Positions 1 through 64,000 of a stretch of DNA of 64,000 nt are shown here, in pieces. The notes under the pieces are model-generated. The model worked only from the letters and a program-made list of their open reading frames with translations. It was not told the DNA's origin and made no database searches. Made by a program: the position numbers and the translations under genes. Numbering within the stretch: position 1 is the first letter of the stretch; each line of letters opens with the position of its first letter. Source of the stretch: an uncultured Bacilli bacterium (GTDB lineage Bacteria > Bacillota_I > Bacilli_A > RF39 > UBA660); NCBI GenBank assembly GCA_944331895.1, contig CALVIX010000004.1, positions 62,001 to 126,000 on the forward strand, in the 5' to 3' direction.

Positions 1-441
1 AATAGTATCTCATTGTTTCAACAATTATCGAAGAAAAATGCACCTCTTTGTATAGCGCATAGAAGAATTTATAAAAACCAAACTTTATCTGATTTTTATA
101 ATCCGTTGAATTTTATTATCGATTTTCGTATTAGAGATACGAGTGAATATTTTAAAATGCGTTTTTTTGAGGGTGTTTTTGTAATAGATGAAATAGAGTC
201 TTATTTGAAAAAGGCAAATTTATCGGAAGAGGAATTACAGTTGTTTTTTTGCCGAATGATGTTTCCGACTTATTATTTTGATTTATATGAAAAAATTATA
301 TCAAGAGAGATTGCAGAGAAAGCTCTTTTAGATATTATCGATCGTATTGCAGAATACGAATCGTTTTTAAGAACTTTATACGTTATGATTTCAAAAATAA
401 CTTCTTTGCCAGATATAGAATGGATAAATAAAAAAATGTAA
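1..441 (+). CDS. YutH-like spore coat kinase-family protein, C-terminal part
   Basis: The reading frame is open to the left edge of the window, so only the C-terminal ~147 residues are present; the TTG at 13 is internal. The text resembles the end of B. subtilis YutH as I remember it, a CotS/aminoglycoside-phosphotransferase-fold spore protein: an AHRR segment, an FIIDFRIRDTSEY segment in place of the usual Asp-containing loop, then a FFEG helix, an RMMFPTYYFDLYE segment and a terminal LPDIEWI. The family is linked to spore coat; its substrate is unknown. The gene converges on a NifU-like gene and shares its hairpin. An alternative is another APH-fold kinase. Family assignment is from remembered sequence and is moderate. 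Confidence 0.55.
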   Translation, partial: NSISLFQQLSKKNAPLCIAHRRIYKNQTLSDFYNPLNFIIDFRIRDTSEYFKMRFFEGVFVIDEIESYLKKANLSEEELQLFFCRMMFPTYYFDLYEKIISREIAEKALLDIIDRIAEYESFLRTLYVMISKITSLPDIEWINKKM

Positions 442-459
442 GATTAAGATCTTACATTT
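434..459. terminator. Hairpin between convergent genes
   Basis: An 11-bp perfect inverted repeat (434-444 and 449-459, loop TAAG) covers the stop codons of both convergent genes. On the minus strand it is followed by a long T run, so it should end the NifU-like transcript well; the plus-strand side lacks a T run. Confidence 0.75.
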
Positions 460-677
460 ACAACTTCTTTGATTTCTGGGATTTCTTCTTTGAGTGCGAA
501 TTCTATTCCATCTTTCAATGTATAATCTAGCATTTCACAATTAGAACAAGCTCCAGTCATTTGTATATATACAATTTGGTCTTGGTATTTGATAAATTCG
601 ATATTTCCACCTTCTGATATTAAAAAAGGTCTTAATTGATCCAAGACGGACATGATTTTCTTTTCTGTTTCTGACAT
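444..677 (-). CDS. NifU C-terminal-domain Fe-S scaffold protein (YutI-like)
   Basis: A 76-residue protein consisting only of the NifU C-terminal domain: helix, a GGNIEF strand and the CxxC motif in GACSNCEML that holds a transferable Fe-S cluster at a dimer interface in this family. It likely works as a cytoplasmic carrier delivering clusters from the SUF system to target enzymes. I chose the ATG at 677 because AAAGGTG lies 7 nt before it; the in-frame GTG/ATG codons at 686 and 683 fall on or beside that ribosome site. In B. subtilis a homologue (yutI) lies in the same genome neighbourhood as yutH. Length matches stand-alone YutI proteins. Confidence 0.88.
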   Translation of the reverse strand: MSETEKKIMSVLDQLRPFLISEGGNIEFIKYQDQIVYIQMTGACSNCEMLDYTLKDGIEFALKEEIPEIKEVVNVRS

Positions 678-730
678 ATTCATCACCTTTACAAATTATA
701 CAATACATTTTTAAATTAGTAAACAACCTT

Positions 731-760
731 TTGCATTTCTATAATTATCTATGCTATAAT
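731..760 (+). promoter_or_regulatory. Sigma-A-type promoter of the S1-domain gene
   Basis: TTGCAT (731-736), an 18-nt spacer and TATAAT (755-760) preceded by TGC, an extended -10. Transcription would start about 15 nt before the start codon. Confidence 0.65.
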
Positions 761-778
761 AAACAAAGAGGTGGGGCC

Positions 779-1162
779 ATGGCAAATTATAAGAAAGGGA
801 ATATAGTAACAGGAACAGTAACGGGAATAGAGTCTTACGGTGTATTTGTTTCGTTTGATGAATATTATAGTGGACTGATTCATATTTCAGAAATTTCTCA
901 TGGTTTCGTTAAGGATATTCACGATTATGTAAAAGTCGGAGACGTGATTAAAGTGGAAATATTAGAAGTCGATGAAGAGACTTCACATTTGAAATTGAGT
1001 ATTAAGAATATTGGTATTGAAAAACCAAGACCAAGTCGCAGAAAGAAGAGAAAGATAGAAGAGACTCCGTCTGGGTTTCACACATTGGCACAGAAATTAC
1101 CATATTGGATTAAAGAAAATTTAAAAAAACAGGAAAATGGAATAAATTCTATTGACAAATAA
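779..1162 (+). CDS. S1 RNA-binding-domain protein, general stress protein 13 family (YugI/CvfD)
   Basis: A 127-residue protein with one S1 OB-fold domain at residues ~5-75 (GTVTGIESYGVFVSF, then GLIHISEI and VKVGDVIKVEILEVD) and a basic, low-complexity tail (RPSRRKKRK). Known members of this family (YugI/GSP13, CvfD) bind RNA or 30S subunits and modulate translation under stress. The ATG at 779 has AGAGGTGGGG just upstream; the TTG at 731 is part of the promoter. It is monocistronic and ends where the promoter of the tRNA cluster begins. The fold is certain; the exact regulatory role is inferred from the family. Confidence 0.88.
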   Translation: MANYKKGNIVTGTVTGIESYGVFVSFDEYYSGLIHISEISHGFVKDIHDYVKVGDVIKVEILEVDEETSHLKLSIKNIGIEKPRPSRRKKRKIEETPSGFHTLAQKLPYWIKENLKKQENGINSIDK

Positions 1163-1180
1163 ATATATAAATGTTATATT
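1152..1180 (+). promoter_or_regulatory. Promoter of first tRNA cluster
   Basis: Consensus TTGACA (1152-1157), 17-nt spacer, TATATT (1175-1180); it overlaps the stop codon of the S1-domain gene and lies about 20 nt before tRNA-Val. Confidence 0.8.
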
Positions 1181-1201
1181 TAATTACGTCCAGTGGTTTA
1201 C

Positions 1202-1278
1202 GGGCGCTTAGCTCAGTTGGTTAGAGCACCTGCCTTACAAGCAGGGGGTCATAGGTTCGAGTCCTATAGCGCCCACCA
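1202..1278 (+). tRNA. tRNA-Val (UAC)
   Basis: Full cloverleaf with acceptor GGGCGCT/AGCGCCC, anticodon loop CTTACAA (anticodon TAC), T-loop GGTTCGAGTCC and an encoded CCA end. First gene of a five-tRNA run. Confidence 0.97.
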
Positions 1279-1287
1279 TATTTTTTT

Positions 1288-1363
<76 letters not shown>

Positions 1364-1368
1364 TCGAT

Positions 1369-1452
1369 GGGGGGATAGCGAAGTGGTCAAACGCGGCAGA
1401 CTGTAAATCTGTTCCTTCGGGTTCAAAGGTTCAAATCCTTTTCCCCCCACCA
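1369..1452 (+). tRNA. tRNA-Tyr (GUA)
   Basis: Class II tRNA with a long variable arm; acceptor GGGGGGA/TCCCCCC, anticodon loop CTGTAAA (GTA), encoded CCA. Confidence 0.96.
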
Positions 1453-1479
1453 CTGATTATGACCAGTTTTACATAAATT

Positions 1480-1554
1480 TGCCTCGTAGCCAAGCGGTAA
1501 GGCACCACACTTTGACTGTGGCATTCGCTAGTTCGAGTCTAGCCGAGGCAGCCA
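1480..1554 (+). tRNA. tRNA-Gln (UUG)
   Basis: The acceptor starts at T1480 so that T-A closes a 7-bp stem (TGCCTCG/CGAGGCA) with G as discriminator, typical of bacterial tRNA-Gln; anticodon loop CTTTGAC (TTG); encoded CCA. Confidence 0.95.
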
Positions 1555-1561
1555 TGATTAT

Positions 1562-1637
1562 GTTCCGCTAGCTCAGTAGGTAGAGCATTTGACTTTTAAT
1601 CAAAGGGTCCGGAGTTCGAATCTCCGGCGGGACACCA
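1562..1637 (+). tRNA. tRNA-Lys (UUU)
   Basis: Acceptor GTTCCGC/GCGGGAC, anticodon loop CTTTTAA (TTT), encoded CCA. Last tRNA before a terminator. Confidence 0.96.
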
Positions 1638-1647
1638 TTTGAATATT

Positions 1648-1670
1648 ACAAATCCTTTGGATTTGTTTTA
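1648..1670 (+). terminator. Terminator of first tRNA run
   Basis: ACAAATCC-TTT-GGATTTGT hairpin followed by a T-rich tail; it separates tRNA-Lys from the promoter of the next tRNA run. Confidence 0.75.
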
Positions 1671-1736
1671 TTTTAACTATCATGTGTATAAAACAGGTCA
1701 GAAATTCATAGAATTAAAAAAAACCTATAAAAAGGC

Positions 1737-1765
1737 TTGCAAAAATAGGATAGTTATTGTATAAT
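1737..1765 (+). promoter_or_regulatory. Promoter of second tRNA run
   Basis: TTGCAA (1737-1742), 17-nt spacer, TATAAT (1760-1765), about 35 nt before tRNA-Leu. The 130 nt from tRNA-Lys to tRNA-Leu hold only this promoter and the preceding terminator. Confidence 0.75.
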
Positions 1766-1799
1766 TTAAATTGTCTGATTTATATCAGGTCATTGTGTT

Positions 1800-1888
1800 G
1801 CCTGAGTGGCGGAATAGGTAGACGCACAGGACTTAAAATCCTGCGAGGGTTATACCTCATGCCGGTTCAAGTCCGGCCTTAGGCACCA
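1800..1888 (+). tRNA. tRNA-Leu (UAA)
   Basis: Class II tRNA with a long variable arm; acceptor GCCTGAG/CTTAGGC, anticodon loop CTTAAAA (TAA), encoded CCA. Confidence 0.96.
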
Positions 1889-1891
1889 ACT

Positions 1892-1982
1892 GGAGAAATA
1901 CCCAAGTCTGGTTGAAGGGACCGGTCTTGAAAACCGGGAGGTCGGAAACGGCGCGGGGGTTCGAATCCCTCTTTCTCCGCCA
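1892..1982 (+). tRNA. tRNA-Ser (UGA)
   Basis: Class II tRNA, acceptor GGAGAAA/TTTCTCC, anticodon loop CTTGAAA (TGA), long variable arm, discriminator G and encoded CCA. Confidence 0.96.
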
Positions 1983-1997
1983 TTTATATTTTAATAT

Positions 1998-2074
<77 letters not shown>

Positions 2075-2076
2075 AT

Positions 2077-2152
2077 GGTCCCGTGGTGTAGCGGTTATCA
2101 CGTCTGCCTGTCACGCAGAAGATCGCGAGTTCGATTCTCGTCGGGACCGCCA
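2077..2152 (+). tRNA. tRNA-Asp (GUC)
   Basis: Acceptor GGTCCCG/CGGGACC, anticodon loop CTGTCAC (GTC), discriminator G, encoded CCA; 2 nt after tRNA-fMet. Confidence 0.97.
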
Positions 2153-2160
2153 TTTATTTT

Positions 2161-2236
2161 GGCTCTGTAGCTCAGTCGGTAGAGCAAGGGACTGAAAATC
2201 CCTGTGTCGATGGTTCGATTCCATTCGGAGCCACCA
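2161..2236 (+). tRNA. tRNA-Phe (GAA)
   Basis: Acceptor GGCTCTG/CGGAGCC, anticodon loop CTGAAAA (GAA), encoded CCA. Last gene of the second run. Confidence 0.97.
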
Positions 2237-2267
2237 TCTTAATGTGAATATATAACACATAAAGGAG

Positions 2268-2291
2268 TAATACATTTTGTATTATTTTTTT
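2268..2291 (+). terminator. Terminator of second tRNA run
   Basis: TAATACA-TTT-TGTATTA hairpin followed by eight T residues. Confidence 0.75.
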
Positions 2292-2362
2292 TATTTTCTC
2301 TTTTTTTGTTAGCTAAAATATGTTATTATTATATATAGGATAAAATAGAAAGGGGAACTTAT

Positions 2363-3511
2363 ATGGAAGAATCAAAACAAACAAATCCTTCAAATGATCA
2401 AGCAAAAGAACAAAATGAAACTGTTTTTGGAGGTTTTAAAATTGCAGAGGATCAAGGATCTGGGGAAACGACATCGAAAGAGAGTAAACCGGAAGAACCA
2501 GAAGTAGCAAAACAATCTGAAGTAGTTGAAACACCAACAGAAAAAGAACCGGTTCCAGCAGAAGAGGCACCTGCACAGAATAAAAACGAGTCAGATACTA
2601 TGAATTTATTTGATGGTTTTCCTGTTGCCGATGATAATGATGAGGCATCAACTGATGCACCGACATCAACACCTGTAACAGAAGAAAAGCAAGATTCTAA
2701 TATACAATCCCCAACGAAAGAGGTAGTAGAACCAGAATCTCAAACTACTGTTCAAGAAAATCCAGTGTCAACAGAGGAAGAAAATCCTATTCCGCCAGTC
2801 AATGGTGCAGAGATGACACCTCCAACGGAGCCTTCTGATAACAATGATAATAACAAGGATCAAAATAATAATGAGAATACTGAGAAAAAAGGTGTGGATT
2901 TCTTCTTAATAGGGTTGTTTGTATTGCTGACAATTGTTATTTTTAATCTTCCTACAATTAGTAGTTATTTGAAGGGGGATAAGAAAAAAGCGACGCCAAC
3001 GCCAACACCAACAGCGACTCCGACTGCAACTCCAACACCAACGCCTATAGCTTATACAAAATTAACTTGTAATGCGGTTGGAGCAACTGATATTGCAACG
3101 GCAGGTGATAATTTGCCAGAACTTTATACTTATACATCAGGAGGTGTGATGAAGAGTACTTCACGTGTATTCTACTCTATTGATGGTAAGTTGAAACAAG
3201 TGGAAAATATTATTACGATAGACTATCAAACGGTAGATACGACAAATCAAGCTCAATTTGATCAACAGAAGCAACGTTGTGATACTTTAAGCGAAACGCC
3301 GATTAGTGTGAGTGGATATAAATATACATGCAAGCAAACAGGCAATAAGTTTGTTGAGACAGAAAAATTTGATTTAACGAAAACGGATCAAGGAGTTAGT
3401 GTTGTAAAAGATGGACAACAGACAGTTGTTTCTAGTGGATATTTATTGGATGACAATGTTAATACTATTCAAACAAGTATTACACAAAGTGGTACAATAA
3501 CTTGTAAATAA
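2363..3511 (+). CDS. Single-pass membrane protein with acidic cytoplasmic region and Thr-Pro linker
   Basis: A 382-residue protein of unknown function. Residues 1-177 are acidic, rich in Glu, Pro, Thr and Asn and probably disordered; two short hydrophobic islands (VFGGFKIAED and LFDGFPVADD) look like a repeated docking motif. One membrane helix spans ~180-200, followed by KGDKKK and a TPTP linker at ~210-228. The C-terminal ~155 residues form a predicted extracytoplasmic domain with four Cys (TCNA, QRCD, YTCKQ, ITCK) that could make two disulfides. The start has AAAGGGGAA upstream. The gene stands alone between tRNA runs with its own terminator. The topology is clear; no family is recognised. 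Confidence 0.8.
   Translation: MEESKQTNPSNDQAKEQNETVFGGFKIAEDQGSGETTSKESKPEEPEVAKQSEVVETPTEKEPVPAEEAPAQNKNESDTMNLFDGFPVADDNDEASTDAPTSTPVTEEKQDSNIQSPTKEVVEPESQTTVQENPVSTEEENPIPPVNGAEMTPPTEPSDNNDNNKDQNNNENTEKKGVDFFLIGLFVLLTIVIFNLPTISSYLKGDKKKATPTPTPTATPTATPTPTPIAYTKLTCNAVGATDIATAGDNLPELYTYTSGGVMKSTSRVFYSIDGKLKQVENIITIDYQTVDTTNQAQFDQQKQRCDTLSETPISVSGYKYTCKQTGNKFVETEKFDLTKTDQGVSVVKDGQQTVVSSGYLLDDNVNTIQTSITQSGTITCK
2992..3048 (+). repeat. Degenerate triplet/hexamer repeat encoding a (Thr-Pro)n/(Ala-Thr-Pro) linker
   Basis: Tandem ACNCCN-type units encode the TPTPTPTATPTATPTPTP segment just after the membrane helix. Synonymous positions vary, so this is an old protein-level repeat rather than a recent slippage tract. 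Confidence 0.7.
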
Positions 3512-3533
3512 ATACACTTCGGTGTATTTTTTC
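3511..3533 (+). terminator. Terminator
   Basis: AATACAC-TTCG-GTGTATT hairpin with a stable TTCG tetraloop and a T run, immediately after the stop codon. Confidence 0.85.
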
Positions 3534-3553
3534 TTTGAAATGGTAAAAATATA

Positions 3554-3582
3554 TTGCAAAATACAAAAAGTGGTGCTATAAT
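3554..3582 (+). promoter_or_regulatory. Promoter of third tRNA run
   Basis: TTGCAA (3554-3559), 17-nt spacer, TATAAT (3577-3582) with extended TGC. About 65 nt of leader precede tRNA-Arg. Confidence 0.75.
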
Positions 3583-3649
3583 GTATGTTGTAATTGCCGA
3601 TAAATGCATATTTATCTCAGTTATCTCATATTTATGAATATGAAAGAGT

Positions 3650-3726
3650 GCGCCCTTAGCTCAATTGGATAGAGCGTTAGACTACGGATCTAAAGGTTAG
3701 GGGTTCGACTCCCTTAGGGCGCACCA
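3650..3726 (+). tRNA. tRNA-Arg (ACG)
   Basis: Acceptor GCGCCCT/AGGGCGC, anticodon loop CTACGGA (ACG, whose first base is normally deaminated to inosine by TadA), encoded CCA. Confidence 0.96.
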
Positions 3727-3729
3727 TCT

Positions 3730-3806
3730 CGGGAAATAGCACAATTTGGTAGTGCACTTGGTTTGGGACCAAGGGGTTGCAGGTTCAAATCCTGTTTTCC
3801 CGACCA
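3730..3806 (+). tRNA. tRNA-Pro (UGG)
   Basis: Acceptor CGGGAAA/TTTCCCG, anticodon loop TTTGGGA (TGG), encoded CCA. Closely similar to the tRNA-Pro that follows. Confidence 0.96.
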
Positions 3807-3814
3807 TTTGAAAT

Positions 3815-3843
3815 AAAAGCCTTGAATATCAAGGCTTTTCTCA
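3815..3843 (+). terminator. Terminator lying between the two tRNA-Pro genes
   Basis: Ten-bp perfect stem (3815-3824 and 3830-3839, loop AATAT) followed by a short T-rich tail. It would separate or attenuate expression of the downstream tRNA-Pro. Confidence 0.75.
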
Positions 3844-3853
3844 TATATTTTAT

Positions 3854-3930
3854 CGGGAAGTAGCACAGCTTGGTAGTGCACTTGGTTCGGGACCAAGAGG
3901 TCGCAGGTTCAAATCCTGTCTTCCCGACCA
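3854..3930 (+). tRNA. tRNA-Pro (CGG)
   Basis: Acceptor CGGGAAG/CTTCCCG, anticodon loop TTCGGGA (CGG), encoded CCA. It differs from the UGG copy at only a handful of positions, including compensating acceptor-stem changes. Confidence 0.96.
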
Positions 3931-4041
3931 TTTTGTATGTCGATCATCGGGTAGATGATATATATAAAGTCCATATAGTTTGGATTTTTTTGTTTGATTT
4001 AAAAAAACATGATATACTAAATGTGTAAGTAGGGTGGAATT

Positions 4042-4470
4042 ATGAAGAGAGTTGTATGTTTGATCGGAATTGCTATGCTACTTTGTGGATGCGAGCAGGA
4101 AAAGGTCTTAATTTGTACAAAAAATAGTAGTTCATATGGTGTAGAAATTCAAGAGAAAATTGAAGTAATATTTAATGAATATAAAGTAGACAAGACAGTT
4201 CTAGATATTAAAAGTACGATTGCTGTAGAACACCAAGACCAGATACAGGCATATATGAATCAATTTTTAACGTTATATGAAAAATATAGGAAAGAACCAG
4301 GGGTTGAGACTGATGTGACACAAGAAGAAAATATAGTACATTTTAAGATGTCGATCAATCCACGACAATCGAGTGAGAAGATTACAGGAGTTCCACAGAC
4401 TGCCGATTTAGAAGAGACGAAACAATATTTTAAAAGAGAAGGGTATCAATGTAAAGAAAACGAGGCTTAG
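4042..4470 (+). CDS. Small predicted lipoprotein, unknown function
   Basis: A 142-residue protein with a short lipoprotein signal (MKR, hydrophobic core, LLCGC lipobox; lipidated Cys at ~17). The mature part starts with a Cys in VLICTKN and ends in a KREGYQCK segment, so two Cys could form a disulfide. The pattern loosely recalls DUF1307/YehR-like lipoproteins, but I cannot assign it. The start ATG is preceded by AGGGTGG. Its stop codon overlaps the stop of the convergent gene by a few bases. Confidence 0.75.
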
Positions 4471-4486
4471 GAATGAGCCTTGTTTT
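4457..4486 (+). terminator. Terminator overlapping two convergent stop codons
   Basis: AAAACGAGGCT (4457-4467) pairs with AGCCTTGTTTT (4476-4486), with a T-rich continuation. It lies inside the 3' ends of both genes. Confidence 0.65.
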
Positions 4487-5375
4487 GTTGTTGTTTGTTG
4501 AGTCGTACTTTTTTTAAAATGTGATAAGCGATGATTTCCATGAAGCTAGTTCCAATCATGATCCCAGCGATTATAAGCATAGATAGAGAGATGGAGGAAA
4601 AGATGATATTGCTAAACTGAATCATTAAACTATATTCTGCCGATAGAAAGATATCTGACATTCCTGGCAAAAGACATCCAATTGCTATGATTACAATACT
4701 GGAACATAAGGTAGGAATTGCTTGAAATAACAGCCATTTTTGGTGTTGCCATTTTAATGGAATTAAAATGATGGCAAATCCGATCGTCAATAATAGAAAA
4801 ACATTTTTTAAGTGATCGCTAGAAATTGTCTGGACATTTTCGATTAGCTTTTGATCCAAGTGAGTTATAATTTGTTCTGAAGTTGGTATAGAATCGATTA
4901 TTTTCTGTGAGTAAGACTTTGCGAGAGATACAAATTTTTCTTTTTGAGATGTTGTTAATGATTGTCCACTATTTTGTGCGAAGGTATCTACGTTATCTTC
5001 GATGAGCTGATCTAATTCTTGTTTGGTAATTGGATCATAGGCTTTTCCATTGACAACATGCTCGATTGTCTGTCCGATAATCGTTCCGAAGAAATTTTTG
5101 ATTTCTGTTGAATTTAAAGCGCTATCTACAAATTCTTTTGGGATATTGTTTTCTTCTGCAGCTAGATAAATCTCATCGATCGTGTCGCTAAAGATGGGAG
5201 ATGTGACTGTACCATTTTCTCCAGTAGTCGTAATTGTCATTCTTTGAATAGAGTTTTGTATATAACTTGATTTTAAAGATGTATTGGTTTGAAATAATAC
5301 GACGGTTATAATACAACTCAGGAATAGCAAAATTGAGATAAGTACGGATATCAATTGGTTCAACATATGTTTCAT
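4467..5375 (-). CDS. Multi-pass membrane protein with large extracytoplasmic loop, unknown
   Basis: A 302-residue protein. One N-terminal membrane helix (~8-30) is followed by a ~150-residue polar, Ser/Thr/Asn-rich segment predicted outside the membrane, then three to four helices between ~185 and 285 and a basic C-terminal tail (KKVRLNKQQQN). The start ATG at 5375 has GGAAGGTGA upstream. The gene is single and convergent with the lipoprotein gene. I do not recognise the family; the topology (sensor-like loop, small helix bundle) is all that can be supported. Confidence 0.75.
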   Translation of the reverse strand: MKHMLNQLISVLISILLFLSCIITVVLFQTNTSLKSSYIQNSIQRMTITTTGENGTVTSPIFSDTIDEIYLAAEENNIPKEFVDSALNSTEIKNFFGTIIGQTIEHVVNGKAYDPITKQELDQLIEDNVDTFAQNSGQSLTTSQKEKFVSLAKSYSQKIIDSIPTSEQIITHLDQKLIENVQTISSDHLKNVFLLLTIGFAIILIPLKWQHQKWLLFQAIPTLCSSIVIIAIGCLLPGMSDIFLSAEYSLMIQFSNIIFSSISLSMLIIAGIMIGTSFMEIIAYHILKKVRLNKQQQNKAHS

Positions 5376-5488
5376 AAAGTCACCTTCCTATCAATATTAT
5401 AATGGTTATTTTCTATTTTCGCAAATTGTAGAGGGATGGAAAATTAAGCTATTTTATTGTATAATATCCTATAGAAAGTTGGGGAAAA

Positions 5489-8002
5489 ATGAAAAGAAAG
5501 CAAGATGTTATTTATCAGTTTTTATTGATCTTTTTTGTATTATTTCTATTCTGGATAGTAGTGGATAGCAATGTTTTATTCGGATCGAAAACAGATTGGA
5601 TTAGTCAACATATTGTGATACCTGAATATTTGAGGACTCTTTTTTACGATACGGGAGAATTATTTCCTAATTTCGCACCTCATATTGGTGCAGGACAAAA
5701 TATATATGTGCTTTCTTATTATGGACTATTAAATCCTATTATTATGCTTTCGTATCTTTTCCCACAAGTATCGATGGTAGATTATATGATTACCAGTAAC
5801 TATGTTTTATTTTTATGTACGGGATTACTTTTTTATCATTTTATAAGGAGTCATAAAAAATCACCCAATGTTTCATTTTTGACAACGCTTTTGATAATAC
5901 TTAGCAGTTGCCTTTTGTTTCAGTTTCACAGGCAGTTCATGTTTGTCAACTATATGCCTTTTTTGGTTTTGGGACTTATCGGAATTGACTATTATTTTAA
6001 GACAAATAAAAAGTGGATCTATATGTTGGCCACATTTATGATGATTATGATGAGTTATTACTATAGTGTGACTGGAATTTTTGTCATGATTATCTATGGT
6101 ATTTATCAATATATTCATATTCATGATAAGATAACAGTGAAAAAATTTTTGAAAGATGGTATTGTTTTTTTTATTCCTATCGTAGTAGCTATTTTCATAT
6201 CTGGCATTTTATTGCTCCCGACAGCTTATACTATTTTGAATGGACGGACAGATGAGGCTACATCTATCCAATTAGTTTCTTTATTTATTCCTGATTTAAA
6301 TTTAGACGGATTACTTTATGGAAGTTATAGTCTTGGTTTTACAAGCATTATTTTATTTGCACTAATTGAAAATTTATATTCTAAAAAAAGAGAGAATAAA
6401 TGGTTATCAATAACCGTAATATGTGTACTCGTTTTTCCAATTTTTATCTATTTACTAAATGGAACGCTCTATGTAAGGGATAAGATATTACTTCCTTTTT
6501 TACCGCTGATGGGAATTTTATTAGCAGATTTTTTAGAGAAGTTTAAAAATAAAGAATTACATCTAAAAACATTATATATTGTCACTGCTATGATTGTTCT
6601 GCTTGCACTGATACAAAACGAACAAGAGACATTTTTCTATATCGATATTGTAATGATGTGGATCGTTCTTTTTATCGGAAGTAAGATTGGTTATCGAAGA
6701 ATATGTTTAGGGACGATTATGTTAGTGGCATTTACAAATTTTATTATGGTGAATGCTAGTGAACAGTATGTTACAAAAGAAGAGTATAATACTTATTTCT
6801 CAGAGGAAAAGCAAGTGTTGATAGATGAAGTTTTAGAAAAAGAAGATAAAATTGTAAGAAGCAATCAACTGGATGATACACTATATACGATCAATAAAAT
6901 ATATCGTAATAATTATTATCAAACGTCTATCTATTCTTCCACGTATAATGCGGATTATCGTAATTTTTATGATTCTGTTTTTGGTCATCCATTAGTACAT
7001 CGTAATAGTTTGATTACATCACAGACAAATAATATTTTATATCAGATGTTTATGGGAGTTCAGTATGTCACAACGGAAAGAAAAGCACCCGTTGGTTATC
7101 GTAAAATAGCTGGAGAAGAAGGAGAAGCTTCTATATATGAAAATAAGAATGTTTTACCAATTGGATATGTATCTTATCAGACTTTAAATGAGAAAGTGTT
7201 TGATACAATTGCTTTTCCATATAAAGATGAGGTGTTGTTAAATCAAACAGTAACGAAAGATAGTGATAATGATCAGTATGAAACGCACATCAAAGAAATT
7301 GATTTACAGACAACTCCAAAGTATATTGAAAGTGGTATCGATTTTAGGAAAACGGAACAGGGGTATCATATAGATGTATCAGAGACGAGTGTGATGCAGT
7401 TAAAACTAGATCATTCGTTGAAAAATAAAATTTTGATTATTACATTCGATATAAAAAATCAACCGAGCTGTAGTGAAGGAGATCTTCGCATAACGATCAA
7501 TCAAGTTAGAAATAAATTGACGTGCTCTGATTGGCTTTATCAAAATTATAACAATACATTCAAATATGTGATTTCTTCGTCAACCGCAACCGCAACTCTT
7601 ACGATTGGTTTTGATCCAAGTAGTTATGATTTGGAAAATATTCATGTATATGAATTAGATTATAATGATATAAAAGATGTAAAAAAATCAAAGGATGAAT
7701 GGAAATTAGACAAAAATGCATCAAAAGGTAATATTTTAACAGGGAAAGTGACAGCTAAAAAAGAGGGTTATTTTACAACAAGTATTCCATATGACGAAGG
7801 GTTTACGGTACTTGTAGATGGACAAGAAGTGGAATATGGAAAAGTTAATAAAGGATTTGTTGGTTTTCCAATTGAAAAAGGGACGCACACAGTTACGCTA
7901 AAGTATCAATCTCCGTGGTTTCAGACTGGGGTATTCTTAAGTGGATTTGGAGTTTTATGTGCGCTTATGATTATCGTATTCGATTTGAAAAAGAGCAATT
8001 AG
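5489..8002 (+). CDS. YfhO-family multi-pass membrane protein (GT-C-like glycosyltransferase)
   Basis: An 837-residue protein with about a dozen membrane helices in the first ~415 residues, a long extracytoplasmic domain, and a final helix at ~810-830, as in YfhO proteins. Early signature segments are GAGQNIYVLSYYGLLNP and LFLCTGLLFYHF; late ones are GYFTTSIPYDEGF with VDGQEV and EKGTHTVTLKY. In B. subtilis YfhO works with the lipid-linked sugar transferase CsbB to glycosylate lipoteichoic acid on the outer membrane face. No CsbB-like gene is adjacent here, but envelope genes follow. ATG at 5489 has a weak upstream site (AGTTGGGG). Family confidence is high; the glycan acceptor is inferred. 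Confidence 0.85.
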   Translation: MKRKQDVIYQFLLIFFVLFLFWIVVDSNVLFGSKTDWISQHIVIPEYLRTLFYDTGELFPNFAPHIGAGQNIYVLSYYGLLNPIIMLSYLFPQVSMVDYMITSNYVLFLCTGLLFYHFIRSHKKSPNVSFLTTLLIILSSCLLFQFHRQFMFVNYMPFLVLGLIGIDYYFKTNKKWIYMLATFMMIMMSYYYSVTGIFVMIIYGIYQYIHIHDKITVKKFLKDGIVFFIPIVVAIFISGILLLPTAYTILNGRTDEATSIQLVSLFIPDLNLDGLLYGSYSLGFTSIILFALIENLYSKKRENKWLSITVICVLVFPIFIYLLNGTLYVRDKILLPFLPLMGILLADFLEKFKNKELHLKTLYIVTAMIVLLALIQNEQETFFYIDIVMMWIVLFIGSKIGYRRICLGTIMLVAFTNFIMVNASEQYVTKEEYNTYFSEEKQVLIDEVLEKEDKIVRSNQLDDTLYTINKIYRNNYYQTSIYSSTYNADYRNFYDSVFGHPLVHRNSLITSQTNNILYQMFMGVQYVTTERKAPVGYRKIAGEEGEASIYENKNVLPIGYVSYQTLNEKVFDTIAFPYKDEVLLNQTVTKDSDNDQYETHIKEIDLQTTPKYIESGIDFRKTEQGYHIDVSETSVMQLKLDHSLKNKILIITFDIKNQPSCSEGDLRITINQVRNKLTCSDWLYQNYNNTFKYVISSSTATATLTIGFDPSSYDLENIHVYELDYNDIKDVKKSKDEWKLDKNASKGNILTGKVTAKKEGYFTTSIPYDEGFTVLVDGQEVEYGKVNKGFVGFPIEKGTHTVTLKYQSPWFQTGVFLSGFGVLCALMIIVFDLKKSN

Positions 8003-8016
8003 GTGGCTCTTTTTTT
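7988..8016 (+). terminator. Terminator of the YfhO-family gene
   Basis: AAAAAGAGC / GCTCTTTTT stem with a run of T, overlapping the last codons. Confidence 0.8.
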
Positions 8017-8066
8017 CATACATTGATCACAAAAGAAATAAAATAAAGTAGTAAGAAGGTTGATGT

Positions 8067-9317
8067 ATGAAAAAGAAAATATTGATTTGTTTTCTTATCT
8101 TATGGGGACTATGGATAGTTAGTTATTTCTTTATAAGAATAGAAATCAATAAGGATCATAAAATTTGGATTCGATTGAATGAACCGTATGAAGAATTTGG
8201 AGCATCTGCAAGTTTTTTTGGAAAAGAACTAAAGATAGAAACGACAGATAATGTTAATACGAAAAAGAGTGGAACTTATTATGTGTGCTATAAAGCGAGA
8301 AATATTTTAGGAATTGCCCGCTACAAAAAGAGAATTGTTGTTGTTGCGGATGAACAAATGCCACAAATTATTTTAAAAGGTTCATCTTATATGGTGTTGC
8401 GTCAAGGAGATAAATATAAAGAACCTGGATATCATGCTCTCGATAATATAGATGGTACGATTACAAATAAAGTGAAAGTGTCGGGAAAGGTGAATTCTGA
8501 TAAAATCGGTAAATATCGAATTACTTATCAAGTTTCAGATAGTAGTAAAAATATAGTGAAGGTTACGCGGACGGTTCAGGTGATTTCATCGAATTTTCAA
8601 TATCTTGACGAATATGATAATATCGATAATACATTGCAAGGCTGGTGGTCTGGTAACAAGAAAGATCATAATCGTCCATTAGGTGGAGCTGATATGAATG
8701 AATTAAAGAAATATAATGCTTATTTTATGGGCGAAGACAGAAAGCGTATATATTTAACATTTGATGAGGGATCGAATGATACATACATCAATGAAATCCT
8801 CGATGTGTTAAAGGAAAAAAAGGTAAAAGCAACATTTTTCTTATGTCATAATTACATTATCCATAATAAGACTGTTTTAAAACGTATGGTAAAAGAAGGA
8901 CACCTCGTAGGGAATCATACTGCCGATCATAAAAAAATGCCGACGTTAGCAACACGTGAAAATTTTGAGGAGTTTAAAAAGCAAATTCAAAAAAATGAAG
9001 AAGCTTTCTATAAATTGACAGGTAAAGAGATGGGGAGAGTGTATCGCGAGCCTGCTGGCGAATGGAGTTATCGAAGTTTAAAAATTGTTTCTGACATGGG
9101 ATATCGGACTTATTTTTGGAGTGCGGATCATTATGATTTTGATCATACGGTAACCAAAGAACAAGCTTATGATGAAATGATAAAACGTTATCATAATGGA
9201 GCGATATATTTACTACATCCAAAAAATAAAGGAAATTATGAGGCGTTAGGAGATTTTATCGATGAAATGAAATCACAGGGATATACGTTTGGGTTAGTTG
9301 ATGAAATAGGAAATTGA
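8067..9317 (+). CDS. pdaA: PdaA-type polysaccharide deacetylase with N-terminal anchor and Ig-like domains
   Basis: A 416-residue protein. Residues ~5-25 are a membrane anchor or uncleaved signal. Residues ~40-175 hold Ig-like DUF5011-type strands (GDKYKEPGYHALDNIDG, GKYRITYQVSDSSKN). Residues ~225-416 are a NodB deacetylase closely matching PdaA, which removes acetyl from muramic acid on the way to cortex muramic-delta-lactam: TFDEGS (231-236), NHTADH (283-288), VYREPAGEW (~327) and GAIYLLHP. Compared with B. subtilis PdaA, the extra Ig-like part is new, the second Asp-position residue is Glu (Asn in PdaA), and the usual RPPRG is REPAG. ATG at 8067 has AGAAGG upstream. Spore-cortex role is inferred from the subfamily. 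Confidence 0.82.
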   Translation: MKKKILICFLILWGLWIVSYFFIRIEINKDHKIWIRLNEPYEEFGASASFFGKELKIETTDNVNTKKSGTYYVCYKARNILGIARYKKRIVVVADEQMPQIILKGSSYMVLRQGDKYKEPGYHALDNIDGTITNKVKVSGKVNSDKIGKYRITYQVSDSSKNIVKVTRTVQVISSNFQYLDEYDNIDNTLQGWWSGNKKDHNRPLGGADMNELKKYNAYFMGEDRKRIYLTFDEGSNDTYINEILDVLKEKKVKATFFLCHNYIIHNKTVLKRMVKEGHLVGNHTADHKKMPTLATRENFEEFKKQIQKNEEAFYKLTGKEMGRVYREPAGEWSYRSLKIVSDMGYRTYFWSADHYDFDHTVTKEQAYDEMIKRYHNGAIYLLHPKNKGNYEALGDFIDEMKSQGYTFGLVDEIGN

Positions 9318-9327
9318 TAAAAAGTTA

Positions 9328-9356
9328 TTGACAATTAACATTTGCTTTGATATAAT
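9328..9356 (+). promoter_or_regulatory. Perfect-consensus promoter of tRNA-Ala
   Basis: TTGACA (9328-9333), 17 nt, TATAAT (9351-9356) with extended TGA; the best sigma-A match in the window, 35 nt before tRNA-Ala. Confidence 0.9.
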
Positions 9357-9391
9357 CTATTTGTGTCTTTTGAAAGGACATAAATAGTTAT

Positions 9392-9468
9392 GGGGAATTA
9401 GCTCAGTTGGCTAGAGCACCTGCCTTGCACGCAGGGGGTCGCGGGTTCGAGTCCCACATTCTCCACCA
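9392..9468 (+). tRNA. tRNA-Ala (UGC)
   Basis: Acceptor GGGGAAT/ATTCTCC (one G-T pair), anticodon loop CTTGCAC (TGC), encoded CCA. Single-gene transcript with its own promoter and terminator. Confidence 0.97.
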
Positions 9469-9478
9469 TGATGGGAAT

Positions 9479-9503
9479 AACCGTTGATTTTCAACGGTTT
9501 TTA
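9479..9503 (+). terminator. Terminator of tRNA-Ala
   Basis: Nine-bp perfect stem AACCGTTGA-TTT-TCAACGGTT followed by T residues. Confidence 0.85.
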
Positions 9504-9604
9504 TTTATAAAGAATAAGAGATATTCAAGATGATTCATCATGAATGTTTTTTTATGTCACTATTTTAGAATAATTACATATTTTATATTGGGAGAGATGT
9601 CAGA

Positions 9605-10699
9605 ATGGGGAAATATAAAATATGTGTTTATGCGATATGTAAAAATGAAGAAAAGTTTGTGGAACGGTGGATGCATTCGATGAAAGAAGCTGACTGTGTT
9701 GTAGTGTTAGATACAGGATCAACCGATCAAAGTAAGAAAAAGTTAGAAGAGATGGGGGCAATTGTTGAGGTTGAGAAGATTTGCCCTTGGCGTTTTGATG
9801 TGGCTCGGAATCACTCATTGAATCTTGTTCCTGAAGATGTAGATATTTGTGTTTGTACAGATTTAGATGAGGTGTTTGAAGCAGGTTGGCGTAAAAAATT
9901 GGAAGAGGTATGGAAACCTGAGACGACGAGAGCACGTTATAATTATAATTGGAGTTTTGATGAGTATGGGAATCCTGCGGTAAATTTTTACATTGAAAAA
10001 ATTCACAAGAGAAAAGGATACTATTGGACGCATCCTGTACATGAAGTATTATCGTATGATGGAGAAGAATCATTTATTACTTTAGATAATATGACGTTAA
10101 ATCATTACCCTGATCAAACAAAATCAAGGTCAGGATATCTTCCTTTGTTAGAATTATCCGTAAAAGAGGATCCAGAAGATGATAGAAATATGCATTATTT
10201 AGGAAGAGAATACATGTATTATGGGAGATACCAAGAGGCAATCGATACTCTGAAAAAGCATCTATCTTTAAAAAGAGCAACATGGAAAGATGAACGATGT
10301 GCATCCATGCGTTTCATAGGGAGATGTTATCAATATCAGGAAGATTTTAAAAGTGCAGAAGAATGGTTTGTAAAGGCAACCCAAGAAGCGCCTTATTTAA
10401 GAGATCCATTCGTAGAATTAGGGCTTCTGTATTATTTTCAAAAAAGATATCAGGATGCGATTTCAATTTTAGAGCAGGCACTAATGATTCCTAAAAATGA
10501 AAAGAGCTATATCAATGAAGTGTTTTGTTATAATGGAACAATAGAAGATGTTCTTTCTATTTGCTATTTTGAATTGGGGAATGATGAGAAAGCACTCGTT
10601 TATGTGAATGCTGCCCTGTCACTAGATCCTAAAAATGAAAGAATGATCAATAATAAAAATTTTATAGAAAAGCATTTAAAAGAGTTAAAACAATCATAA
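9605..10699 (+). CDS. Family 2 glycosyltransferase with C-terminal TPR repeats
   Basis: A 364-residue cytoplasmic protein. The GT2 domain occupies ~1-190: YAICKNEEKFVERWM, DTGSTD (37-42) and DLDE (85-88, the nucleotide-sugar/metal DxD-type site), then a THPVHEVL segment. Residues ~195-355 form TPR-like helical pairs (YYGRYQEAIDTLKKHL; RDPFVELGLLYYFQKRYQDAISILEQAL; YFELGNDEKALVYVNAALSLDPKNE). Similar two-part proteins glycosylate proteins or peptides (SunS is one example) or cell-surface glycans; the acceptor here is unknown. GGGAGAG precedes the ATG. It lies between tRNA-Ala and two small unknown genes. Confidence 0.88.
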   Translation: MGKYKICVYAICKNEEKFVERWMHSMKEADCVVVLDTGSTDQSKKKLEEMGAIVEVEKICPWRFDVARNHSLNLVPEDVDICVCTDLDEVFEAGWRKKLEEVWKPETTRARYNYNWSFDEYGNPAVNFYIEKIHKRKGYYWTHPVHEVLSYDGEESFITLDNMTLNHYPDQTKSRSGYLPLLELSVKEDPEDDRNMHYLGREYMYYGRYQEAIDTLKKHLSLKRATWKDERCASMRFIGRCYQYQEDFKSAEEWFVKATQEAPYLRDPFVELGLLYYFQKRYQDAISILEQALMIPKNEKSYINEVFCYNGTIEDVLSICYFELGNDEKALVYVNAALSLDPKNERMINNKNFIEKHLKELKQS

Positions 10700-10757
10700 G
10701 TTTTAGCTTTTTTTAATAAATAGAAACAAAAGAAATAAAATAAAGTAAGGTGATCAT

Positions 10758-10982
10758 ATGGCTGTTAGAATCGGTTTTCTCATACTTGGATTTTTTATGG
10801 CACTGATTGGAAGTGTCTATATCATTACTTATTTAAATTTGATGACAGTAGGGTATAATTTTTTAGAATATGTCAACTTTATAATTAGACGTACAGAGTG
10901 TATTGTTTTTATGATTGGTATAATTTTAATGTTATTATCGATTTATTTACCAGGGGGAGATAAATATGAACTACATTTATGA
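10758..10982 (+). CDS. Small two-helix membrane protein, unknown
   Basis: A 74-residue protein with two hydrophobic segments (~5-28 and ~47-66) joined by a polar loop containing RRTEC. AAGGTGATC precedes the ATG. Its 3' end overlaps the next gene by 17 nt, so the two are probably translationally coupled. I do not recognise a family. Confidence 0.7.
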   Translation: MAVRIGFLILGFFMALIGSVYIITYLNLMTVGYNFLEYVNFIIRRTECIVFMIGIILMLLSIYLPGGDKYELHL

Positions 10983-11607
10983 TATCTTGATCAATTTTCA
11001 GCCGATTTTGTATGATTTTTACGAATGGAATTTAAATGATAATATCGAACATATCAGAAAAGTACCGATGTTTCACGTTACCGACAAAAGCTTAAGTGAG
11101 ATTCGAAATTATAAGATTCAAGTAGATCAGGAATTTCTTTTGAAAATTTATAAAAAAACTGAAAAGTTTACAAAACACGATTTAGAATTACTTCCATATG
11201 TATGTATTTTTAGTAGCGAGAAAGAAGCGTTAGCGCTCCAATTTGATAAAAAGGGTGTTGTTTTAAAGAAAAGTAAGTTATTGATTGATGAAGAAAGTGA
11301 AGTGTTAGATGTAGCTAAGAGGGTTTCAATATTTTCAATTACTTATAAAAAATTGAATAAAGAATTATGCATTACAAATAAAACAAGACGTGAGATAGCA
11401 ATGGAACGTCGACTTAGAAAAGAGTTAAAGAGATTAAAAGATAGAGATGTTGAGAAATTAAAATATTTATATTATGAATGTTTTAATCAAAAAGAAGAGG
11501 ATATGAAAAAAATTATGTTGCATTTTGAAATGGCTTTAGAAAGAAGCAAAAGTGAAATTATAGAACGTATGCAGAGCTTTTTTAAACTAATACAATCGCA
11601 GAAATAA
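10966..11607 (+). CDS. Cytoplasmic protein, possibly DUF3603-like
   Basis: A 213-residue protein with no membrane segment. The N-terminus (YDILINFQ, then FYEWNLNDNIEHIRKVPMFHV) loosely resembles DUF3603 proteins of Bacilli, whose function is unknown. The C-terminal third is highly charged and helical (ETKRREIAMERRLRKELKRL region, ~140-205), likely coiled coil. GGGGGAG precedes the ATG inside the previous gene, with which it overlaps by 17 nt. The DUF resemblance is from memory and weak; existence of the gene is well supported by coupling and ribosome site. Confidence 0.75.
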   Translation: MNYIYDILINFQPILYDFYEWNLNDNIEHIRKVPMFHVTDKSLSEIRNYKIQVDQEFLLKIYKKTEKFTKHDLELLPYVCIFSSEKEALALQFDKKGVVLKKSKLLIDEESEVLDVAKRVSIFSITYKKLNKELCITNKTRREIAMERRLRKELKRLKDRDVEKLKYLYYECFNQKEEDMKKIMLHFEMALERSKSEIIERMQSFFKLIQSQK

Positions 11608-11609
11608 TA

Positions 11610-11638
11610 TTGACACATATTAGAAACTATATTATACT
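11610..11638 (+). promoter_or_regulatory. Promoter of the asnS T-box transcript
   Basis: TTGACA (11610-11615), 17 nt, TATACT (11633-11638), just after the stop codon of the preceding gene. Confidence 0.8.
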
Positions 11639-11644
11639 ACTTGT

Positions 11645-11860
11645 AGAACTGTGAAGTGGAGAAGTAGGATTTGGACTGCACGATAGAGAGTCGGAATGGT
11701 GGAAACCGATGTGTAAGCAAATTTGAATAACACCATGGAGTTGTCTAGATGAAATAATAGTAGTTTAGACCGGTCATACCGTTATCGATGAAGAGAGCAA
11801 GATTACTTGAAGAAGGGTGGTACCGCGTTTTTGACGTCCCTTTACAAGTAATTTTTTTTG
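11645..11860 (+). promoter_or_regulatory. T-box leader (riboswitch) controlling asnS, specifier AAC
   Basis: The conserved T-box AGGGTGGTACCGCG is at 11814-11827. Upstream is a stem I with the GGTGGAAACC-type and AGAGAG elements, and the segment GAATAACACCATGGAG, in which AAC sits at the specifier position before ACCATGGAG. The terminator is ATTACTTG (11802-11809) paired with CAAGTAAT (11845-11852) plus eight T. By the known mechanism, uncharged tRNA-Asn pairs with AAC and its NCCA end binds the T-box bulge, stabilising the antiterminator and allowing asnS expression when asparagine is short. Confidence 0.93.
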
Positions 11861-11874
11861 TAAGGAGGCGTAAT

Positions 11875-13266
11875 ATGAAATCGATAGATGTAAAAGATTT
11901 AAAACAAAAAGTAGAAGACTATATGGGTAAGGAAATTTGTCTACAAGGATGGATTCGTAATCACAGAAAGCAAAAGGAGTTTGGGTTCATTGATTTTTAC
12001 GATGGTACATGTTTTGGAAGTGTACAATTAGTTTATGACAATATATTAGAAAACTTCGAACAAATTCAAAAATATAGAGTTGGATCTAGTATCGAGGTTG
12101 TAGGAACAGTAGAGGAGTCTCCTGCGAAAGGTCAGGCGTTTGAAATTAAAGTTGCGAAACTTACTTTATTAGGAGACAGTCCTGAGGATTATCCAATTCA
12201 ACCGAAAAGACATACGAGAGAATTTTTAAGAGAAGTTGGATATCTTCGACCAAGGGTAAATTTATTTCAAGCTGTTTTCCGTGTTAGAAGTGTTGTTGCA
12301 ATGGCAATTCATACGTATTTTCAGGAAAATGGATATATCTATTTTCATGCCCCACTCATAACGGCAAGTGATTGTGAAGGCGCTGGAGAAATGTTTCAAG
12401 TCACCACGTTAGATTTAGAAAAACTTCCAAAGACAGAAGATGGAAAAATAGATTTTCATCAAGATTTCTTTGGAAAACCAGCAAGCCTAACTGTGTCTGG
12501 TCAGTTACAAGCCGAGGCTTTTGCAATGGCATTTAAAAGAGTGTATACATTTGGGCCGACATTTCGTGCAGAAAACTCAAATACGAAAACGCATGCGAGT
12601 GAATTTTGGATGATTGAACCAGAAATCGCGTTCTGTGATTTAGATGGTGTTATGGATATAGAAGAAGATATGTTAAAATTTATCATTCGCTACGTATTGG
12701 AACATTGTGAAGAAGAAATGAAGTTTTTTGATTCTTTTGTTGAGAAAGGAATTATTCAAAAGTTAAAGGATGTCGCCCTTACAAAAGCTGCGCGAATTAC
12801 ACATAAAGAAGCAATTGATATTTTACTTGCAAGTGGTGAAAAGTTTGAAAATAAACCAACTTACGGAGAAGATTTGGCAACGGAACACGAAAAATATTTA
12901 ACGGGAGTCCACTTCAAAAGTCCAGTATTTGTAACTGATTGGCCAAAGGATATTAAAGCGTTTTACATGAGGCAAAACGATGATGGAGAGACTGTTGCTG
13001 CAGTTGATTTGTTAGTACCAGGAGCAGGTGAATTGATGGGTGGAAGTCAAAGAGAAGAACGACTCGATAAATTAGAAAGCAGAATGAAAGAATTACATAT
13101 GGAAACAGAAGGTATGGAGTGGTATTTAAATTTAAGAAGATATGGTGGATGTAAGCACTCCGGATTTGGAATGGGGTTTGAAAGACTTTTAATCTATATG
13201 ACAGGTGTAGAAAATATTCGTGATGTAATTCCGTTCCCGAGAACACCAGGAAACTGTGAATTTTAA
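11875..13266 (+). CDS. asnS: Asparaginyl-tRNA synthetase
   Basis: A 463-residue class II synthetase that charges tRNA-Asn. The OB-fold anticodon-binding domain covers ~1-120 (ICLQGWIRNHRKQKEFGFIDFYDG) and the catalytic core ~130-463, with motif 2 in FRAENSNT and motif 3 in GMGFERLLIYMTG; the C-terminus IPFPRTPGNCEF is the asparaginyl signature. I chose ATG 11875, preceded by AAGGAGGCG after the T-box terminator; the open frame continues upstream to 11788 only through the riboswitch. Expression is governed by the T-box. In Bacillus asnS lies beside dnaD-nth; here those genes are about 27 kb away. Confidence 0.97.
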   Translation: MKSIDVKDLKQKVEDYMGKEICLQGWIRNHRKQKEFGFIDFYDGTCFGSVQLVYDNILENFEQIQKYRVGSSIEVVGTVEESPAKGQAFEIKVAKLTLLGDSPEDYPIQPKRHTREFLREVGYLRPRVNLFQAVFRVRSVVAMAIHTYFQENGYIYFHAPLITASDCEGAGEMFQVTTLDLEKLPKTEDGKIDFHQDFFGKPASLTVSGQLQAEAFAMAFKRVYTFGPTFRAENSNTKTHASEFWMIEPEIAFCDLDGVMDIEEDMLKFIIRYVLEHCEEEMKFFDSFVEKGIIQKLKDVALTKAARITHKEAIDILLASGEKFENKPTYGEDLATEHEKYLTGVHFKSPVFVTDWPKDIKAFYMRQNDDGETVAAVDLLVPGAGELMGGSQREERLDKLESRMKELHMETEGMEWYLNLRRYGGCKHSGFGMGFERLLIYMTGVENIRDVIPFPRTPGNCEF

Positions 13267-13272
13267 CAAGAG

Positions 13273-13296
13273 AAAGAGAAGAAATTCTCTTTTTTA
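13273..13296 (+). terminator. Terminator of asnS
   Basis: AAAGAGAA-GAAA-TTCTCTTT hairpin with T run. Confidence 0.8.
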
Positions 13297-13381
13297 TAAT
13301 TTAGAAATTTTTTACAAATTTTAAAAAAGAAATAGTATAATTTGGAAGTTTTCTCTCAAACTAATAATGAGGAGGAAGAAT

Positions 13382-13936
13382 ATGAAAAAAATAATAGGGA
13401 TCTGTTGTGCTATCATGTTATTTTGTGGATGCTCTCTCGGTGAGGATATGACGAATACACCAACCAAAAAAACAGAAGAATTTCTCTCAAAATATCAAAC
13501 ATTAGATGATGATGTTTTAGATAGTTTAGATAACGTAATTGATGAAGATGTGAATTTTAATACATCGCAAAGAGATCAATATCGTGAATTGATGAAAAAA
13601 CATTATCAAAATTTAACGTACGAGATCAAAGATGAAAAAATTGATGGAGATCAGGCGACAGTTACAACTGAGATGGAAGTGACGGATTATACAAATATAT
13701 TAGAAGAAGCAGACCAGGCACTTCAAGAAACACCTGAAAAATTTCAAGATGAAAGTCAAAATTTAGATGATAGTAAATTTATGGATTATCGTCTAGAAAA
13801 GTTAAAAGATGCTTCTGATACCGTAAAATATACGATCGATTTTCATTTAACAAAAAAAGATGGTGTTTGGCAGATGGATCCATTGTCCGATGAACAAGAG
13901 CAAAAAATACATGGTATGTATCGAAATGAAAGATAA
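13382..13936 (+). CDS. Predicted lipoprotein, possible NTF2-like/DUF4878-type domain
   Basis: A 184-residue protein with a lipoprotein signal (MKKIIGICCAIMLFCGC; lipidated Cys ~17) and an acidic mature domain. Helices with FLSKYQTLDDDV precede paired strands (LTYEIKDEKIDGDQATVTTEMEV ... VKYTIDFHLTKKDGVWQMDPL), a layout seen in NTF2-fold lipoproteins; this is a pattern judgement only. AGGAGGAAG precedes ATG 13382; the ATG-less upstream extension to 13367 is not needed. It has its own terminator and lies before the dacB operon. Function unknown. Confidence 0.8.
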   Translation: MKKIIGICCAIMLFCGCSLGEDMTNTPTKKTEEFLSKYQTLDDDVLDSLDNVIDEDVNFNTSQRDQYRELMKKHYQNLTYEIKDEKIDGDQATVTTEMEVTDYTNILEEADQALQETPEKFQDESQNLDDSKFMDYRLEKLKDASDTVKYTIDFHLTKKDGVWQMDPLSDEQEQKIHGMYRNER

Positions 13937-13950
13937 GTGATTATCTTTTT
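13929..13950 (+). terminator. Terminator
   Basis: AAAGATAA-GTGA-TTATCTTT hairpin with T run overlapping the stop codon of the lipoprotein gene. Confidence 0.75.
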
Positions 13951-14001
13951 TTCATATTCTAAACGTGTCCATCTCGACATAAAATGATATAGGTGAAGGT
14001 T

Positions 14002-15096
14002 ATGAAGAAATGGATGATATTCGTTGTTTGTCTTTTTATATTCCCACTTAATGTAAATGCGGTTTCGACGAGTGCACAAGCGGCTATTTTGTTGGATCAA
14101 GATTCAAACCGTATTTTATATAGTAAAAATATGGATACCGTTCGCAGTGTTGCTAGTATTTCTAAAATTATGACGGGAATTTTAGCAGTAGAAAGTGGAA
14201 AAATGGATCGTACTGTTACAATTAACGATGTTGTTTTAAGAGCATATGGATCTGGAATATACGTTAAAGTTGGAGAAAGACTAAAGTTGAGAGACTTAGT
14301 ATATGGACTTATGCTTCGTAGTGGAAATGATGCGGCACTAGCAATTGCTGATTATGTTAGTGGGGATGTAGATAAATTTGTAGAAATGATGAATGCAAAA
14401 GCAAAAGAGATTGGAATGAAAAATACGACTTTTCATAATCCAAGTGGATTAGATGAGGAGGAAGAGGTTGGGAATTATTCTACAGCTTATGACATGGCAC
14501 TTTTAATGAGTTATGCTATGAAAAATGAAGACTTTAAAAAAATTGTAGGTACGAAAAAATATACGCTGAAAACGAATAAAAACAATTATATATGGTATAA
14601 CAAAAATAAATTATTACAAACTTATCAATATGCGACGGGAGGAAAGACTGGATATACGCAAAAAGCACGCCGTACTTTAGTGTCGACGGCAACAAAAGGT
14701 AACGTCAATTTAATTGCGGTGACCTTGAATGATGGAAATGATTTCCAAGATCATAAAAATCTACATGAATATGGGTTTCATAATTTCGAATCTTATTTCG
14801 TTTTGAAAAAGGGAAATCTAAAGATTGCAAAAGAGAATTATTATAGTGGTGATACTCTTTATATCGATCGGAATATTCGAATTGCGTTACAACCGTCGGA
14901 AAAAGATGCGGTGCATATCAATTATAAGTTGGAAAAAAAGGATGATTATAAAAATGGAGATCAGGTGGGTATAGTAGAATTATTTTTAGGGGATGAAAAG
15001 ATTTCAGATATTCCTATTAAAATCCGCATAGAAAAAAATAATAACTATTATCGCAAGAGTTTGTGGGATAAGATTAAGGGATGGTTTACGCCATGA
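14002..15096 (+). CDS. dacB: D-alanyl-D-alanine carboxypeptidase, spore cortex type
   Basis: A 364-residue S11-family penicillin-binding protein that trims the terminal D-Ala from peptidoglycan stem peptides. There is a signal peptide (~1-20, ending VNA), then SISK (52-55, catalytic Ser and Lys), SGN (107-109) and KTG (~215), followed by a beta-rich C-terminal domain. The downstream spmA-spmB pair matches the B. subtilis dacB-spmA-spmB operon, where PBP5* sets cortex cross-linking, so dacB is preferred over a vegetative dacA. AGGTG lies 6 nt before ATG 14002; the GTG at 13993 is too near that site. The stop overlaps the spmA start (ATGA). Confidence 0.92.
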   Translation: MKKWMIFVVCLFIFPLNVNAVSTSAQAAILLDQDSNRILYSKNMDTVRSVASISKIMTGILAVESGKMDRTVTINDVVLRAYGSGIYVKVGERLKLRDLVYGLMLRSGNDAALAIADYVSGDVDKFVEMMNAKAKEIGMKNTTFHNPSGLDEEEEVGNYSTAYDMALLMSYAMKNEDFKKIVGTKKYTLKTNKNNYIWYNKNKLLQTYQYATGGKTGYTQKARRTLVSTATKGNVNLIAVTLNDGNDFQDHKNLHEYGFHNFESYFVLKKGNLKIAKENYYSGDTLYIDRNIRIALQPSEKDAVHINYKLEKKDDYKNGDQVGIVELFLGDEKISDIPIKIRIEKNNNYYRKSLWDKIKGWFTP

Positions 15097-15677
15097 TGAA
15101 TAAAATATGGGCATTTTTCATTGTAAGTAGTATTCTTTTTTCTTTGTTTACAGGAAACTTAGATACGATGAACAAGCACATTTTAGAAACTGGAAAAGTG
15201 GCTTTCGAAATGACAGTAAAAATTATTCCAGTGATGGCATTGTGGTTAGGAATCATGAAGATAGCGTCTCTGTCGGGATTATTATCTAAAATGGCACGTC
15301 GGTTATCGCGACCGTTAAGGATCTTATTTCCTGACATTCCAAAGAATCATGAGTCATTTTCTTACATTTCATCTAATATGATTGCTAATTTATTTGGACT
15401 TGGAAATGCAGCGACACCGTTTGGTTTAAAAGCGATGGAATCCTTGCAATCACTTAATTCGAAAAAAGATACGGCAAGTCGTAGTATGATTACGTTTTTG
15501 GTGTTAAATACGAGCGGGCTAACTTTGATACCGACGACGATTATTTCTTTGCGGATGATGTACGGGAGTAAAAATCCAACGGAGATCGTGATAGGATGTA
15601 TTTTGGCAACGTTATGTGCGACGTTTGCCGGATTATTGATGGATCGTATCCTTGCCCGTAGGTGTTCTCATGATTAG
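15093..15677 (+). CDS. spmA: Spore maturation protein A
   Basis: A 194-residue multi-pass membrane protein of the SpmA/nucleoside-recognition (Gate) family. Characteristic segments are an N-terminal NKIWAFFIVSSILFSLFTGNLD, FEMTVKIIPVMALWLGIMKIA, NLFGLGNAATPFGLKAMESLQ and FLVLNTSGLTLIPTTIISLR. In B. subtilis SpmA and SpmB are needed for proper spore core dehydration and heat resistance. The ATG at 15093 overlaps the dacB stop, and the 3' end overlaps spmB by 8 nt, so the three genes are coupled. Confidence 0.95.
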   Translation: MMNKIWAFFIVSSILFSLFTGNLDTMNKHILETGKVAFEMTVKIIPVMALWLGIMKIASLSGLLSKMARRLSRPLRILFPDIPKNHESFSYISSNMIANLFGLGNAATPFGLKAMESLQSLNSKKDTASRSMITFLVLNTSGLTLIPTTIISLRMMYGSKNPTEIVIGCILATLCATFAGLLMDRILARRCSHD

Positions 15678-16191
15678 TACGATTTCTAACATGTTGATTC
15701 CTTGTTTGGTATGTGGAATTATCCTTTACGGAGTGAAACATAAAGTAGATGTATATGATGTTTTCATCGAAGGTGCAAAGGAAAGTTTTCCGATGATTAA
15801 ATCGATGTTTCCAACCTTTCTAGGAATGATCTTCGGTGTGAACTTGTTTCTAAATAGTGGGATATTGGAATTTCTATTGGAGTTTTTAAATCCTATCTTA
15901 GAATTTCTAAAAATTCCATTCGATGTTGTTCCTATGGCAGTATTACGTCCTATTTCTGGAAGTTCTACGTTGGCGATTCTCAATCATATTTTTGAGGTGT
16001 CTGGTCCGGACAGTTTTATTGGAAGATTAGCTTCTATCATTCAAGGTTCTACCGATACGACGTTTTATATCATTACCCTATATTTTGGATGTGTTGGAAT
16101 TAAAAGAATTAAGTATGCCTTGTGGGCAGGGTTGTTTGCGGATTTGATTGGAATCCTTGCAAGTATCGTGATTGTTCAATTGATTTTTTAA
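15670..16191 (+). CDS. spmB: Spore maturation protein B
   Basis: A 173-residue membrane protein with the Gate-domain segments ESFPMIKSMFPTFLGMIFGVN, VLRPISGSSTLAILNHIF and STDTTFYIITLYFGCVGIKR typical of SpmB. It pairs with SpmA in forespore/mother-cell dehydration of the core. I chose ATG 15670 because AGGTG lies 5 nt before it; the upstream ATG at 15652 would extend into spmA with no ribosome site. It is followed by rluB, as in Bacillus. Confidence 0.95.
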   Translation: MISTISNMLIPCLVCGIILYGVKHKVDVYDVFIEGAKESFPMIKSMFPTFLGMIFGVNLFLNSGILEFLLEFLNPILEFLKIPFDVVPMAVLRPISGSSTLAILNHIFEVSGPDSFIGRLASIIQGSTDTTFYIITLYFGCVGIKRIKYALWAGLFADLIGILASIVIVQLIF

Positions 16192-16227
16192 GTTGTTTCC
16201 TGTATAATCAAATCACGGGTGATTGGT

Positions 16228-16944
16228 ATGGAGAGACTACAGAAAGTGATTGCAAATTATGGTATCTGTTCTAGACGTAAAGCGGAAGAACTGATTTCCA
16301 AAGGACATGTGACTGTGAATGGAAAGTTAGTTACAACGCTTGGTACAACAGTAAGTGATAAAGATATCATCGAAGTAGATGGAGAACGTATTAATAAAGA
16401 ACAAAAAGAGTATATTCTACTATTTAAACCAAGAGGAACGGTAACGACGACACACGATGACAAAGGTAGAAAAACAGTTATGGATTATATTGAAACTGAC
16501 AAAAGAGTATATCCGGTTGGGAGATTAGACTATGATACAACGGGGGTATTGTTACTAACAAACGATGGAGAACTTTCTAATATGTTAATGCATCCAAAAG
16601 CAGAGATTGAAAAAGTTTATATTGCTAAGGTAAAAGGAATATTAAGTGGAGATGAGATCAATCGATTAAAAAGAGGAGTTGTGATCGATGGTAGAAAGAC
16701 GGCTCCTGCAAAAGTAAAAGTACAGAAAGTTGATAAAAAAGCACAGACGAGTATCGTCGAGATTACAATTCACGAGGGACGCAACCACCAGGTAAAGAAA
16801 ATGTTTGAACGAGTTGGACATGATGTATTAAAACTGAAAAGAGAACGGCTAGCTTTTTTAGATTTAAAAGGATTGAAGTCGGGAGAATATCGATATTTAA
16901 AAATAAAAGAAGTGCATCAACTATATATGCTTGCAAAAAAATAA
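16228..16944 (+). CDS. rluB: 23S rRNA pseudouridine synthase B
   Basis: A 238-residue RsuA/RluB-family enzyme. The S4 RNA-binding domain is at ~2-60 (RLQKVIANYGICSRRKAEELI); the catalytic domain includes GRLDYDTTGVLLLTNDG (~99-115), whose Asp attacks the uridine. Family members modify helix 89 of 23S rRNA (position 2605 in E. coli). The position after spmB matches B. subtilis. The ATG at 16228 has GGGTG upstream; the ATG at 16219 has none. It ends at a strong bidirectional terminator. Confidence 0.93.
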   Translation: MERLQKVIANYGICSRRKAEELISKGHVTVNGKLVTTLGTTVSDKDIIEVDGERINKEQKEYILLFKPRGTVTTTHDDKGRKTVMDYIETDKRVYPVGRLDYDTTGVLLLTNDGELSNMLMHPKAEIEKVYIAKVKGILSGDEINRLKRGVVIDGRKTAPAKVKVQKVDKKAQTSIVEITIHEGRNHQVKKMFERVGHDVLKLKRERLAFLDLKGLKSGEYRYLKIKEVHQLYMLAKK

Positions 16945-16979
16945 AAAAAGATTTCAAGTTTATATTTGAAATCTTTTTT
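16944..16979. terminator. Bidirectional terminator between rluB and ferredoxin gene
   Basis: A 14-bp A/T-flanked inverted repeat (16944-16957 and 16966-16979) with A and T runs on both sides; it serves both convergent genes and overlaps the ferredoxin stop codon. Confidence 0.9.
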
Positions 16980-17172
16980 ATTCATCTATCACGATCGCAC
17001 TAGTAGGACACATATCAGCTGCATCTTGAATTGCTTCTTCTGATTCTTTGATATCGCTACCTTCTATTACAGTTGCTAATCCTTCTTCATCGATCTCGAA
17101 GATGTTACTAGCAATCCCTTGGCATGCACCACAACCGATGCATACTTCTCTATTTACACGAACTTTTTCCAT
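16978..17172 (-). CDS. fer: 4Fe-4S ferredoxin
   Basis: A 64-residue single-cluster ferredoxin: CIGCGAC near residue 11 supplies three ligands and DMCPTSAI near the C-terminus the fourth, the pattern of Bacillus-type Fer. It is an acidic cytoplasmic electron carrier. GGGAGGAAA precedes the start. Monocistronic, convergent with rluB; partner reductases are not in the window. Confidence 0.93.
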   Translation of the reverse strand: MEKVRVNREVCIGCGACQGIASNIFEIDEEGLATVIEGSDIKESEEAIQDAADMCPTSAIVIDE

Positions 17173-17278
17173 ATATTTCCTCCCGTTTCATTATAAAAAA
17201 TTTTATGCGAAAATGCAAGGAAATAGTTTAAAAACTTTGTCAAATATGGTATGATGTAAAGAGACGGTAGGTGATATT

Positions 17279-18091
17279 ATGGCAAGTCGGATGGAACGTT
17301 ATTATCAATTAAATACCGAAACTCCAAGACGTAGTAGACGGAATCAAGCTTTATATGAGAAGATCTATGAAACGAGCAGAGAATACTCTAATATCGAGGG
17401 GATCGCCAAGATCGAAAAGACGAATGAAATTGATATCAATAAAATTAAAGAAATGTTACGTCAAAGAGAAGAGAGAAAAAAAGGAAGAACGATAGATCCA
17501 GAGAGTATAAAGAAAACTACGCCACCAAAAGTAGAACAAATAGAACCAGCCGTAGAGAAAAATTATGATATTCGCGACATTTTAGTAAAGGCAAAATCAC
17601 AAAAAGAAGAAACGGAAAATGATAGATATCATAGTTTGAAAAATACGCAATATAATATTTTGAAAGGAATCAATCTAAAAGAAGAACTCAATCGAAGAGA
17701 TTATATGGATCAGGAAGATGAGTTAAAAGAAATCATCCACACAATTACGAATACAAGTATATTAAATAAAATGGCTGATGAAGATTTATCATTAGACTTG
17801 TTAAGCGATTTAAAGTCAGTTGATAATACACAGATCAATAGTGAGGCAATTCAAGCAATTTTAAAAGAGGAAAAAGAAGAACAAAGAAAGTCGGATTTTG
17901 ATGATACGAGAGATTTAGATAAATCCTTTTATACTTCTAGTTTAAATTTTAGCGATGAAGATTTTGATGAATTAGGAGAAATTAGAAAGAAAATTACAAA
18001 ACGAAGAAAAATTTTAAAAGCGATTGCAATGATCATCATTTTAATTCTTGTCGTCATCGCAGCATATTTTGTAGGGAAGTATTTACTATAA
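17279..18091 (+). CDS. Charged, helical, C-terminally anchored membrane protein, unknown
   Basis: A 270-residue protein with a long charged cytoplasmic part and one C-terminal hydrophobic helix (~246-266) preceded by KKITKRRKILK, so it is tail-anchored. Two short conserved-looking motifs stand out: an N-terminal MERYYQLNTE with basic patch RRSRRNQALYEKIYE, and the repeated phrase pattern around YDIRDILVKAKSQK and NTQYNILKGI. Much of ~70-230 should be helical or disordered. AGGTGATATT precedes the ATG. No family is recognised; a scaffold or cell-division-type role would be a guess. Confidence 0.75.
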   Translation: MASRMERYYQLNTETPRRSRRNQALYEKIYETSREYSNIEGIAKIEKTNEIDINKIKEMLRQREERKKGRTIDPESIKKTTPPKVEQIEPAVEKNYDIRDILVKAKSQKEETENDRYHSLKNTQYNILKGINLKEELNRRDYMDQEDELKEIIHTITNTSILNKMADEDLSLDLLSDLKSVDNTQINSEAIQAILKEEKEEQRKSDFDDTRDLDKSFYTSSLNFSDEDFDELGEIRKKITKRRKILKAIAMIIILILVVIAAYFVGKYLL

Positions 18092-18092
18092 A

Positions 18093-18122
18093 AGAAAAAG
18101 ACTATATGTCTTTCTTTTTTTC
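18093..18122. terminator. Bidirectional terminator
   Basis: AAAAAGAC-TATAT-GTCTTTCT hairpin with A and T runs, shared by the tail-anchored protein gene and the germination operon converging on it. Confidence 0.7.
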
Positions 18123-19205
18123 GGTATAAAATATTTTGAGCATAACTCCAAGGGGAAGTATGAAAAAGAAGAAGAATATAAAAAATGGATATATTTTAGA
18201 TAAGAAATGATATGCATCAGTGTTCGTTGGAAAAATAAATTCACTCAGGATAAAAATAATTCCAAGTAAAATGGTATAAATTATTTTTTCACTTTTATTA
18301 TCGTGTGGGTGCCATATTCTTTTAATACCATTCGCAAGAAAATAAACAGCGATTGCACATGTAATCAACATGTCAAATATCCATTGAAGGGACAATGTAT
18401 TTTCCACTCGCGTGATAAATCCTAAGATAGAGACTCTTTTTAAAATATGAAATTCTGCATATTGGTATAGTTGACATAACTCTATTCCTAAAATAGAAAG
18501 GGTACAAAAAGCAATAATAAATAACATTAGATTAGTGATCAAATAAGCACCGATCACGTGTTGATTGAAATGTCGATCTTGTTTCATTTGTTCTTTGGGT
18601 ATGATGGTAAGTAAAAAAATGGGGAGAATGTTATAGATCATATAGTGTAAAGAACCCGTCATAATTGGTTTTAATCCTTCGTCTGCAAATGGTCTTAAGT
18701 TATCAATATCAATTTGTCCTACGAGTCCGATAAAGCTAAGTAAATATAGAAATAGATCTATATACAATAGAATCATGATGACGCGAGCAAAAGTAGGAAG
18801 CCCTTTTGATAACATATACCATATACCAATAGCAAAGATAATTCCTATCAAAACAACAGGGGTTCGATATAGATATTGGGAGTTAATGAAATTGCATAAG
18901 TTATAAAATATAATGACAGCGAGAGAAAGAACGAAGGAGAGCAATAAAAGATTGATGATGAGAGCTATTTTGCGGCCAAATAATTCTTGATTTAATTCGA
19001 TGATAGAAAGATTTGGTTTATAGTTCATAATATAAAGGAATATATAAATTGGAATCAATCCTATGATAATAGCAAATAAGATAGATATGGGAGTATTTTG
19101 TTTAGAAATGAAAAATAAATTGTTGATAGAAATTCCAACAAAACAAGAATGCATAATGAAATAGATAAAAGAATCGAACTGTATATTACTAATTTGCTTT
19201 CTCAT
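18102..19205 (-). CDS. Spore germination receptor subunit B (GerAB/GerKB family permease)
   Basis: A 367-residue protein with about ten membrane helices, of the GerAB/amino-acid-permease-like family (APC superfamily). N-terminal ISNIQFDSFIYFIMHSCFVGIS and the RPFADEGLKPIMTGS segment fit GerB subunits, which bind the germinant within the inner spore membrane. It is the third gene of the operon and overlaps the C-subunit gene by 17 nt. The A-C-B gene order is that of B. subtilis gerKA-gerKC-gerKB. The ligand cannot be deduced. Confidence 0.93.
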   Translation of the reverse strand: MRKQISNIQFDSFIYFIMHSCFVGISINNLFFISKQNTPISILFAIIIGLIPIYIFLYIMNYKPNLSIIELNQELFGRKIALIINLLLLSFVLSLAVIIFYNLCNFINSQYLYRTPVVLIGIIFAIGIWYMLSKGLPTFARVIMILLYIDLFLYLLSFIGLVGQIDIDNLRPFADEGLKPIMTGSLHYMIYNILPIFLLTIIPKEQMKQDRHFNQHVIGAYLITNLMLFIIAFCTLSILGIELCQLYQYAEFHILKRVSILGFITRVENTLSLQWIFDMLITCAIAVYFLANGIKRIWHPHDNKSEKIIYTILLGIIFILSEFIFPTNTDAYHFLSKIYPFFIFFFFFILPLGVMLKIFYTEKKKDI

Positions 19206-20397
19206 TTCTTATATCCTCCTCTTTTTGAACAGTATCATTGAGAGAACCTTTCGTCTCAAGCTTTAGTGATACATCAAAGTTAACTTCCATATATGGGAAA
19301 ATATCATCATCCCATAGATTTTGTACATTTTTAAAGTAGTTAGGATGGTGGCGATAGAAGTATAAACCAAATCCAAAGATATCAGATTTATACTCGTTCT
19401 GTGCGATAGAAATCGCACTTTGCAACATATCTTGAAGGGAAGATTCAAATTTTTTCGTTAATTTGTTTAATTCTTTTGGCTGCAGTAGATTATAAGCACA
19501 ATTGATTTCCTGTAATGATCCTTCCGCACTTACTTTAATGTTTACAGAGGGTTGATTTTTATCAAGCTGGTAATCTCTATCAACGTGAATATTAGTAATG
19601 TTGGCATTTGCAAAATTGGTTCCGTCACATTTTGTTGTGACAATTACATTTTTTGCATTACCATTGATAATATTGATTCCTCTACTTTCTTCACGTTTTG
19701 CAAACCCGACAAGTTTGTCGTTTTTGAATATTCCCAAATTACTCAATTCAATATAGGTTTTAGGCTCGGAATTTTCTAGATTGGCCATGTTAGCACCTTC
19801 CTCGGAATCACCGCTAATAATGATGCTAGGTAATACGGGATTGATGCCAGGGCGTAAAACACTACGTACAAATTGACTATATCCTATGTTTGTAGAAATC
19901 GACTGATTCGTACTAGAGTTTTGCAAGTTAATTACGATATTTTGAGAAGGAAATGCTTCTAAAGGAGAGAGCACTTTGACGACGTCTTTTGCTTTTTGAT
20001 CTTTGGTGATCAGAAAGAAGAATTTTTTTCTAGATTCAGGATCTCTCATGAATAAATCGACCACTTTAAAAACGCCTTCTTTGGCAATGTCACTGCTCAT
20101 AACGATGACAGAAACATGTCCTAAATATGTAGATCTTGGATTCTTTAAATCAATCTCCCTCATTGCTTCTGATAGAGTAGGTCCAACTCCACTAAAGACA
20201 GTCGTTTGGCTTTCTCCTTCTTTACTGCTAACTTGTGCTTTTTTTGCATTCGCAATGGAGTAACTAATTTCATAGCCGCTTTCAACTTTATCTATCGCAA
20301 CAGCGGTCACGATAGATAAGTCATCTAATTCTTTGTAATCAAAGCATCCAGTAAAGAGGAACATAAAAAATAGAATCGATAATAATTTATATTTCAG
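19189..20397 (-). CDS. Spore germination receptor subunit C (Ger(x)C lipoprotein), possible CTG start
   Basis: A Ger(x)C-family protein: FDYKELDDLSIVTAVAIDK right after the lipidated Cys, DPESRKKFFFLITKDQKA, and a C-terminal domain. GerC subunits are lipoproteins on the outer face of the inner spore membrane. The first ATG (20364) would leave only MFLFTGC, too short for a lipoprotein signal. The frame extends upstream without ATG, GTG or TTG, but a CTG at 20397 has AGGAG 9 nt before it and yields LKYKLLSILFFMFLFTGC, a normal signal. I therefore place the start at CTG; the conservative alternative is 20364. It overlaps the A-subunit gene by 11 nt. Confidence 0.9.
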   Translation of the reverse strand: MKYKLLSILFFMFLFTGCFDYKELDDLSIVTAVAIDKVESGYEISYSIANAKKAQVSSKEGESQTTVFSGVGPTLSEAMREIDLKNPRSTYLGHVSVIVMSSDIAKEGVFKVVDLFMRDPESRKKFFFLITKDQKAKDVVKVLSPLEAFPSQNIVINLQNSSTNQSISTNIGYSQFVRSVLRPGINPVLPSIIISGDSEEGANMANLENSEPKTYIELSNLGIFKNDKLVGFAKREESRGINIINGNAKNVIVTTKCDGTNFANANITNIHVDRDYQLDKNQPSVNIKVSAEGSLQEINCAYNLLQPKELNKLTKKFESSLQDMLQSAISIAQNEYKSDIFGFGLYFYRHHPNYFKNVQNLWDDDIFPYMEVNFDVSLKLETKGSLNDTVQKEEDIRNEKAN

Positions 20398-21874
20398 ATT
20401 GATCAGCTCCTAATCTACGTCGATTTTTCTTTGTGAAAAAATCTGGACGATATTTCATCTTGTTACGAGAACGTCTGATCAACCCATCTTTTATAATGGC
20501 TTGATCAAGAGGACTGAATGGAATTAAGTAAGGTGTTCCCATAATTTCTAGACTACATAATTTCGTAAGGAAAATAATACCGATAACGACAAATCCTACA
20601 AGCCCCATAAAAGCAGATGCTAGCAAGAAAACGACGCGCCAAAATCTCAGTGCATTGATAAAATCGATATCGGTAAAAAGAAACCCGGATATAGAAGTCA
20701 TAGCGACAACGATAACGACGATCGGGGATACGATACCAGCGTTTACTGCCGCATCTCCTAAAACGAGTGCTCCGACAATACTGATGGAAGATCCCATCGC
20801 GCTAGGAATGCGAATATCACTCTCTCTTAAAATTTCGAAAGTGGTAATGAGAATTAAAATTTCAAAGATGGTTGGTATCGGGACGCCTTCTCGTTGTACA
20901 GCAATAGATATCAGTAATCGGTCAGGAATAATTTCCTGGTTGAATGTCGTCATTGCAATATATAGCGCAGGAGTTGTGATTGTTATGAGAAATGCGAGAA
21001 ATCTTAAAGCTCTAGATAAACTAATATTAGAAGGTTTTTGATAATAATCATCCGCGGTTTGGAAAAAATCCATAAATAAACCCGGAAGAACAATGACATA
21101 TGGAGAATTTTCTACGATGATTGCAATTTTCCCGTCTAAGATGGATCCACATACTAGATCAGGTCTTTCTGTAGTCACTGCTTTTGGGAAGTCCGTATAT
21201 TGCTTAGGAGATAAATATTCCAGGATATATCCACAATCTAAGATTCCATCGATATCTATTTTTTCTAGTCGATCGACTATTTTTTTTATTTTTTCTTGTG
21301 ATACTACATCCTGTAAATAAGCAACCCCAACTTTTGTTTTAGTTCTCCTTCCAATCATTGTTTCATTGATCCATAAGTTAGAATCTTTGATTCTTTTTCG
21401 AATCAATCCTAGATTCATCATATAATTTTCTGTAAAGCTATCTTTAGGTCCTCGCAAATTCTTTTCGTCATTTGCTTCAGCAACACCTCTATCCAATACG
21501 CTTTTTGTTTCTAGTGCGATCGCGCTATGATTACCATCGATAAAAATAATCGTAAAACCAGAAGCTAAAAAGTAAAAGAGATTATCGAAATCTTCTACCG
21601 TTCTCATCTTGCTATTTAAAATAGTATTTTTAAGATGTTGATAAACTTTTTTCGTACTTAATTTGATCTCATCTTTGACGTCTTCACGCAAACTTCGCAT
21701 TAAAAAGTCACTTACTTTATCATCGCTTGCTACACTTTCTATGTTCATATATGCGAGTGTGTTTTTTTTCAAATGAATGATGCGAGAGTTAATATCACAA
21801 CTGTTTCCATTCATTGCTTTTACAGTATCTATATTTTTTTGTAAGTTTTTATATAGTTTTTTCGTTTCTTTCAT
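20387..21874 (-). CDS. Spore germination receptor subunit A (GerA/GerKA family)
   Basis: A 495-residue GerA-family protein. The soluble N-terminal half includes MRSLREDV, ETKSVLDRGVAEANDEKNLRGPKDSFTENYMMNLGLIRKRI and the DGKIAIIVENSPYVIVLPGLFMDFFQ segment; the C-terminal half has about five membrane helices with RPSNISLSRALRF-like, REGVPIPTIFEILILITTFEILRESDIRIP and SIVGALVLGDAAVNAGIVSPIVVIVVA. These are hallmark A-subunit motifs; recent work on the family describes A subunits as oligomeric ion channels. The ATG at 21874 follows GAGGG. First gene of an A-C-B operon, divergent from rlmCD. Confidence 0.96.
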   Translation of the reverse strand: MKETKKLYKNLQKNIDTVKAMNGNSCDINSRIIHLKKNTLAYMNIESVASDDKVSDFLMRSLREDVKDEIKLSTKKVYQHLKNTILNSKMRTVEDFDNLFYFLASGFTIIFIDGNHSAIALETKSVLDRGVAEANDEKNLRGPKDSFTENYMMNLGLIRKRIKDSNLWINETMIGRRTKTKVGVAYLQDVVSQEKIKKIVDRLEKIDIDGILDCGYILEYLSPKQYTDFPKAVTTERPDLVCGSILDGKIAIIVENSPYVIVLPGLFMDFFQTADDYYQKPSNISLSRALRFLAFLITITTPALYIAMTTFNQEIIPDRLLISIAVQREGVPIPTIFEILILITTFEILRESDIRIPSAMGSSISIVGALVLGDAAVNAGIVSPIVVIVVAMTSISGFLFTDIDFINALRFWRVVFLLASAFMGLVGFVVIGIIFLTKLCSLEIMGTPYLIPFSPLDQAIIKDGLIRRSRNKMKYRPDFFTKKNRRRLGADQSEI

Positions 21875-21963
21875 AAGTATCCCTCATTCATCATTATCAT
21901 ACCCAAAATTGATCAGAATATCATAATATCAATGATGTATGTTATAATTAGTATGGTGGTTTG

Positions 21964-23208
21964 ATGGAAAAACATATTTTAAAGATAGAAAAGTTGGATC
22001 ATAGCGGAAGAGGAATTGCGCGATTGAATGATAAAATTGTATTTATTCCTTGTGCTTTCAAGAATGAAGTTGTAGAAGTAGAAATAATCAGAGAGAAAAA
22101 ATCGTGGATGGAAGGACGAGTACTGCGGTGGATAAAAGTTTCTGAAAAGAGAGTTCAACCGACTTGTCCTTACTATGATATTTGTGGTGGATGCGATATT
22201 ATGCATATGTCGTACCGTGATCAAATTGCTTGGAAAGAAGAAAAAGTAAAAGAAATTATGCAGAAGTTTGCAAATATTTCTCCTTTGGTTGTATCTTCGA
22301 TCATTCCATGCGAAGAAGAGAAAAATTATCGAAATAAACTAGTATTACAAGTGAAAGATGATATTGGTTTTTTTGAAAAGAGAAGTCATCAGCTTGTAAA
22401 AATTGAGAAGTGTCAAATTAGCGATACACGTATCAATGAAGTGTTAGAGATCATTCGATCTCAAATGCCGTTAAAACATGTCCATCAAATTATGATTCGT
22501 GCTAGTAAAAATACAGATAATATCATGGTTGTCTTCGATGCCTCAGATCCTATCAAAGAAGAGTTAGTATCAGTGCTCAAGGACAAGGTATCTTCTATTA
22601 TTATGAAACAAAATCATAAATATAAAACAGTATATGGAAAAGACGATATGATTGAAAAGTTAAATGGTGTTTCATTTCAAATCGCACCTGATGCTTTTTT
22701 TCAGGTTAATACGAAACAGACAGAAAAACTGTATCAAATGGTGAAAGATGCTTTTGTATTATCTTTGGATGATATCGTTTTGGATTTATATTGTGGAACG
22801 GGAACCATCGGTATTTTTTTAGCTCCATTTGTCCGTCAAATAATTGGAGTAGAAATAAATGCGCAGGCGATCGAAAGTGCCAAAAAGAATCAGGCGTTAA
22901 ATAAGATTTCTAATATAGAATGGAAATTAGGTAAGGTGGAAGACGTGATACCTTCTATGAAGGTAAGTCCAAATGTAGTAGTTGTCGATCCTCCTCGTAG
23001 TGGATTAGATGATAAGACGATCGAAAGAATCAAATCATGGAATGTGGAAAAGATCGTATATGTATCTTGTGATCCAGTGACTCTTGCGCGTGATATAAAC
23101 AGGTTAAAGGAAAAATACGATATAGTCAAAATTGTTCCAGTTGATATGTTCCCACAGACGAAGCACGTTGAATGTGTAGTATCATTACTTTTAAAAAGTA
23201 GGTTATAA
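21964..23208 (+). CDS. rlmCD: 23S rRNA (uracil-C5)-methyltransferase, RlmCD/RumA family
   Basis: A 414-residue enzyme that adds a C5 methyl group to uridines of 23S rRNA (747 and 1939 in the Bacillus RlmCD case). A TRAM domain lies at ~1-57, [4Fe-4S] ligands in CPYYDICGGC (68-77) and a further Cys in EKCQIS, the SAM-binding DLYCGTGTIGIFLA, DPPRSGLD and the catalytic VSCDPVTLARD (~368). ATG 21964 is used; a TTG lies just before it. A TATAAT with upstream TG-type context is near 21942. It stands alone before the GH3 gene. Confidence 0.93.
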   Translation: MEKHILKIEKLDHSGRGIARLNDKIVFIPCAFKNEVVEVEIIREKKSWMEGRVLRWIKVSEKRVQPTCPYYDICGGCDIMHMSYRDQIAWKEEKVKEIMQKFANISPLVVSSIIPCEEEKNYRNKLVLQVKDDIGFFEKRSHQLVKIEKCQISDTRINEVLEIIRSQMPLKHVHQIMIRASKNTDNIMVVFDASDPIKEELVSVLKDKVSSIIMKQNHKYKTVYGKDDMIEKLNGVSFQIAPDAFFQVNTKQTEKLYQMVKDAFVLSLDDIVLDLYCGTGTIGIFLAPFVRQIIGVEINAQAIESAKKNQALNKISNIEWKLGKVEDVIPSMKVSPNVVVVDPPRSGLDDKTIERIKSWNVEKIVYVSCDPVTLARDINRLKEKYDIVKIVPVDMFPQTKHVECVVSLLLKSRL

Positions 23209-23299
23209 AAGAATCGATAAGTGATCAAAATATAATAATAGGGATCAGACGATATATACGAAAGTATAGTTGTGAGCATACTAATATAGGAGGAATGTT

Positions 23300-24418
23300 A
23301 TGAAAATTAAAGTTATAATGATCTTATGTTTGCTTGCGATCGGAGTAGGGTTATGGTTAGGAACAGAAGCTCGATTGAGAGAAGATGAGAATGTTTCGAA
23401 AACATTAGAGATAAAAGATGACCTTATTGAGGAAAAGATAGAACAGATGACGTTGGAAGAAAAGGTCGGACAAATGTTTATTGTGCGAGTTCCAGAAAAA
23501 GATGTTTTAACATCGATCGAGCAGTATCATTTGGGAGGATACATCTTATATGCGAGAGATTTCAAGAATCATACGAAAGAGAGTGCAACTGCGATGATAA
23601 AATCTTATCAAGAACACTCTAACATTCCTATGTTGATAGGAGTAGATGAAGAAGGAGGAACGGTGAATCGAGTTAGCTTATATCAAGCTTTCCGTGAAAC
23701 CCCGTTTTTATCTTCGCAAGCGTTATATCAAAGTGGTGGATGGGATATGATCGAAAAGGATACTATAGAGAAAAGTAGATTATTATCCTCTCTTGGAATC
23801 AATGTTAATTTTGCTCCTGTCGTAGATATTTCTGAAAACCCGAGCGATTATATTTATGATCGTAGTTTTGGACATGATGCAAATATGACTGCTCAATATA
23901 CCAAAAAAGTTGTAAAAAAAATGCTTAAAGAACATGTAGAACCAGTGTTAAAGCATTTTCCGGGATATGGGAATAATGTGAATACACATACGGGTATCGC
24001 ACATGATACTAGAAGTTATGAGCAATTTGAAACTTCCGATTTTATTCCATTTCGAGAAGGAATTAAAGCAGGAGCAAATATCATTTTAGTATCACATAAC
24101 ATTGTACATTCTATGGATGATGTCTACCCAGCATCTCTATCATCGAAAGTACATAAAATTCTTAGGGAAACATTGGAATTTGATGGTGTTATAGTGACGG
24201 ATGATCTATATATGGAAGGAATCACACAATATGTAAAAGCAGAAGAGGCTGCTATATTAGCTGTACAAGCAGGGAATGATCTTATTTGTTGTACCGATTA
24301 TCAAATTCAGATACCAGCAGTTGTGAATGCAGTAAGAGAGGGGAAAATCAGTGAGGAAAGAATCAATTCTTCTATCAGACGTATTTTAAAATTAAAAAAA
24401 GAAATGGGAATTTTATAA
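23300..24418 (+). CDS. Secreted or membrane-anchored glycoside hydrolase family 3 (NagZ-type)
   Basis: A 372-residue GH3 enzyme, probably a beta-N-acetylglucosaminidase acting on peptidoglycan. An N-terminal hydrophobic segment (~5-22) acts as signal or anchor; EKVGQMFIVR, GVDEEGGTVNR, FAPVVDI, KHFPGYG (~218) with the following THTGIAHD loop (catalytic His-Asp dyad) and IVTDDLYMEGI (~299, nucleophile Asp) are all family motifs. It is single-domain, as in NagZ, lacking the C-terminal domain of longer Gram-positive members. AGGAGG precedes the ATG. The sugar specificity is inferred. Confidence 0.9.
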   Translation: MKIKVIMILCLLAIGVGLWLGTEARLREDENVSKTLEIKDDLIEEKIEQMTLEEKVGQMFIVRVPEKDVLTSIEQYHLGGYILYARDFKNHTKESATAMIKSYQEHSNIPMLIGVDEEGGTVNRVSLYQAFRETPFLSSQALYQSGGWDMIEKDTIEKSRLLSSLGINVNFAPVVDISENPSDYIYDRSFGHDANMTAQYTKKVVKKMLKEHVEPVLKHFPGYGNNVNTHTGIAHDTRSYEQFETSDFIPFREGIKAGANIILVSHNIVHSMDDVYPASLSSKVHKILRETLEFDGVIVTDDLYMEGITQYVKAEEAAILAVQAGNDLICCTDYQIQIPAVVNAVREGKISEERINSSIRRILKLKKEMGIL

Positions 24419-24435
24419 TTTTTGAATAAAGATAC

Positions 24436-24464
24436 TTGCGCATTTTGTCGAATTATGCTATATT
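24436..24464 (+). promoter_or_regulatory. Promoter of a short RNA or leader
   Basis: TTGCGC (24436-24441), 17-nt spacer, TATATT (24459-24464) with extended TGC. Transcription would start near 24470. Confidence 0.6.
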
Positions 24465-24468
24465 GATA

Positions 24469-24553
24469 GTGCAAGAATTTCTTGCGGGTATTATGAAACT
24501 TTCCCACGTTACATCGTACCCTTTTTATGACAGGTAGAACTTATCTGTCTTTT
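24469..24553 (+). ncRNA. Putative ~85-nt structured small RNA or attenuated leader
   Basis: Starting just after an extended -10 promoter, the segment holds a perfect GCAAGAA/TTCTTGC inverted repeat (24471-24485), a GGGTA...GTACCC closing pair around 24486-24521, and a terminator hairpin GACAGGTA-GAACT-TATCTGTC (24529-24549) followed by TTTTCTTTTT. No open frame with a ribosome site is inside. A second promoter (TATAAT at 24568-24573) then serves the next gene. It matches no riboswitch class I know; it could be a stand-alone sRNA or an attenuator of the pseudouridine synthase gene. Confidence 0.45.
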
Positions 24554-24595
24554 CTTTTTGTTTATGATATAATAAAGCAAGAAAAGATGGTGCAT

Positions 24596-25450
24596 ATGAA
24601 AGCAAATTTAGAATATAAAGTAATAGAAAACGAAACATTACTTCCTTTTTTAAATCAGAATTTAAAAGATATATCAAAAAAGAAGATCAAAAGTTATTTG
24701 ACGCATGGTTGTGTATATGTGGATGATAAAAGAGTAACACAATATAATTATTGCCTGATGCCTGGACAAATAGTAAAGATACATCGGAGTGAAAAAAGTA
24801 GTGAGAATAGTGGAGAGCTGGACATTTTATATGAGGACAGAGACTTACTTGTCGTAAATAAGAAACCGGGCCTACTCACGATTGCAACCGAGAAGGAAAA
24901 AGAGAAGACTTTATATCATATGGCAAGTAATTACGTAAAGAAAAATTATAAAAATGGAAAGATATTTATCGTTCATCGATTAGATAAAGATACATCAGGG
25001 ATCGTAGTCTTTGCCAAAAATGAACACATGAAAGAGATGTTACAAAAAAACTGGAATGAACTTGTTTTATACCGTGGATATATTGCGATAGTAGAGGGAT
25101 CCTTACCAAAGAAAGAGGGAAAGATTCACACGTGGTTAAAAGAAGATGGGAATTATCGGGTGCATTCAGTAAAAAATAAAAAAGAAGGAAAAGAAGCGAT
25201 TACATTATATAGAGTGATAAAAGAAAAAAAGAATACGACAGTTGTGGAGATAGAATTAAAAACGGGAAGAAAAAATCAGATACGAGTGCATTTTAGCGAG
25301 CTTGGACACCCGGTTGTAGGCGATAAAAAATATGGTTCACGTATACGTTCATCTCGCTTAGAATTACATGCTTACTTTCTAAAATTGAGACATCCGGTAA
25401 CGCACAGGGAAATAGAGTGGCATGCTTTGATTCCCGAGGAAATGAGGTAG
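24596..25450 (+). CDS. RluD-family pseudouridine synthase
   Basis: A 284-residue RluA/RluD-type enzyme. An S4-like N-terminal domain (KKIKSYLTHGCVYVDDKRV) is followed by the catalytic core: ILYEDRDLLVVNKKPGLL, HRLDKDTSGIVVFAK (catalytic Asp) and TGRKNQIRVHFSELGHPVVGDKKYG. Target uridines in 23S rRNA or tRNA cannot be told from sequence. ATG 24596 is preferred; ATG 24587 is an in-frame alternative. A TATAAT with extended TGA sits at 24568-24573. The next gene starts 15 nt downstream, so they may be co-transcribed. Confidence 0.9.
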   Translation: MKANLEYKVIENETLLPFLNQNLKDISKKKIKSYLTHGCVYVDDKRVTQYNYCLMPGQIVKIHRSEKSSENSGELDILYEDRDLLVVNKKPGLLTIATEKEKEKTLYHMASNYVKKNYKNGKIFIVHRLDKDTSGIVVFAKNEHMKEMLQKNWNELVLYRGYIAIVEGSLPKKEGKIHTWLKEDGNYRVHSVKNKKEGKEAITLYRVIKEKKNTTVVEIELKTGRKNQIRVHFSELGHPVVGDKKYGSRIRSSRLELHAYFLKLRHPVTHREIEWHALIPEEMR

Positions 25451-25464
25451 AAAAGAGGGATTAT

Positions 25465-25821
25465 ATGAATAATTTGTTGATTGCTTATCCAAAATGTAGC
25501 ACTTGTCAAAAAGCAAAGAAATGGTTAGAAGAACATAATATTGAGTTTGCAGAAAGACATATTGTCGATGATCGCCCTTTAAAAGAAGAATTGAGAAAGT
25601 GGTATCTTGAAAGTGGGTTACCATTAAAGCGCTTTTTTAATACGAGTGGTTTAAAATATAAAGAACTAGGATTAAAAGATAAGCTTCCGATGATGAGTGA
25701 AGAGGAGCAATTAGATTTATTATCTAGCGATGGCATGTTAGTAAAAAGGCCTCTTTTTATTACATCATCACGCATATATGTAGGGTTTAAAGAAAAAGAG
25801 TGGAGTCATCTAGAATCATGA
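25465..25821 (+). CDS. ArsC/Spx-family thioredoxin-fold protein
   Basis: A 118-residue ArsC-like protein. The redox motif CSTC is at residues ~11-14 (AYPKCSTCQKAKKWLEE); ERHIVDDRPLKEEL, FNTSGLKYKELGLKDKLP and LLSSDGMLVKRPLFI match the YffB/Spx/arsenate-reductase family, with the RP pair. Length fits stand-alone arsenate-reductase-like proteins rather than the RNA-polymerase-binding Spx (~131 aa), but function is uncertain. AGAGGGA precedes the ATG. The stop overlaps the next start (ATGA), giving an operon with two base-excision glycosylases. Confidence 0.88.
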   Translation: MNNLLIAYPKCSTCQKAKKWLEEHNIEFAERHIVDDRPLKEELRKWYLESGLPLKRFFNTSGLKYKELGLKDKLPMMSEEEQLDLLSSDGMLVKRPLFITSSRIYVGFKEKEWSHLES

Positions 25822-26312
25822 TAGAACATCAAGAACATGAATTTCCACCTTTTTATGAACACAATTCTAAGATTCTGATCTTGGGGAGCTTTCCTTCTAA
25901 AAAGTCGAGGGAAGCGGGTTTTTATTACATGCATCCACAGAATCGATTTTGGAAAGTGCTCGCTCGTGTTTTCGGGTGTGAAATTCCTAAGACTTTAGCG
26001 GATAAGAAAGCATTCTTAAGAAAAAATCATATTGCCCTTTGGGATGTTGTTGAAAGTTGTGACATTAAAAATTCGAGTGATGCGAGTATACGGAATGTGA
26101 GCTCGACAGATATTTTAGGCCTTATGAAGATAACAGAAATCAATACGATTGTAACAACAGGGAAAAAAGCGCATGAATTGTATCAGAAGTACAGTAAAGA
26201 GATTGTAGAAATGGAAGATGTAACGTTACCGTCTACGAGCTCAGCAAATATAGCCAATTATAGTGAAGATGATTTAGTCGAATGCTATCAGAGATTAAAG
26301 GAGTTTTTATGA
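25818..26312 (+). CDS. DNA-deoxyinosine glycosylase (uracil-DNA glycosylase superfamily)
   Basis: A 165-residue member of the UDG superfamily. Key segments are ILILGSFPSKKSREAGFYYMHPQNRFWKVL near the N-terminus, ALWDVVESCDIKNSSDASI, a TGKKAHELY segment and LPSTSSAN near the end. Family members called DNA-deoxyinosine glycosylase excise hypoxanthine produced by adenine deamination. It overlaps the ArsC-like gene upstream and mutY downstream by ATGA junctions, so repair of deaminated and oxidised bases is co-expressed here. ATG 25818 is set by that junction. Confidence 0.88.
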   Translation: MIEHQEHEFPPFYEHNSKILILGSFPSKKSREAGFYYMHPQNRFWKVLARVFGCEIPKTLADKKAFLRKNHIALWDVVESCDIKNSSDASIRNVSSTDILGLMKITEINTIVTTGKKAHELYQKYSKEIVEMEDVTLPSTSSANIANYSEDDLVECYQRLKEFL

Positions 26313-27391
26313 AGTTATCAAAGCAGATCGTAGATCCCTTGCTTCATTGGTATCAAGAGAATGCGAGAAAGTTACCTTGGAGAATTGATGCGACCCCTTA
26401 TCATGTGTGGGTGAGTGAAATTATGTTACAACAGACGCGTGTGGAAGCTGTGATAGGATATTACTATCGCTTTATGGAATCCCTTCCAACGATTCAAGAT
26501 TTGGCTATGGTTGATGAAGAGAAACTATTGAAACTATGGGAAGGATTGGGATACTATAGCCGTGTTCGTAATTTACAAAAAACGGCTCAACTTTTATGTC
26601 GAGATGGAGATGGAAATCTTCCTGAAACTTATGATGAATTGATAAACCTACCAGGAATAGGACCCTATACCGCAGGAGCGATCAGCTCGATTGCGTATCG
26701 ACAAAAGGTAGCTGCTGTCGATGGGAACGTTTTACGCGTTGTCAGTCGCCTTACAATGGATTCTTCATGTATTGACGAAGAGAGTGTAAAAAGAAAATGG
26801 AAAGAAGCCATCGAACAAATTATGCCAGAAGAAAGTGGTATGTTTAATCAAGCGTTGATGGAAATAGGAGCAATGGTCTGTATTCCAAACGGAAATCCGC
26901 TTTGTCATCTATGCCCACTCTCGCATTTATGTAAAGCACATCGTGAAAACAGAATGTTAGAATATCCTGTTCGAAAACAAAAGCCTAAAAGAGAAATAAT
27001 ATCGATGACGGTATTCTTAATGTTATATTATGACCGTGTGGCAATTTTAAAAAGAAAAGATGAGGGGTTGCTTGCTAAATTTTACGAGTTTCCAAATATC
27101 GATAGAAAGTTATCTAAGTGTCAAGCAGAAGCATATTTAAATGACAACAACATTAAATGGATAGGAATAGAAGAAGGACCGAGTGCGAAACATATTTTTA
27201 CGCATAAGGAATGGCACATGGTAAGTTATATTGTGTGGCTTCGAGAACCAGTAGATTCTTATTTGTTTTGCACAGGAAAACAGTTAGAAGAGGTATATCC
27301 AATACCAAGTGCTTTTGAAAAATACCGAAAGCATGTGGAAAACTTGTGGAAAAAAGAAGCCTATTTGCATTTTTCACAGAGGAATTTATAA
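26309..27391 (+). CDS. mutY: A/G-specific adenine glycosylase
   Basis: A 361-residue MutY that removes adenine mispaired with 8-oxoguanine. N-terminal RKLPWRIDATPYHVWVSEIMLQQTRV; helix-hairpin-helix LPGIGPYTAGAI (~114); catalytic Asp in AVDGNVLRVVSR (~136); [4Fe-4S] ligands C-x6-C-x2-C-x5-C in the MVCIPNG...LC segment (~191-210); and a C-terminal NUDIX-like 8-oxoG recognition domain with FTHKEWHM. The start overlaps the previous stop (ATGA), with AAAGGAG upstream. Ends at a terminator. Confidence 0.96.
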   Translation: MKLSKQIVDPLLHWYQENARKLPWRIDATPYHVWVSEIMLQQTRVEAVIGYYYRFMESLPTIQDLAMVDEEKLLKLWEGLGYYSRVRNLQKTAQLLCRDGDGNLPETYDELINLPGIGPYTAGAISSIAYRQKVAAVDGNVLRVVSRLTMDSSCIDEESVKRKWKEAIEQIMPEESGMFNQALMEIGAMVCIPNGNPLCHLCPLSHLCKAHRENRMLEYPVRKQKPKREIISMTVFLMLYYDRVAILKRKDEGLLAKFYEFPNIDRKLSKCQAEAYLNDNNIKWIGIEEGPSAKHIFTHKEWHMVSYIVWLREPVDSYLFCTGKQLEEVYPIPSAFEKYRKHVENLWKKEAYLHFSQRNL

Positions 27392-27412
27392 GACGACAAA
27401 TGGAGTGTAAAG

Positions 27413-27429
27413 TTGACAATATTTGTCAA
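27413..27429. repeat. Inverted repeat TTGACAA-TAT-TTGTCAA
   Basis: A 7-bp perfect palindrome with a 3-nt centre downstream of mutY and about 50 nt before the next gene. The half-site resembles operator half-sites but its regulator is unknown; no matching -10 sits at the right distance from its TTGACA. Confidence 0.4.
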
Positions 27430-27458
27430 AAGAAATGTGTAAATCATTTCTTTTTTTT
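27428..27458 (+). terminator. Terminator of mutY operon
   Basis: AAAAGAAATG (27428-27437) pairs with CATTTCTTTT (27445-27454), followed by more T. The next promoter (TGC-TATACT at 27458-27466) begins in its tail. Confidence 0.85.
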
Positions 27459-27484
27459 GCTATACTGATAATAGGGTGATGTGC

Positions 27485-28750
27485 ATGCCAGACTTAATTT
27501 ATTTGGATCATACCTATCAAGTGCTGGAACGTGTTAATTTAAATCAACATAAGTATATATTCGCACTACATTTAAATCGGTTAGAATATTTAGAACATTC
27601 TGAAGGGATGAGTTATATAAAACCGAAACCAGAAGATTTTAAAAATAGTAAAGATTTAACGTATGTGGCAGAGCAATACTTATTAACACAGTTTCAAAGG
27701 GATGTCGAGGGAAAGATCAATAGTGGACAGATTCACTCGTTAGATGAACTAAAAGACACTATGAAGAACTTTAAGACATTTGCAGAACAAGACCCGAAAT
27801 TACACAGTTTAATGCAGGTAAATCAGAATATGAGTTTAACAGACACTAAATTTATGAAGATGGTGACAGAAATGATTCAATATTATGAATCGAGAGGAAT
27901 CGACAGGACGCCATTAGAGTTGGATAATGCGAAAAAAGTAGAGGCAAATGATAAGGAATATATTCAACATATCGATCGACAAGGGAATGTTAATGTCGTA
28001 GAGAATAATTCTGTATTTGGTGTAAAAGAAGAGTACGAGCGTAGAAAAGATGAATTGAAGGATCTTTCGAAAGAAAGTGGCAGTTTGAACGCAGATACAA
28101 TTTTTAAAGATATGGAAAAATCTAAAATTGGCATTCATCTAGATCATGATCATCAAGTCAATAGACAAGAGTTAAATGCGAAAGAAAAAGAACGTATGAA
28201 TACTGTAGAGCAAGCAGTAGACGGTGAAGTTTTATATGATCCAATCAATAACATATACTATAATGCACGGACCCAAGAGGTTTTAACGACAGAACAAAAA
28301 GATAACATGGTCGTAGTCAAAAGAGCCTCAGGAGTTAGTAATGAGACAATAGATGAAGATACGATCAGACAAGAATCATTCGATTCTATTCCTGTAGAAG
28401 AGTTCCAAGCAGATTGTTTATTTGCCGAAGAAATGATAAATCAAATGAGTGATGAAAAGAAGGATATCAACGTCGATGCACTCGTCGAGGCAATTGTTAA
28501 TAAAAAAGCTGCTATGACTCCAGAACAAAGAAGAGCGTATCAATCTAAATTGTCGAATTATGTTCAATTTCGGGCAGCCAAACTAAAAGAGCTAGAACCG
28601 GAAGAAAAAAGTGTAGGAGGATATCAATATCAAATAAAACCTCCGACTCGTCCAGATACAAGTGGGTATGCAACGCCAGTCTTGCTCGGAATGCTCGTCG
28701 GTCTAACATTATTTGCAGCCCCAATCATTGCACTTTTATTTCAAGCGTAA
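27485..28750 (+). CDS. Large C-terminally anchored membrane protein, unknown
   Basis: A 421-residue protein with a polar, mostly helical body and one hydrophobic C-terminal helix (~398-418), hence tail-anchored with the body in the cytoplasm. Notable stretches are YIFALHLNRLEYLEH near the N-terminus, an acidic, charged middle, EVLYDPINNIYYNARTQEVLTTEQ and QADCLFAEEMINQMSDEKKDINVDALVEAIV near 320-350. I chose ATG 27485 because AGGGTG ends 6 nt before it; GTG 27476 and ATG 27479 sit on that site. No family is recognised. It is monocistronic between two terminators. Confidence 0.78.
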   Translation: MPDLIYLDHTYQVLERVNLNQHKYIFALHLNRLEYLEHSEGMSYIKPKPEDFKNSKDLTYVAEQYLLTQFQRDVEGKINSGQIHSLDELKDTMKNFKTFAEQDPKLHSLMQVNQNMSLTDTKFMKMVTEMIQYYESRGIDRTPLELDNAKKVEANDKEYIQHIDRQGNVNVVENNSVFGVKEEYERRKDELKDLSKESGSLNADTIFKDMEKSKIGIHLDHDHQVNRQELNAKEKERMNTVEQAVDGEVLYDPINNIYYNARTQEVLTTEQKDNMVVVKRASGVSNETIDEDTIRQESFDSIPVEEFQADCLFAEEMINQMSDEKKDINVDALVEAIVNKKAAMTPEQRRAYQSKLSNYVQFRAAKLKELEPEEKSVGGYQYQIKPPTRPDTSGYATPVLLGMLVGLTLFAAPIIALLFQA

Positions 28751-28810
28751 TTGTGCAAAAATTGGCATATAAAAAAATAAAAAGGGAATTGGCTTGAAAA
28801 ATAAACGGAG

Positions 28811-28840
28811 AGAGAGAATTGAGAAAAGATTCTCTCTTTT
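28811..28840 (+). terminator. Terminator
   Basis: AGAGAGAAT / ATTCTCTCT nine-bp stem with loop TGAGAAAAG and T run. Confidence 0.8.
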
Positions 28841-28905
28841 CTGTGTTTAAAAAGACAAAAAATTTACCAACATAATCATAGAATGATAATAGAGAGGGAG
28901 ATAAT

Positions 28906-31230
28906 ATGTTTGGAAATTTTACAGAAGAAGCAAGAAAAATACTAGTGATGGCAAAGTCAGAAATGAAAGAGTTAAAACATCCATATGTAGGAAGCGAACA
29001 TTTACTACTCGCTATTTTAAAAAATAAAAATAACGTGTCAAAGCGATTAGAGGAGTATGATATTACTTATGAAAACGTAAGACGAGAAATAGAGCAAATT
29101 ATCGGCGTTGGATCGGTAGAAGCATCTTGGTTTTTATATACACCATTATTGAAAAGAATCTTAGAAAATGCGATTTTAGATAGCAAGGAAAACAATCAAA
29201 GCGAAGTTACGATCGAACATTTATTCTCTAGTTTATTGGAAGAAGGAGAAGGTGTTGCAATCCGTATTCTATTAGGAATGGGAATCGATTTGGACGAGTT
29301 GTACGGAGAATTTTCATATAAAATTAGTCGTACGATGAAAGGGAAAAAACATAAAAAATTACTCTTGGAAGAATTAGGAGTAGATTTAACCAAAAAAGCA
29401 AGGGATCAAGAACTCGATCCTGTGATTGGAAGAGATAAAGAAATGCAACGTGTGTTGGAAATATTATCGCGTCGTACGAAAAATAATCCTTTACTCATCG
29501 GAGAAGCTGGAGTGGGGAAAACAGCTATTGTAGAAGAACTTAGTCGTCGCATCGTACAAGGAGACGTTCCGATGTCGTTAAAAAATAAGCGTATTATTAG
29601 TCTCGATATGGCAACAGCTGTAGCAGGGACGAAATATCGTGGAGAGTTTGAAGAACGAATTCGAAAGATATTAAAAGAAATAGAAGAAAATGATGACATG
29701 ATTCTTTTCATCGATGAAATTCATACGCTTGTTGGAGCAGGTGGAGCCGAAGGAGCAATCGATGCGTCCAATATTTTTAAACCTGCTTTGGCACGTGGAA
29801 AACTTCGTTGTATAGGCGCGACAACGACACAAGAATATAAAAAGTTCATGGAAGAAGATAGTGCGTTGGAACGTCGTTTTCAAAAAGTATATATCGAGGC
29901 TCCAAAAAAAGAAGTTGTGAAAGAAATATTGATGAAATTAAAGCCAATCTACGAATCTTTTCATTATGTTACGATAAAAGAAGATATAATCGATTTTATC
30001 ATCGAATTAAGTGAGAGATATATTTACGATCGAAATCAACCCGATAAAGCAATTGATTTAATGGATGAAGTTTGTGCGAAAGTCAGTTTAAAAGAAAGCA
30101 AAGAATATACAAAGTATCATCAACTTGCCAAAAAACTAAAAGAGGTAATCGAAGTGAAAAATCAGGCGATATTGGATAATCACTTTGATGTTGCATCGAA
30201 ATGGAAAGAAAAAGAAAATCAACTGGCAGACCAAATGAATCAGTTAGAATTAAAATTATATCGAAAGAAAAAGACAAAACACGTAACAAAGAAGGACGTA
30301 GCAGAAGTGTTGCATTTAAAGACGAAAATTCCCACTTATGAAATATTAAAAGAAAATAAGAAGATCGTGGAGGAAATTGAAAAGAATATTACGAGACGTA
30401 TCGTCGGTCAAAAAAAGGCAGTAGCAGAGACAATTCAAGTTGCTAAACGGATTAAATTAGGGCTAAAAGAAGAAAGTAAACCGTATTCTATGTTATATTG
30501 TGGTCCAAGTGGAGTTGGGAAAACAGAGTTATCAAAAGTATTTGGATCGGAATTGGTAGGAAAGGAGAATGTTATTCGTCTTGATATGAGCGAATACACG
30601 GAAGCCCATGCAGTGAGTAAAATTGTAGGAGCTCCACCGGGATACGTAGGGTATAAAGATCATCAAAACGTTTTAGAAGAAATTCGAAACAAACCTTATT
30701 CTGTCTTAATTTTAGATGAAATCGAGAAGGCACATCCAAGTATTATTCATCTGTTGTTTCAAATTTTAGATGAAGGGAAAATAAAGGATTCCAATGGTAT
30801 CGCAGTACATTTTGATCATGTTGTTATATTGATGACATCTAATATAGGGTTTCACGAAATCAATATAGGATTTACTAAAGATAACAACGACATGGTATTG
30901 ACCAAGTTAAAAGAAAATTTTTCAATCCCATTTATCAATCGGATTGATCAAATTATTGTGTTTGATGCATTGCAAGAATCAGAGATTCGTCAAATTATAG
31001 AACAACAATTAGAAGCTTTGAAACAAAAATATAAGCGACGGGGAATTCAGATCAAATTTGGGAAAGAAATTCTCCCTACACTAGTTAATTTAAGTGATTA
31101 TCTCGAATTTGGAGCACGGAGAATTTCTAAGTTAATTAAAGACAAAATCGAAAATCAAATGATGGAAGATATACTGAATCACAAGGAGTGTATTATGATA
31201 ACAAAGGTGAAAGAAGAGGCAACTGTTTGA
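28906..31230 (+). CDS. clpC: ATP-dependent Clp protease ATP-binding subunit (ClpC-type)
   Basis: A 774-residue Hsp100 AAA+ unfoldase that feeds proteins to ClpP. The Clp N-domain repeats lie at ~1-145; AAA1 has GEAGVGKT (200-207) and [14 protein letters not shown]; a short UVR-like/M-domain coiled segment is at ~395-430; AAA2 has GPSGVGKT (533-540) and [10 protein letters not shown]. The short middle segment marks ClpC rather than ClpB. It is somewhat shorter than Bacillus ClpC (810). The gene stands alone: the ctsR-mcsA-mcsB genes of the classical Bacillus operon are absent and I see no CtsR heptad repeat upstream. GGGAG precedes the ATG. Confidence 0.94.
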
Positions 31231-31244
31231 CAGCTGCTTTTTTT
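31219..31244 (+). terminator. Terminator of clpC
   Basis: GCAACTG / CAGCTGC stem (one mismatch) followed by seven T, overlapping the clpC stop codon. Confidence 0.65.
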
Positions 31245-31260
31245 CTAAATTCCAAAAGAC

Positions 31261-31288
31261 TTGCAAAACTTTTCAGAAATGATATAAT
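31261..31288 (+). promoter_or_regulatory. Promoter of the unknown gene pair after clpC
   Basis: TTGCAA (31261-31266), 16-nt spacer, TATAAT (31283-31288) with extended TGA, 17 nt before the start codon. Confidence 0.65.
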
Positions 31289-31304
31289 TAGTTCAGGTGA
31301 TATT

Positions 31305-31847
31305 ATGAAGAGTATAGAAGATGTACAAGTAGCCATGAATAAAAATGCTTATCTAACAGATGAAATCAAGGCCAACATTATGTCACTTGTAAGTATTTTT
31401 CATAATCGTTTTCCAAATGTAAAATTAGATAATCTATGTAAAAATTTAGCAACACTAAAGATTGATAAAGCAACAAAATTTATTACGTTAGAACCTATTT
31501 CATATAATGGGATGCTCAATGTTTTATCGATCAATAAGGGAACTTTAAAAGAGGTTCCAGACGCTAAAAATTTATTGATGAGCGCAATTATTTGTATGAT
31601 TGCTACAAATCAAAGAGGAATTACAGGTTTTTGTGATAATCCAAAATTTGAAGCATTAAACGCAGGTTATGTCGCTGGAATGGCTAATATGTTAGTGGGA
31701 AATGATAGCGATGTAGATTATTATACTGACGAGATTATCGCAACGAATTTATTTGGCCAAATTGTAGGACCAGATATATTAGCAAAAGCCTTTTTTGAAA
31801 ATAATTCATCAATTATTGTGAATCAATTTATGAATGCGGGGGAATGA
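31305..31847 (+). CDS. Cytoplasmic protein of unknown function
   Basis: A 180-residue protein without signal or membrane segment. The N-terminal ~60 residues (LTDEIKANIMSLVSIFHNRFPNVKLDNLCKNLATL) look helical; the middle carries ITLEPISYNGMLNVLSINKGTL; later YVAGMANMLVGNDSDVDYYTDEIIATNLF is reminiscent of an enzyme-like helix but holds no recognised motif. AGGTGATATT precedes ATG 31305, which lies right after a promoter; the longer frame upstream runs through the clpC terminator. Its stop overlaps the next start, so the two proteins are made together. Confidence 0.75.
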   Translation: MKSIEDVQVAMNKNAYLTDEIKANIMSLVSIFHNRFPNVKLDNLCKNLATLKIDKATKFITLEPISYNGMLNVLSINKGTLKEVPDAKNLLMSAIICMIATNQRGITGFCDNPKFEALNAGYVAGMANMLVGNDSDVDYYTDEIIATNLFGQIVGPDILAKAFFENNSSIIVNQFMNAGE

Positions 31848-32182
31848 AGATGGTGTTAGACGATAAGATGGAACAATTAGATGCTTTTTTGAATCAAACA
31901 GCATACGTATTAAATCGCAGAAAGAAAAGTCCGGGGTATCCAAGTAAGATTAGTGAGCAAACGAAGGACTTGACGAATTTGTTGTTGATGACGAATCCGA
32001 CGCAAGAAAAAATTGATGCATTTGTAGCGTATGTTCCAGGAGAATGGATGTTACAAGGAGCAGTGGATGAAAGACATTTAAATGTAGGAATAGAGACACT
32101 TCCAGAAGAAGTGAATAAGATGATCGCTGCATACCAAATGGAAGCAAAAACAGAAAAGGGACCGAATTTACATTTATCGTAA
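31844..32182 (+). CDS. Small cytoplasmic protein coupled to the preceding gene, unknown
   Basis: A 112-residue protein with no membrane segment; segments VLNRRKKSPGYPSKI and FVAYVPGEWMLQGAVDERHLNVGIETLPEEVNKMIAAYQ stand out but match nothing I know. Start ATG 31844 overlaps the previous stop (ATGA) after GGGGG; ATG 31850 is an alternative. A strong terminator follows, so this is a two-gene transcription unit, possibly a protein and its partner. Confidence 0.72.
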   Translation: MKMVLDDKMEQLDAFLNQTAYVLNRRKKSPGYPSKISEQTKDLTNLLLMTNPTQEKIDAFVAYVPGEWMLQGAVDERHLNVGIETLPEEVNKMIAAYQMEAKTEKGPNLHLS

Positions 32183-32199
32183 GTGCGGTCTTTTTTTTT
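32160..32199 (+). terminator. Terminator of the two-gene unit
   Basis: A long hairpin (GACCGAATTTAC pairing with GTAAGTGCGGTC, one mismatch) and nine T, overlapping the last codons of the upstream gene. Confidence 0.9.
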
Positions 32200-32244
32200 G
32201 AAATGAATCATGTTATACTAAAATAGAAAGTAGGGAAAGAGAAA

Positions 32245-32979
32245 ATGGAAAAGAAAAAACAGGTTCGTAAAAAACAGAGAGGATCATTTAAAAAAAGGGT
32301 CAAATTGAATGAAGTTCCCCAACCTACAAAATTGTTGTTAGCCATGGCTTTTGCAATCATTATGTTAAGTGGTTATCTTTTGATTTCTAACGTTGTACTT
32401 TCTTTTGCACTGAATGAAAATGAAGTCATTGATTATTCGAGTCCAGAAATGGGAATTTTAAAACAGACTTTACACGGGATGAATGCTAATTTGATTCAAT
32501 TGAATCAGGCGACGTCTAGTAGTTTTTTGACAAGTTCGGAATTAGAAGAGTTAAAAGAGGATTTTAATGAGAGTGTCGAATCGATTAACCAATTATCTTA
32601 TCTGACGGAACAAGGAAAGAAAAAAGTGAGTCAAAAACAGCTATATGAAATTTATAAAGAAAATGGGAAATTACAGATGATTCCACTTCTTCATATTTAT
32701 GCCAAATTGGAAAAAATGGATCCAAGTTATCAGGTGACAAAGGATGCATTTACACGTAATGTTTTAAATTTGATGCTGTCAAATGGTTCTATCTCTAGAG
32801 AATTTTATAATAACTTTCGTTATACTTCATTTGATGATAGTAATATATTAGGAAGTATCAGTCTAGATCAGAAGGGACAGATTCCATCGCAGACGATGCA
32901 ATTGACGACGAATTATGTGCAACTGACAGACGCCTTATTGAAAATGGTATTAGTGAAGGGAGGCTTAGTCTATGCATAA
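32245..32979 (+). CDS. Single-pass membrane protein with extracytoplasmic helical domain, unknown
   Basis: A 244-residue protein: a strongly basic N-terminus (KKKQVRKKQRGSFKKRVK), one membrane helix (~30-52), then ~190 residues outside with helical stretches (LKQTLHGMNANLIQLNQATSS, SELEELKEDFNESVESINQL). The topology fits a sensor, adhesin or wall-associated scaffold; no family is recognised. It overlaps the next gene by 8 nt, with AGGGAGG near the junction, so the two are coupled. Confidence 0.75.
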   Translation: MEKKKQVRKKQRGSFKKRVKLNEVPQPTKLLLAMAFAIIMLSGYLLISNVVLSFALNENEVIDYSSPEMGILKQTLHGMNANLIQLNQATSSSFLTSSELEELKEDFNESVESINQLSYLTEQGKKKVSQKQLYEIYKENGKLQMIPLLHIYAKLEKMDPSYQVTKDAFTRNVLNLMLSNGSISREFYNNFRYTSFDDSNILGSISLDQKGQIPSQTMQLTTNYVQLTDALLKMVLVKGGLVYA

Positions 32980-33391
32980 GAAATTATTCTATTTTAGGAC
33001 GGCTTTTTTAGAACTAAATACAATTTTGTTTATCTGTTGTCTGGTATATGGAGGCCATTATAATATGATTCTGGCAGGATATTTCACACTATTGATTATC
33101 CTACTTCAAATTCTAACTTATTTAGAATGGAAACGACAAAAAAAAGAACTGATGGAAGATACGTTATTTCACATACTATCCATTACTTGTCACGTTTCTT
33201 TATTCGTCATATTATTACGTACGCTATTTGATCAGAATATCTTATCTACCTATATTTTAGAAGAACAAGGAATCGTTACAAACGGAGTGAATATTATGTA
33301 TTTAAATTCTAATTTTATTTACATTAGCGTTCTATTTATGCTATTAATATTATATGGATGTATTAAGGGAAAAACAAAAAAGCAATCATAG
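32972..33391 (+). CDS. Four-helix membrane protein coupled to the preceding gene, unknown
   Basis: A 139-residue protein with four hydrophobic segments (~12-27, 32-52, 65-85 and 110-130) and short connecting loops. AGGGAGGC precedes the ATG within the 3' end of the upstream gene. Probably forms a complex with the upstream single-pass protein. A CAATC-ATAGC-GATTG hairpin with T run follows at 33383-33403. Confidence 0.72.
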   Translation: MHKKLFYFRTAFLELNTILFICCLVYGGHYNMILAGYFTLLIILLQILTYLEWKRQKKELMEDTLFHILSITCHVSLFVILLRTLFDQNILSTYILEEQGIVTNGVNIMYLNSNFIYISVLFMLLILYGCIKGKTKKQS

Positions 33392-33403
33392 CGATTGTTT
33401 TTT
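33383..33403 (+). terminator. Terminator of the membrane gene pair
   Basis: CAATC-ATAGC-GATTG stem with flanking A and T runs over the stop codon. Confidence 0.6.
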
Positions 33404-33549
33404 TCTATTTTGTTAGCACAATGATAATGTTTTATAAATTATGCTAAGATATTTAAAAGTTTGTTATGATAAAAAATATAAATATTTAAAAATTTGTATT
33501 TTGACATGAACGAATATGTATGAGAAGATGAAATAGAGGAGGAATGAAA

Positions 33550-34053
33550 ATGCATACATTACGTAGACATGAATTGATGCGATATTTAGATATGGATGAA
33601 AATCATCAATGGAAAGGATGTTTGATTTGCAGTTTTATTCCAACATTCTATCATAAAAAGATACAAGTTATAGAATCTCATTGGGAGACAAAATATTGTT
33701 TGGTGTGTCGTGTGGTCTGTGAGTATAAGCACTATACTATTGAAATCGTATTGGAGAAAACAAATCGAAAATATGAAGCATTACCACATCAATATCATAG
33801 GAGAATTATGTTATCCTGCGTGGATTTAGTTGCTTCTCATCCGCCAATCGAAATATCAAATATGGGAATTCGATATCATGTAAATCAGATTGGGATGATT
33901 TGCGATGGAAAATGCAAGGAGGAGTTAAATGCTCCGGAACGGTTTATTCAGATGTTACGTTCGGAAGATTGGTATCAAGCAAGTGATTATATGTATGATC
34001 AAACATGGTTGTATCCCTTAGTAGATGCGATGAAAAAGCAGAGAGAAGTATGA
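33550..34053 (+). CDS. Cys/His-containing cytoplasmic protein, unknown
   Basis: A 167-residue soluble protein with many Cys and His (GCLIC near 24, KYCLVCRVVCEYKHY near 50, ICDGKC near 117), which could bind metal. A segment HQYHRRIMLSCVDLV is followed by EISNMGIRYHVNQIGMICDGK. AGGAGG lies 7 nt before ATG 33550; the ATG at 33544 is too close to it. The 155 nt upstream are AT-rich with no clear structure beyond possible promoter elements. Its stop overlaps an ATG (34050) of a 22-codon open frame that belongs to a decayed region. I do not recognise a family. Confidence 0.75.
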   Translation: MHTLRRHELMRYLDMDENHQWKGCLICSFIPTFYHKKIQVIESHWETKYCLVCRVVCEYKHYTIEIVLEKTNRKYEALPHQYHRRIMLSCVDLVASHPPIEISNMGIRYHVNQIGMICDGKCKEELNAPERFIQMLRSEDWYQASDYMYDQTWLYPLVDAMKKQREV

Positions 34054-34341
34054 AGTATAACGGCAAAGTTAAACTTTGGATATATTATATGCAAGGCACA
34101 GTTGGTGGACTGTATTGAAATGACGGAAGAATATATTGACAAAGTGAAAAATGAAAATCATTTAGAATATATTTTAGGTGAATATAAGGTTGGTAGATAT
34201 GCATGGGGATTAGAGAATGTAGAAGTATTAGATCAACTGATCTCAACAAAGAATTGGGAATATGGACATATGAAAAAGTACTTGATTGATAAATTTCAAG
34301 TACTTTTATTGTGTCTTAGTAGTAGGAACGAGGGCGTCTAA
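34054..34341 (+). pseudogene. Decayed ASCH-domain gene, C-terminal remnant
   Basis: In the frame of a TTG at 34102, which is open upstream only to the TGA at 34051, the text reads GYIICKAQLVDCIEMTEEYI and then YILGEYKVGRYAWGLENVEVLDQ. That is the C-terminal half of ASCH-domain proteins, a PUA-like fold thought to bind RNA. The N-terminal half with the basic site is missing, and the usual GxLGIW segment at the end is collapsed to TKNWEYG, an apparent short deletion. After that the frame runs into a terminator and the 3' end of the convergent gene. There is no ribosome site. I call it a remnant, not a functional gene. Confidence 0.55.
34274..34307. terminator. Bidirectional terminator
   Basis: A 12-bp perfect inverted repeat (34274-34285 and 34296-34307) with A and T flanks, ending the PBP gene on the minus strand and overlapping its stop codon. 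Confidence 0.88.
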
Positions 34342-36267
34342 GTCGGGTGAATCATCGTATGGTTCTGTTCCTTTTATATAATAGAGCATTTTTTTCTTTT
34401 TACTTTCCGCAGTTGCAACTTTTCCGGTAACTGGTTCCACCATTACACCGACGACATTTTGTGGGATTTCATACCATCCATTGCCTTCTACGTTTTTTTC
34501 CGCACTTTCCATGACTTCTGCCCAAATATTTTTAATTGCATTTCCATCTTTGACGTCAGAAACTCGATTGTCGTCATATCCTGTCCACATTCCCATAATG
34601 AGTTCTTTGTTATATCCGAAGATGAGATGATCTGTTTCGGTTGTCCCCGTTTTAATTGCGTATTTTTTAGTTAATTTCGGAGCTAAATTGATACAAGTTG
34701 GGTAGTTATAATCGACGAATTCACTAGCGTAAGAATTATTTAACATTTCATTTAACACAAACACTAGACTACGATTGAGTATATTTTCTTTTTTCTCTTT
34801 ATGTTCGTATAAAACATTCCCATCGATGTCTTCTACTTTTTCAATAAAATATGGTTCTACTGAATATCCTTCATTTGCAAATGTCGCATAAGCTTTCATC
34901 ATCTCTAAAATGTTAATGCTTTCCGTTCCGAGTGCTAGGGAAGGAATCGGGGTTAATTTAGATTGAATTCCTAATCTCTTTGCGGTATCGATTAAAGTTT
35001 GTTCTCCTAGAAATAGGTGTGTTTTAACAGCGTAAATATTATCAGAATATGCTAGAGCAGTAGCCATGGAAATTGGTTTGTTGGGGTATGTATTTCCATA
35101 GTTATTAGGACTATATGTTTTGTCTTCGGAAAATGTAAACGTCGTTTTTTCACTTTTGAAAGTAGTAGATGGTGTAAATCCATTTTCTAAAGCGGCATAG
35201 TATAAAATAGGTTTCATAGTAGATCCGACTTGTCGTTTCATACTCGTGACGCGATTATATTGACTTTTTGAATAATCCCTACCACCAGCAATTGCTAGAA
35301 TCTTTCCGTTGTTAGGATCCATGACGACACTAGCAATTTCTAATTCTTGATTATAGTCTAGATTTTTTTTGATACTTTCTTCCATTGAAGTTTGTATTTC
35401 TAAGTCGAGATTAGTATATATTTTAAGACCACCAGTTTTTAAAAAAGAAGTAGGGATCGTTTTAATACTCTGTAGTTCTTGGATAACTGCGTCTTGATAA
35501 TACATGAGAGTAGTAAGATTTTCTTTATTTTGATCTACTTTGTAAGTAAGTTCTTTTTGCATCGCTTTTTCAGCTTGGGTCTGTGTAATATACTTGTTTT
35601 TTACCATTGCATTTAAAATGAGTTTTTGCCGTTTTTTAGAATTGTTTTCATTTTGAATGGGAGAATAATAAGTAGGGTCTTTTGGAATTCCTGCTAAGAT
35701 AGTAGCTTCTGCTAAAGTTAGATCCTTCGCGTTTTTACCAAAGTAATATAAGGAGGCATTTTCTATTCCAAAAATTCCGCCATAGTTAATCGTATTTAAA
35801 TATCCTTCTAAAATCTTATCTTTGCTGTAATGGGCTTCTAAACGAATAGTAAGCCACGCTTCGTTAAGTTTTCGCTTCCATGTTTTATCGAAATCAAGGA
35901 ATAAGTTTTTCGCATATTGTTGAGAAATTGTGGAGGCGCCCTGTAGCGTTTTTCCGTTAGTAATATTGATATAGAGTGATTTTAAAATACGTAAAAAGTC
36001 AAATCCTTTATGATGATAAAAAGACTTGTCTTCAATTGCAATGGTAGCATTGATAAGATATGGGGAAATATCATCTAATGAAACCCATTTTTTACTATTT
36101 TTCCCTTGAAATAATTCGTTTTGATTATCGTAAAGGTAGTAGCTATTCGCTTTGTCGATTGGAAGTTTTGGAAGCATTTTAGCATACGCGTATAATCCAA
36201 TGTAGCAAATAAGGAAAAAAGCGACGAGAATTAGTCCAATTTTTATAATTTTTTTCAATATTTTCAT
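34306..36267 (-). CDS. Class A penicillin-binding protein (transglycosylase/transpeptidase)
   Basis: A 653-residue bifunctional peptidoglycan synthase. An N-terminal membrane anchor is at ~8-30. The GT51 domain has EDKSFYHHKG (79-88, catalytic Glu) and QGASTISQQYAKN (~109-121). The transpeptidase domain has GSTMKP (Ser nucleophile, SxxK), YSDN (SxN) and KTGTT (KTG). The C-terminus is short and charged, with no PASTA or Thr-rich tail. GGAGGCG lies just before ATG 36267; the ATG at 36279 lies behind that site. Monocistronic. It is most like PBP1A/PBP2d-type enzymes; whether it serves vegetative or spore wall cannot be told. Confidence 0.95.
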   Translation of the reverse strand: MKILKKIIKIGLILVAFFLICYIGLYAYAKMLPKLPIDKANSYYLYDNQNELFQGKNSKKWVSLDDISPYLINATIAIEDKSFYHHKGFDFLRILKSLYINITNGKTLQGASTISQQYAKNLFLDFDKTWKRKLNEAWLTIRLEAHYSKDKILEGYLNTINYGGIFGIENASLYYFGKNAKDLTLAEATILAGIPKDPTYYSPIQNENNSKKRQKLILNAMVKNKYITQTQAEKAMQKELTYKVDQNKENLTTLMYYQDAVIQELQSIKTIPTSFLKTGGLKIYTNLDLEIQTSMEESIKKNLDYNQELEIASVVMDPNNGKILAIAGGRDYSKSQYNRVTSMKRQVGSTMKPILYYAALENGFTPSTTFKSEKTTFTFSEDKTYSPNNYGNTYPNKPISMATALAYSDNIYAVKTHLFLGEQTLIDTAKRLGIQSKLTPIPSLALGTESINILEMMKAYATFANEGYSVEPYFIEKVEDIDGNVLYEHKEKKENILNRSLVFVLNEMLNNSYASEFVDYNYPTCINLAPKLTKKYAIKTGTTETDHLIFGYNKELIMGMWTGYDDNRVSDVKDGNAIKNIWAEVMESAEKNVEGNGWYEIPQNVVGVMVEPVTGKVATAESKKKKMLYYIKGTEPYDDSPDLDALVPTTKTQ

Positions 36268-36376
36268 ATGCGCCTCCAATCTATTTTTAGTATTACAAAA
36301 AAAAATAAAAATATGAGTGCATTTTTAATAAAGTTATGCTATAATTACATTCAGTAAAAAAAGAAAGAGGGAAGGA

Positions 36377-36751
36377 ATGGCAAAAATAGAAGTTCGTTCG
36401 AGATTGATCGGCAATGAAATAGATCATCATATAACAACAAGCGGAATTTTAACGAAGGGAAAGATCGTCTACAGAGAGCCTGATATTTGTATGATTGTAA
36501 AATTTACGAATAACTCTATAGAGCTTGAGAGAAGTCATTCAGACTATACATTGAAACTTTCTTTTGATACTCAGTGTACATGTAACGGATCTTATCGTAT
36601 CAACGATCCTACGTTGTCGATAGAGGCTAAAACAAAGACGAAAGTACTACAGATAGAAGATGGTATGATCGATATCGTATATGAGCTTTCTCTAGGGGAT
36701 GAACTTGTAGGAGAGTATCATTACCACTTGGATTACGAGGTGAAAGAATGA
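36377..36751 (+). CDS. DUF1934 family beta-barrel protein (YwiB-like)
   Basis: A 124-residue protein of alternating strands matching DUF1934: EVRSRLIGNEIDHH near the start, then GKIVYREPD, a long strand-rich middle and IDIVYELSLGDELVGEYHYHLDYEV at the end. The fold is calycin-like and function is unknown. In B. subtilis ywiB also lies beside argS, and here the stop overlaps the argS start (ATGA). AGAGGGAAGG precedes the ATG. An extended -10 (TGC-TATAAT, 36337-36345) lies upstream. Confidence 0.85.
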   Translation: MAKIEVRSRLIGNEIDHHITTSGILTKGKIVYREPDICMIVKFTNNSIELERSHSDYTLKLSFDTQCTCNGSYRINDPTLSIEAKTKTKVLQIEDGMIDIVYELSLGDELVGEYHYHLDYEVKE

Positions 36752-38358
36752 AAGAAAAATTAAAAGAGTTAATTGGGACTGTACTTGAAAAAAATCATAT
36801 AGATTTTAATTTAGACGAAATCGTCGTAGAAGTTCCGAAGGAAAATAGCCATGGAGATTATGCGACGAATGTGGCGATGCAATTAGCGCGCACATTAAAG
36901 AAAAATCCACGAGAGATTGCGACGTTGTTAATCGCTGATTTACATAATGACGATATTGAAAAAGTTGAGATTGCGGGACCTGGATTTATCAATTTTTATA
37001 TGAAAAGCGATTATTTATATGAAAATATCAATACGGTATTAGAGAAAAAAGAAACATATGGTAGTTCTAATGTCGGAAATAGGAAAAAAGTAAATATCGA
37101 ATACGTCAGTGCGAATCCGACAGGAATTTTACATTTAGGTCATGCACGTGGTGCTAGTTATGGAGATTCTCTTAGTAGAATTATGTCATTTGCAAATTAT
37201 GATGTGACGAGAGAATATTATATCAACGATGCGGGAAATCAGATTGTTAACCTGCAAAATTCGATTCAAGCCCGTTATGAAGGACTTTGTGGTCGCGAGG
37301 AAAAAATGCCAGAAGATGGATATTATGGGAAAGAGATTATCGATATTGCGCGCGATATGAAAGAAGAGCTTGGAGATAATATAACGGATATCAATGTTTT
37401 TCGTAAAAAAGGTCTCGATTACCTTTTAGGTAAGATCAAAGAGCATTTGAAAAATTTCCGTGTAGAATTTGATGTTTGGACGAGTGAACAATCTATATAT
37501 GATAGTGGCGAAGTAGAAGAAACATATCATAAATTAGTCGATGCTGGGTATACTTATGAACAAGATGGAGCTGTCTTTTTAAAGACAACTTTGTATGGAG
37601 ATGAAAAAGATAGAGTACTCATTAAGAAAGATAAAACAAATACATATTTATTACCTGATATCGCATATCATAAGAATAAATACGATAGGGGATACGATGA
37701 ACTGATCAATGTTTTTGGGGCAGATCATCATGGATATGTGCCGAGATTAAAAGCATCGATTGCTATGCTTGGGAACGATCCAGATAAACTAGACGTAGAG
37801 ATTTTACAAATGGTTCGTCTTGTGAGAGGGAAAGAAGAAATCAAGATGAGCAAGAGAACTGGAAATGCAGTAACGATTGCGGATCTTGTAGAGGAAGTTG
37901 GATTAGACGCAACAAGATATTTCTTCTCTTCTAGAAGTCTCGATACACAATTAGACTTCGATATGGAACTTGCGACCAAAGAATCAAATGAAAACCCAGT
38001 TTATTATATCGAATATGCCTATGCGCGTATTAGTTCTATCTTAAAGGAATATCCACATGTAGTAGAACCGCTCGAACGTTATGAAACATTGACAAGTGAA
38101 TATGCTAAAAATTTACTTGCTAAAGTGTATGAGTTTACCGATACGATAAAATTGAGTGCCGAGAAGAGAAGCCCACATATTATTGCAAATTACGCATATG
38201 ATTTAGCAGGTTTATTCCATACGTTCTATGCACATGAAAAAGTTTTAACCAAAGATGAAGCGAGTACGAGAGAACGTATCAATTTAATTGCTGCAACAGC
38301 AATCACAATCCAAAATGCATTGCGACTCATTGGTGTTGCGACGCGAGAAAAAATGTAG
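36748..38358 (+). CDS. argS: Arginyl-tRNA synthetase
   Basis: A 536-residue class I synthetase. An N-terminal Arg-tRNA-binding domain is at ~1-90, the HIGH-type motif HLGHARG at ~129, KMSK in KMSKRTGNAV at ~365, and a C-terminal DALR anticodon-binding domain ending NALRLIGVATREKM. It is translationally coupled to the DUF1934 gene and followed 11 nt later by rpoE, so the three probably form one operon. No T-box precedes it. Confidence 0.97.
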   Translation: MKEKLKELIGTVLEKNHIDFNLDEIVVEVPKENSHGDYATNVAMQLARTLKKNPREIATLLIADLHNDDIEKVEIAGPGFINFYMKSDYLYENINTVLEKKETYGSSNVGNRKKVNIEYVSANPTGILHLGHARGASYGDSLSRIMSFANYDVTREYYINDAGNQIVNLQNSIQARYEGLCGREEKMPEDGYYGKEIIDIARDMKEELGDNITDINVFRKKGLDYLLGKIKEHLKNFRVEFDVWTSEQSIYDSGEVEETYHKLVDAGYTYEQDGAVFLKTTLYGDEKDRVLIKKDKTNTYLLPDIAYHKNKYDRGYDELINVFGADHHGYVPRLKASIAMLGNDPDKLDVEILQMVRLVRGKEEIKMSKRTGNAVTIADLVEEVGLDATRYFFSSRSLDTQLDFDMELATKESNENPVYYIEYAYARISSILKEYPHVVEPLERYETLTSEYAKNLLAKVYEFTDTIKLSAEKRSPHIIANYAYDLAGLFHTFYAHEKVLTKDEASTRERINLIAATAITIQNALRLIGVATREKM

Positions 38359-38368
38359 GAGGACGAAT

Positions 38369-38800
38369 ATGAAGTTAAAAAAAATGCCAAAAGAGGAGTT
38401 AGAGTTACTTTCTTATACAGATTTAACTTATATGATTTTAAAAGAGAATAAAAAATCAATGAATACTCCAACCATTTTTAAGAAAATCTGTGATCTTCTT
38501 GGATATAGTGATGAAGAGTATAGTGCGAAAATAGGTGATTATTATACATCTCTTACGATCGATAAAAGATTCGTGCTTTTAGACAATGCAGAATGGGATT
38601 TAAGAGATCATCATTCTATTGAAATTGTAATCGATGACGAAGAAGACGAAAGCGAAATGGTAGAAGAAGAGGAAGAGATCGAAGTAGAACCAGAGGAAAA
38701 CGACGAAGATGATATCGATGACATCGATGAAGAAGAACCGGAAGATACTTCTGATATCGAGGAATTATCTATCATTGCTGATGACGAAATCGAGGAATAA
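38369..38800 (+). CDS. rpoE: DNA-directed RNA polymerase delta subunit
   Basis: A 143-residue protein with the RpoE/HARE-HTH N-terminal domain (~1-90: PKEELELLSYTDLTYMILKENKKSMNTPTIFKKIC ... DKRFVLLDNAEWDLRDHHS) and a ~50-residue almost purely acidic tail of Asp and Glu. In Gram-positives delta binds core polymerase and speeds recycling by displacing nucleic acid. AGGAGGAC lies before ATG 38369; the frame upstream lies within argS. Shorter than the 173-aa Bacillus protein because of a shorter tail. Confidence 0.93.
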   Translation: MKLKKMPKEELELLSYTDLTYMILKENKKSMNTPTIFKKICDLLGYSDEEYSAKIGDYYTSLTIDKRFVLLDNAEWDLRDHHSIEIVIDDEEDESEMVEEEEEIEVEPEENDEDDIDDIDEEEPEDTSDIEELSIIADDEIEE

Positions 38801-38803
38801 TGC

Positions 38804-38826
38804 AAGACAGAGTAATCTGTCTTTTT
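38804..38826 (+). terminator. Terminator of the argS-rpoE operon
   Basis: AAGACAGA-GTAA-TCTGTCTT hairpin with six T. Confidence 0.88.
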
Positions 38827-38885
38827 TGCAAAGCGAAAATATGATTGAAAAATAAGGAAAAAACAAAGAAAAATAAGAAAAAACA

Positions 38886-38914
38886 TTGCTTTTATGCGTA
38901 AAAAATGGTATTCT
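38886..38914 (+). promoter_or_regulatory. Promoter of the HU gene
   Basis: TTGCTT (38886-38891), 17-nt spacer, TATTCT (38909-38914) with extended TGG. Confidence 0.65.
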
Positions 38915-38960
38915 TAGATTGTAAGCAAGATAGCTTAACAAAATAGGGAGGTAAATGCAG

Positions 38961-39233
38961 ATGACAAAAACATTATTAGTAGACTATATTGCAGAAGAAA
39001 CAGGATTAACTAAAGCTGATTCAGCACGTGCTTTAGAAGCAATGATGAATGGAATTGTAAAAGGATTAAAAGAAGATGGAAAAGTTACTTTAACTGGGTT
39101 CTGTACATTTACTGCAGTAAAAAAAGCTGCTAAAACAGGACGTAACCCAAGAACAGGAGAAGCTGTTCAAATTCCTGCAAGAGTTGCTGCTACAATCAAA
39201 GCTGGTTCTAAGTTAAAAGAAGCTTTAAACTAA
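38961..39233 (+). CDS. hup: HU-type nucleoid protein
   Basis: A 90-residue histone-like protein, the canonical HU length when started at ATG 38961 (GGGAGGT 8 nt upstream; ATG 38955 is closer to that site). TKADSARALEAMMNGIVKGLKEDGKVTLTGFCTF is followed by the signature GRNPRTGEAVQIPAR, whose Pro intercalates into DNA on the beta arm. It bends DNA and compacts the nucleoid. Note the Cys in GFCTF where Phe-Gly-x-Phe is usual. Codons are strongly biased, as expected for an abundant protein. Monocistronic with its own promoter and terminator. Confidence 0.96.
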   Translation: MTKTLLVDYIAEETGLTKADSARALEAMMNGIVKGLKEDGKVTLTGFCTFTAVKKAAKTGRNPRTGEAVQIPARVAATIKAGSKLKEALN

Positions 39234-39236
39234 AAA

Positions 39237-39265
39237 CGAAAAAGACACTTTGTGTCTTTTTTTCG
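39237..39265 (+). terminator. Terminator of the HU gene
   Basis: AAAAAGACAC-TTT-GTGTCTTTTT hairpin flanked by CG pairs, then T run. Confidence 0.9.
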
Positions 39266-39304
39266 TATCGTTATTATGATATGCTAACATTGAGAGGTGA
39301 TAAT

Positions 39305-40414
39305 ATGCCGATAGAAGTAAAAGAAATTTTAAAATGTCTAAACGATGCATCTTATGAAGCATATCTTGTCGGAGGATATCCGAGGGATCGTTATAGAGGG
39401 GGAACTACTGACGATTTTGATATTTGTACGAATGCAACACCGGAAGAATTGAAGAAACTATTCCCACAGCTGGGAGAAGTATGTTTTGGAAGCTGTCGAT
39501 TAAAGAAAGGTAAGGTAGAAGTACAAATCACACCCTATCGAGAGGAATATGAGTATCAGAATCACCGTTTTGTTCAAAAGTATCGTTATGTAGATACGTT
39601 AAAACAAGATTTAAAACGTAGAGATTTTGTGATGAATACATTATGTATGGATGCAGATGAACATTATGTCGATCTTCTAGATGCTAGAAAAGATATCGAT
39701 AATAAGATGATTCGTTGCGTTGGAGATCCTTTTCAAAAATTAGAGGAAGATGTGTTAAGAATATTACGTGCGGTTCGTTTTGCCACGACACTACACTTTG
39801 ATATTGACCCATCTTTAAAAGATGCAATCATAGCAAAAAGAAATCTTTTAAAATTTTTATCTAAAGATCGAATCAAAATAGAACTAGATCGCATTTTAAA
39901 AGATCCTATTGGACTAGATTGGATTTGTAAATTAAAATTAGAAATGCCATTAGAACTCGGGAATATTTCTGATGTAAAGTGGGTAGATGATATCGATTTT
40001 TGCTGGGCACAAATGAACTATAAAGCATATCCGATGTGTCGTAGTAGAATGAAGAGAATAAAAGCGATTTGTCGATTATTACAGCGAGATTTAAATGAAC
40101 CAATGATTTTATATCAAACGCAAGATGCATGGTTGAAAAAATTAGCTGTGATAAAAAACATGTCATATGAAATATTAAAGGACAAGAAGGAAGCGTTGCC
40201 GATTCATAAAATAGAAGATATCGCAGTTTCTATCACTCATTTAAAAGCAGTATATGAGAAGTATCCTGTTCAATTTGTTTACCAATGTTGGAAAGAATTA
40301 GAAATACAAATTGTACTTGGAAATATAGAGAATAACGAAACTTCTATCTATGAGTTTATGGACCAAATTATAGACCGAAAATTTTCTACACATCAGAAAA
40401 AAAATAGAGTATAA
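39305..40414 (+). CDS. cca: tRNA nucleotidyltransferase (CCA-adding) / poly(A) polymerase family
   Basis: A 369-residue class II nucleotidyltransferase: VGGYPRDRYRGG (~22-33), DDFDICTNATPEE (~37-49, metal-binding carboxylates), RRDFVMNTLCMD and the RILRAVRFATTLHFDID helix that follows, then a divergent helical C-terminal body. It adds or repairs the tRNA 3' CCA end. All tRNA genes in this window already encode CCA, so repair is the likely main task. GAGGTGATA precedes ATG 39305. Family is certain; distinction from a poly(A) polymerase rests on resemblance to Bacillus Cca. Confidence 0.9.
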   Translation: MPIEVKEILKCLNDASYEAYLVGGYPRDRYRGGTTDDFDICTNATPEELKKLFPQLGEVCFGSCRLKKGKVEVQITPYREEYEYQNHRFVQKYRYVDTLKQDLKRRDFVMNTLCMDADEHYVDLLDARKDIDNKMIRCVGDPFQKLEEDVLRILRAVRFATTLHFDIDPSLKDAIIAKRNLLKFLSKDRIKIELDRILKDPIGLDWICKLKLEMPLELGNISDVKWVDDIDFCWAQMNYKAYPMCRSRMKRIKAICRLLQRDLNEPMILYQTQDAWLKKLAVIKNMSYEILKDKKEALPIHKIEDIAVSITHLKAVYEKYPVQFVYQCWKELEIQIVLGNIENNETSIYEFMDQIIDRKFSTHQKKNRV

Positions 40415-40436
40415 TAGATAGACGAGGTGGTAAAAC

Positions 40437-41078
40437 ATGTTAGAAAAAATAATGCATATATTAGAACATGGTACATATCAAATACCTAGTTTACTGATTA
40501 CAAATTATAAAGAGTTAAAACTTTCAGATATAGAATTTATTACGCTCATTTATTTGATGAACACGGATAGTATGTTTGCGCCGAAAGAAATAGGAAATGC
40601 GCTACATCTTACTTTGGAAGAGGTATTAGAGACTATTGGTTCTTTAGAATCGAAGGGGTTTATCAAAATAGAGATGAAAAAGCGTAGAGAAGTGCGAGAG
40701 GAACATATTAACTTGGAAGGTACTTATCAAAAACTTGCTTTTTCTTATGTTGAAGCGCCAAAGGAAAAAGAGGCTACTTCTAATTTATTTACTACGTTTG
40801 AAACCGAGTTTGCAAGACCATTGTCTCCTATCGAGTATGAACTCATCAATGGATGGAAAGAGAATGATTTTACGGATGAACTCATTATTTTAGCGCTCAA
40901 GGAAGCTGTGTATAATGGGGTAACAAATTTACGGTACATCGATAAGATTTTGTATGAATGGAAGAAAAAAGGGATTCGTACGAAGGAACAAGTAGAACAG
41001 TCGAAAGTGGCGTTTAAGTCGAAAAAAGAAGAGAAGCAGGAATTATTTGATTATGACTGGTTGGATGAAAATGCTTGA
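40437..41078 (+). CDS. dnaD: Primosomal protein DnaD
   Basis: A 213-residue DnaD. The N-terminal winged helix (DIEFITLIYLMNTDSMFAPKEIGNALHLTLEEVLETIGSLESKGFI) and the C-terminal DnaB_2 domain (PLSPIEYELINGWKENDFTDELIILALKEAVYNGVTNLRYIDKILYEWKKKGI, with the YxxxIxxxW motif) are both complete. DnaD remodels DNA at oriC and helps load the replicative helicase. GAGGTGG precedes the ATG. The stop overlaps the nth start, the same dnaD-nth order as in Bacillus. Confidence 0.93.
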   Translation: MLEKIMHILEHGTYQIPSLLITNYKELKLSDIEFITLIYLMNTDSMFAPKEIGNALHLTLEEVLETIGSLESKGFIKIEMKKRREVREEHINLEGTYQKLAFSYVEAPKEKEATSNLFTTFETEFARPLSPIEYELINGWKENDFTDELIILALKEAVYNGVTNLRYIDKILYEWKKKGIRTKEQVEQSKVAFKSKKEEKQELFDYDWLDENA

Positions 41079-41712
41079 TGATTTTATCGAATATTTAGAT
41101 GAGCTGATTCCTAATCCTGCTTGTGAATTGAATTACCACAAAGATTATGAACTTTTAATAGCGGTTATGTTGAGTGCACAGACGACAGATAAAAGAGTAA
41201 ATGAAGTGACTGCAGTATTGTTTCAAAAATATCCGACATTAGAGGCATTACAAGATGCAGATTTATCTGATCTAATGAGGATTATTCGTCCGATTGGAAC
41301 ATTTCAGAAAAAGTCGGCTAATGTGAAAGCAATAGCGCATCGATTGCTAGAAGATCAAGGCGGGAAAGTTCCAAAAGATCGAGCGTATTTAGAAACACTA
41401 CCAGGCGTTGGACGAAAGACGACGAATGTCGTTTTAGGAGAACTGTTTCACGAACAATGTATCGCAGTAGATACACATGTAGAAAGAGTGAGCAAGCGTC
41501 TTAAATTAGCTAAGGAACAAGATGATGTTCTTACAGTTGAAAAAAAGCTTACAAAGAAGCTGAAAGGATATGATTTGTGGAAGATGCATCATCAGATTTT
41601 ACTATTTGGTAGATACTATTGTAAGAGTCAAAATCCACAGTGTGAACATTGTAAAATGCAGGCATACTGTCGTTATTATAAGAACCAGCAAAAGAAAAAA
41701 GTCACATCTTAA
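41071..41712 (+). CDS. nth: Endonuclease III
   Basis: A 213-residue DNA glycosylase/AP lyase for oxidised pyrimidines. The helix-hairpin-helix with catalytic Lys is LPGVGRKTTNVVL (~110), the catalytic Asp is in AVDTHVERVSKRL, and C-x6-C-x2-C-x5-C at ~186-202 binds the [4Fe-4S] cluster. ATG 41071 lies inside the dnaD 3' end (8-nt overlap). ATG 41065 is a close alternative. The end shares a bidirectional terminator with the convergent LemA gene. Confidence 0.96.
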   Translation: MLDDFIEYLDELIPNPACELNYHKDYELLIAVMLSAQTTDKRVNEVTAVLFQKYPTLEALQDADLSDLMRIIRPIGTFQKKSANVKAIAHRLLEDQGGKVPKDRAYLETLPGVGRKTTNVVLGELFHEQCIAVDTHVERVSKRLKLAKEQDDVLTVEKKLTKKLKGYDLWKMHHQILLFGRYYCKSQNPQCEHCKMQAYCRYYKNQQKKKVTS

Positions 41713-41722
41713 TGTGGCTTTT
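41696..41722. terminator. Bidirectional terminator
   Basis: AAAAG-T-CACAT / ATGTG-G-CTTTT hairpin with A and T flanks between nth and the LemA-family gene. Confidence 0.78.
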
Positions 41723-41725
41723 ATT

Positions 41726-42271
41726 TTATAATTTAAAGTCATTATAAATTTCATCGTTCATGTTTTTTCCATCGAAATAAGTTCTCTCTTTAAATTTACA
41801 AATTTTAGATACGATATTTGATGGGAATGCACGGACTAATTTATTATAATCAGTAATAATATCGTTGTAATATTTACGATAAGCATAGATGTCTGTCTCT
41901 GTTTCATTTAATCCAATATCGATTTTTAAGAAACTCTCTGAATTTTTTAGTTCTGGATATTCTTCTTTATATTTATTAAATTCATTGATTGCCTCATATA
42001 ATTGTCGATCTAATTCAAAGTTTGTTAATTTTCTCGAACGAAGTTTTACGATAATCTCTAAGATGTCTTTATCGATATCCGTATTTGCTTTGATAATTCC
42101 TATTGATTTATTCAAAAGATCAAATCTTTTTCTCAAAGTAGAATCGATATTTGCCTCTGCTTCGTTGATTCGTATAATACAACTTTGAAAACGATTAAAA
42201 ATATTGATATAGCAGATTAAAATAATACAAATTACGATACATAGTACCAAAGAATACATAAATAAGTCCAT
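41726..42271 (-). CDS. LemA family protein
   Basis: A 181-residue protein with an N-terminal membrane helix (~5-25) and a helical bundle: YINIFNRFQSCIIRINEAEANIDSTLRKRFDLLNKSI, FNKYKEEYPELKNSESF and YRKYYNDIITDYNKLVRAFPSNIVSKICKFKERTYF are hallmarks of LemA. Function is poorly known across bacteria. The FxxRTYF end is family-typical. CAAGGTGATC precedes the start. It follows gerQ on the same strand by about 50 nt and could share its transcript. Confidence 0.9.
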   Translation of the reverse strand: MDLFMYSLVLCIVICIILICYINIFNRFQSCIIRINEAEANIDSTLRKRFDLLNKSIGIIKANTDIDKDILEIIVKLRSRKLTNFELDRQLYEAINEFNKYKEEYPELKNSESFLKIDIGLNETETDIYAYRKYYNDIITDYNKLVRAFPSNIVSKICKFKERTYFDGKNMNDEIYNDFKL

Positions 42272-42323
42272 ATGATCACCTTGTTACATTATAGCAGAAA
42301 TGAAATGCAAGATCAATTATTAT

Positions 42324-42671
42324 TTATAAATTTGGAATAAATTCAGGACTATAGTTAATACGTTCTTCGAATTCTACATAGTCTAGATAAATCATTTGCA
42401 ATAAATACCATTTTCCAGTTTGTGGATCACTCAAAATTAAGTGATCTCGTCCTGCTTGTTCGATGATGCCGTCAAATACCTTATCACGCCATTCGGTAGA
42501 ATCGGTAAATGTCATATAGACTCGCACTTTTTTTCCTTTATTGAGACGTAGAATATTTTCAATATAGGATTGTTCTACATCGTAAGCACCAGATGTCATA
42601 GCAGTAGATTGATTAGGAACTTGTATCGGTTGACCTGGAAAAGTCTGATTTGGATAAAAATTTTGATTCAC
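42324..42671 (-). CDS. gerQ: Spore coat protein GerQ
   Basis: A 115-residue protein whose C-terminal ~80 residues match GerQ closely: EQSYIENILRLNKGKKVRVYMTF, IIEQAGRDHLILSDPQTGKWYLLQM and IYLDYVEFEERINY. In B. subtilis GerQ is cross-linked in the coat by transglutaminase and is needed for CwlJ activity in germination. The N-terminus is Gln, Asn and Pro rich (PNQTFPGQPIQVPNQ), which supplies Gln. The start is GTG (42671) after GAGGTGATAAA. Confidence 0.95.
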   Translation of the reverse strand: MNQNFYPNQTFPGQPIQVPNQSTAMTSGAYDVEQSYIENILRLNKGKKVRVYMTFTDSTEWRDKVFDGIIEQAGRDHLILSDPQTGKWYLLQMIYLDYVEFEERINYSPEFIPNL

Positions 42672-42745
42672 TTTATCACCTCTTATTAAAGGGTATGTAT
42701 AAATGATAAAAATATGATATACTGTTGTTAATTTGGAGGAGTTAT

Positions 42746-43450
42746 ATGAAGTTAGAATTACATCACATTGAGAAAAGATTCGACGATAAAGAAGTGTTAA
42801 AAGATGTTTCTTTCACATTTGAAGAAGGGCATATCTATGGATTATTAGGACGTAACGGAGCCGGGAAGACTACGCTTTTTAATTGTATCAATGAAGATTT
42901 GAAAATAGATGGAGGGGAGTTTTTCATCGAAGATGATAAAGGGAAAAGAAAAATTACATCAGAGGATATCGGATATGTATTATCTACGCCGATTGTTCCG
43001 GAGTTTTTAACAGGGAGAGAATTTTTAAAATTTTTTATCGATATCAATCGAAACCATATGAAAGAAGAAAAAACGATCGATGAATACTTTGAGCTGATGA
43101 AAATAGAAGAGTCAGATCGCGATAAACTTATGAAAGATTATTCACATGGAATGAAAAATAAAATGCAACTTTTAGTCAATATTATTGCAAATCCTAAGAT
43201 ATTGTTGCTCGATGAACCATTGACCTCATTCGATGTCGTTGTAGCGGAAGAAATGAAGGGATTATTAAAGCAACTAAAACATGATCATATTTTGATTTTC
43301 TCTACACATATTATGGAATTAGCTTTAGATTTGTGTGATGAAATCGTCATATTAAATCATGGAATATTAGAAGAAATTGATCGTCATAACTTAGAACGGA
43401 ATGAGCTCAAAGATAAAATTATTTCTGCTTTGAAAGGAGAAGAAGAATGA
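42746..43450 (+). CDS. ABC transporter ATP-binding protein
   Basis: A 234-residue ABC ATPase: Walker A GRNGAGKTT (~35), the signature region YSHGMKNKMQL (in place of LSGGQ, a form common in ABC-2-type exporters), Walker B ILLLDEPLTSFD and the H-loop in IFSTHIMELA. It is followed by a large membrane protein with an overlapping ATGA start, so they form an exporter or drug/antimicrobial-peptide-type transporter. GGAGGAG precedes ATG 42746. Substrate unknown. Confidence 0.93.
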   Translation: MKLELHHIEKRFDDKEVLKDVSFTFEEGHIYGLLGRNGAGKTTLFNCINEDLKIDGGEFFIEDDKGKRKITSEDIGYVLSTPIVPEFLTGREFLKFFIDINRNHMKEEKTIDEYFELMKIEESDRDKLMKDYSHGMKNKMQLLVNIIANPKILLLDEPLTSFDVVVAEEMKGLLKQLKHDHILIFSTHIMELALDLCDEIVILNHGILEEIDRHNLERNELKDKIISALKGEEE

Positions 43451-45021
43451 TAACAACTTTTTTCTTATCTTTTCGACTGAAATTGACGTACCGTAAAAAT
43501 AGTATTATCTATGCTTTTCAACAATTTCCATTGATTGGAAAATATTTTTCAAATTCTTTATATGGAAATAGAGGAATAGAAGCACTAGTGAACGTGATTA
43601 GTGCATTGATTGAGTTAAGTTCTATTTTCCTTGGAAAACTACTTTTTATCTCGTTAATGGTATTTTTACCAGCATGCCTTTATAAGGAGAACGTCGCTTC
43701 CGCATTTCTTATTATTTTATTTTTTCTTACGATCGTAGGAACATGGTTAAATACAAATATGTTTAATCCTACTAAAGATAAGTATTATGCGATCGTTTTA
43801 ATGCGAATGGATGCTAAAAAAGAGGCAATTGCAGAATATGGATATTTTCTTTTGAAGATGATCATAGGTATGTATCCATTTGTATGCCTGTTTGGCTTTT
43901 TATCACATGTACCTTGGTATTTGTGCATGCTTGCGCCATGGATGGTAGTGGGGTTTAAAGTACTATCGACATCTTACAATTTGTATCTTTATAAGAGAAA
44001 AGAACTCATTGTCAACGAAAATAAACCTACGCCAATCGTTTGGGGGTTGATCATCTTATTTACAGTGCTTGCTTATATTATTCCATTATGCGCAATTCCA
44101 GGAATAGAATGGATTATGTTATGTTGTTATTTACTGGTCATTATTCTTGGAATTACAATGTGGAAATATATTGTAAATTTCGACAATTATTTTACAATAT
44201 ATAAAAAATTATTGACGCCAAATCATGTTATTTTGAATGCGAAAAGTACGCAACAAGATACATTGAGAAAAAATGCTTTAAATGCGATTGATAATAAAAA
44301 TTTAGAGACGAGTAATAAAAAAGGTTATAGTTTTTTTCATGAACTTTTTATTAAACGACATCGAAAGATTTTGACGACGTCTGCTCATAATATTACTTTG
44401 GTCGCCTTTGCTGTTACATGTATTGCAGCTTTAGTGTTGGTAATTGCTCCAGATGCAAAAAAGCCAGTTAATAGTGTGATGATGAATTTTTTACCTTACT
44501 TTTTATTTATTATGTACTTGTTGAATCGGGGAAGTACAGTGACACAGGCTATGTTTATGAATTGTGATCATAGTATGTTGACTTACCGGTTTTATCGTCA
44601 ACCTAAAACTATTTTAGAATTATTTCGAAGAAGGATTGTCGATATTGTAAAAATCAACTTAGAACCTGCTCTCGTAATAGCGCTCGCACTTCCATTTTTA
44701 TTGTGGTTAAGTGGAGGGACTTCGGAAAGTTTAAATTATATCGTTTTATTTGTATCGATTATCTCTATGGCTGTCTTTTTTTCAGTACACCATCTCGTTA
44801 TTTATTATCTACTTCAACCATATAACATCAATATGGAAATGAAGAGTCCTGCTTATCAAGTCATCAACTGGGGAACTTATTTCATTTGCTATTATATGAT
44901 GGATCTTAAAATGCCGACGATGATATTTGGTAGTGTTATGATCGTCTTTGCAGTAACGTATGTCCTTATTTCGTTATTTTTAGCTTATCGGTATGCTCCG
45001 AAAACATTCCATTTAAAATAG
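43447..45021 (+). CDS. ABC transporter membrane subunit (large, ~12 helices)
   Basis: A 524-residue protein with two sets of about six membrane helices separated by a cytoplasmic loop at ~245-300 (TSNKKGYSFFHELFIKRHRKIL). It is coupled by ATGA to the ATPase gene upstream and must be its permease. The family cannot be fixed; it resembles ABC-2-type permeases of Firmicutes that carry no extracytoplasmic domain. No accessory or regulatory gene adjoins it. Confidence 0.85.
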   Translation: MITTFFLSFRLKLTYRKNSIIYAFQQFPLIGKYFSNSLYGNRGIEALVNVISALIELSSIFLGKLLFISLMVFLPACLYKENVASAFLIILFFLTIVGTWLNTNMFNPTKDKYYAIVLMRMDAKKEAIAEYGYFLLKMIIGMYPFVCLFGFLSHVPWYLCMLAPWMVVGFKVLSTSYNLYLYKRKELIVNENKPTPIVWGLIILFTVLAYIIPLCAIPGIEWIMLCCYLLVIILGITMWKYIVNFDNYFTIYKKLLTPNHVILNAKSTQQDTLRKNALNAIDNKNLETSNKKGYSFFHELFIKRHRKILTTSAHNITLVAFAVTCIAALVLVIAPDAKKPVNSVMMNFLPYFLFIMYLLNRGSTVTQAMFMNCDHSMLTYRFYRQPKTILELFRRRIVDIVKINLEPALVIALALPFLLWLSGGTSESLNYIVLFVSIISMAVFFSVHHLVIYYLLQPYNINMEMKSPAYQVINWGTYFICYYMMDLKMPTMIFGSVMIVFAVTYVLISLFLAYRYAPKTFHLK

Positions 45022-45108
45022 TATCCTATGTAGAATATATGTCAAATGAGTGGAAATTGTATCGTTTGAAATCAGAATCATGATATAATGACTGTTGGAG
45101 GTGGAGAT

Positions 45109-45690
45109 ATGAAAGTGACAGTAGGAGTATCGAATCGTCATGTTCATCTAACAAAACAAGATTTAGAAACTTTATTTGGCATTGGACACGAGTTAACAAA
45201 GGTAAAAGATATCAATCAGCCGGGACAATTTGCAAGTGCGGAAATGGTAACATTAAAAACGGAAAAAAATGAAATCAAAAAAGTACGAGTACTTGGTCCT
45301 GTTCGTCCATATACACAAGTGGAGATCTCTAAGACTGATGCCTTTACACTTGGTTTAAAACCACCAATGAGAGAATCTGGAGACGTTATTGGGAGTGCTT
45401 CAATCACATTGATTGGACCCAATGGGACACTCGATTTAAAAGAAGGGTGTATTATTGCAACGAGACATATACATGCTACAAAAGAAGATGCAAAGAGATT
45501 AGGATTAGAAGGTATTGATAAAGTGTCGGTAAGAGTAGGTGGAGAAAAAGGCGGAGTTATGGAAAATGTCTCTGTACGTGTTGCAGATAATTCTTACTAC
45601 GAAATGCATGTCGATACGGATGACGCTAATGCGCATTTTATCTCAAATGGAGACGAATTGGAGATAATACTACCAAATGATGAGAACTAG
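45109..45690 (+). CDS. pduL: Phosphate propanoyl/acetyltransferase, PduL family
   Basis: A 193-residue PduL. The first PduL domain has SNRHVHLTKQDLETLFG (Zn ligands His-x-His) and GQFASAEMVTLKT; the second has IIATRHIHATKEDAKRLGL and HVDTDDANAH, the remaining ligands. It exchanges phosphate and CoA on acetyl or propionyl groups. There are no shell or signature-enzyme genes of a microcompartment nearby and no obvious N-terminal encapsulation helix, so it is probably the cytosolic phosphotransacetylase of fermentation. GGAGGTGGAG precedes ATG 45109. It overlaps the next gene. Confidence 0.93.
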   Translation: MKVTVGVSNRHVHLTKQDLETLFGIGHELTKVKDINQPGQFASAEMVTLKTEKNEIKKVRVLGPVRPYTQVEISKTDAFTLGLKPPMRESGDVIGSASITLIGPNGTLDLKEGCIIATRHIHATKEDAKRLGLEGIDKVSVRVGGEKGGVMENVSVRVADNSYYEMHVDTDDANAHFISNGDELEIILPNDEN

Positions 45691-45901
45691 AATTAAGATA
45701 TGTGATAAATGTAGAGGAACAAATGTGGATACGTTAGTTCCAAGAATCAAAGAAATTCTTCCCGATGCTGAGATTCAAATTGGGTGTCAGAATTTTTGTG
45801 GGATTGGTCAAACAAAATCTTTTCTGATTTTAAATCATAGACCACTGATTGCTGAGAACGAAGATGAGTTAATAAAAAAACTAAAAGAATCTTGCAAATA
45901 A
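45677..45901 (+). CDS. DUF1450 family protein (YuzB-like)
   Basis: A 74-residue protein with ICDKCRGTN near the N-terminus and GCQNFCGIGQTKSFLILNHRPLIAENEDELI, the pattern of DUF1450: a small thioredoxin-like fold with four conserved Cys that may bind an Fe-S cluster. Function unknown. The start lies within the end of pduL (two adjacent ATG codons at 45677 and 45680). The ribosome site is weak, suggesting translational coupling. Confidence 0.85.
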   Translation: MMRTRIKICDKCRGTNVDTLVPRIKEILPDAEIQIGCQNFCGIGQTKSFLILNHRPLIAENEDELIKKLKESCK

Positions 45902-45913
45902 GATTCTTTTTTA
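45883..45913 (+). terminator. Terminator of the pduL-DUF1450 unit
   Basis: AAAAGAATCTT-GCAAAT-AAGATTCTTTT, 11-bp perfect stem plus T, covering the stop codon. Confidence 0.85.
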
Positions 45914-45929
45914 GAAACGAGGGTTCAAA

Positions 45930-46238
45930 ATGAAAAAGATAGAGAAAAAGAGAGAAAGAACACATTGGATTGGGCTTGCGGTTTTATCGATCGTACTTAT
46001 TATTTTCCTCGGGTTTTGGTTCTTTGCAACTGATATGATAGGTAGTTTTTGCGAAAAACATCTAGGTGTATGTCACCCGTCCGTTACAGATACAGATAGT
46101 TTATTTTTCTTACTTAGATTGAAAGGTCACGATTGGTTGAGATATGTGATGTTATCGATACCAGTGATTAGCTTTTCTATAGCACTTATCAACATAATTT
46201 GCTATAACAAAAGAAAGAAAAAGTATGAAAAGTGTTAA
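45930..46238 (+). CDS. Small two-helix membrane protein with a Cys-containing loop, unknown
   Basis: A 102-residue protein: basic N-terminus (KKIEKKRERTH), helix ~13-34, an outside loop with two Cys (GSFCEKHLGVCHP) that could form a disulfide, helix ~71-90 and a basic tail. GAGGG precedes the ATG. It sits between a terminator and rnr. No family recognised. Confidence 0.72.
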   Translation: MKKIEKKRERTHWIGLAVLSIVLIIFLGFWFFATDMIGSFCEKHLGVCHPSVTDTDSLFFLLRLKGHDWLRYVMLSIPVISFSIALINIICYNKRKKKYEKC

Positions 46239-46310
46239 TTTTCGTAAAGTAAATAGTGTAAATGTATATTTTTATAGGGATATCCTTTATAATGAAAATA
46301 GAGGTGGGTT

Positions 46311-48422
46311 ATGGAAGAACAGATATTAGAGATATTTAGGCACGAAAAAAGAGCTTATTCTGTTTCGGAATTGGAAGACTTACTCGGGCTTGGTTCTGTA
46401 GAAGAACTAAAAGAATTATTGAAGACTTTAAATCGTTTGGAAGACCAATTAAAAGTATATCGTACCAATAAAAATAATTATATGTTATTTCAAAACAGTC
46501 ATTTGAAGATAGGTAAATTACTAGGAAATAAAAAAGGATTTGGGTTTGTCGATATCGAAGGAGACGACGATGTTTTTATCGCGCCATCTCATATGAATAA
46601 TGCGATCCATGGAGATACTGTCATTGTTGAGATTACTTCTCAAAAAGGAAGCGATCTAGAAGGACGTATTGTAAAGATTGTCGATCGTAAGTTAAAACAG
46701 ATGGTTGGAGAATTTTATTATAAAGGCGGAAAAGGACATGTTGATCTAGATGATGATAAAGTTAAGATCAATATCGAAATTGATCAAGATAAAACATTAG
46801 GTGCTATGAATGGGCACAAGGTGTTAGTAAAATTATTAAACAAGTTAAAAGATAATAATTATAAAGGGCAAGTTGTCAAAATTTTAGGACATAAAAATGA
46901 TCCAGGGGTTGATATCCTGTCGATTGTAGCAAAATATGAAATTAACGATACATTTCCTGATGAAGTGATGGAGCAAGTAGAAGGAATTGAACTAGAAGTA
47001 TCAGAAGAGGAAAAGAAAAATCGACGTGATTTGAGAGATCATATGATTTTTACAATCGATGGAGATGACGCGAAAGATTTAGATGATGCAGTAGAATTTA
47101 AGAGGCTTGAAAATGGACATTATTTCTTAGGTGTCCACATTGCCGATGTATCTTACTATGTAAAGGAAAATACACCGCTAGATAAAGAAGCATTTGAACG
47201 TGGAACGAGTGTCTATTTAGCAGATCGAGTTATTCCGATGTTGCCGCATAAATTATCAAATGGAATTTGTTCGTTAAATGGTGGAGTAGATCGTTTAGCA
47301 ATGTCATGCGAAATGGAAATCGACGAGAAAGGAAATGTCGTAGATTATGATATTTTTGAAAGTGTCATCAACTCTAAGAAGAGAATGACATATAAATGTG
47401 TTAATCAAATATTAGAGAAAAATGAAATACCAGAGGGATATGAACCGTTTGTAGAATCGCTACATGGTATGGCAGAACTAGCCCATGTTTTACGTAAAAA
47501 TAAAGAAGAAAGAGGATATATCGATTTTGATATCGACGAAGCTAAAATTGTCGTAAACGAACAAGGAGAGGCAATCGATGTCGTCTTACGTGAACGTGGT
47601 ACTGGAGAAAAACTAATCGAAGACTTCATGATCGCTGCAAATGAAACGGTAGCAACACATATTTACTTTATGGAACTTCCATTTATCTATCGTGTTCATG
47701 GGGAACCGAATGAAGAAAAGATTAACAATTTTGTTCGATTTGTTGCTATGCTTGGATACAAGATCGAAGGCAAAGTAAAAGATATTCATCCAAAGACGAT
47801 GCAGATGATATTGAATTCTTTGAAAGATAAAAAAGAGTTCCATATTTTATCATCCCTATTATTGCGTAGTATGCAAAAAGCTGTATACGACAAAAAGAAT
47901 ATAGGACACTTCGGATTGGCTAGTAAGTGTTATACTCATTTTACTTCTCCGATTCGTAGATATCCAGATACGACAGTACATAGATTATTGCGTACATACT
48001 TATTTGAAAATCATATGGATAAAGATACGATCAATTATTGGGATCAAAAGCTTATTTTTGTAGCAGAACATTCTTCAGAAAGGGAGCGAGCAGCAGTTGC
48101 TTGTGAACGTGAAGTAGATGATATGAAAAAAGCGGAATATATGATGAAACATATCGGTGAAGAATATGAAGGAATCGTATCTAGTGTCATCAGTTTCGGA
48201 ATGTTTGTCGAACTTGATAACCTAGTAGAAGGTCTTGTTCATATCGATACGTTGACAGATGATCAATATCACTTTGATGAGACGACGTTCGCACTTGTAG
48301 GAGAAAGAAACAAACGAGGATATCGTTTGGGAGACCGCGTAAAAATCGTTGTTACAAATGCGAATAAGCAGACAAAAACAGTTGATTTTGAATTAGTCAA
48401 AGAAAAGAAAGAAGTCGAGTAA
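46311..48422 (+). CDS. rnr: Ribonuclease R (first copy)
   Basis: A 703-residue 3'-5' exoribonuclease able to unwind structured RNA. It has an N-terminal winged helix (~1-60), cold-shock domains (LLGNKKGFGFVDIEGDDDVFIAPSHMNNAIHGDTV), the RNB catalytic domain with DGDDAKDLDDAV (~248-260, Mg-binding Asp cluster) and LADRVIPMLPHKLSNGICSLN, and a C-terminal S1 domain (EGIVSSVISFGMFVELDNLVEGLVHI). In bacteria RNase R also degrades non-stop mRNA with tmRNA and SmpB. GAGGTGGG precedes the ATG. An unrelated S66 peptidase gene separates it from smpB. Confidence 0.96.
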   Translation: MEEQILEIFRHEKRAYSVSELEDLLGLGSVEELKELLKTLNRLEDQLKVYRTNKNNYMLFQNSHLKIGKLLGNKKGFGFVDIEGDDDVFIAPSHMNNAIHGDTVIVEITSQKGSDLEGRIVKIVDRKLKQMVGEFYYKGGKGHVDLDDDKVKINIEIDQDKTLGAMNGHKVLVKLLNKLKDNNYKGQVVKILGHKNDPGVDILSIVAKYEINDTFPDEVMEQVEGIELEVSEEEKKNRRDLRDHMIFTIDGDDAKDLDDAVEFKRLENGHYFLGVHIADVSYYVKENTPLDKEAFERGTSVYLADRVIPMLPHKLSNGICSLNGGVDRLAMSCEMEIDEKGNVVDYDIFESVINSKKRMTYKCVNQILEKNEIPEGYEPFVESLHGMAELAHVLRKNKEERGYIDFDIDEAKIVVNEQGEAIDVVLRERGTGEKLIEDFMIAANETVATHIYFMELPFIYRVHGEPNEEKINNFVRFVAMLGYKIEGKVKDIHPKTMQMILNSLKDKKEFHILSSLLLRSMQKAVYDKKNIGHFGLASKCYTHFTSPIRRYPDTTVHRLLRTYLFENHMDKDTINYWDQKLIFVAEHSSERERAAVACEREVDDMKKAEYMMKHIGEEYEGIVSSVISFGMFVELDNLVEGLVHIDTLTDDQYHFDETTFALVGERNKRGYRLGDRVKIVVTNANKQTKTVDFELVKEKKEVE

Positions 48423-48440
48423 AATTTACTCGATTTTTTT
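48415..48440 (+). terminator. Terminator of the first rnr
   Basis: TCGAGTA-AAATT-TACTCGA hairpin with T run over the stop codon, ending transcription before the S66 gene. Confidence 0.85.
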
Positions 48441-48575
48441 ATTTCAACTATATTAAACCACTATGAAATAATAAGCATAGGGATCAAAGTTGAGATAATT
48501 TTGAATGATAGTTCTAGACTATTAAAATGATATAAAAAATGATAAAATAATATGTAGAAAAGGAGTGACTTTTTT

Positions 48576-49676
48576 ATGATAAAACCAGAACCGTTAAAAA
48601 GAGGAGATAAAATAGCAATAGTTAGTTTATCAAGAGGATTATTAGGAATGCCATTTTGTAAACACGAATTGGAAATCGGTATAAAAAGATTAAAGGAGTT
48701 TGGATTAGAACCTGTTATAATGCCTAATGCTCTAAAGGATTTAAAATACTTAGAAGAACACCCTGAAGAAAGAGCATCAGATTTAAAACAAGCATTTATG
48801 GATCCATCAATTAAAGCAATCATAGCGGCAATTGGTGGTGATGACACTTATAAATTGATTCCTTATCTAATGGAAGATAAAGAGTTTAAAGAAGCTGTTA
48901 TAAATCATCCTAAAATATTTACTGGATTTTCTGATACTACTAATAATCACTTAATGCTAAATAAATTAGGATTGTCAACATTTTATGGACCTTGTCTATT
49001 AGTTGATTTAGCAGAATTAGATAATGAAATGCTACCTTACACACAAGAATATTTCGAAAAGTTTTTTAAAAATGAAGATAGTTTTCAAATAACATCGAGT
49101 CCTATATGGTATAGTGACCGTGAAAGTTATGATGTGAGTGAATTAGGAAAACCAAGAATTGCTCACAAAGAAACTCATGGGTTTGAAACATTAAATGGTA
49201 CGGGTATAGTTACAGGAAAATTATATGGAGGCTGTATAGAAAGTATATATGATGCTTTAACTGGAAATAGATATGGAGATGAATCTTTTGTTTATGAAAA
49301 ATATCAAATACTTCCAACCAATGAAGAATGGCAAAAAAAGATATTATTTTTAGAAACTTCAGAGGAGCGTTCTACTCCAGAAAAGTTAGAAACTATGTTG
49401 ATGGAATTAAAAAATAGAGGTATTTTGAATTTAGTTAAAGGTATAATTGTTGGAAAACCTATTGATGAAGTATATTATGATGAATATAAAGAAGTCTATA
49501 AAAAAATATTTGCAGATTTGAAAACACCTGTTATGTATAATGCTAACTTCGGTCATTCTGTACCTAGATGTATATTACCATATGATGTTGAAACTATCAT
49601 TGATTATGACAATAAGAAAATAATAGTGAATGAACCTATTTTTAATTGTTCGATTCAAGAAAAAATACAAAGATAA
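48576..49676 (+). CDS. S66-family LD-carboxypeptidase / MccF-like peptidase
   Basis: A 366-residue peptidase of family S66, which holds murein LD-carboxypeptidase and MccF, the immunity enzyme against microcin C. The nucleophile Ser is in GFSDTTNNHLM (~129), the Glu in LFLETSEERS and the His in NFGHSVPR. The long insertion (FYGPCLLVDLAE ... YTQEYFEKFF) favours the MccF-like branch over the cortex-recycling LdcA branch. Codon use looks poorer in ATC, GTC and CGN codons than the flanking genes. With the remnant frame after it, this suggests later acquisition. AGGAGTGAC precedes the ATG. Confidence 0.88.
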   Translation: MIKPEPLKRGDKIAIVSLSRGLLGMPFCKHELEIGIKRLKEFGLEPVIMPNALKDLKYLEEHPEERASDLKQAFMDPSIKAIIAAIGGDDTYKLIPYLMEDKEFKEAVINHPKIFTGFSDTTNNHLMLNKLGLSTFYGPCLLVDLAELDNEMLPYTQEYFEKFFKNEDSFQITSSPIWYSDRESYDVSELGKPRIAHKETHGFETLNGTGIVTGKLYGGCIESIYDALTGNRYGDESFVYEKYQILPTNEEWQKKILFLETSEERSTPEKLETMLMELKNRGILNLVKGIIVGKPIDEVYYDEYKEVYKKIFADLKTPVMYNANFGHSVPRCILPYDVETIIDYDNKKIIVNEPIFNCSIQEKIQR

Positions 49677-49698
49677 TTTTTCATTGGTATAAATAAAT

Positions 49699-49797
49699 AT
49701 GAAAGAAAATCTATTTTATAAATACAAAAAACGTGGTGCATTAGTATTAGCAATGGAAGATTATATGTATTCTTTCGTTATTGGAAAAAAGTTGTAG
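49699..49797 (+). pseudogene. Possible 32-codon remnant frame
   Basis: A short frame (MKENLFYKYKKRGALVLAM..., ending FVIGKKL) follows the S66 gene without a ribosome site. The text looks like the tail of a larger protein, but I cannot name it. It is listed because it sits in the probable insertion interval and ends just before a strong terminator. Confidence 0.25.
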
Positions 49798-49825
49798 ATA
49801 TCTACGCCATCCACTCCATTAAGAC

Positions 49826-49860
49826 AAAAAAGAACTTAGTAAAAACTAAGTTCTTTTTTC
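49826..49860. terminator. Strong terminator before smpB
   Basis: A 15-bp perfect stem (49826-49840 and 49845-49859, loop AAAA) with A and T runs on both sides. Confidence 0.92.
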
Positions 49861-49956
49861 ATTCTTTCGTGTAGTCATCTTAGGAAAAATCACTCCCAAG
49901 AATATAATTGAGTTTATTTTAAAAATCATTTATAATAAGATTAGGACGGTGAAACT

Positions 49957-50397
49957 ATGATAGAAATTAACAACCGCAAAGCAAAATTTGACTATGAAAT
50001 AGTAGATACGATAGAAGCTGGAATTGTATTAAAGGGAACAGAAATAAAATCAATCCGAAATGGAAATGCGAATTTGAAAGATAGTTATGCGATCGTTCGA
50101 AATGGAGAAGTATTTCTTCTAAATATGTTTGTAAGTGAATATAAAGAGGGAAATCAATTTAATCACGATGAAACAAGAACGAGAAAGTTATTACTACATA
50201 AAAAGGAAATCTTAAAATTACATGATAAAATTCGCCTAGAAGGATTTACTTTAGTACCTTTGAAATTATACTTTAAAGAAAATCATGCGAAAATTTTACT
50301 CGGTATTGCGAGAGGAAAGAAGCAATACGATAAAAGAGAAAGTATTAAAAAGCGTGATTCTATGCGTGAAGCACGTGCAGCCATGAAGAGAAACTAA
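49957..50397 (+). CDS. smpB: SsrA-binding protein
   Basis: A 146-residue Smp[42 protein letters not shown] and the [12 protein letters not shown] segment form the beta-barrel that binds tm[34 protein letters not shown] is the C-terminal helix that enters the empty mRNA channel of a stalled ribosome. AGGACGGTG precedes the ATG. The second RNase R gene follows after 20 nt and ssrA after that, giving a complete ribosome-rescue locus. Confidence 0.97.
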
Positions 50398-50417
50398 GTA
50401 AAATTTAGGAGGTATGT

Positions 50418-52580
50418 ATGACGAATTTGGAACAAAAAATGATAATAGCTTTATTATGTGTGAATGAGGCAGTACCTGTGCAATATTTTGAACGTATGAT
50501 GACGAAAGAGGAAGTAGACACAACGATTCATGCACTCATGGAGAAAAAAATTATCCACAGATCTCATCATGGCAATGGAAAATATCAACTGACTGCGAAT
50601 GCTTCCATCGAAGGGAATGTCGTCGCGTTAGATGAAAACTATGTGATTGTTGCACCATCTGGAGATCACAATATTTTTGTTCCAAGATCCCCTTATGAGC
50701 ATATTAGAATCGGAGATACCGTACTTGTAAATGCGATTTATCACTTTGATGGAAAATGTTTAGGAAAGATTCAAAAAAGAGTGATTCATCATAAAAAAAA
50801 TTTAGTTGGAATTCCAATTCAAATAGAAAACGATTATTATGTCAATTACAAAGGAACTTTGTATAAGATTAATATGACACGGAAAAAGGATGATATTTTA
50901 AAGAAAGTAATTCGCTATAAACTAGTAAAAAAGAAAAGATATCAATCAACTTATGCAGAGATGATTAAAGTGATCGGCTCTCCGACGGACAAGGGGATTC
51001 AAAATAGTATCGTGTTAAATAGACTTGGAATTCACGATCACTTTCCAAAGGCAGTTCAGCTAGAGGTTAAATCTTTTCCAGATAAAGTGACAAAGAGAGA
51101 TTTATTTGGTCGAGTCGATTGCAGAGATCATTTGGTAGTGACGATCGATGATGCGGATACAAAGGATATGGATGATGCAATTGAGGTAACGAAAACCGAG
51201 GATGGATATCGATTGATCGTACATATTGCCGATGTTGCGCATTATGTAAAATATGGTTCTAAGTTATGGAAGGAAGTCTTTTATAGGGGGACAAGTATCT
51301 ACTGTTCGGATCGTGTAGAACCTATGTTACCGGAAGAATTATCCAATCATCTATGTTCGCTGAAAGAAGGCGTTGATCGTCTTGCGATGTCTTGTGAACT
51401 ATGGTTTGATAAAAAAGGAAATGTAGTAAAAAGAGATATTTACGAAAGTGTAATTCGTTCCGAAAAAAAGATGAGTTACCAAGCTGTGAATCAAGTATTT
51501 CAAGGTAACATACCGGATGATTATCTTCCGTTTGTTTCAAATTTATCAGTGATGAAGGAATTATCAGATTTGATTCGTGGGAAGATGTTGAGAGAAGGAT
51601 ATTTGAATTTTAACATTCCTGAAACGAGAATCACGACAGGGAAAGAAGTGGAACCTAATATTCGTTTGCGAACTCGTTCGATTGCCGAAGACATGATAGA
51701 AAACTTTATGATTATTGCAAATGAAGAGGTTGCGAAATACTTTGTAGAGAAGAATGCCTTAGCTATCTATCGAATTTTAGAACGCCCAAAGATGCAAAAA
51801 GTATTAAAAATTTTAAGAGAGTTAGAACTTTCTGGCTATCGTATGAATTTAGAGGTGCCGGAAAATATAACTCCTCATTTTATACAATCGCTTTTAAATG
51901 ATATTCATACAACTAAGGATAAAATTGTTCAAGAAACGCTTGTCCATGTCATGAATCGGGCGGAGTATTCCCTGGAGGAAATGATGCATTTTGGTATCGG
52001 TTCGATCTATACGCATTTTACATCTCCGATTCGAAGAATCAACGATTTATGTATTCATATGCTATTAAAACAGCACATCAAACAATGGGATTTCTCAGAG
52101 TATGATGATGAAAAGTTGAGAGAGATTCTTTTGAGTGTGGCAACGCAAGCGACGAAGACGGAAAGAATAGCCAATGCCGTAGAACAAACGGATAAAAAAT
52201 TATGCGAGGTAGAATATATGTTGCATCATAAAGAGGAAGAGTTTAATGCACAGATTATCAATATGAATGGGCATCGAATGATCGTGCAGTTAGAAGATAG
52301 TTTGATCGAAGGGAATGTGTTCTATAAAGATGTAAACCAAGAATGGAAGTATTTTGATCAAAAGAAAACATTAGTGAGAAAAGATGGAACAGAATTAAAA
52401 GTAGGTGACTATATCAGAGTAGTATTATCTCCTGATTGTTATGAATTATCTACCGTTGATTTAGCAATGCAGCTGATAAACGGGAATATCAAACTTTTAA
52501 ATTTTTCGATTATTGGTGTTGGAAAAATGGAAAAAGAAACCAAGAAATTTCTGTGTAAGAAAAATTGCCAAAATGCATAA
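50418..52580 (+). CDS. RNase II/R family exoribonuclease (second, divergent copy)
   Basis: A 720-residue second RNB-family enzyme: an N-terminal winged helix (EKMIIALLCVNEAVPVQYFERMMTKEEVDTTI), cold-shock-like regions, catalytic DDADTKDMDDAIEV (~244) and CSDRVEPMLPEELSNHLCSLK, and the ITHFTSPIRR-type segment YTHFTSPIRRINDLCIH, then an S1-like end (EFNAQIINMNGHRMIVQLEDSLIEGNV) that is weaker than in the first copy. Active-site Asp residues are all kept. It lies in an apparent smpB operon, 20 nt downstream, and its 3' end carries the ssrA promoter. It is likely devoted to ribosome-rescue RNA decay, by inference from position. Confidence 0.93.
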   Translation: MTNLEQKMIIALLCVNEAVPVQYFERMMTKEEVDTTIHALMEKKIIHRSHHGNGKYQLTANASIEGNVVALDENYVIVAPSGDHNIFVPRSPYEHIRIGDTVLVNAIYHFDGKCLGKIQKRVIHHKKNLVGIPIQIENDYYVNYKGTLYKINMTRKKDDILKKVIRYKLVKKKRYQSTYAEMIKVIGSPTDKGIQNSIVLNRLGIHDHFPKAVQLEVKSFPDKVTKRDLFGRVDCRDHLVVTIDDADTKDMDDAIEVTKTEDGYRLIVHIADVAHYVKYGSKLWKEVFYRGTSIYCSDRVEPMLPEELSNHLCSLKEGVDRLAMSCELWFDKKGNVVKRDIYESVIRSEKKMSYQAVNQVFQGNIPDDYLPFVSNLSVMKELSDLIRGKMLREGYLNFNIPETRITTGKEVEPNIRLRTRSIAEDMIENFMIIANEEVAKYFVEKNALAIYRILERPKMQKVLKILRELELSGYRMNLEVPENITPHFIQSLLNDIHTTKDKIVQETLVHVMNRAEYSLEEMMHFGIGSIYTHFTSPIRRINDLCIHMLLKQHIKQWDFSEYDDEKLREILLSVATQATKTERIANAVEQTDKKLCEVEYMLHHKEEEFNAQIINMNGHRMIVQLEDSLIEGNVFYKDVNQEWKYFDQKKTLVRKDGTELKVGDYIRVVLSPDCYELSTVDLAMQLINGNIKLLNFSIIGVGKMEKETKKFLCKKNCQNA

Positions 52581-52593
52581 ACTATGATATAAT
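52565..52593 (+). promoter_or_regulatory. Promoter of ssrA
   Basis: TTGCCA (52565-52570), 17-nt spacer, TATAAT (52588-52593) with extended TGA. It overlaps the last codons of the second RNase R gene and lies 11 nt before the mature tmRNA 5' end. Confidence 0.85.
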
Positions 52594-52604
52594 CTAGCTT
52601 ACAC

Positions 52605-52989
52605 GGGGATGTCTAGGTTTCGACGGGATTACTAGGTCTTTTGTGGCAAGTCGGAGGTACACGTTACGTACAAACAGAAAAATAACTGGAAAAAATTTAA
52701 AAAATGTATTAGCTAACATGTTCTCTACAAAGAGTGCTGTAGCTTTCGCCTAATTTAAGAAAAGGCATACGCTTCTATTTATTCTTTGCCTACGAGAATA
52801 TCTAGGGGTTCATCAAAGTAGGATATAGCAATTTTTCGTCTAAGAAAATTGTGGAACTTTATTAGACTTACGAAAAGATAAGTTGTTGATTCCTCACATC
52901 TTTTCGGACAATGAACGAATCAACTAAACTTGTAGAAGCAGAAGGGATGGTAGTTTCGGACATCGGTTCAAGTCCGATCATCTCCACCA
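52605..52989 (+). ncRNA. ssrA: tmRNA (SsrA), with an AFA-ending tag
   Basis: One-piece tmRNA. The 5' GGGGATG pairs with CATCTCC at the 3' end, followed by encoded A and CCA; the T-arm is GGTTCAAGTCC. The tag frame runs from about GGA 52688 to the TAA at 52751-52753: GKNLKN at the start and SAVAFA at the end, 21 codons if GGA is the resume codon. Ordinary Bacilli tags end in ALAA; endings in AFA are known from Mollicutes, where Lon rather than ClpXP degrades tagged proteins. The following text shows pseudoknot-like repeats up to ~52900. Confidence 0.96.
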
Positions 52990-53001
52990 TTGGAAAATTA
53001 G

Positions 53002-53025
53002 ACGAACTAGTGATAGTTCGTTTTT
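53002..53025 (+). terminator. Terminator of ssrA
   Basis: ACGAACTA-GTGA-TAGTTCGT hairpin with five T. Confidence 0.88.
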
Positions 53026-53044
53026 ATATGCATTTGAGAGTCAC

Positions 53045-53074
53045 AAAAACCTAAGTGATTTCACTTAGGTTTTT
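53045..53074. terminator. Bidirectional terminator at the 3' end of the TraG-like fragment
   Basis: A 14-bp perfect inverted repeat (53045-53058 and 53061-53074) with A and T flanks; it follows the stop codon of the minus-strand fragment. Confidence 0.85.
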
Positions 53075-53077
53075 ATA

Positions 53078-53863
53078 TTACATTGAAATGTTATTGTTTT
53101 GAATGTGTGGAATTTCTATTTTTTGGTTAGAAAAGTTCCAATTCATTTGATAATCTGGCAATAACTTTGTTTTAATTGGCATCATTCTTGGAATTAAAAT
53201 AACTGCTTCGAATTGTTTCATCATTTTTAATTCTTCTACTGTAATCAGTGGGATGACCATACCGTGTTCTTCTTTATTACCACACATTTTACTAATTTCT
53301 TCTAATGTTTCCATATTGTTAGATAACAAATAGATTATGTTTCTGAATGTCATTTTAATAATTTCAGCATCTTCTTTTCCATATAGATTTGTAAGTGCTT
53401 GCAAACTTTGAATTAAGGCAGTGATTCGAATAGAAAGTCCACGTGAATAGCTTGCGATATTATTAAAATTAACAATGGGCATAAGTTTATCAAATTCATC
53501 TAAGATGATATCCGTACCATGCTTTTGATTGCTGTATAGTCGAATTGTTTGATATGCTTGATCTATGAACATCGGAATGAGAACGCTACTATATGAACTA
53601 GTGCCACTGATCATAAATACTGCTGTTTTTTCTGTGGCGATTGTTTTAAAATCGAAATCCGTACATGCAGTCATATTAGAAAATTGTACTCTTGAAATAT
53701 ATTTTTTCAATTTTTGATTGGTAACAGATAAAATACTTCCTTTGGTTTCAGGTGGAGCTAATAACGTTCCAACTAAATTCATGTAGATTGTAGAAGTATG
53801 ATCTAAACTATCCATTAACTCTTTTGCGTCGCTTATGTCAGAATCTTTTTTGGTTTCTTGCAA
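53078..53863 (-). pseudogene. Truncated VirD4/TraG-type conjugation coupling ATPase
   Basis: About 261 residues matching the C-terminal part of VirD4/TraG-type coupling proteins of Firmicutes conjugative elements: LIPMFIDQAYQTIRLYSNQKHGTDIILDEFDKLMPI (Walker B with the DEFD acidic pair), SYSRGLSIRITALIQSLQALTNLYGKEDAEII and FRNIIYLLSNNMETLEEISKMCGNKEE. The N-terminal membrane helices and Walker A of these ~600-aa proteins are absent; the frame starts at a TTG with no ribosome site and no other conjugation gene adjoins. It is therefore a remnant of an integrative conjugative element, lying 90 nt after the ssrA 3' end. Confidence 0.82.
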
Positions 53864-53864
53864 T

Positions 53865-54122
53865 TCACATGAGAATGTAAAAATCGCTCTCTTTCATGGT
53901 TTTCACTCGATCGAATATTATAGTGAGGTATTTCGTTCGATGATTGGAGTAAGTCCTAGAATGTATAAAAAATTTGTTCTATATCGTGATTACGAAAACG
54001 AAAGCGATTATGACCGAATGACAACCTCGATTGTTCGACTGCAATCGGTCAGAAACTTTGTAAATCAATATCTGACTCGTAGAAAGCCATCGAAATTACC
54101 AGTTAAGAAAATTCAGCTATAA
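53865..54122 (+). pseudogene. AraC-family regulator remnant (C-terminal HTH)
   Basis: The frame reads NVKIALFHGFHSIEYYSEVFRSMIGVSPRMYKKFV, the second helix-turn-helix of AraC/XylS regulators (IA..GF.s..YFs..F....G.sP..yR), then a polar tail ending KLPVKKIQL. The first HTH and the effector domain are missing: upstream the frame runs antisense into the TraG-like fragment, and there is no ribosome site. The join at about 53860-53870 marks a recombination scar. The fragment lies just before the ABC transporter genes, which an intact regulator might once have controlled. Confidence 0.55.
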
Positions 54123-54180
54123 TTATCTATCTATTTTTATTGGATAGTGTTATAATGATAGTGAGAATAGAGGTGGAAAA

Positions 54181-54882
54181 ATGCCTTATATAGAATTAAA
54201 AGATGTCAAAAAAGAATATCAGATGGGAGAAGTAAAAATTACCGCCTTAGCTGGAGTTGATTTTTCTGTGGAAAAAGGGGAACTGGTTGTCGTACTAGGT
54301 CCATCAGGAGCAGGGAAGACGACGGTTTTAAATATCCTTGGTGGTATGGATACGTGTGATAGTGGTCATATTTATGTAGACGGAAACGATGTGTCTCAGT
54401 ATTCTCGTCGTAAATTAGTAGAATATCGTAGATTTGATATTGGGTTTGTATTTCAGTTTTACAATTTAGTTCAAAATTTAACGGCTTTAGAAAATGTAGA
54501 ACTTGCAAGTCAAATATGTAAGAATCCATTAGATCCAGTAAAGGTGATGGATCAAGTTGGATTGAAAGGAAGGTTGAAAAACTTTCCTGCACAGCTTTCA
54601 GGAGGGGAGCAACAGCGTGTTGCAATCGCACGTGCGATTGCGAAGAATCCGAAATTGTTATTGTGTGACGAACCGACAGGTGCTTTGGACTCTAAGACGG
54701 GAAAGAGAATTTTAGAATTGTTGCAAAAGACATCTCACGAAATGGGGATGACGACAATCATCATCACTCATAATGCGATGATTGCAGAGATTGCCGATCG
54801 CGTTGTTCGGATGAAAAATGGTAAAATTATCGAAGAAACATTAAATGATCATCCGTTACCAGTTTCGGAGATTGATTGGTAA
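54181..54882 (+). CDS. ABC transporter ATP-binding protein, MacB/LolD type
   Basis: A 233-residue ATPase: Walker [10 protein letters not shown] (~40), Q-loop in [21 protein letters not shown], signature [36 protein letters not shown] with Walker B, and the H-loop in [16 protein letters not shown]. This is the MacB/FtsE-like branch, whose partners are FtsX-fold permeases that act as mechanotransmitters. GAGGTGG precedes the ATG. The stop overlaps the permease ATG by one base (TAATG). Confidence 0.95.
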
Positions 54883-57458
54883 TGAAATTATTATATAAAG
54901 ATGCAATTCTAAAAATTAAAGGGTCCTTTGGAAGATTTTTATCAGTTTTACTCATTGTGGCATTAGGAGTAGGTTTTTTTGCTGGGCTTAGAGAAGCTAC
55001 TCCGGATATGTTTTATACTTTAGATCATTATTATGACGAGCATAACTTAACGGATTTTAAAATTGTCAGTACAGCAGGACTGACTGAGGATGATGTCGAA
55101 TCTTTAAAAGAACTAGATCATGTGGAAAAAGTAGTTCCTAGTTATTCTGTTGATGCATTGGAAGATGGGAATGCGATTAGAATTCATGCGCTCGAAGACG
55201 ATATCAATCAAGTGAGACTCGTAGATGGTAGAATGCCAAAAGAAAAGAACGAGTGTCTAGGTGATAGCACCCACTATAAAGTTGGAGATACGATTACGTT
55301 AGATTCGGACAGCGTAAGTGATCAGTTAGAAGAAGCTCAATATCGAGTGGTAGGAACAATAGATTCTGTTCTGTATACTGGAGTTGAGAAAGGTATTTCT
55401 ACCGTCGGGAATGGGAAGTTAAATTCCTTTGTATTTGTTTTGAAGGAGAACTTTAAGATCCCATATTATACGGAAGTGTATTTGACTGCAAAAAATACCA
55501 AAGAGGAAGAATCTTATTCAGATGCTTATGAGGAAAAAAGAGAATATTTAAATCAAGAACTTTTAGAGTTAAAACCAATTCGCGAAACAAAAAGATATGA
55601 AGAATTAAAAGAACAGGCAGCAAGTCAGATTTTATTATTAGAACAATCGATCGCTTCGCAAAGACAAAAAATTACGGAAATGGCACAGTATGGCATTCGA
55701 CCTTCTCAGGAAGAAAGGGAGATTTGGAACCAACAGATCCAGTTGATGGAAGAGCAGGTAACACTGGCAAAACAAGAATTAGAAACATTGCCGAAACCAG
55801 AATGGTATCTACTAGATCGTACAGATCAAACAGGATACACTTCACTTCGTGACGACATCAACAAAGTAGATGCGATCGCGCAAATTTTTCCGGTATTTTT
55901 TATACTGGTTGCTGCACTCATGTGTTTTAATACGATGACGCGCATGATTGAAGAAGAAAGAACGCAAATTGGTATTTTATCTTCGCTTGGGTATAGTCGT
56001 CTAAAAATTATTCATAGTTATATTTTCTATGTTTTGATTGCGACTATCTTAGGTGTTACGATTGGATTATCGATAGGATATACGACGATTCCAAATATCA
56101 TTTATAATATTTATCATTCAAATTATATTTTGCCTGATTTAATTGTCCAGGTAAAATGGGGACCATTTGCCCTCATCGTAGGTATTACAATTTTGCTCAT
56201 GTGCCTTGTTACGATATTTGCCGTGATGAAAGAATTGAGTGAAAGACCTGCCGTTTTGCTTCGACCAAAGGCACCCAAAATGGGAAAGACCGTGTTATTA
56301 GAACGTATTCCTATATTGTGGAAGCATTTTACGTTTACATGGAAGGTTACGAGTAGGAACATATTCCGATATAAAAAACGTGTTTTTATGACAGTTATTG
56401 GTATATTAGGATGTACCGCATTACTTTTAACTGGTTTTGGACTTAGAGATGATATCAATCGATTAGGTAGTTTACAATACGGCGAGTTAATCCATTATGA
56501 TGCGGTTGTGGGGTTAAAAACAAAAGCGACAACGATCGCGCCTGAGCTACAGCAGGTATTTGCGAAATCCAAGGTCGAAAAGACGATTTCAATTTATCAA
56601 GAGACGATGAAATTTTATGCGGAAGAAGAGAATCATGACGTATATATGATGGCTTTTCCAAGTAATGAGGATGTTTCTGAACTTATTACACTGCGATTAC
56701 CAGAAGATCAAGAAGAAGTGAAAATACAAGATGACGGAGTTGTGATTACGGCGAAAATGGCACAACTATTAGGTGCAGAGAAAGATGATTTTATCAAAGT
56801 ACGCAATAGTCAAAACGAGTTATTTGTGTTACATGTGACGGATGTGATCGAAAATTATACGATGCATTATATCTACATGAATGAAGTATATTATAAGGAA
56901 ATTTTTGGAGATGACATGCAGTATAATGTCGTTATGACAAAAGGATTAGATGTCAAGGAAGATACGTTCGCACAAGATTTGATCAATAGTGGCATGGTCA
57001 CATCTGTGAATTTTACAAGTGATAATACCGTACTATTTGATCGCATGGTAGATGGCTTAAATCAAATTATATATTTGATTATTATTGCTGCTTCCATGCT
57101 TGCGTTTGTCGTGCTTTATAATTTGACTGCAATTAACATTATGGAGAGAATGCGGGAAATCGCTACATTGAAAGTGCTTGGCTTTTACGATAAAGAGGTA
57201 TCTAGTTACGTATATCGAGAGACATTCTTGTTAACAGTTATCGGAAGTCTAATCGGACTTGTGGCTGGAATTGCTCTACATCGATATGTGATGTTAGTGG
57301 CAGAGACAGATGATATTATGTTTTTAAAACAGATTGAACCACTAAGTTATCTTTATGCTTTTGTAATTACGATACTATTGAGCGCTGTGATTCAAATATT
57401 TACGTATTTTAAGTTAAAAAAGATCGATATGATCTCATCTTTGAAATCGGTAGAATAG
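54882..57458 (+). CDS. ABC transporter permease with two FtsX/MacB-type domains
   Basis: An 858-residue permease. An N-terminal helix (~15-38: GRFLSVLLIVALGVGFFAGLREATP) is followed by a large extracytoplasmic domain containing a coiled coil (~215-300: LKEQAASQILLLEQSIASQRQKITEM), the first FtsX bundle (~325-455), a second outside domain (~495-700) and the second FtsX bundle (~705-850). It forms a MacB-like complex with the ATPase upstream. Such Firmicutes pairs export or sense peptides, or control cell-wall hydrolases. ATG 54882 is set by the one-base overlap. Confidence 0.92.
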   Translation: MKLLYKDAILKIKGSFGRFLSVLLIVALGVGFFAGLREATPDMFYTLDHYYDEHNLTDFKIVSTAGLTEDDVESLKELDHVEKVVPSYSVDALEDGNAIRIHALEDDINQVRLVDGRMPKEKNECLGDSTHYKVGDTITLDSDSVSDQLEEAQYRVVGTIDSVLYTGVEKGISTVGNGKLNSFVFVLKENFKIPYYTEVYLTAKNTKEEESYSDAYEEKREYLNQELLELKPIRETKRYEELKEQAASQILLLEQSIASQRQKITEMAQYGIRPSQEEREIWNQQIQLMEEQVTLAKQELETLPKPEWYLLDRTDQTGYTSLRDDINKVDAIAQIFPVFFILVAALMCFNTMTRMIEEERTQIGILSSLGYSRLKIIHSYIFYVLIATILGVTIGLSIGYTTIPNIIYNIYHSNYILPDLIVQVKWGPFALIVGITILLMCLVTIFAVMKELSERPAVLLRPKAPKMGKTVLLERIPILWKHFTFTWKVTSRNIFRYKKRVFMTVIGILGCTALLLTGFGLRDDINRLGSLQYGELIHYDAVVGLKTKATTIAPELQQVFAKSKVEKTISIYQETMKFYAEEENHDVYMMAFPSNEDVSELITLRLPEDQEEVKIQDDGVVITAKMAQLLGAEKDDFIKVRNSQNELFVLHVTDVIENYTMHYIYMNEVYYKEIFGDDMQYNVVMTKGLDVKEDTFAQDLINSGMVTSVNFTSDNTVLFDRMVDGLNQIIYLIIIAASMLAFVVLYNLTAINIMERMREIATLKVLGFYDKEVSSYVYRETFLLTVIGSLIGLVAGIALHRYVMLVAETDDIMFLKQIEPLSYLYAFVITILLSAVIQIFTYFKLKKIDMISSLKSVE

Positions 57459-57518
57459 TGATTGTCATAGAAAAAGGTGTTAAGCATATAATATAGTATA
57501 TCTAGCAATAGATATGAG

Positions 57519-57550
57519 GGAAACTCGTAGTGTTACGGTTTCCTTTTTTT
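57519..57550 (+). terminator. Terminator of the MacB-like operon
   Basis: GGAAAC-(T)-CGTA / TACG-GTTTCC stem followed by seven T. The remaining ~100 nt to the next gene hold only a probable promoter (TATAAT near 57621). Confidence 0.8.
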
Positions 57551-57651
57551 GTCTGAATTTTCCAGTGTAAAGTGATGTGTAAGAATGGATTGATCTCTAT
57601 ACTTTAGCGACATATTTTGATATAATATAACAAGAGAATAGGAGGAATAGA

Positions 57652-60600
57652 ATGAAGAGAATATTAAATATTGTACTTTCATGCGCTATATTATTTTCAT
57701 GCTTTATTCCACCTTTTGAATACTCGGAAGTGAAAGCAGCAACTGTAGATGTCTATGGAATTGTTAACTTTAAAGCTGGTGGATGCCGAGTTGTAGAATA
57801 TACTGATGTCAATTCTGGGAAACAAGGTTATTTGAATTCTTGTAGTGCAGCTGATGGAGCTTATCTTGGAACTGATAGTTTAGGAAGATATATATTTAAA
57901 GTTGCAGGAGTTGCAGGAGTTTTAAATAGTAACGATGGAACGACAGTAGAACCATTTTATCTATCAAATGGACAAGAAAATACAAAATTATATAATTCTT
58001 TTTATCGTAAAGAAAACGGATTATTAAAGCACTATATCAACGTCGATACGACAAATTATTATGGATATAATACCATCACACTTGGAATCGAAGATGTCGG
58101 ATTACAGGAAAATGTCGTTTATTATAGTTATGATGGACATTATTTCTATACGGATTTTAGAGCAATGATCGACGATTATATGAATGGTGGTTATGCTCAT
58201 TCTGTAAATCCTAATAATCCATATTATAATTATTATCAATATATTTCACATCGTAGTATTAGCAATCACTCGGTTGATAACATGAAAGATTATATTCAAT
58301 CGATGTACAGTAAGAAGCCAAGTTCGTTTGTCGATACAGATGGCAACGGAATTCACGATTATGCGAATGAATCTCAATTATACGGCGAAGAATTATCGTT
58401 TATGGAAAGCCAAAATATCTACGGGGCAACCGCATATTTAATGTATGGTGTCGCTAGTAACGAGAGTGCTGGTGGACGTAGTAGAATGTCGATCAATCGA
58501 AATAACTTGTTTGGACATGCAGCTTATGATGGAAATACTTCTGCTGCAACGGTATATAGTGCTCCATCTCAAAGCATTTTGACACATGCCAAAAAATATG
58601 TTTCTGAGGGATATTTAGATCCTTGTGACGGTAATTCAATTGGAAATAATGGATACCAAGCAAATTTATGTGGTAAAGGAAGATATAATGGATCCCATCT
58701 TGGTGATAAAGCAAGTGGTTTAAATGTAAAATATGCTTCTGATCCTTATTGGGGAGAAAAAGCTGCTGCAAATTATTATCAGGCAGACGCGAAGAATTCA
58801 TTGAAAGATTATAAGAAGTATACAATAGGAATTAAAGGAAACAATGTTAGTTATCCAATCTATAAAGAAGCGGATCCGAGTTCAACAGTGTTATATTGGA
58901 CTGGAACTGTAGTTAACTATCCATTTTTGATTTTAGAAACAGTGACTGGACCTGTCATGAATGGAAGCAATGTATGGTACAAAATTCAAACTGATCCAAC
59001 GCTAAGTAGCGATAGAACTAGAATTGTTCAGGACTATGGAAATTATGATCACAATAATAACTATGCATATATTCATTCAAGCGCCGTACATATTTTAAAA
59101 CCAGGAACGCAGAGCGCAAAAAATAGATATCGTATTACATTCGATCCGGCTGGAGGAACATGGTCAATCGATCAATCGACAGGAGTAAAAACAGTAACAG
59201 CAGAAGAATATACGACGCCAACGATCGATACGCCATATAAAGCAGGATACACATTCTTAGGATGGCAGACGGAACTCATGGCTGCAACAGAAGATACAAC
59301 TTATGTTGCGCAGTGGAGAAGTAATAGTGCTTATGAAATCACATTCAATGCGGATGGTGGAACATTCAGTGATGGTTCAGGAACGAAAAAAGTGGCAGCA
59401 AATCCTGGAGAAGTTCCAACGATCGAATCACCTACAAAAGAAGGATTTACATTTGCCGGATGGACACCAATGGTTACAGCAGCAACAGGGAATGCGACAT
59501 ATACGGCAATGTGGAAAAAGATAGCAACTTATGATATTACATTCGACGCAAATGGTGGAACTTTTAAAGATGGAAATGCAAAACAAACGCAAACATTACA
59601 ACAAGGAGTCATGCCAACAGAACCAGAAGCGCCAACAAGGGCAGGTTATATTTTCAAAGGTTGGGATAAAGAAATAACAACTGCAACGGAAAATACAACT
59701 TATAAAGCAGTATGGGAACAAGAAAAAAAGACTTTCCAAATTACATTCGATGCGAATGGTGGTGTCTTTGAAGATGGAAAAACTACACAAGTTGTAGATG
59801 TGTTAGAAGGAAATATTCCTGAAACACCAAAAAGTCCAACGAAAAAAGGATATCGCTTCGCTGGATGGGATAAAGAGGTTACAGCAGTAACAGAAAATAC
59901 AACATATACGGCTTCTTGGGAAGCGATAAAGACATATGCAATTACATTTGATGCGAATGGCGGAACTTTCGAAAATGGAAAAGATCAAGTGATCGTAAAC
60001 ATAGAAGAAAATACAAGGCCATCTGCACCAACGCCAACAAAGGAAGGTTATGTTTTCCAGGGATGGGATAAAGAAATTGAAATTGCAACGGAGAATACAA
60101 CATACACGGCAATATGGAAAGAATTATCGCTAGATGATTTAGAAGAAAGAGAAGGACTATATTACTTTGATTCGCTAAAAGAAACAAAAAACAAATTACA
60201 AATCAAAGGATATCATGCTATAAGAGGAATTGATCATACTCTAGAAGAAGAAATATCGTTTTATTTAGTTTTAAAAAATTTAACAACAGAAGAAGAATTT
60301 ACTCAAGAGTTGAATAGAATTACAGACAAAAGCGAAATCACAAGACCAGTATTTAGTAGTGATGGCAAAGATTATACTTATTCATGGTATAAAGGAAATA
60401 TTGACATTGATGAATTACCTGATGGCGATTATGAACTTTATATTGTAACAGAAAACAATAATTACTATGCAAGGACAAGAATTAATAACAAAGTTTTAAA
60501 AGAGCAAGTAGCAGAATTTACAAGTCAAAAAACATTAACGACAAGAAACGATTATCGCAATCCAGAAATGCCTCTACAATTTGTAATAAGAAGTAAAAAA

Positions 60601-61071
60601 ATTGCTGATAAGACCGCAAACAGTGTTTATAATCAATATACACAGTATCGTACTTTTGCTATTGAAAATAATAAATTACATATCAAAGGTACAGCTTATT
60701 CTATAGGAATGAATCTAGCAGAATCTGAGCAAGTTAATAGACGGATTATCTTTGAAAACCAAGAAGACTATACAACATATAGTTATGATTTAGGAAGTAT
60801 AACAAATGGGATGTACAAAGTAGGAGCAACACTAAATGATGGTTTAGATAAAACTAGAGCTTGGTTTGATAGTACAGTAGATATTTCAGATATTCCAAAA
60901 GGAACATATACTATCTATATCGCAACAGAAAGTAATGTTAGTGATTATAGTGAATTAACAGAACTTCTAGCTAGAAACTTAGATGATGTAGTATTAAATA
61001 CAGATGGAAAAACCTATAGTTTTACAATTGATACAAATGAAAGATATAGAATAGAAATGAATGTAGAATAA
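57652..61071 (+). CDS. Secreted glucosaminidase-type autolysin with InlB B-repeats
   Basis: A 1139-residue secreted protein. Signal peptide ~1-32 (ends VKAA). A GH73-type N-acetylglucosaminidase domain is at ~230-400 (SFMESQNIYGATAYLMYGVASNESAGGRSRMSINRNNLFGH; likely catalytic Glu in NESA), with SH3-like strands at ~400-485. Five InlB/Listeria-Bacteroides B-repeats follow at ~493-823 (TFDANGGTF ... GYxFxGWDKE ... ENTTYTAxW). Two homologous beta-rich modules form the C-terminus (~830-965 and ~985-1135). No LPXTG motif is seen, so attachment is not covalent by that route. AGGAGGA precedes the ATG. Cuts glycan strands in the cell wall; the repeats probably bind surface polymers. Confidence 0.92.
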   Translation: MKRILNIVLSCAILFSCFIPPFEYSEVKAATVDVYGIVNFKAGGCRVVEYTDVNSGKQGYLNSCSAADGAYLGTDSLGRYIFKVAGVAGVLNSNDGTTVEPFYLSNGQENTKLYNSFYRKENGLLKHYINVDTTNYYGYNTITLGIEDVGLQENVVYYSYDGHYFYTDFRAMIDDYMNGGYAHSVNPNNPYYNYYQYISHRSISNHSVDNMKDYIQSMYSKKPSSFVDTDGNGIHDYANESQLYGEELSFMESQNIYGATAYLMYGVASNESAGGRSRMSINRNNLFGHAAYDGNTSAATVYSAPSQSILTHAKKYVSEGYLDPCDGNSIGNNGYQANLCGKGRYNGSHLGDKASGLNVKYASDPYWGEKAAANYYQADAKNSLKDYKKYTIGIKGNNVSYPIYKEADPSSTVLYWTGTVVNYPFLILETVTGPVMNGSNVWYKIQTDPTLSSDRTRIVQDYGNYDHNNNYAYIHSSAVHILKPGTQSAKNRYRITFDPAGGTWSIDQSTGVKTVTAEEYTTPTIDTPYKAGYTFLGWQTELMAATEDTTYVAQWRSNSAYEITFNADGGTFSDGSGTKKVAANPGEVPTIESPTKEGFTFAGWTPMVTAATGNATYTAMWKKIATYDITFDANGGTFKDGNAKQTQTLQQGVMPTEPEAPTRAGYIFKGWDKEITTATENTTYKAVWEQEKKTFQITFDANGGVFEDGKTTQVVDVLEGNIPETPKSPTKKGYRFAGWDKEVTAVTENTTYTASWEAIKTYAITFDANGGTFENGKDQVIVNIEENTRPSAPTPTKEGYVFQGWDKEIEIATENTTYTAIWKELSLDDLEEREGLYYFDSLKETKNKLQIKGYHAIRGIDHTLEEEISFYLVLKNLTTEEEFTQELNRITDKSEITRPVFSSDGKDYTYSWYKGNIDIDELPDGDYELYIVTENNNYYARTRINNKVLKEQVAEFTSQKTLTTRNDYRNPEMPLQFVIRSKKIADKTANSVYNQYTQYRTFAIENNKLHIKGTAYSIGMNLAESEQVNRRIIFENQEDYTTYSYDLGSITNGMYKVGATLNDGLDKTRAWFDSTVDISDIPKGTYTIYIATESNVSDYSELTELLARNLDDVVLNTDGKTYSFTIDTNERYRIEMNVE
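59128..60121 (+). repeat. Five tandem ~200-bp coding repeats (InlB B-repeat family)
   Basis: Units begin at about 59128, 59332, 59530, 59737 and 59935, each opening with codons for (Y/F)xITF(D/N)xxGG and closing with TTYxAxW. Units three to five are closest to each other, the first is most divergent. Copy number may vary between strains. Confidence 0.88.
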
Positions 61072-61087
61072 AAATGTGAGAAGAACT

Positions 61088-61150
61088 AGGTTCTATTAAA
61101 AATTGTATTGGTGTGAAAAGTACTAATACAATTTGGGAACCTGTTTTTTA
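61088..61150 (+). terminator. Compound hairpin terminator of the autolysin gene
   Basis: AGGTTC (61088-61093) pairs with GAACCT (61137-61142) around an inner nine-bp AATTGTATT/AATACAATT stem, followed by GTTTTTTAT. A second tiny hairpin, CCCTA-GAAA-TAGGG, lies at 61153-61166. Confidence 0.7.
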
Positions 61151-61211
61151 TACCCTAGAAATAGGGATTATATCAGTGCTCACCAACACAAATTTTAATA
61201 ATAGTACCAAA

Positions 61212-61247
61212 AAGAAAAGTCTCGCTTAAATGCGAGGCTTTTTTTAT
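61212..61247. terminator. Bidirectional terminator
   Basis: AAAAG-T-CTCGC-TTAAAT-GCGAG-G-CTTTT hairpin with A and T runs, serving the minus-strand PASTA gene and overlapping its end. Confidence 0.85.
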
Positions 61248-63385
61248 TGTTTTTGTTGAATTTTTAATGTATATATATCACAATGATTAAGAGCATGTTC
61301 ATCAATTTCGCTACTATTAACAAGTAATCCACTTCCAAGACCGGCGGAAACATATTGGCAGCTAAAATGAACGTTCGGATAAGTTTTTTTAATATTAGAA
61401 CAAGTAGTAGTAGGCTCACTAGAAAGTAATTCGTCGTAAATATACACCATAGTAATTTGGCTCCGATCACAAACTGGAGTAGGTGGAGTCGGATTGTTAT
61501 TTCCGCTATTACTGTTATTTCCGGAGTTATTACCTGAATTATTTGAACTTCCACCACTAGGTTTTGGTCCATTGCTGACAGTAAGAACAACTGTCGCACC
61601 ATTTACGATTTGAGCTCCAGCATTTGTGTCTTGATGGATAATCGTACCTTTTGCTTGACTAGAATAAGCATAGTTTAATTTACAACTAATACCAGCTGAT
61701 TTACATGTATTTTGTGCGGCACTTGAAGTCATTCCTACAAAGTTTGGTACTTGTACTGCTTTTCCTTTTGATACGACAACTTCAATTCCTTGTCCTTCGA
61801 TTAGAAAATCGCCTGGTTTTACAGAGGTTGAAATAATTTGACCAGATGGTACTTCGGAAAATTGCTCTGTAATGTTAACTGAAATATTGTGTTGTAGTGC
61901 GAAGGATTTGATTTTCTCTAAGTCACCAGTTCCGAATTGAATCATTTTTAATGGTCCCTTAGAAGTAATAATATAAATTGTTTGTCCTTCTTCGATCGTA
62001 TCTCCTGCTTTTACGCTCGATCTTTTGATTTTTCCTGCTTTAATAGTTTCGTCATATTCGCTATTGAAAAGTACTTTAACCTTATTTTTGTCTGCCCACT
62101 TACTAATTTCTTCGAGGGTCATTTTAGTAAAATCAGGAGCTTTTAATTTCTTTCCTTTTGATATAGTTAATGTAACTGTCATTTCCTTTTGATTGATCAT
62201 AACACCTTCTTTAGGATCAGTAGAAATGACACGGCCTTTTGTTACTTCATCGCTAAATTGATATACGATTTCATATTTGATTCCGTTTCTCTTTAACCAG
62301 AGAGTGGCGTCAAATTCTTCCATATTTGTTAAATCTTTCATCTTCACTGGTTCTAAATCTTCTTCGCGTCCAAGAGAAAATTTCATAGCTAATTCGTCAC
62401 TTCGTTTCATTTCACCGCTACGACTTTGCTCGATTGCATTATCTCTTTTCTCTTCGGAAAACTCATAGTTGATAAGAACGTTATTTAATTTGTTTTTCTT
62501 AATGATGCTGACAACTTCATCGATGTTCCATCCAATCATGTCTGGAACGTTGACGATCATATCATAATTAGGTCCTTCAGATACGATGACATTTAAGTAG
62601 TCAATATCTTTTACTAGAGTGTTTGGCTCTACGTTTTGACTAATAATTTTGTTTGTTTTGACATTATCGCTGTAATCGTATTCATAGTTTAATTTGACTT
62701 TATTGTCACTTGCCCATGTGATTACCTTTGCGATCGTCTGATTGGAAAAGTCTTCAATATATGCTTGTTGTGGTAGTACGAGAAGTTCTGTCTTTACCGC
62801 AACGTGAAAACCGATAAATGCTATTAAGATAAATGTTGTAAAGATCGTCATCTTTTTTTTCAACGAATCTTTAGTAACCAAACTTGTAAAAATAAAGAAG
62901 ATAGCAAACGCACTAATGAGAGAACTATTTATGATGATGAATAATTGATCGATCTGATGGAATGAATCATAAATACTATAGCCGAGGAATCCTGCTACTA
63001 ACAGGAAGATAAGGCATAGATAGAATTTAGAAAAATTTCCCCATCCTGTTTTTTCGGGTTGCTTGTTTTGTTCGATCGTAGTAGATCTTTGGAGAGACAT
63101 TCTCTTGGTATCTTCTAGATCTTTTTTGATTTCATTCATCTGTTGTTGGTGTAATTTCATCGTGTCTTCTATTTTTTTAATTTCTTTAGGAACTTCGTCC
63201 GATTTTTCCTTTTGTTCTTTTTTCATCCGTTTTCTTTTATTTTTCTCAAGTTCTTTGATGAGTTGATCTTCAAACTTTTTTTGTTTTGCTCTTTTTCTTT
63301 TTTCTTTTCGACTCATAATCTCTGTAAATGAATTATCATCATTGGCAAGAGAATTGATCAGTTCTTTTTTTCTATTACTATCCAT
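61244..63385 (-). CDS. Multi-PASTA membrane protein lacking a kinase domain
   Basis: A 713-residue protein. Residues 1-115 are cytoplasmic, very Lys- and Glu-rich and coiled coil (RKEKRKRAKQKKFEDQLIKELEKNKRKR). Three membrane helices lie at ~120-200. Outside are about six PASTA or PASTA-like repeats (~205-600), each with a VPDMIGW/VPNFVGM-type opening, YxYSD middle and a VSxGP-type end. A Ser/Gly/Asn linker (~605-635) leads to a C-terminal Cys-containing domain. PASTA repeats bind peptidoglycan stems; here they are not attached to a PknB kinase or a PBP. ATG 63385 has AAGGTGATC upstream. Role: perhaps wall sensing, by inference. Confidence 0.88.
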   Translation of the reverse strand: MDSNRKKELINSLANDDNSFTEIMSRKEKRKRAKQKKFEDQLIKELEKNKRKRMKKEQKEKSDEVPKEIKKIEDTMKLHQQQMNEIKKDLEDTKRMSLQRSTTIEQNKQPEKTGWGNFSKFYLCLIFLLVAGFLGYSIYDSFHQIDQLFIIINSSLISAFAIFFIFTSLVTKDSLKKKMTIFTTFILIAFIGFHVAVKTELLVLPQQAYIEDFSNQTIAKVITWASDNKVKLNYEYDYSDNVKTNKIISQNVEPNTLVKDIDYLNVIVSEGPNYDMIVNVPDMIGWNIDEVVSIIKKNKLNNVLINYEFSEEKRDNAIEQSRSGEMKRSDELAMKFSLGREEDLEPVKMKDLTNMEEFDATLWLKRNGIKYEIVYQFSDEVTKGRVISTDPKEGVMINQKEMTVTLTISKGKKLKAPDFTKMTLEEISKWADKNKVKVLFNSEYDETIKAGKIKRSSVKAGDTIEEGQTIYIITSKGPLKMIQFGTGDLEKIKSFALQHNISVNITEQFSEVPSGQIISTSVKPGDFLIEGQGIEVVVSKGKAVQVPNFVGMTSSAAQNTCKSAGISCKLNYAYSSQAKGTIIHQDTNAGAQIVNGATVVLTVSNGPKPSGGSSNNSGNNSGNNSNSGNNNPTPPTPVCDRSQITMVYIYDELLSSEPTTTCSNIKKTYPNVHFSCQYVSAGLGSGLLVNSSEIDEHALNHCDIYTLKIQQKQ

Positions 63386-63531
63386 ATGATCACCTTATAA
63401 TATTATATCGTATTTTGTCAAAATAAGAAAGGAAAATGCTTTGGAAATTTTTGTGGTATACATTTGATTGATATCTAGTTTCTTAGAAAAAGAGAGTGTG
63501 TTATAATAAAGGTAACAAACGGGGTGAGATA

Positions 63532-64000
63532 ATGAAAAGAAATACGGTAAAAGAGGTTTATGAAAGTATCAAAAACCCGATGGAATGTGAAGATGTTTTG
63601 AACTTTTTAGAATCGCTCTATCAAAGAAGTGCGGTACCTATGGTTAATGCGAATGAATTTATACCGAATGTCCCACGGGATATCGATATTGAAAGTGCAT
63701 TATTAGATGGATATTGTGACCAAAAGAAAAGCGAAATGACGGGGATGCCTCAATTAGAAAATTATCTGTGGAATCTTTGGCGTCAGAACATGTTAAATAG
63801 CTATAAAGAAGACGAGGATGTAAAACGATTACAAAATTTATTAACTAAAATTACTTTTCCTTGCTCAAACGATGAGATGAAAGAGCTCGAACAATGTCCA
63901 AATTTTAAAAAGTATGTCTGGAAAAAGGAAGGGATGGACACAAATGCACATTTCTTATGTTCACGAAATTTACATGCGCTTGATGGCAAGACAATGTCAA
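63532..64000 (+). CDS. Unknown protein, 5' part (runs off the window)
   Basis: An open frame of at least 156 codons starting at ATG 63532 with GGGGTGAG upstream and TATAAT (63502-63507) before that; no stop before the window end. The text (MKRNTVKEVYESIKNPMEC, then a Trp-rich QLENYLWNLWRQNMLNSY, ending near NAHFLCSRNLHALDGKT) has several Cys and Trp, no signal and no membrane segment. I do not recognise it. Confidence 0.7.
   Translation, partial: MKRNTVKEVYESIKNPMECEDVLNFLESLYQRSAVPMVNANEFIPNVPRDIDIESALLDGYCDQKKSEMTGMPQLENYLWNLWRQNMLNSYKEDEDVKRLQNLLTKITFPCSNDEMKELEQCPNFKKYVWKKEGMDTNAHFLCSRNLHALDGKTMS

Follow-up and report, generated by a model that had tools for sequence, protein, structure and literature searches.

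Background

In Mesoplasma florum and Mycoplasma, the tmRNA tag is reported to be degraded by Lon (work of Gur and Sauer, 2008, and of Ge and Karzai, 2009, as cited in extracts of PMC3985003, PMC9382460 and PMC9097571), and these extracts describe the NYAFA-ending tag of Mesoplasma as read by Lon (PMC9382460) and Mycoplasma as having an AFA end and missing ClpXP (PMC3985003). The reviews PMC3985003 and PMC9382460, in the same extracts, treat ALAA, or the tag, as conserved across most bacteria, with Mycoplasma as an exception. The terminal Ala-Ala is given as most important for ClpXP in an extract on the E. coli ClpX-ssrA structure (PMC7652416), and sporulation loss is the subject of a further paper (PMC10868615). 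Among the literature matches listed, no title or abstract opening mentions AFA tags or a loss of ClpX for the families treated here, and no tally of tag endings was found in the available parts of the tmRNA database papers PMC4131195 and PMC11915505.

Here we analyzed a tmRNA gene in a window (the whole stretch of DNA under study, 64,000 nucleotides) from genome G000 of family f1, an assembly of 1.12 Mb in 13 contigs which is 83% complete. The preliminary description of this DNA had proposed that a lineage which kept sporulation has, or shares the ancestry of, the Mollicutes-type tag.

The ssrA gene and its tag

One tmRNA is called by ARAGORN within the window, and its gene closes a run of genes for RNase R, a carboxypeptidase, smpB, an RNB-domain protein and the tmRNA itself. 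The features of this region are as follows.

46311-48422, plus strand: RNase R (TIGR02063, 872.9 bits, above cut-off)
49957-50397, plus strand: smpB, protein partner of tmRNA (NF003843, 206.2 bits, and TIGR00086, 198 bits, both above cut-off)
52565-52593, plus strand: promoter-like site TTGCCA-17-TATAAT (11 of 12 consensus matches; overlaps the end of the upstream gene)
52605-52989, plus strand: ssrA, one-piece tmRNA gene with encoded CCA (ARAGORN; RF00023)
52688-52753, plus strand: tag reading frame GKNLKNVLANMFSTKSAVAFA followed by TAA (ARAGORN coding part 84-149 of the gene; frame common to relatives)
52742-52750, plus strand: codons GCT TTC GCC for the C-terminal Ala-Phe-Ala (from the sequence and its codons)
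53002-53021, plus strand: terminator-like stem-loop 3' of ssrA (8-pair stem, then TTTTATAT on the plus strand, read by eye)

The tag frame opens with GGA at 52688, closes with TAA at 52751-52753 and holds 21 sense codons (GGA AAA AAT TTA AAA AAT GTA TTA GCT AAC ATG TTC TCT ACA AAG AGT GCT GTA GCT TTC GCC TAA). RF00023 matches at the same coordinates as the ARAGORN call, end to end (model positions 1-374 of 374), and scores 162.5 bits (E 2.7e-65) against a gathering score of 47. A tag ending in AFA, of about 21 codons from GGA, had been read from the letters beforehand, and the ARAGORN call, the covariance model and the codons all bear it out. The frame is common to other family f1 genomes, e.g. 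ANKIKNAVANMFGGNQAVAFA (L027), and to named loci, e.g. GNKLKNAFATLFTKNTVAFA (L206), so neither a wrong or chance frame nor an error of local sequencing is likely to have produced the AFA ending. The tmRNA gene and its AFA-ending tag are thus real.

The 3' edge of the promoter-like site lies 11 bases upstream of ssrA; this single site is not significant, because shuffles yield sites of this kind no less often (2 in the region, mean of 3.2 in shuffles). For the stem at 53002-53021, the scan gave a minus-strand entry only.

Two neighbouring genes were also noted. The second RNB-domain protein, between smpB and ssrA (50418-52580, plus strand), is RNase R-like with 483 bits, which is below the RNase R cut-off; the domain search found no S1 domain in it, and no RNB match was found at this smpB-ssrA position in the 96 loci searched, some of which have no smpB. 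Directly 3' of ssrA lies a gene for a TraG/VirD4-like coupling protein (53078-53863, minus strand, partial model match), possibly what is left of an element that had integrated at the 3' end of ssrA.

Sporulation genes and genetic code

Mollicutes are not known to carry sporulation genes, and mycoplasmas read TGA as Trp. Genome G000 differs from this description, as it encodes Spo0A and carries the following cluster in the window.

18102-21874, minus strand: germination cluster of spore permease, GerAC-type protein and GerA (PF03845, PF25198/PF05504 and PF03323, above cut-off)

Peptidoglycan-enzyme genes are also present, and the lon frame of G000 has no internal TGA, unlike the panel genomes of f4, f15 and f23. 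The view that this lineage kept sporulation genes is therefore upheld.

Distribution of tag endings

In family f1, 63 tags were assembled, of which 62 were read among 193 genomes searched for tmRNA and one (G444) came from the class sample; the set is not random, since 30 of the 63 were best-scoring tmRNA matches, five were read by eye, and G011 was dropped as it yielded no tag. Phe or Tyr followed by a single terminal Ala ([F/Y]A) closes 57 of these tags, the remainder ending in [F/Y]AA (4), AAA (1) and ALA (1). Their lengths as called by ARAGORN are 8 to 30 residues, 35 of the 63 having 13 or fewer, and a few of the long ones may start too early. The long tags have the core K-x-K-N-x-x-A-x-x-F...VAFA in common with the window tag, and the short ones read GNRNQLAFA and similar. 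The expectation that a long tag goes with an AFA end was not borne out by these lengths, and no significant link between the [F/Y]A end and long tags was obtained (11 pairs, median p 0.625). Public loci found via SmpB at 63-80% identity (L206-L246) gave 30 tags among 41 loci, with 25 ending in [F/Y]A, one in [F/Y]AA, one in ALAA, one in LALA and two in YYLA and LLLN, which are doubtful-looking calls. The [F/Y]A ending is the family-wide state in f1.

Outside the family, 125 tags were used from 338 class genomes (G517 and G330 were dropped, no tag being obtained), and 17 of them end in LAA, 53 in [F/Y]AA and 22 in [F/Y]A; these counts do not support ALAA, supposed earlier to be the usual ending, as the rule in this class. 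The positive control G195 returned the published Mesoplasma florum tag minus its first Ala (extract of PMC9097571), together with Lon and neither ClpX nor ClpP, as reported for the group. Family f4, which holds the Mesoplasma tag, ends in LAA in four of the six genomes read, and these four are without ClpX. Family f13 has two ClpX-bearing genomes of one genus, both ending in NYAFAA, and nine genomes without ClpX, of which five end in NYAFA, one in LAFA and three in FAC. The five NYAFA genomes measure 2.1-3.2 Mb, so genome reduction is not required for this ending; nor is loss of ClpX, because f3 (AFA in 2/2 genomes) and f5 (Cys-ending tags in 5/6 genomes) keep ClpX. Tags ending in Cys (AFC, FAC, YAC) were seen at L079, L078 and L080 (f5), L086 (f21), L081 (f13) and in their relatives.

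Distribution of proteases

The two candidates for reading the tag in G000 are given below.

G000, contig C5, 14818-17100: Lon (839.5 bits, above cut-off)
Window 28906-31230, plus strand: ClpC-like two-ring AAA unfoldase (Clp_N, AAA, AAA_lid_9, AAA_2 and ClpB_D2-small domains)

Lon, whose presence was one of the points raised for checking, exceeds the cut-off in 169 of 193 family f1 genomes including G000 and falls below it in 24; two genomes without Lon above the cut-off, G080 and G067, have ClpP and tags ending in LAFA. In the genome panel Lon is above cut-off in 74/79 genomes and ClpP is matched in 43/79, two of these matches (G300, G400) being weak.

No recognisable ClpX gene was found in G000, its single match being a weak AAA hit in a genome which is 83% complete, and none of 57 family f1 genomes passes the TIGR00382 cut-off. 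Among 395 class genomes (completeness at least 85% except the window's own genome; TIGR00382 cut-off 370.75 bits) ClpX passes in 49. Single-contig genomes, e.g. G215 and G341, are also without it, as are some larger genomes, of 2-3 Mb, from other parts of the class, which agrees with the suggestion that tag-specific proteolysis may have shifted before genome reduction. Some of the zeros are possibly gaps: the G227 contig begins inside lon, while G284 and G390 have clpX just before lon, and G366 and G197, scored as lacking ClpX, each have a ClpX-bearing congener. In G284 (C2) and G390 (C22), both of f16, clpX, lon and ssrA are clustered, no more than about 7 kb apart. Of the 57 family f1 genomes, 20 encode a divergent ClpX-like protein scoring 117-205 bits against a cut-off of 370.75, and G000 does not; several of the divergent ClpX-like AAA proteins (L162, L163, L164) have long N-termini, and one has an IrrE/M78-like domain.

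ClpP was not found in G000 with two models, and since this genome is 83% complete, the absence of ClpX and ClpP from it is weak evidence when taken alone; across f1 ClpP was found in 16/17 genomes in one test and 11/13 in another. The protein at 28906-31230 is named ClpC here by ourselves, all NCBIfam models matched (ClpB, ClpA and others) being below their cut-offs. Close to the position of the loop that binds ClpP in such unfoldases, it carries an IGF tripeptide. It could read the tag in place of Lon. G000 also has a ClpB-like gene (L179), matched by the ClpB model only from position 145.

ClpX and the terminal Ala-Ala

Outside f1, an Ala-Ala end is present in 28 of 35 genomes with ClpX vs 49 of 90 without it (Fisher p 0.008, relatedness ignored). 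The corresponding two-by-two table for the 74 rows of the tree panel gives p 0.14, and only three independent pairs were available, with means of 1.9 in the same direction, 0.3 in the opposite direction and 0.8 without difference; such a number of pairs gives no power, and with relatedness taken into account the link is not established. The ending tracks the presence of ClpX most clearly in family f13.

Altered recognition loops of ClpX were considered for the AFA and Cys ends and rejected, as the contact residues (Tyr-Val, Thr, Val and Arg/His) are unchanged in two f3 and four f5 sequences; these residues are those named in the extract of PMC7652416, placed by motif and not by alignment against E. 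coli itself. Individual variations were seen in the f5 genome G296, where K replaces R between two contact residues, in the f2 genome G193 (tag ending AAA), where N replaces H in RKH, and in G412, one of the two ClpX-bearing f13 genomes, whose aligned loop has no IGF tripeptide. Loss of ClpX is plausible as a permissive factor for the ending and is neither a proven cause nor a necessary one: both f3 genomes and five of six f5 genomes end in AFA or Cys with ClpX. Four f4 genomes also depart from the rule, ending in LAA without it.

Evolution of the ending

A Lon tree of 74 rows was built by a quick method with no root inferred, and the 15 rows of f1 form one group in it (SH-aLRT 100). On this tree at least 12 changes are needed for the [F/Y]A end, 19 for the Ala-Ala end and 4 for ClpX; as the root was not inferred, gains and losses are indistinguishable. 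The tag ending is evolutionarily labile, so AFA in both f1 and the mycoplasmas is poor evidence of a shared tag, and AFA looks like a recurrent ending of the larger group and not an invention of mycoplasmas.

Lon does not reject a clade that unites f1 with f4, f15 and f23, the mycoplasma-like families (p-AU 0.111), and it rejects one of f1 with f19 (p-AU 0.0019). The tag middles of some f1 and f19 members are nevertheless alike, as in ANMFGGNQAVAFA (L019) and ANFFGGNQAVAFAA (L097), which may reflect retention, transfer or convergence. Of the ancestry with Mollicutes proposed earlier, the part which concerns the organisms is compatible with Lon, while descent of the tag itself is not supported, given the number of changes and the LAA endings in f4.

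Interpretation

We read this locus as an ordinary intact tmRNA gene whose AFA tag is most likely read by Lon, with no need for ClpX, and whose likeness to Mycoplasma is mainly a parallel change; a probability of roughly 0.6 is given to this reading. That Lon degrades the tagged proteins, that release from ClpX was permissive and that the likeness arose in parallel are all three what we infer from genomes and tags. A stalled ribosome would receive alanine and then the 21-residue tag, giving the protein tail AGKNLKNVLANMFSTKSAVAFA. Where no ClpX is recognisable, the Ala-Ala end which ClpX contacts would no longer be needed, and the tail, with Phe beside its end and a hydrophobic, Phe-bearing middle, would most likely be read by the Lon of the genome. 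Tagged proteins would then go to Lon by analogy with Mesoplasma, and Lon is the likeliest reader because ClpX passes its cut-off in none of the 57 f1 genomes and Lon in 169 of 193. The analogy is weakened by one well-studied group of C-terminal Lon degrons (Yersinia), which has His at its end, not Ala (extract of PMC11986505). The [F/Y]A end would be a family state in a class rich in aromatic-Ala-Ala and aromatic-Ala ends, and the Mycoplasma likeness would have arisen mainly in parallel.

A serious rival to Lon, because most tested relatives have ClpP, is that, where ClpX is missing, the pair ClpC and ClpP acts as the main soluble reader, the tag being adapted to ClpC. The ClpP counts in f1, the IGF tripeptide of the window's ClpC-like protein, and G080 and G067 with their LAFA tags and ClpP speak for it; yet ClpP was not found in G000 itself, and AFA endings occur in G195, G201 and G248, where no ClpP was detected, so we regard this reading as rather unlikely. 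The end of the tag could also be shaped mainly by RNA structure: its placement in a helix would have made the loss of an Ala codon beside the stop neutral for proteolysis. The last tag codons do overlap a helix in the RF00023 alignment, and among tags with codons printed GCC precedes the stop in 8/9 of f1 vs GCT GCT in 5/6 of f19; however, Phe or Tyr before the last Ala is kept in 57/63 f1 tags of very different length, which indicates selection on the peptide and makes this account the least probable of those weighed here.

Inheritance of a true Mollicutes-type tag from a common ancestor of f1 and the mycoplasmas would draw on G195, which bears the Mesoplasma tag and ends in NYAFA, and on the clade which Lon does not reject. 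This reading is improbable to us: the Lon tree requires 12 or more changes of the end state, f4 is mostly LAA, the middles of the long f1 tags are unlike that of G195 and nearer to the AFAA tags of f19, and a clade of f1 with f19 is rejected. 

The ClpXP-to-Lon (or ClpCP) switch of Mycoplasma may be one case of a class-wide rewiring of degron and protease independent of genome reduction, as most sampled class genomes have no recognisable ClpX and endings (aromatic-Ala, aromatic-Ala-Ala and even Cys) changed repeatedly, also in 2-3 Mb genomes; this generalization is tentative, and we hold it at somewhat below even odds.

Value of the data

In a large family that does not belong to the mycoplasmas, tags usually end in [F/Y]A and ClpX is usually missing; both features turn up again in the class. 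These lineages can be used as natural replicates for the way in which a degron responds when the protease changes, and the short 9-residue tags could be compact Lon-type degrons, if Lon reads them.

Comparison with known systems

The window tag agrees with that of Mesoplasma florum and Mycoplasma in its AFA end, and G000 likewise encodes Lon and has no ClpX that was found. It differs in length and middle, as the Mesoplasma florum tag has 26 residues vs 21 encoded here and the window's middle is unrelated, without NYAFA; moreover, unlike Mesoplasma and Mycoplasma, most tested f1 members have ClpP and G000 has sporulation genes, and degradation by Lon is here a prediction. The tags of f19, e.g. 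GKNFLANLFGGNRQVAFAA, share with the window the core LAN-x-F...VAFA and similar codons, and this family resembles f1 in having no genome above the ClpX cut-off and Lon in all seven genomes tested, but its tags end in AFAA, one Ala more than the window tag, and its clade with f1 is rejected by Lon. In Bacillales and Lactobacillales, whose tags end in ALAA or AVAA, the gene is the same as in the window, and three of the seven called lie less than 200 bases from smpB, whereas all seven tags called from L247-L285 (39 loci) have LAA or VAA at the end.
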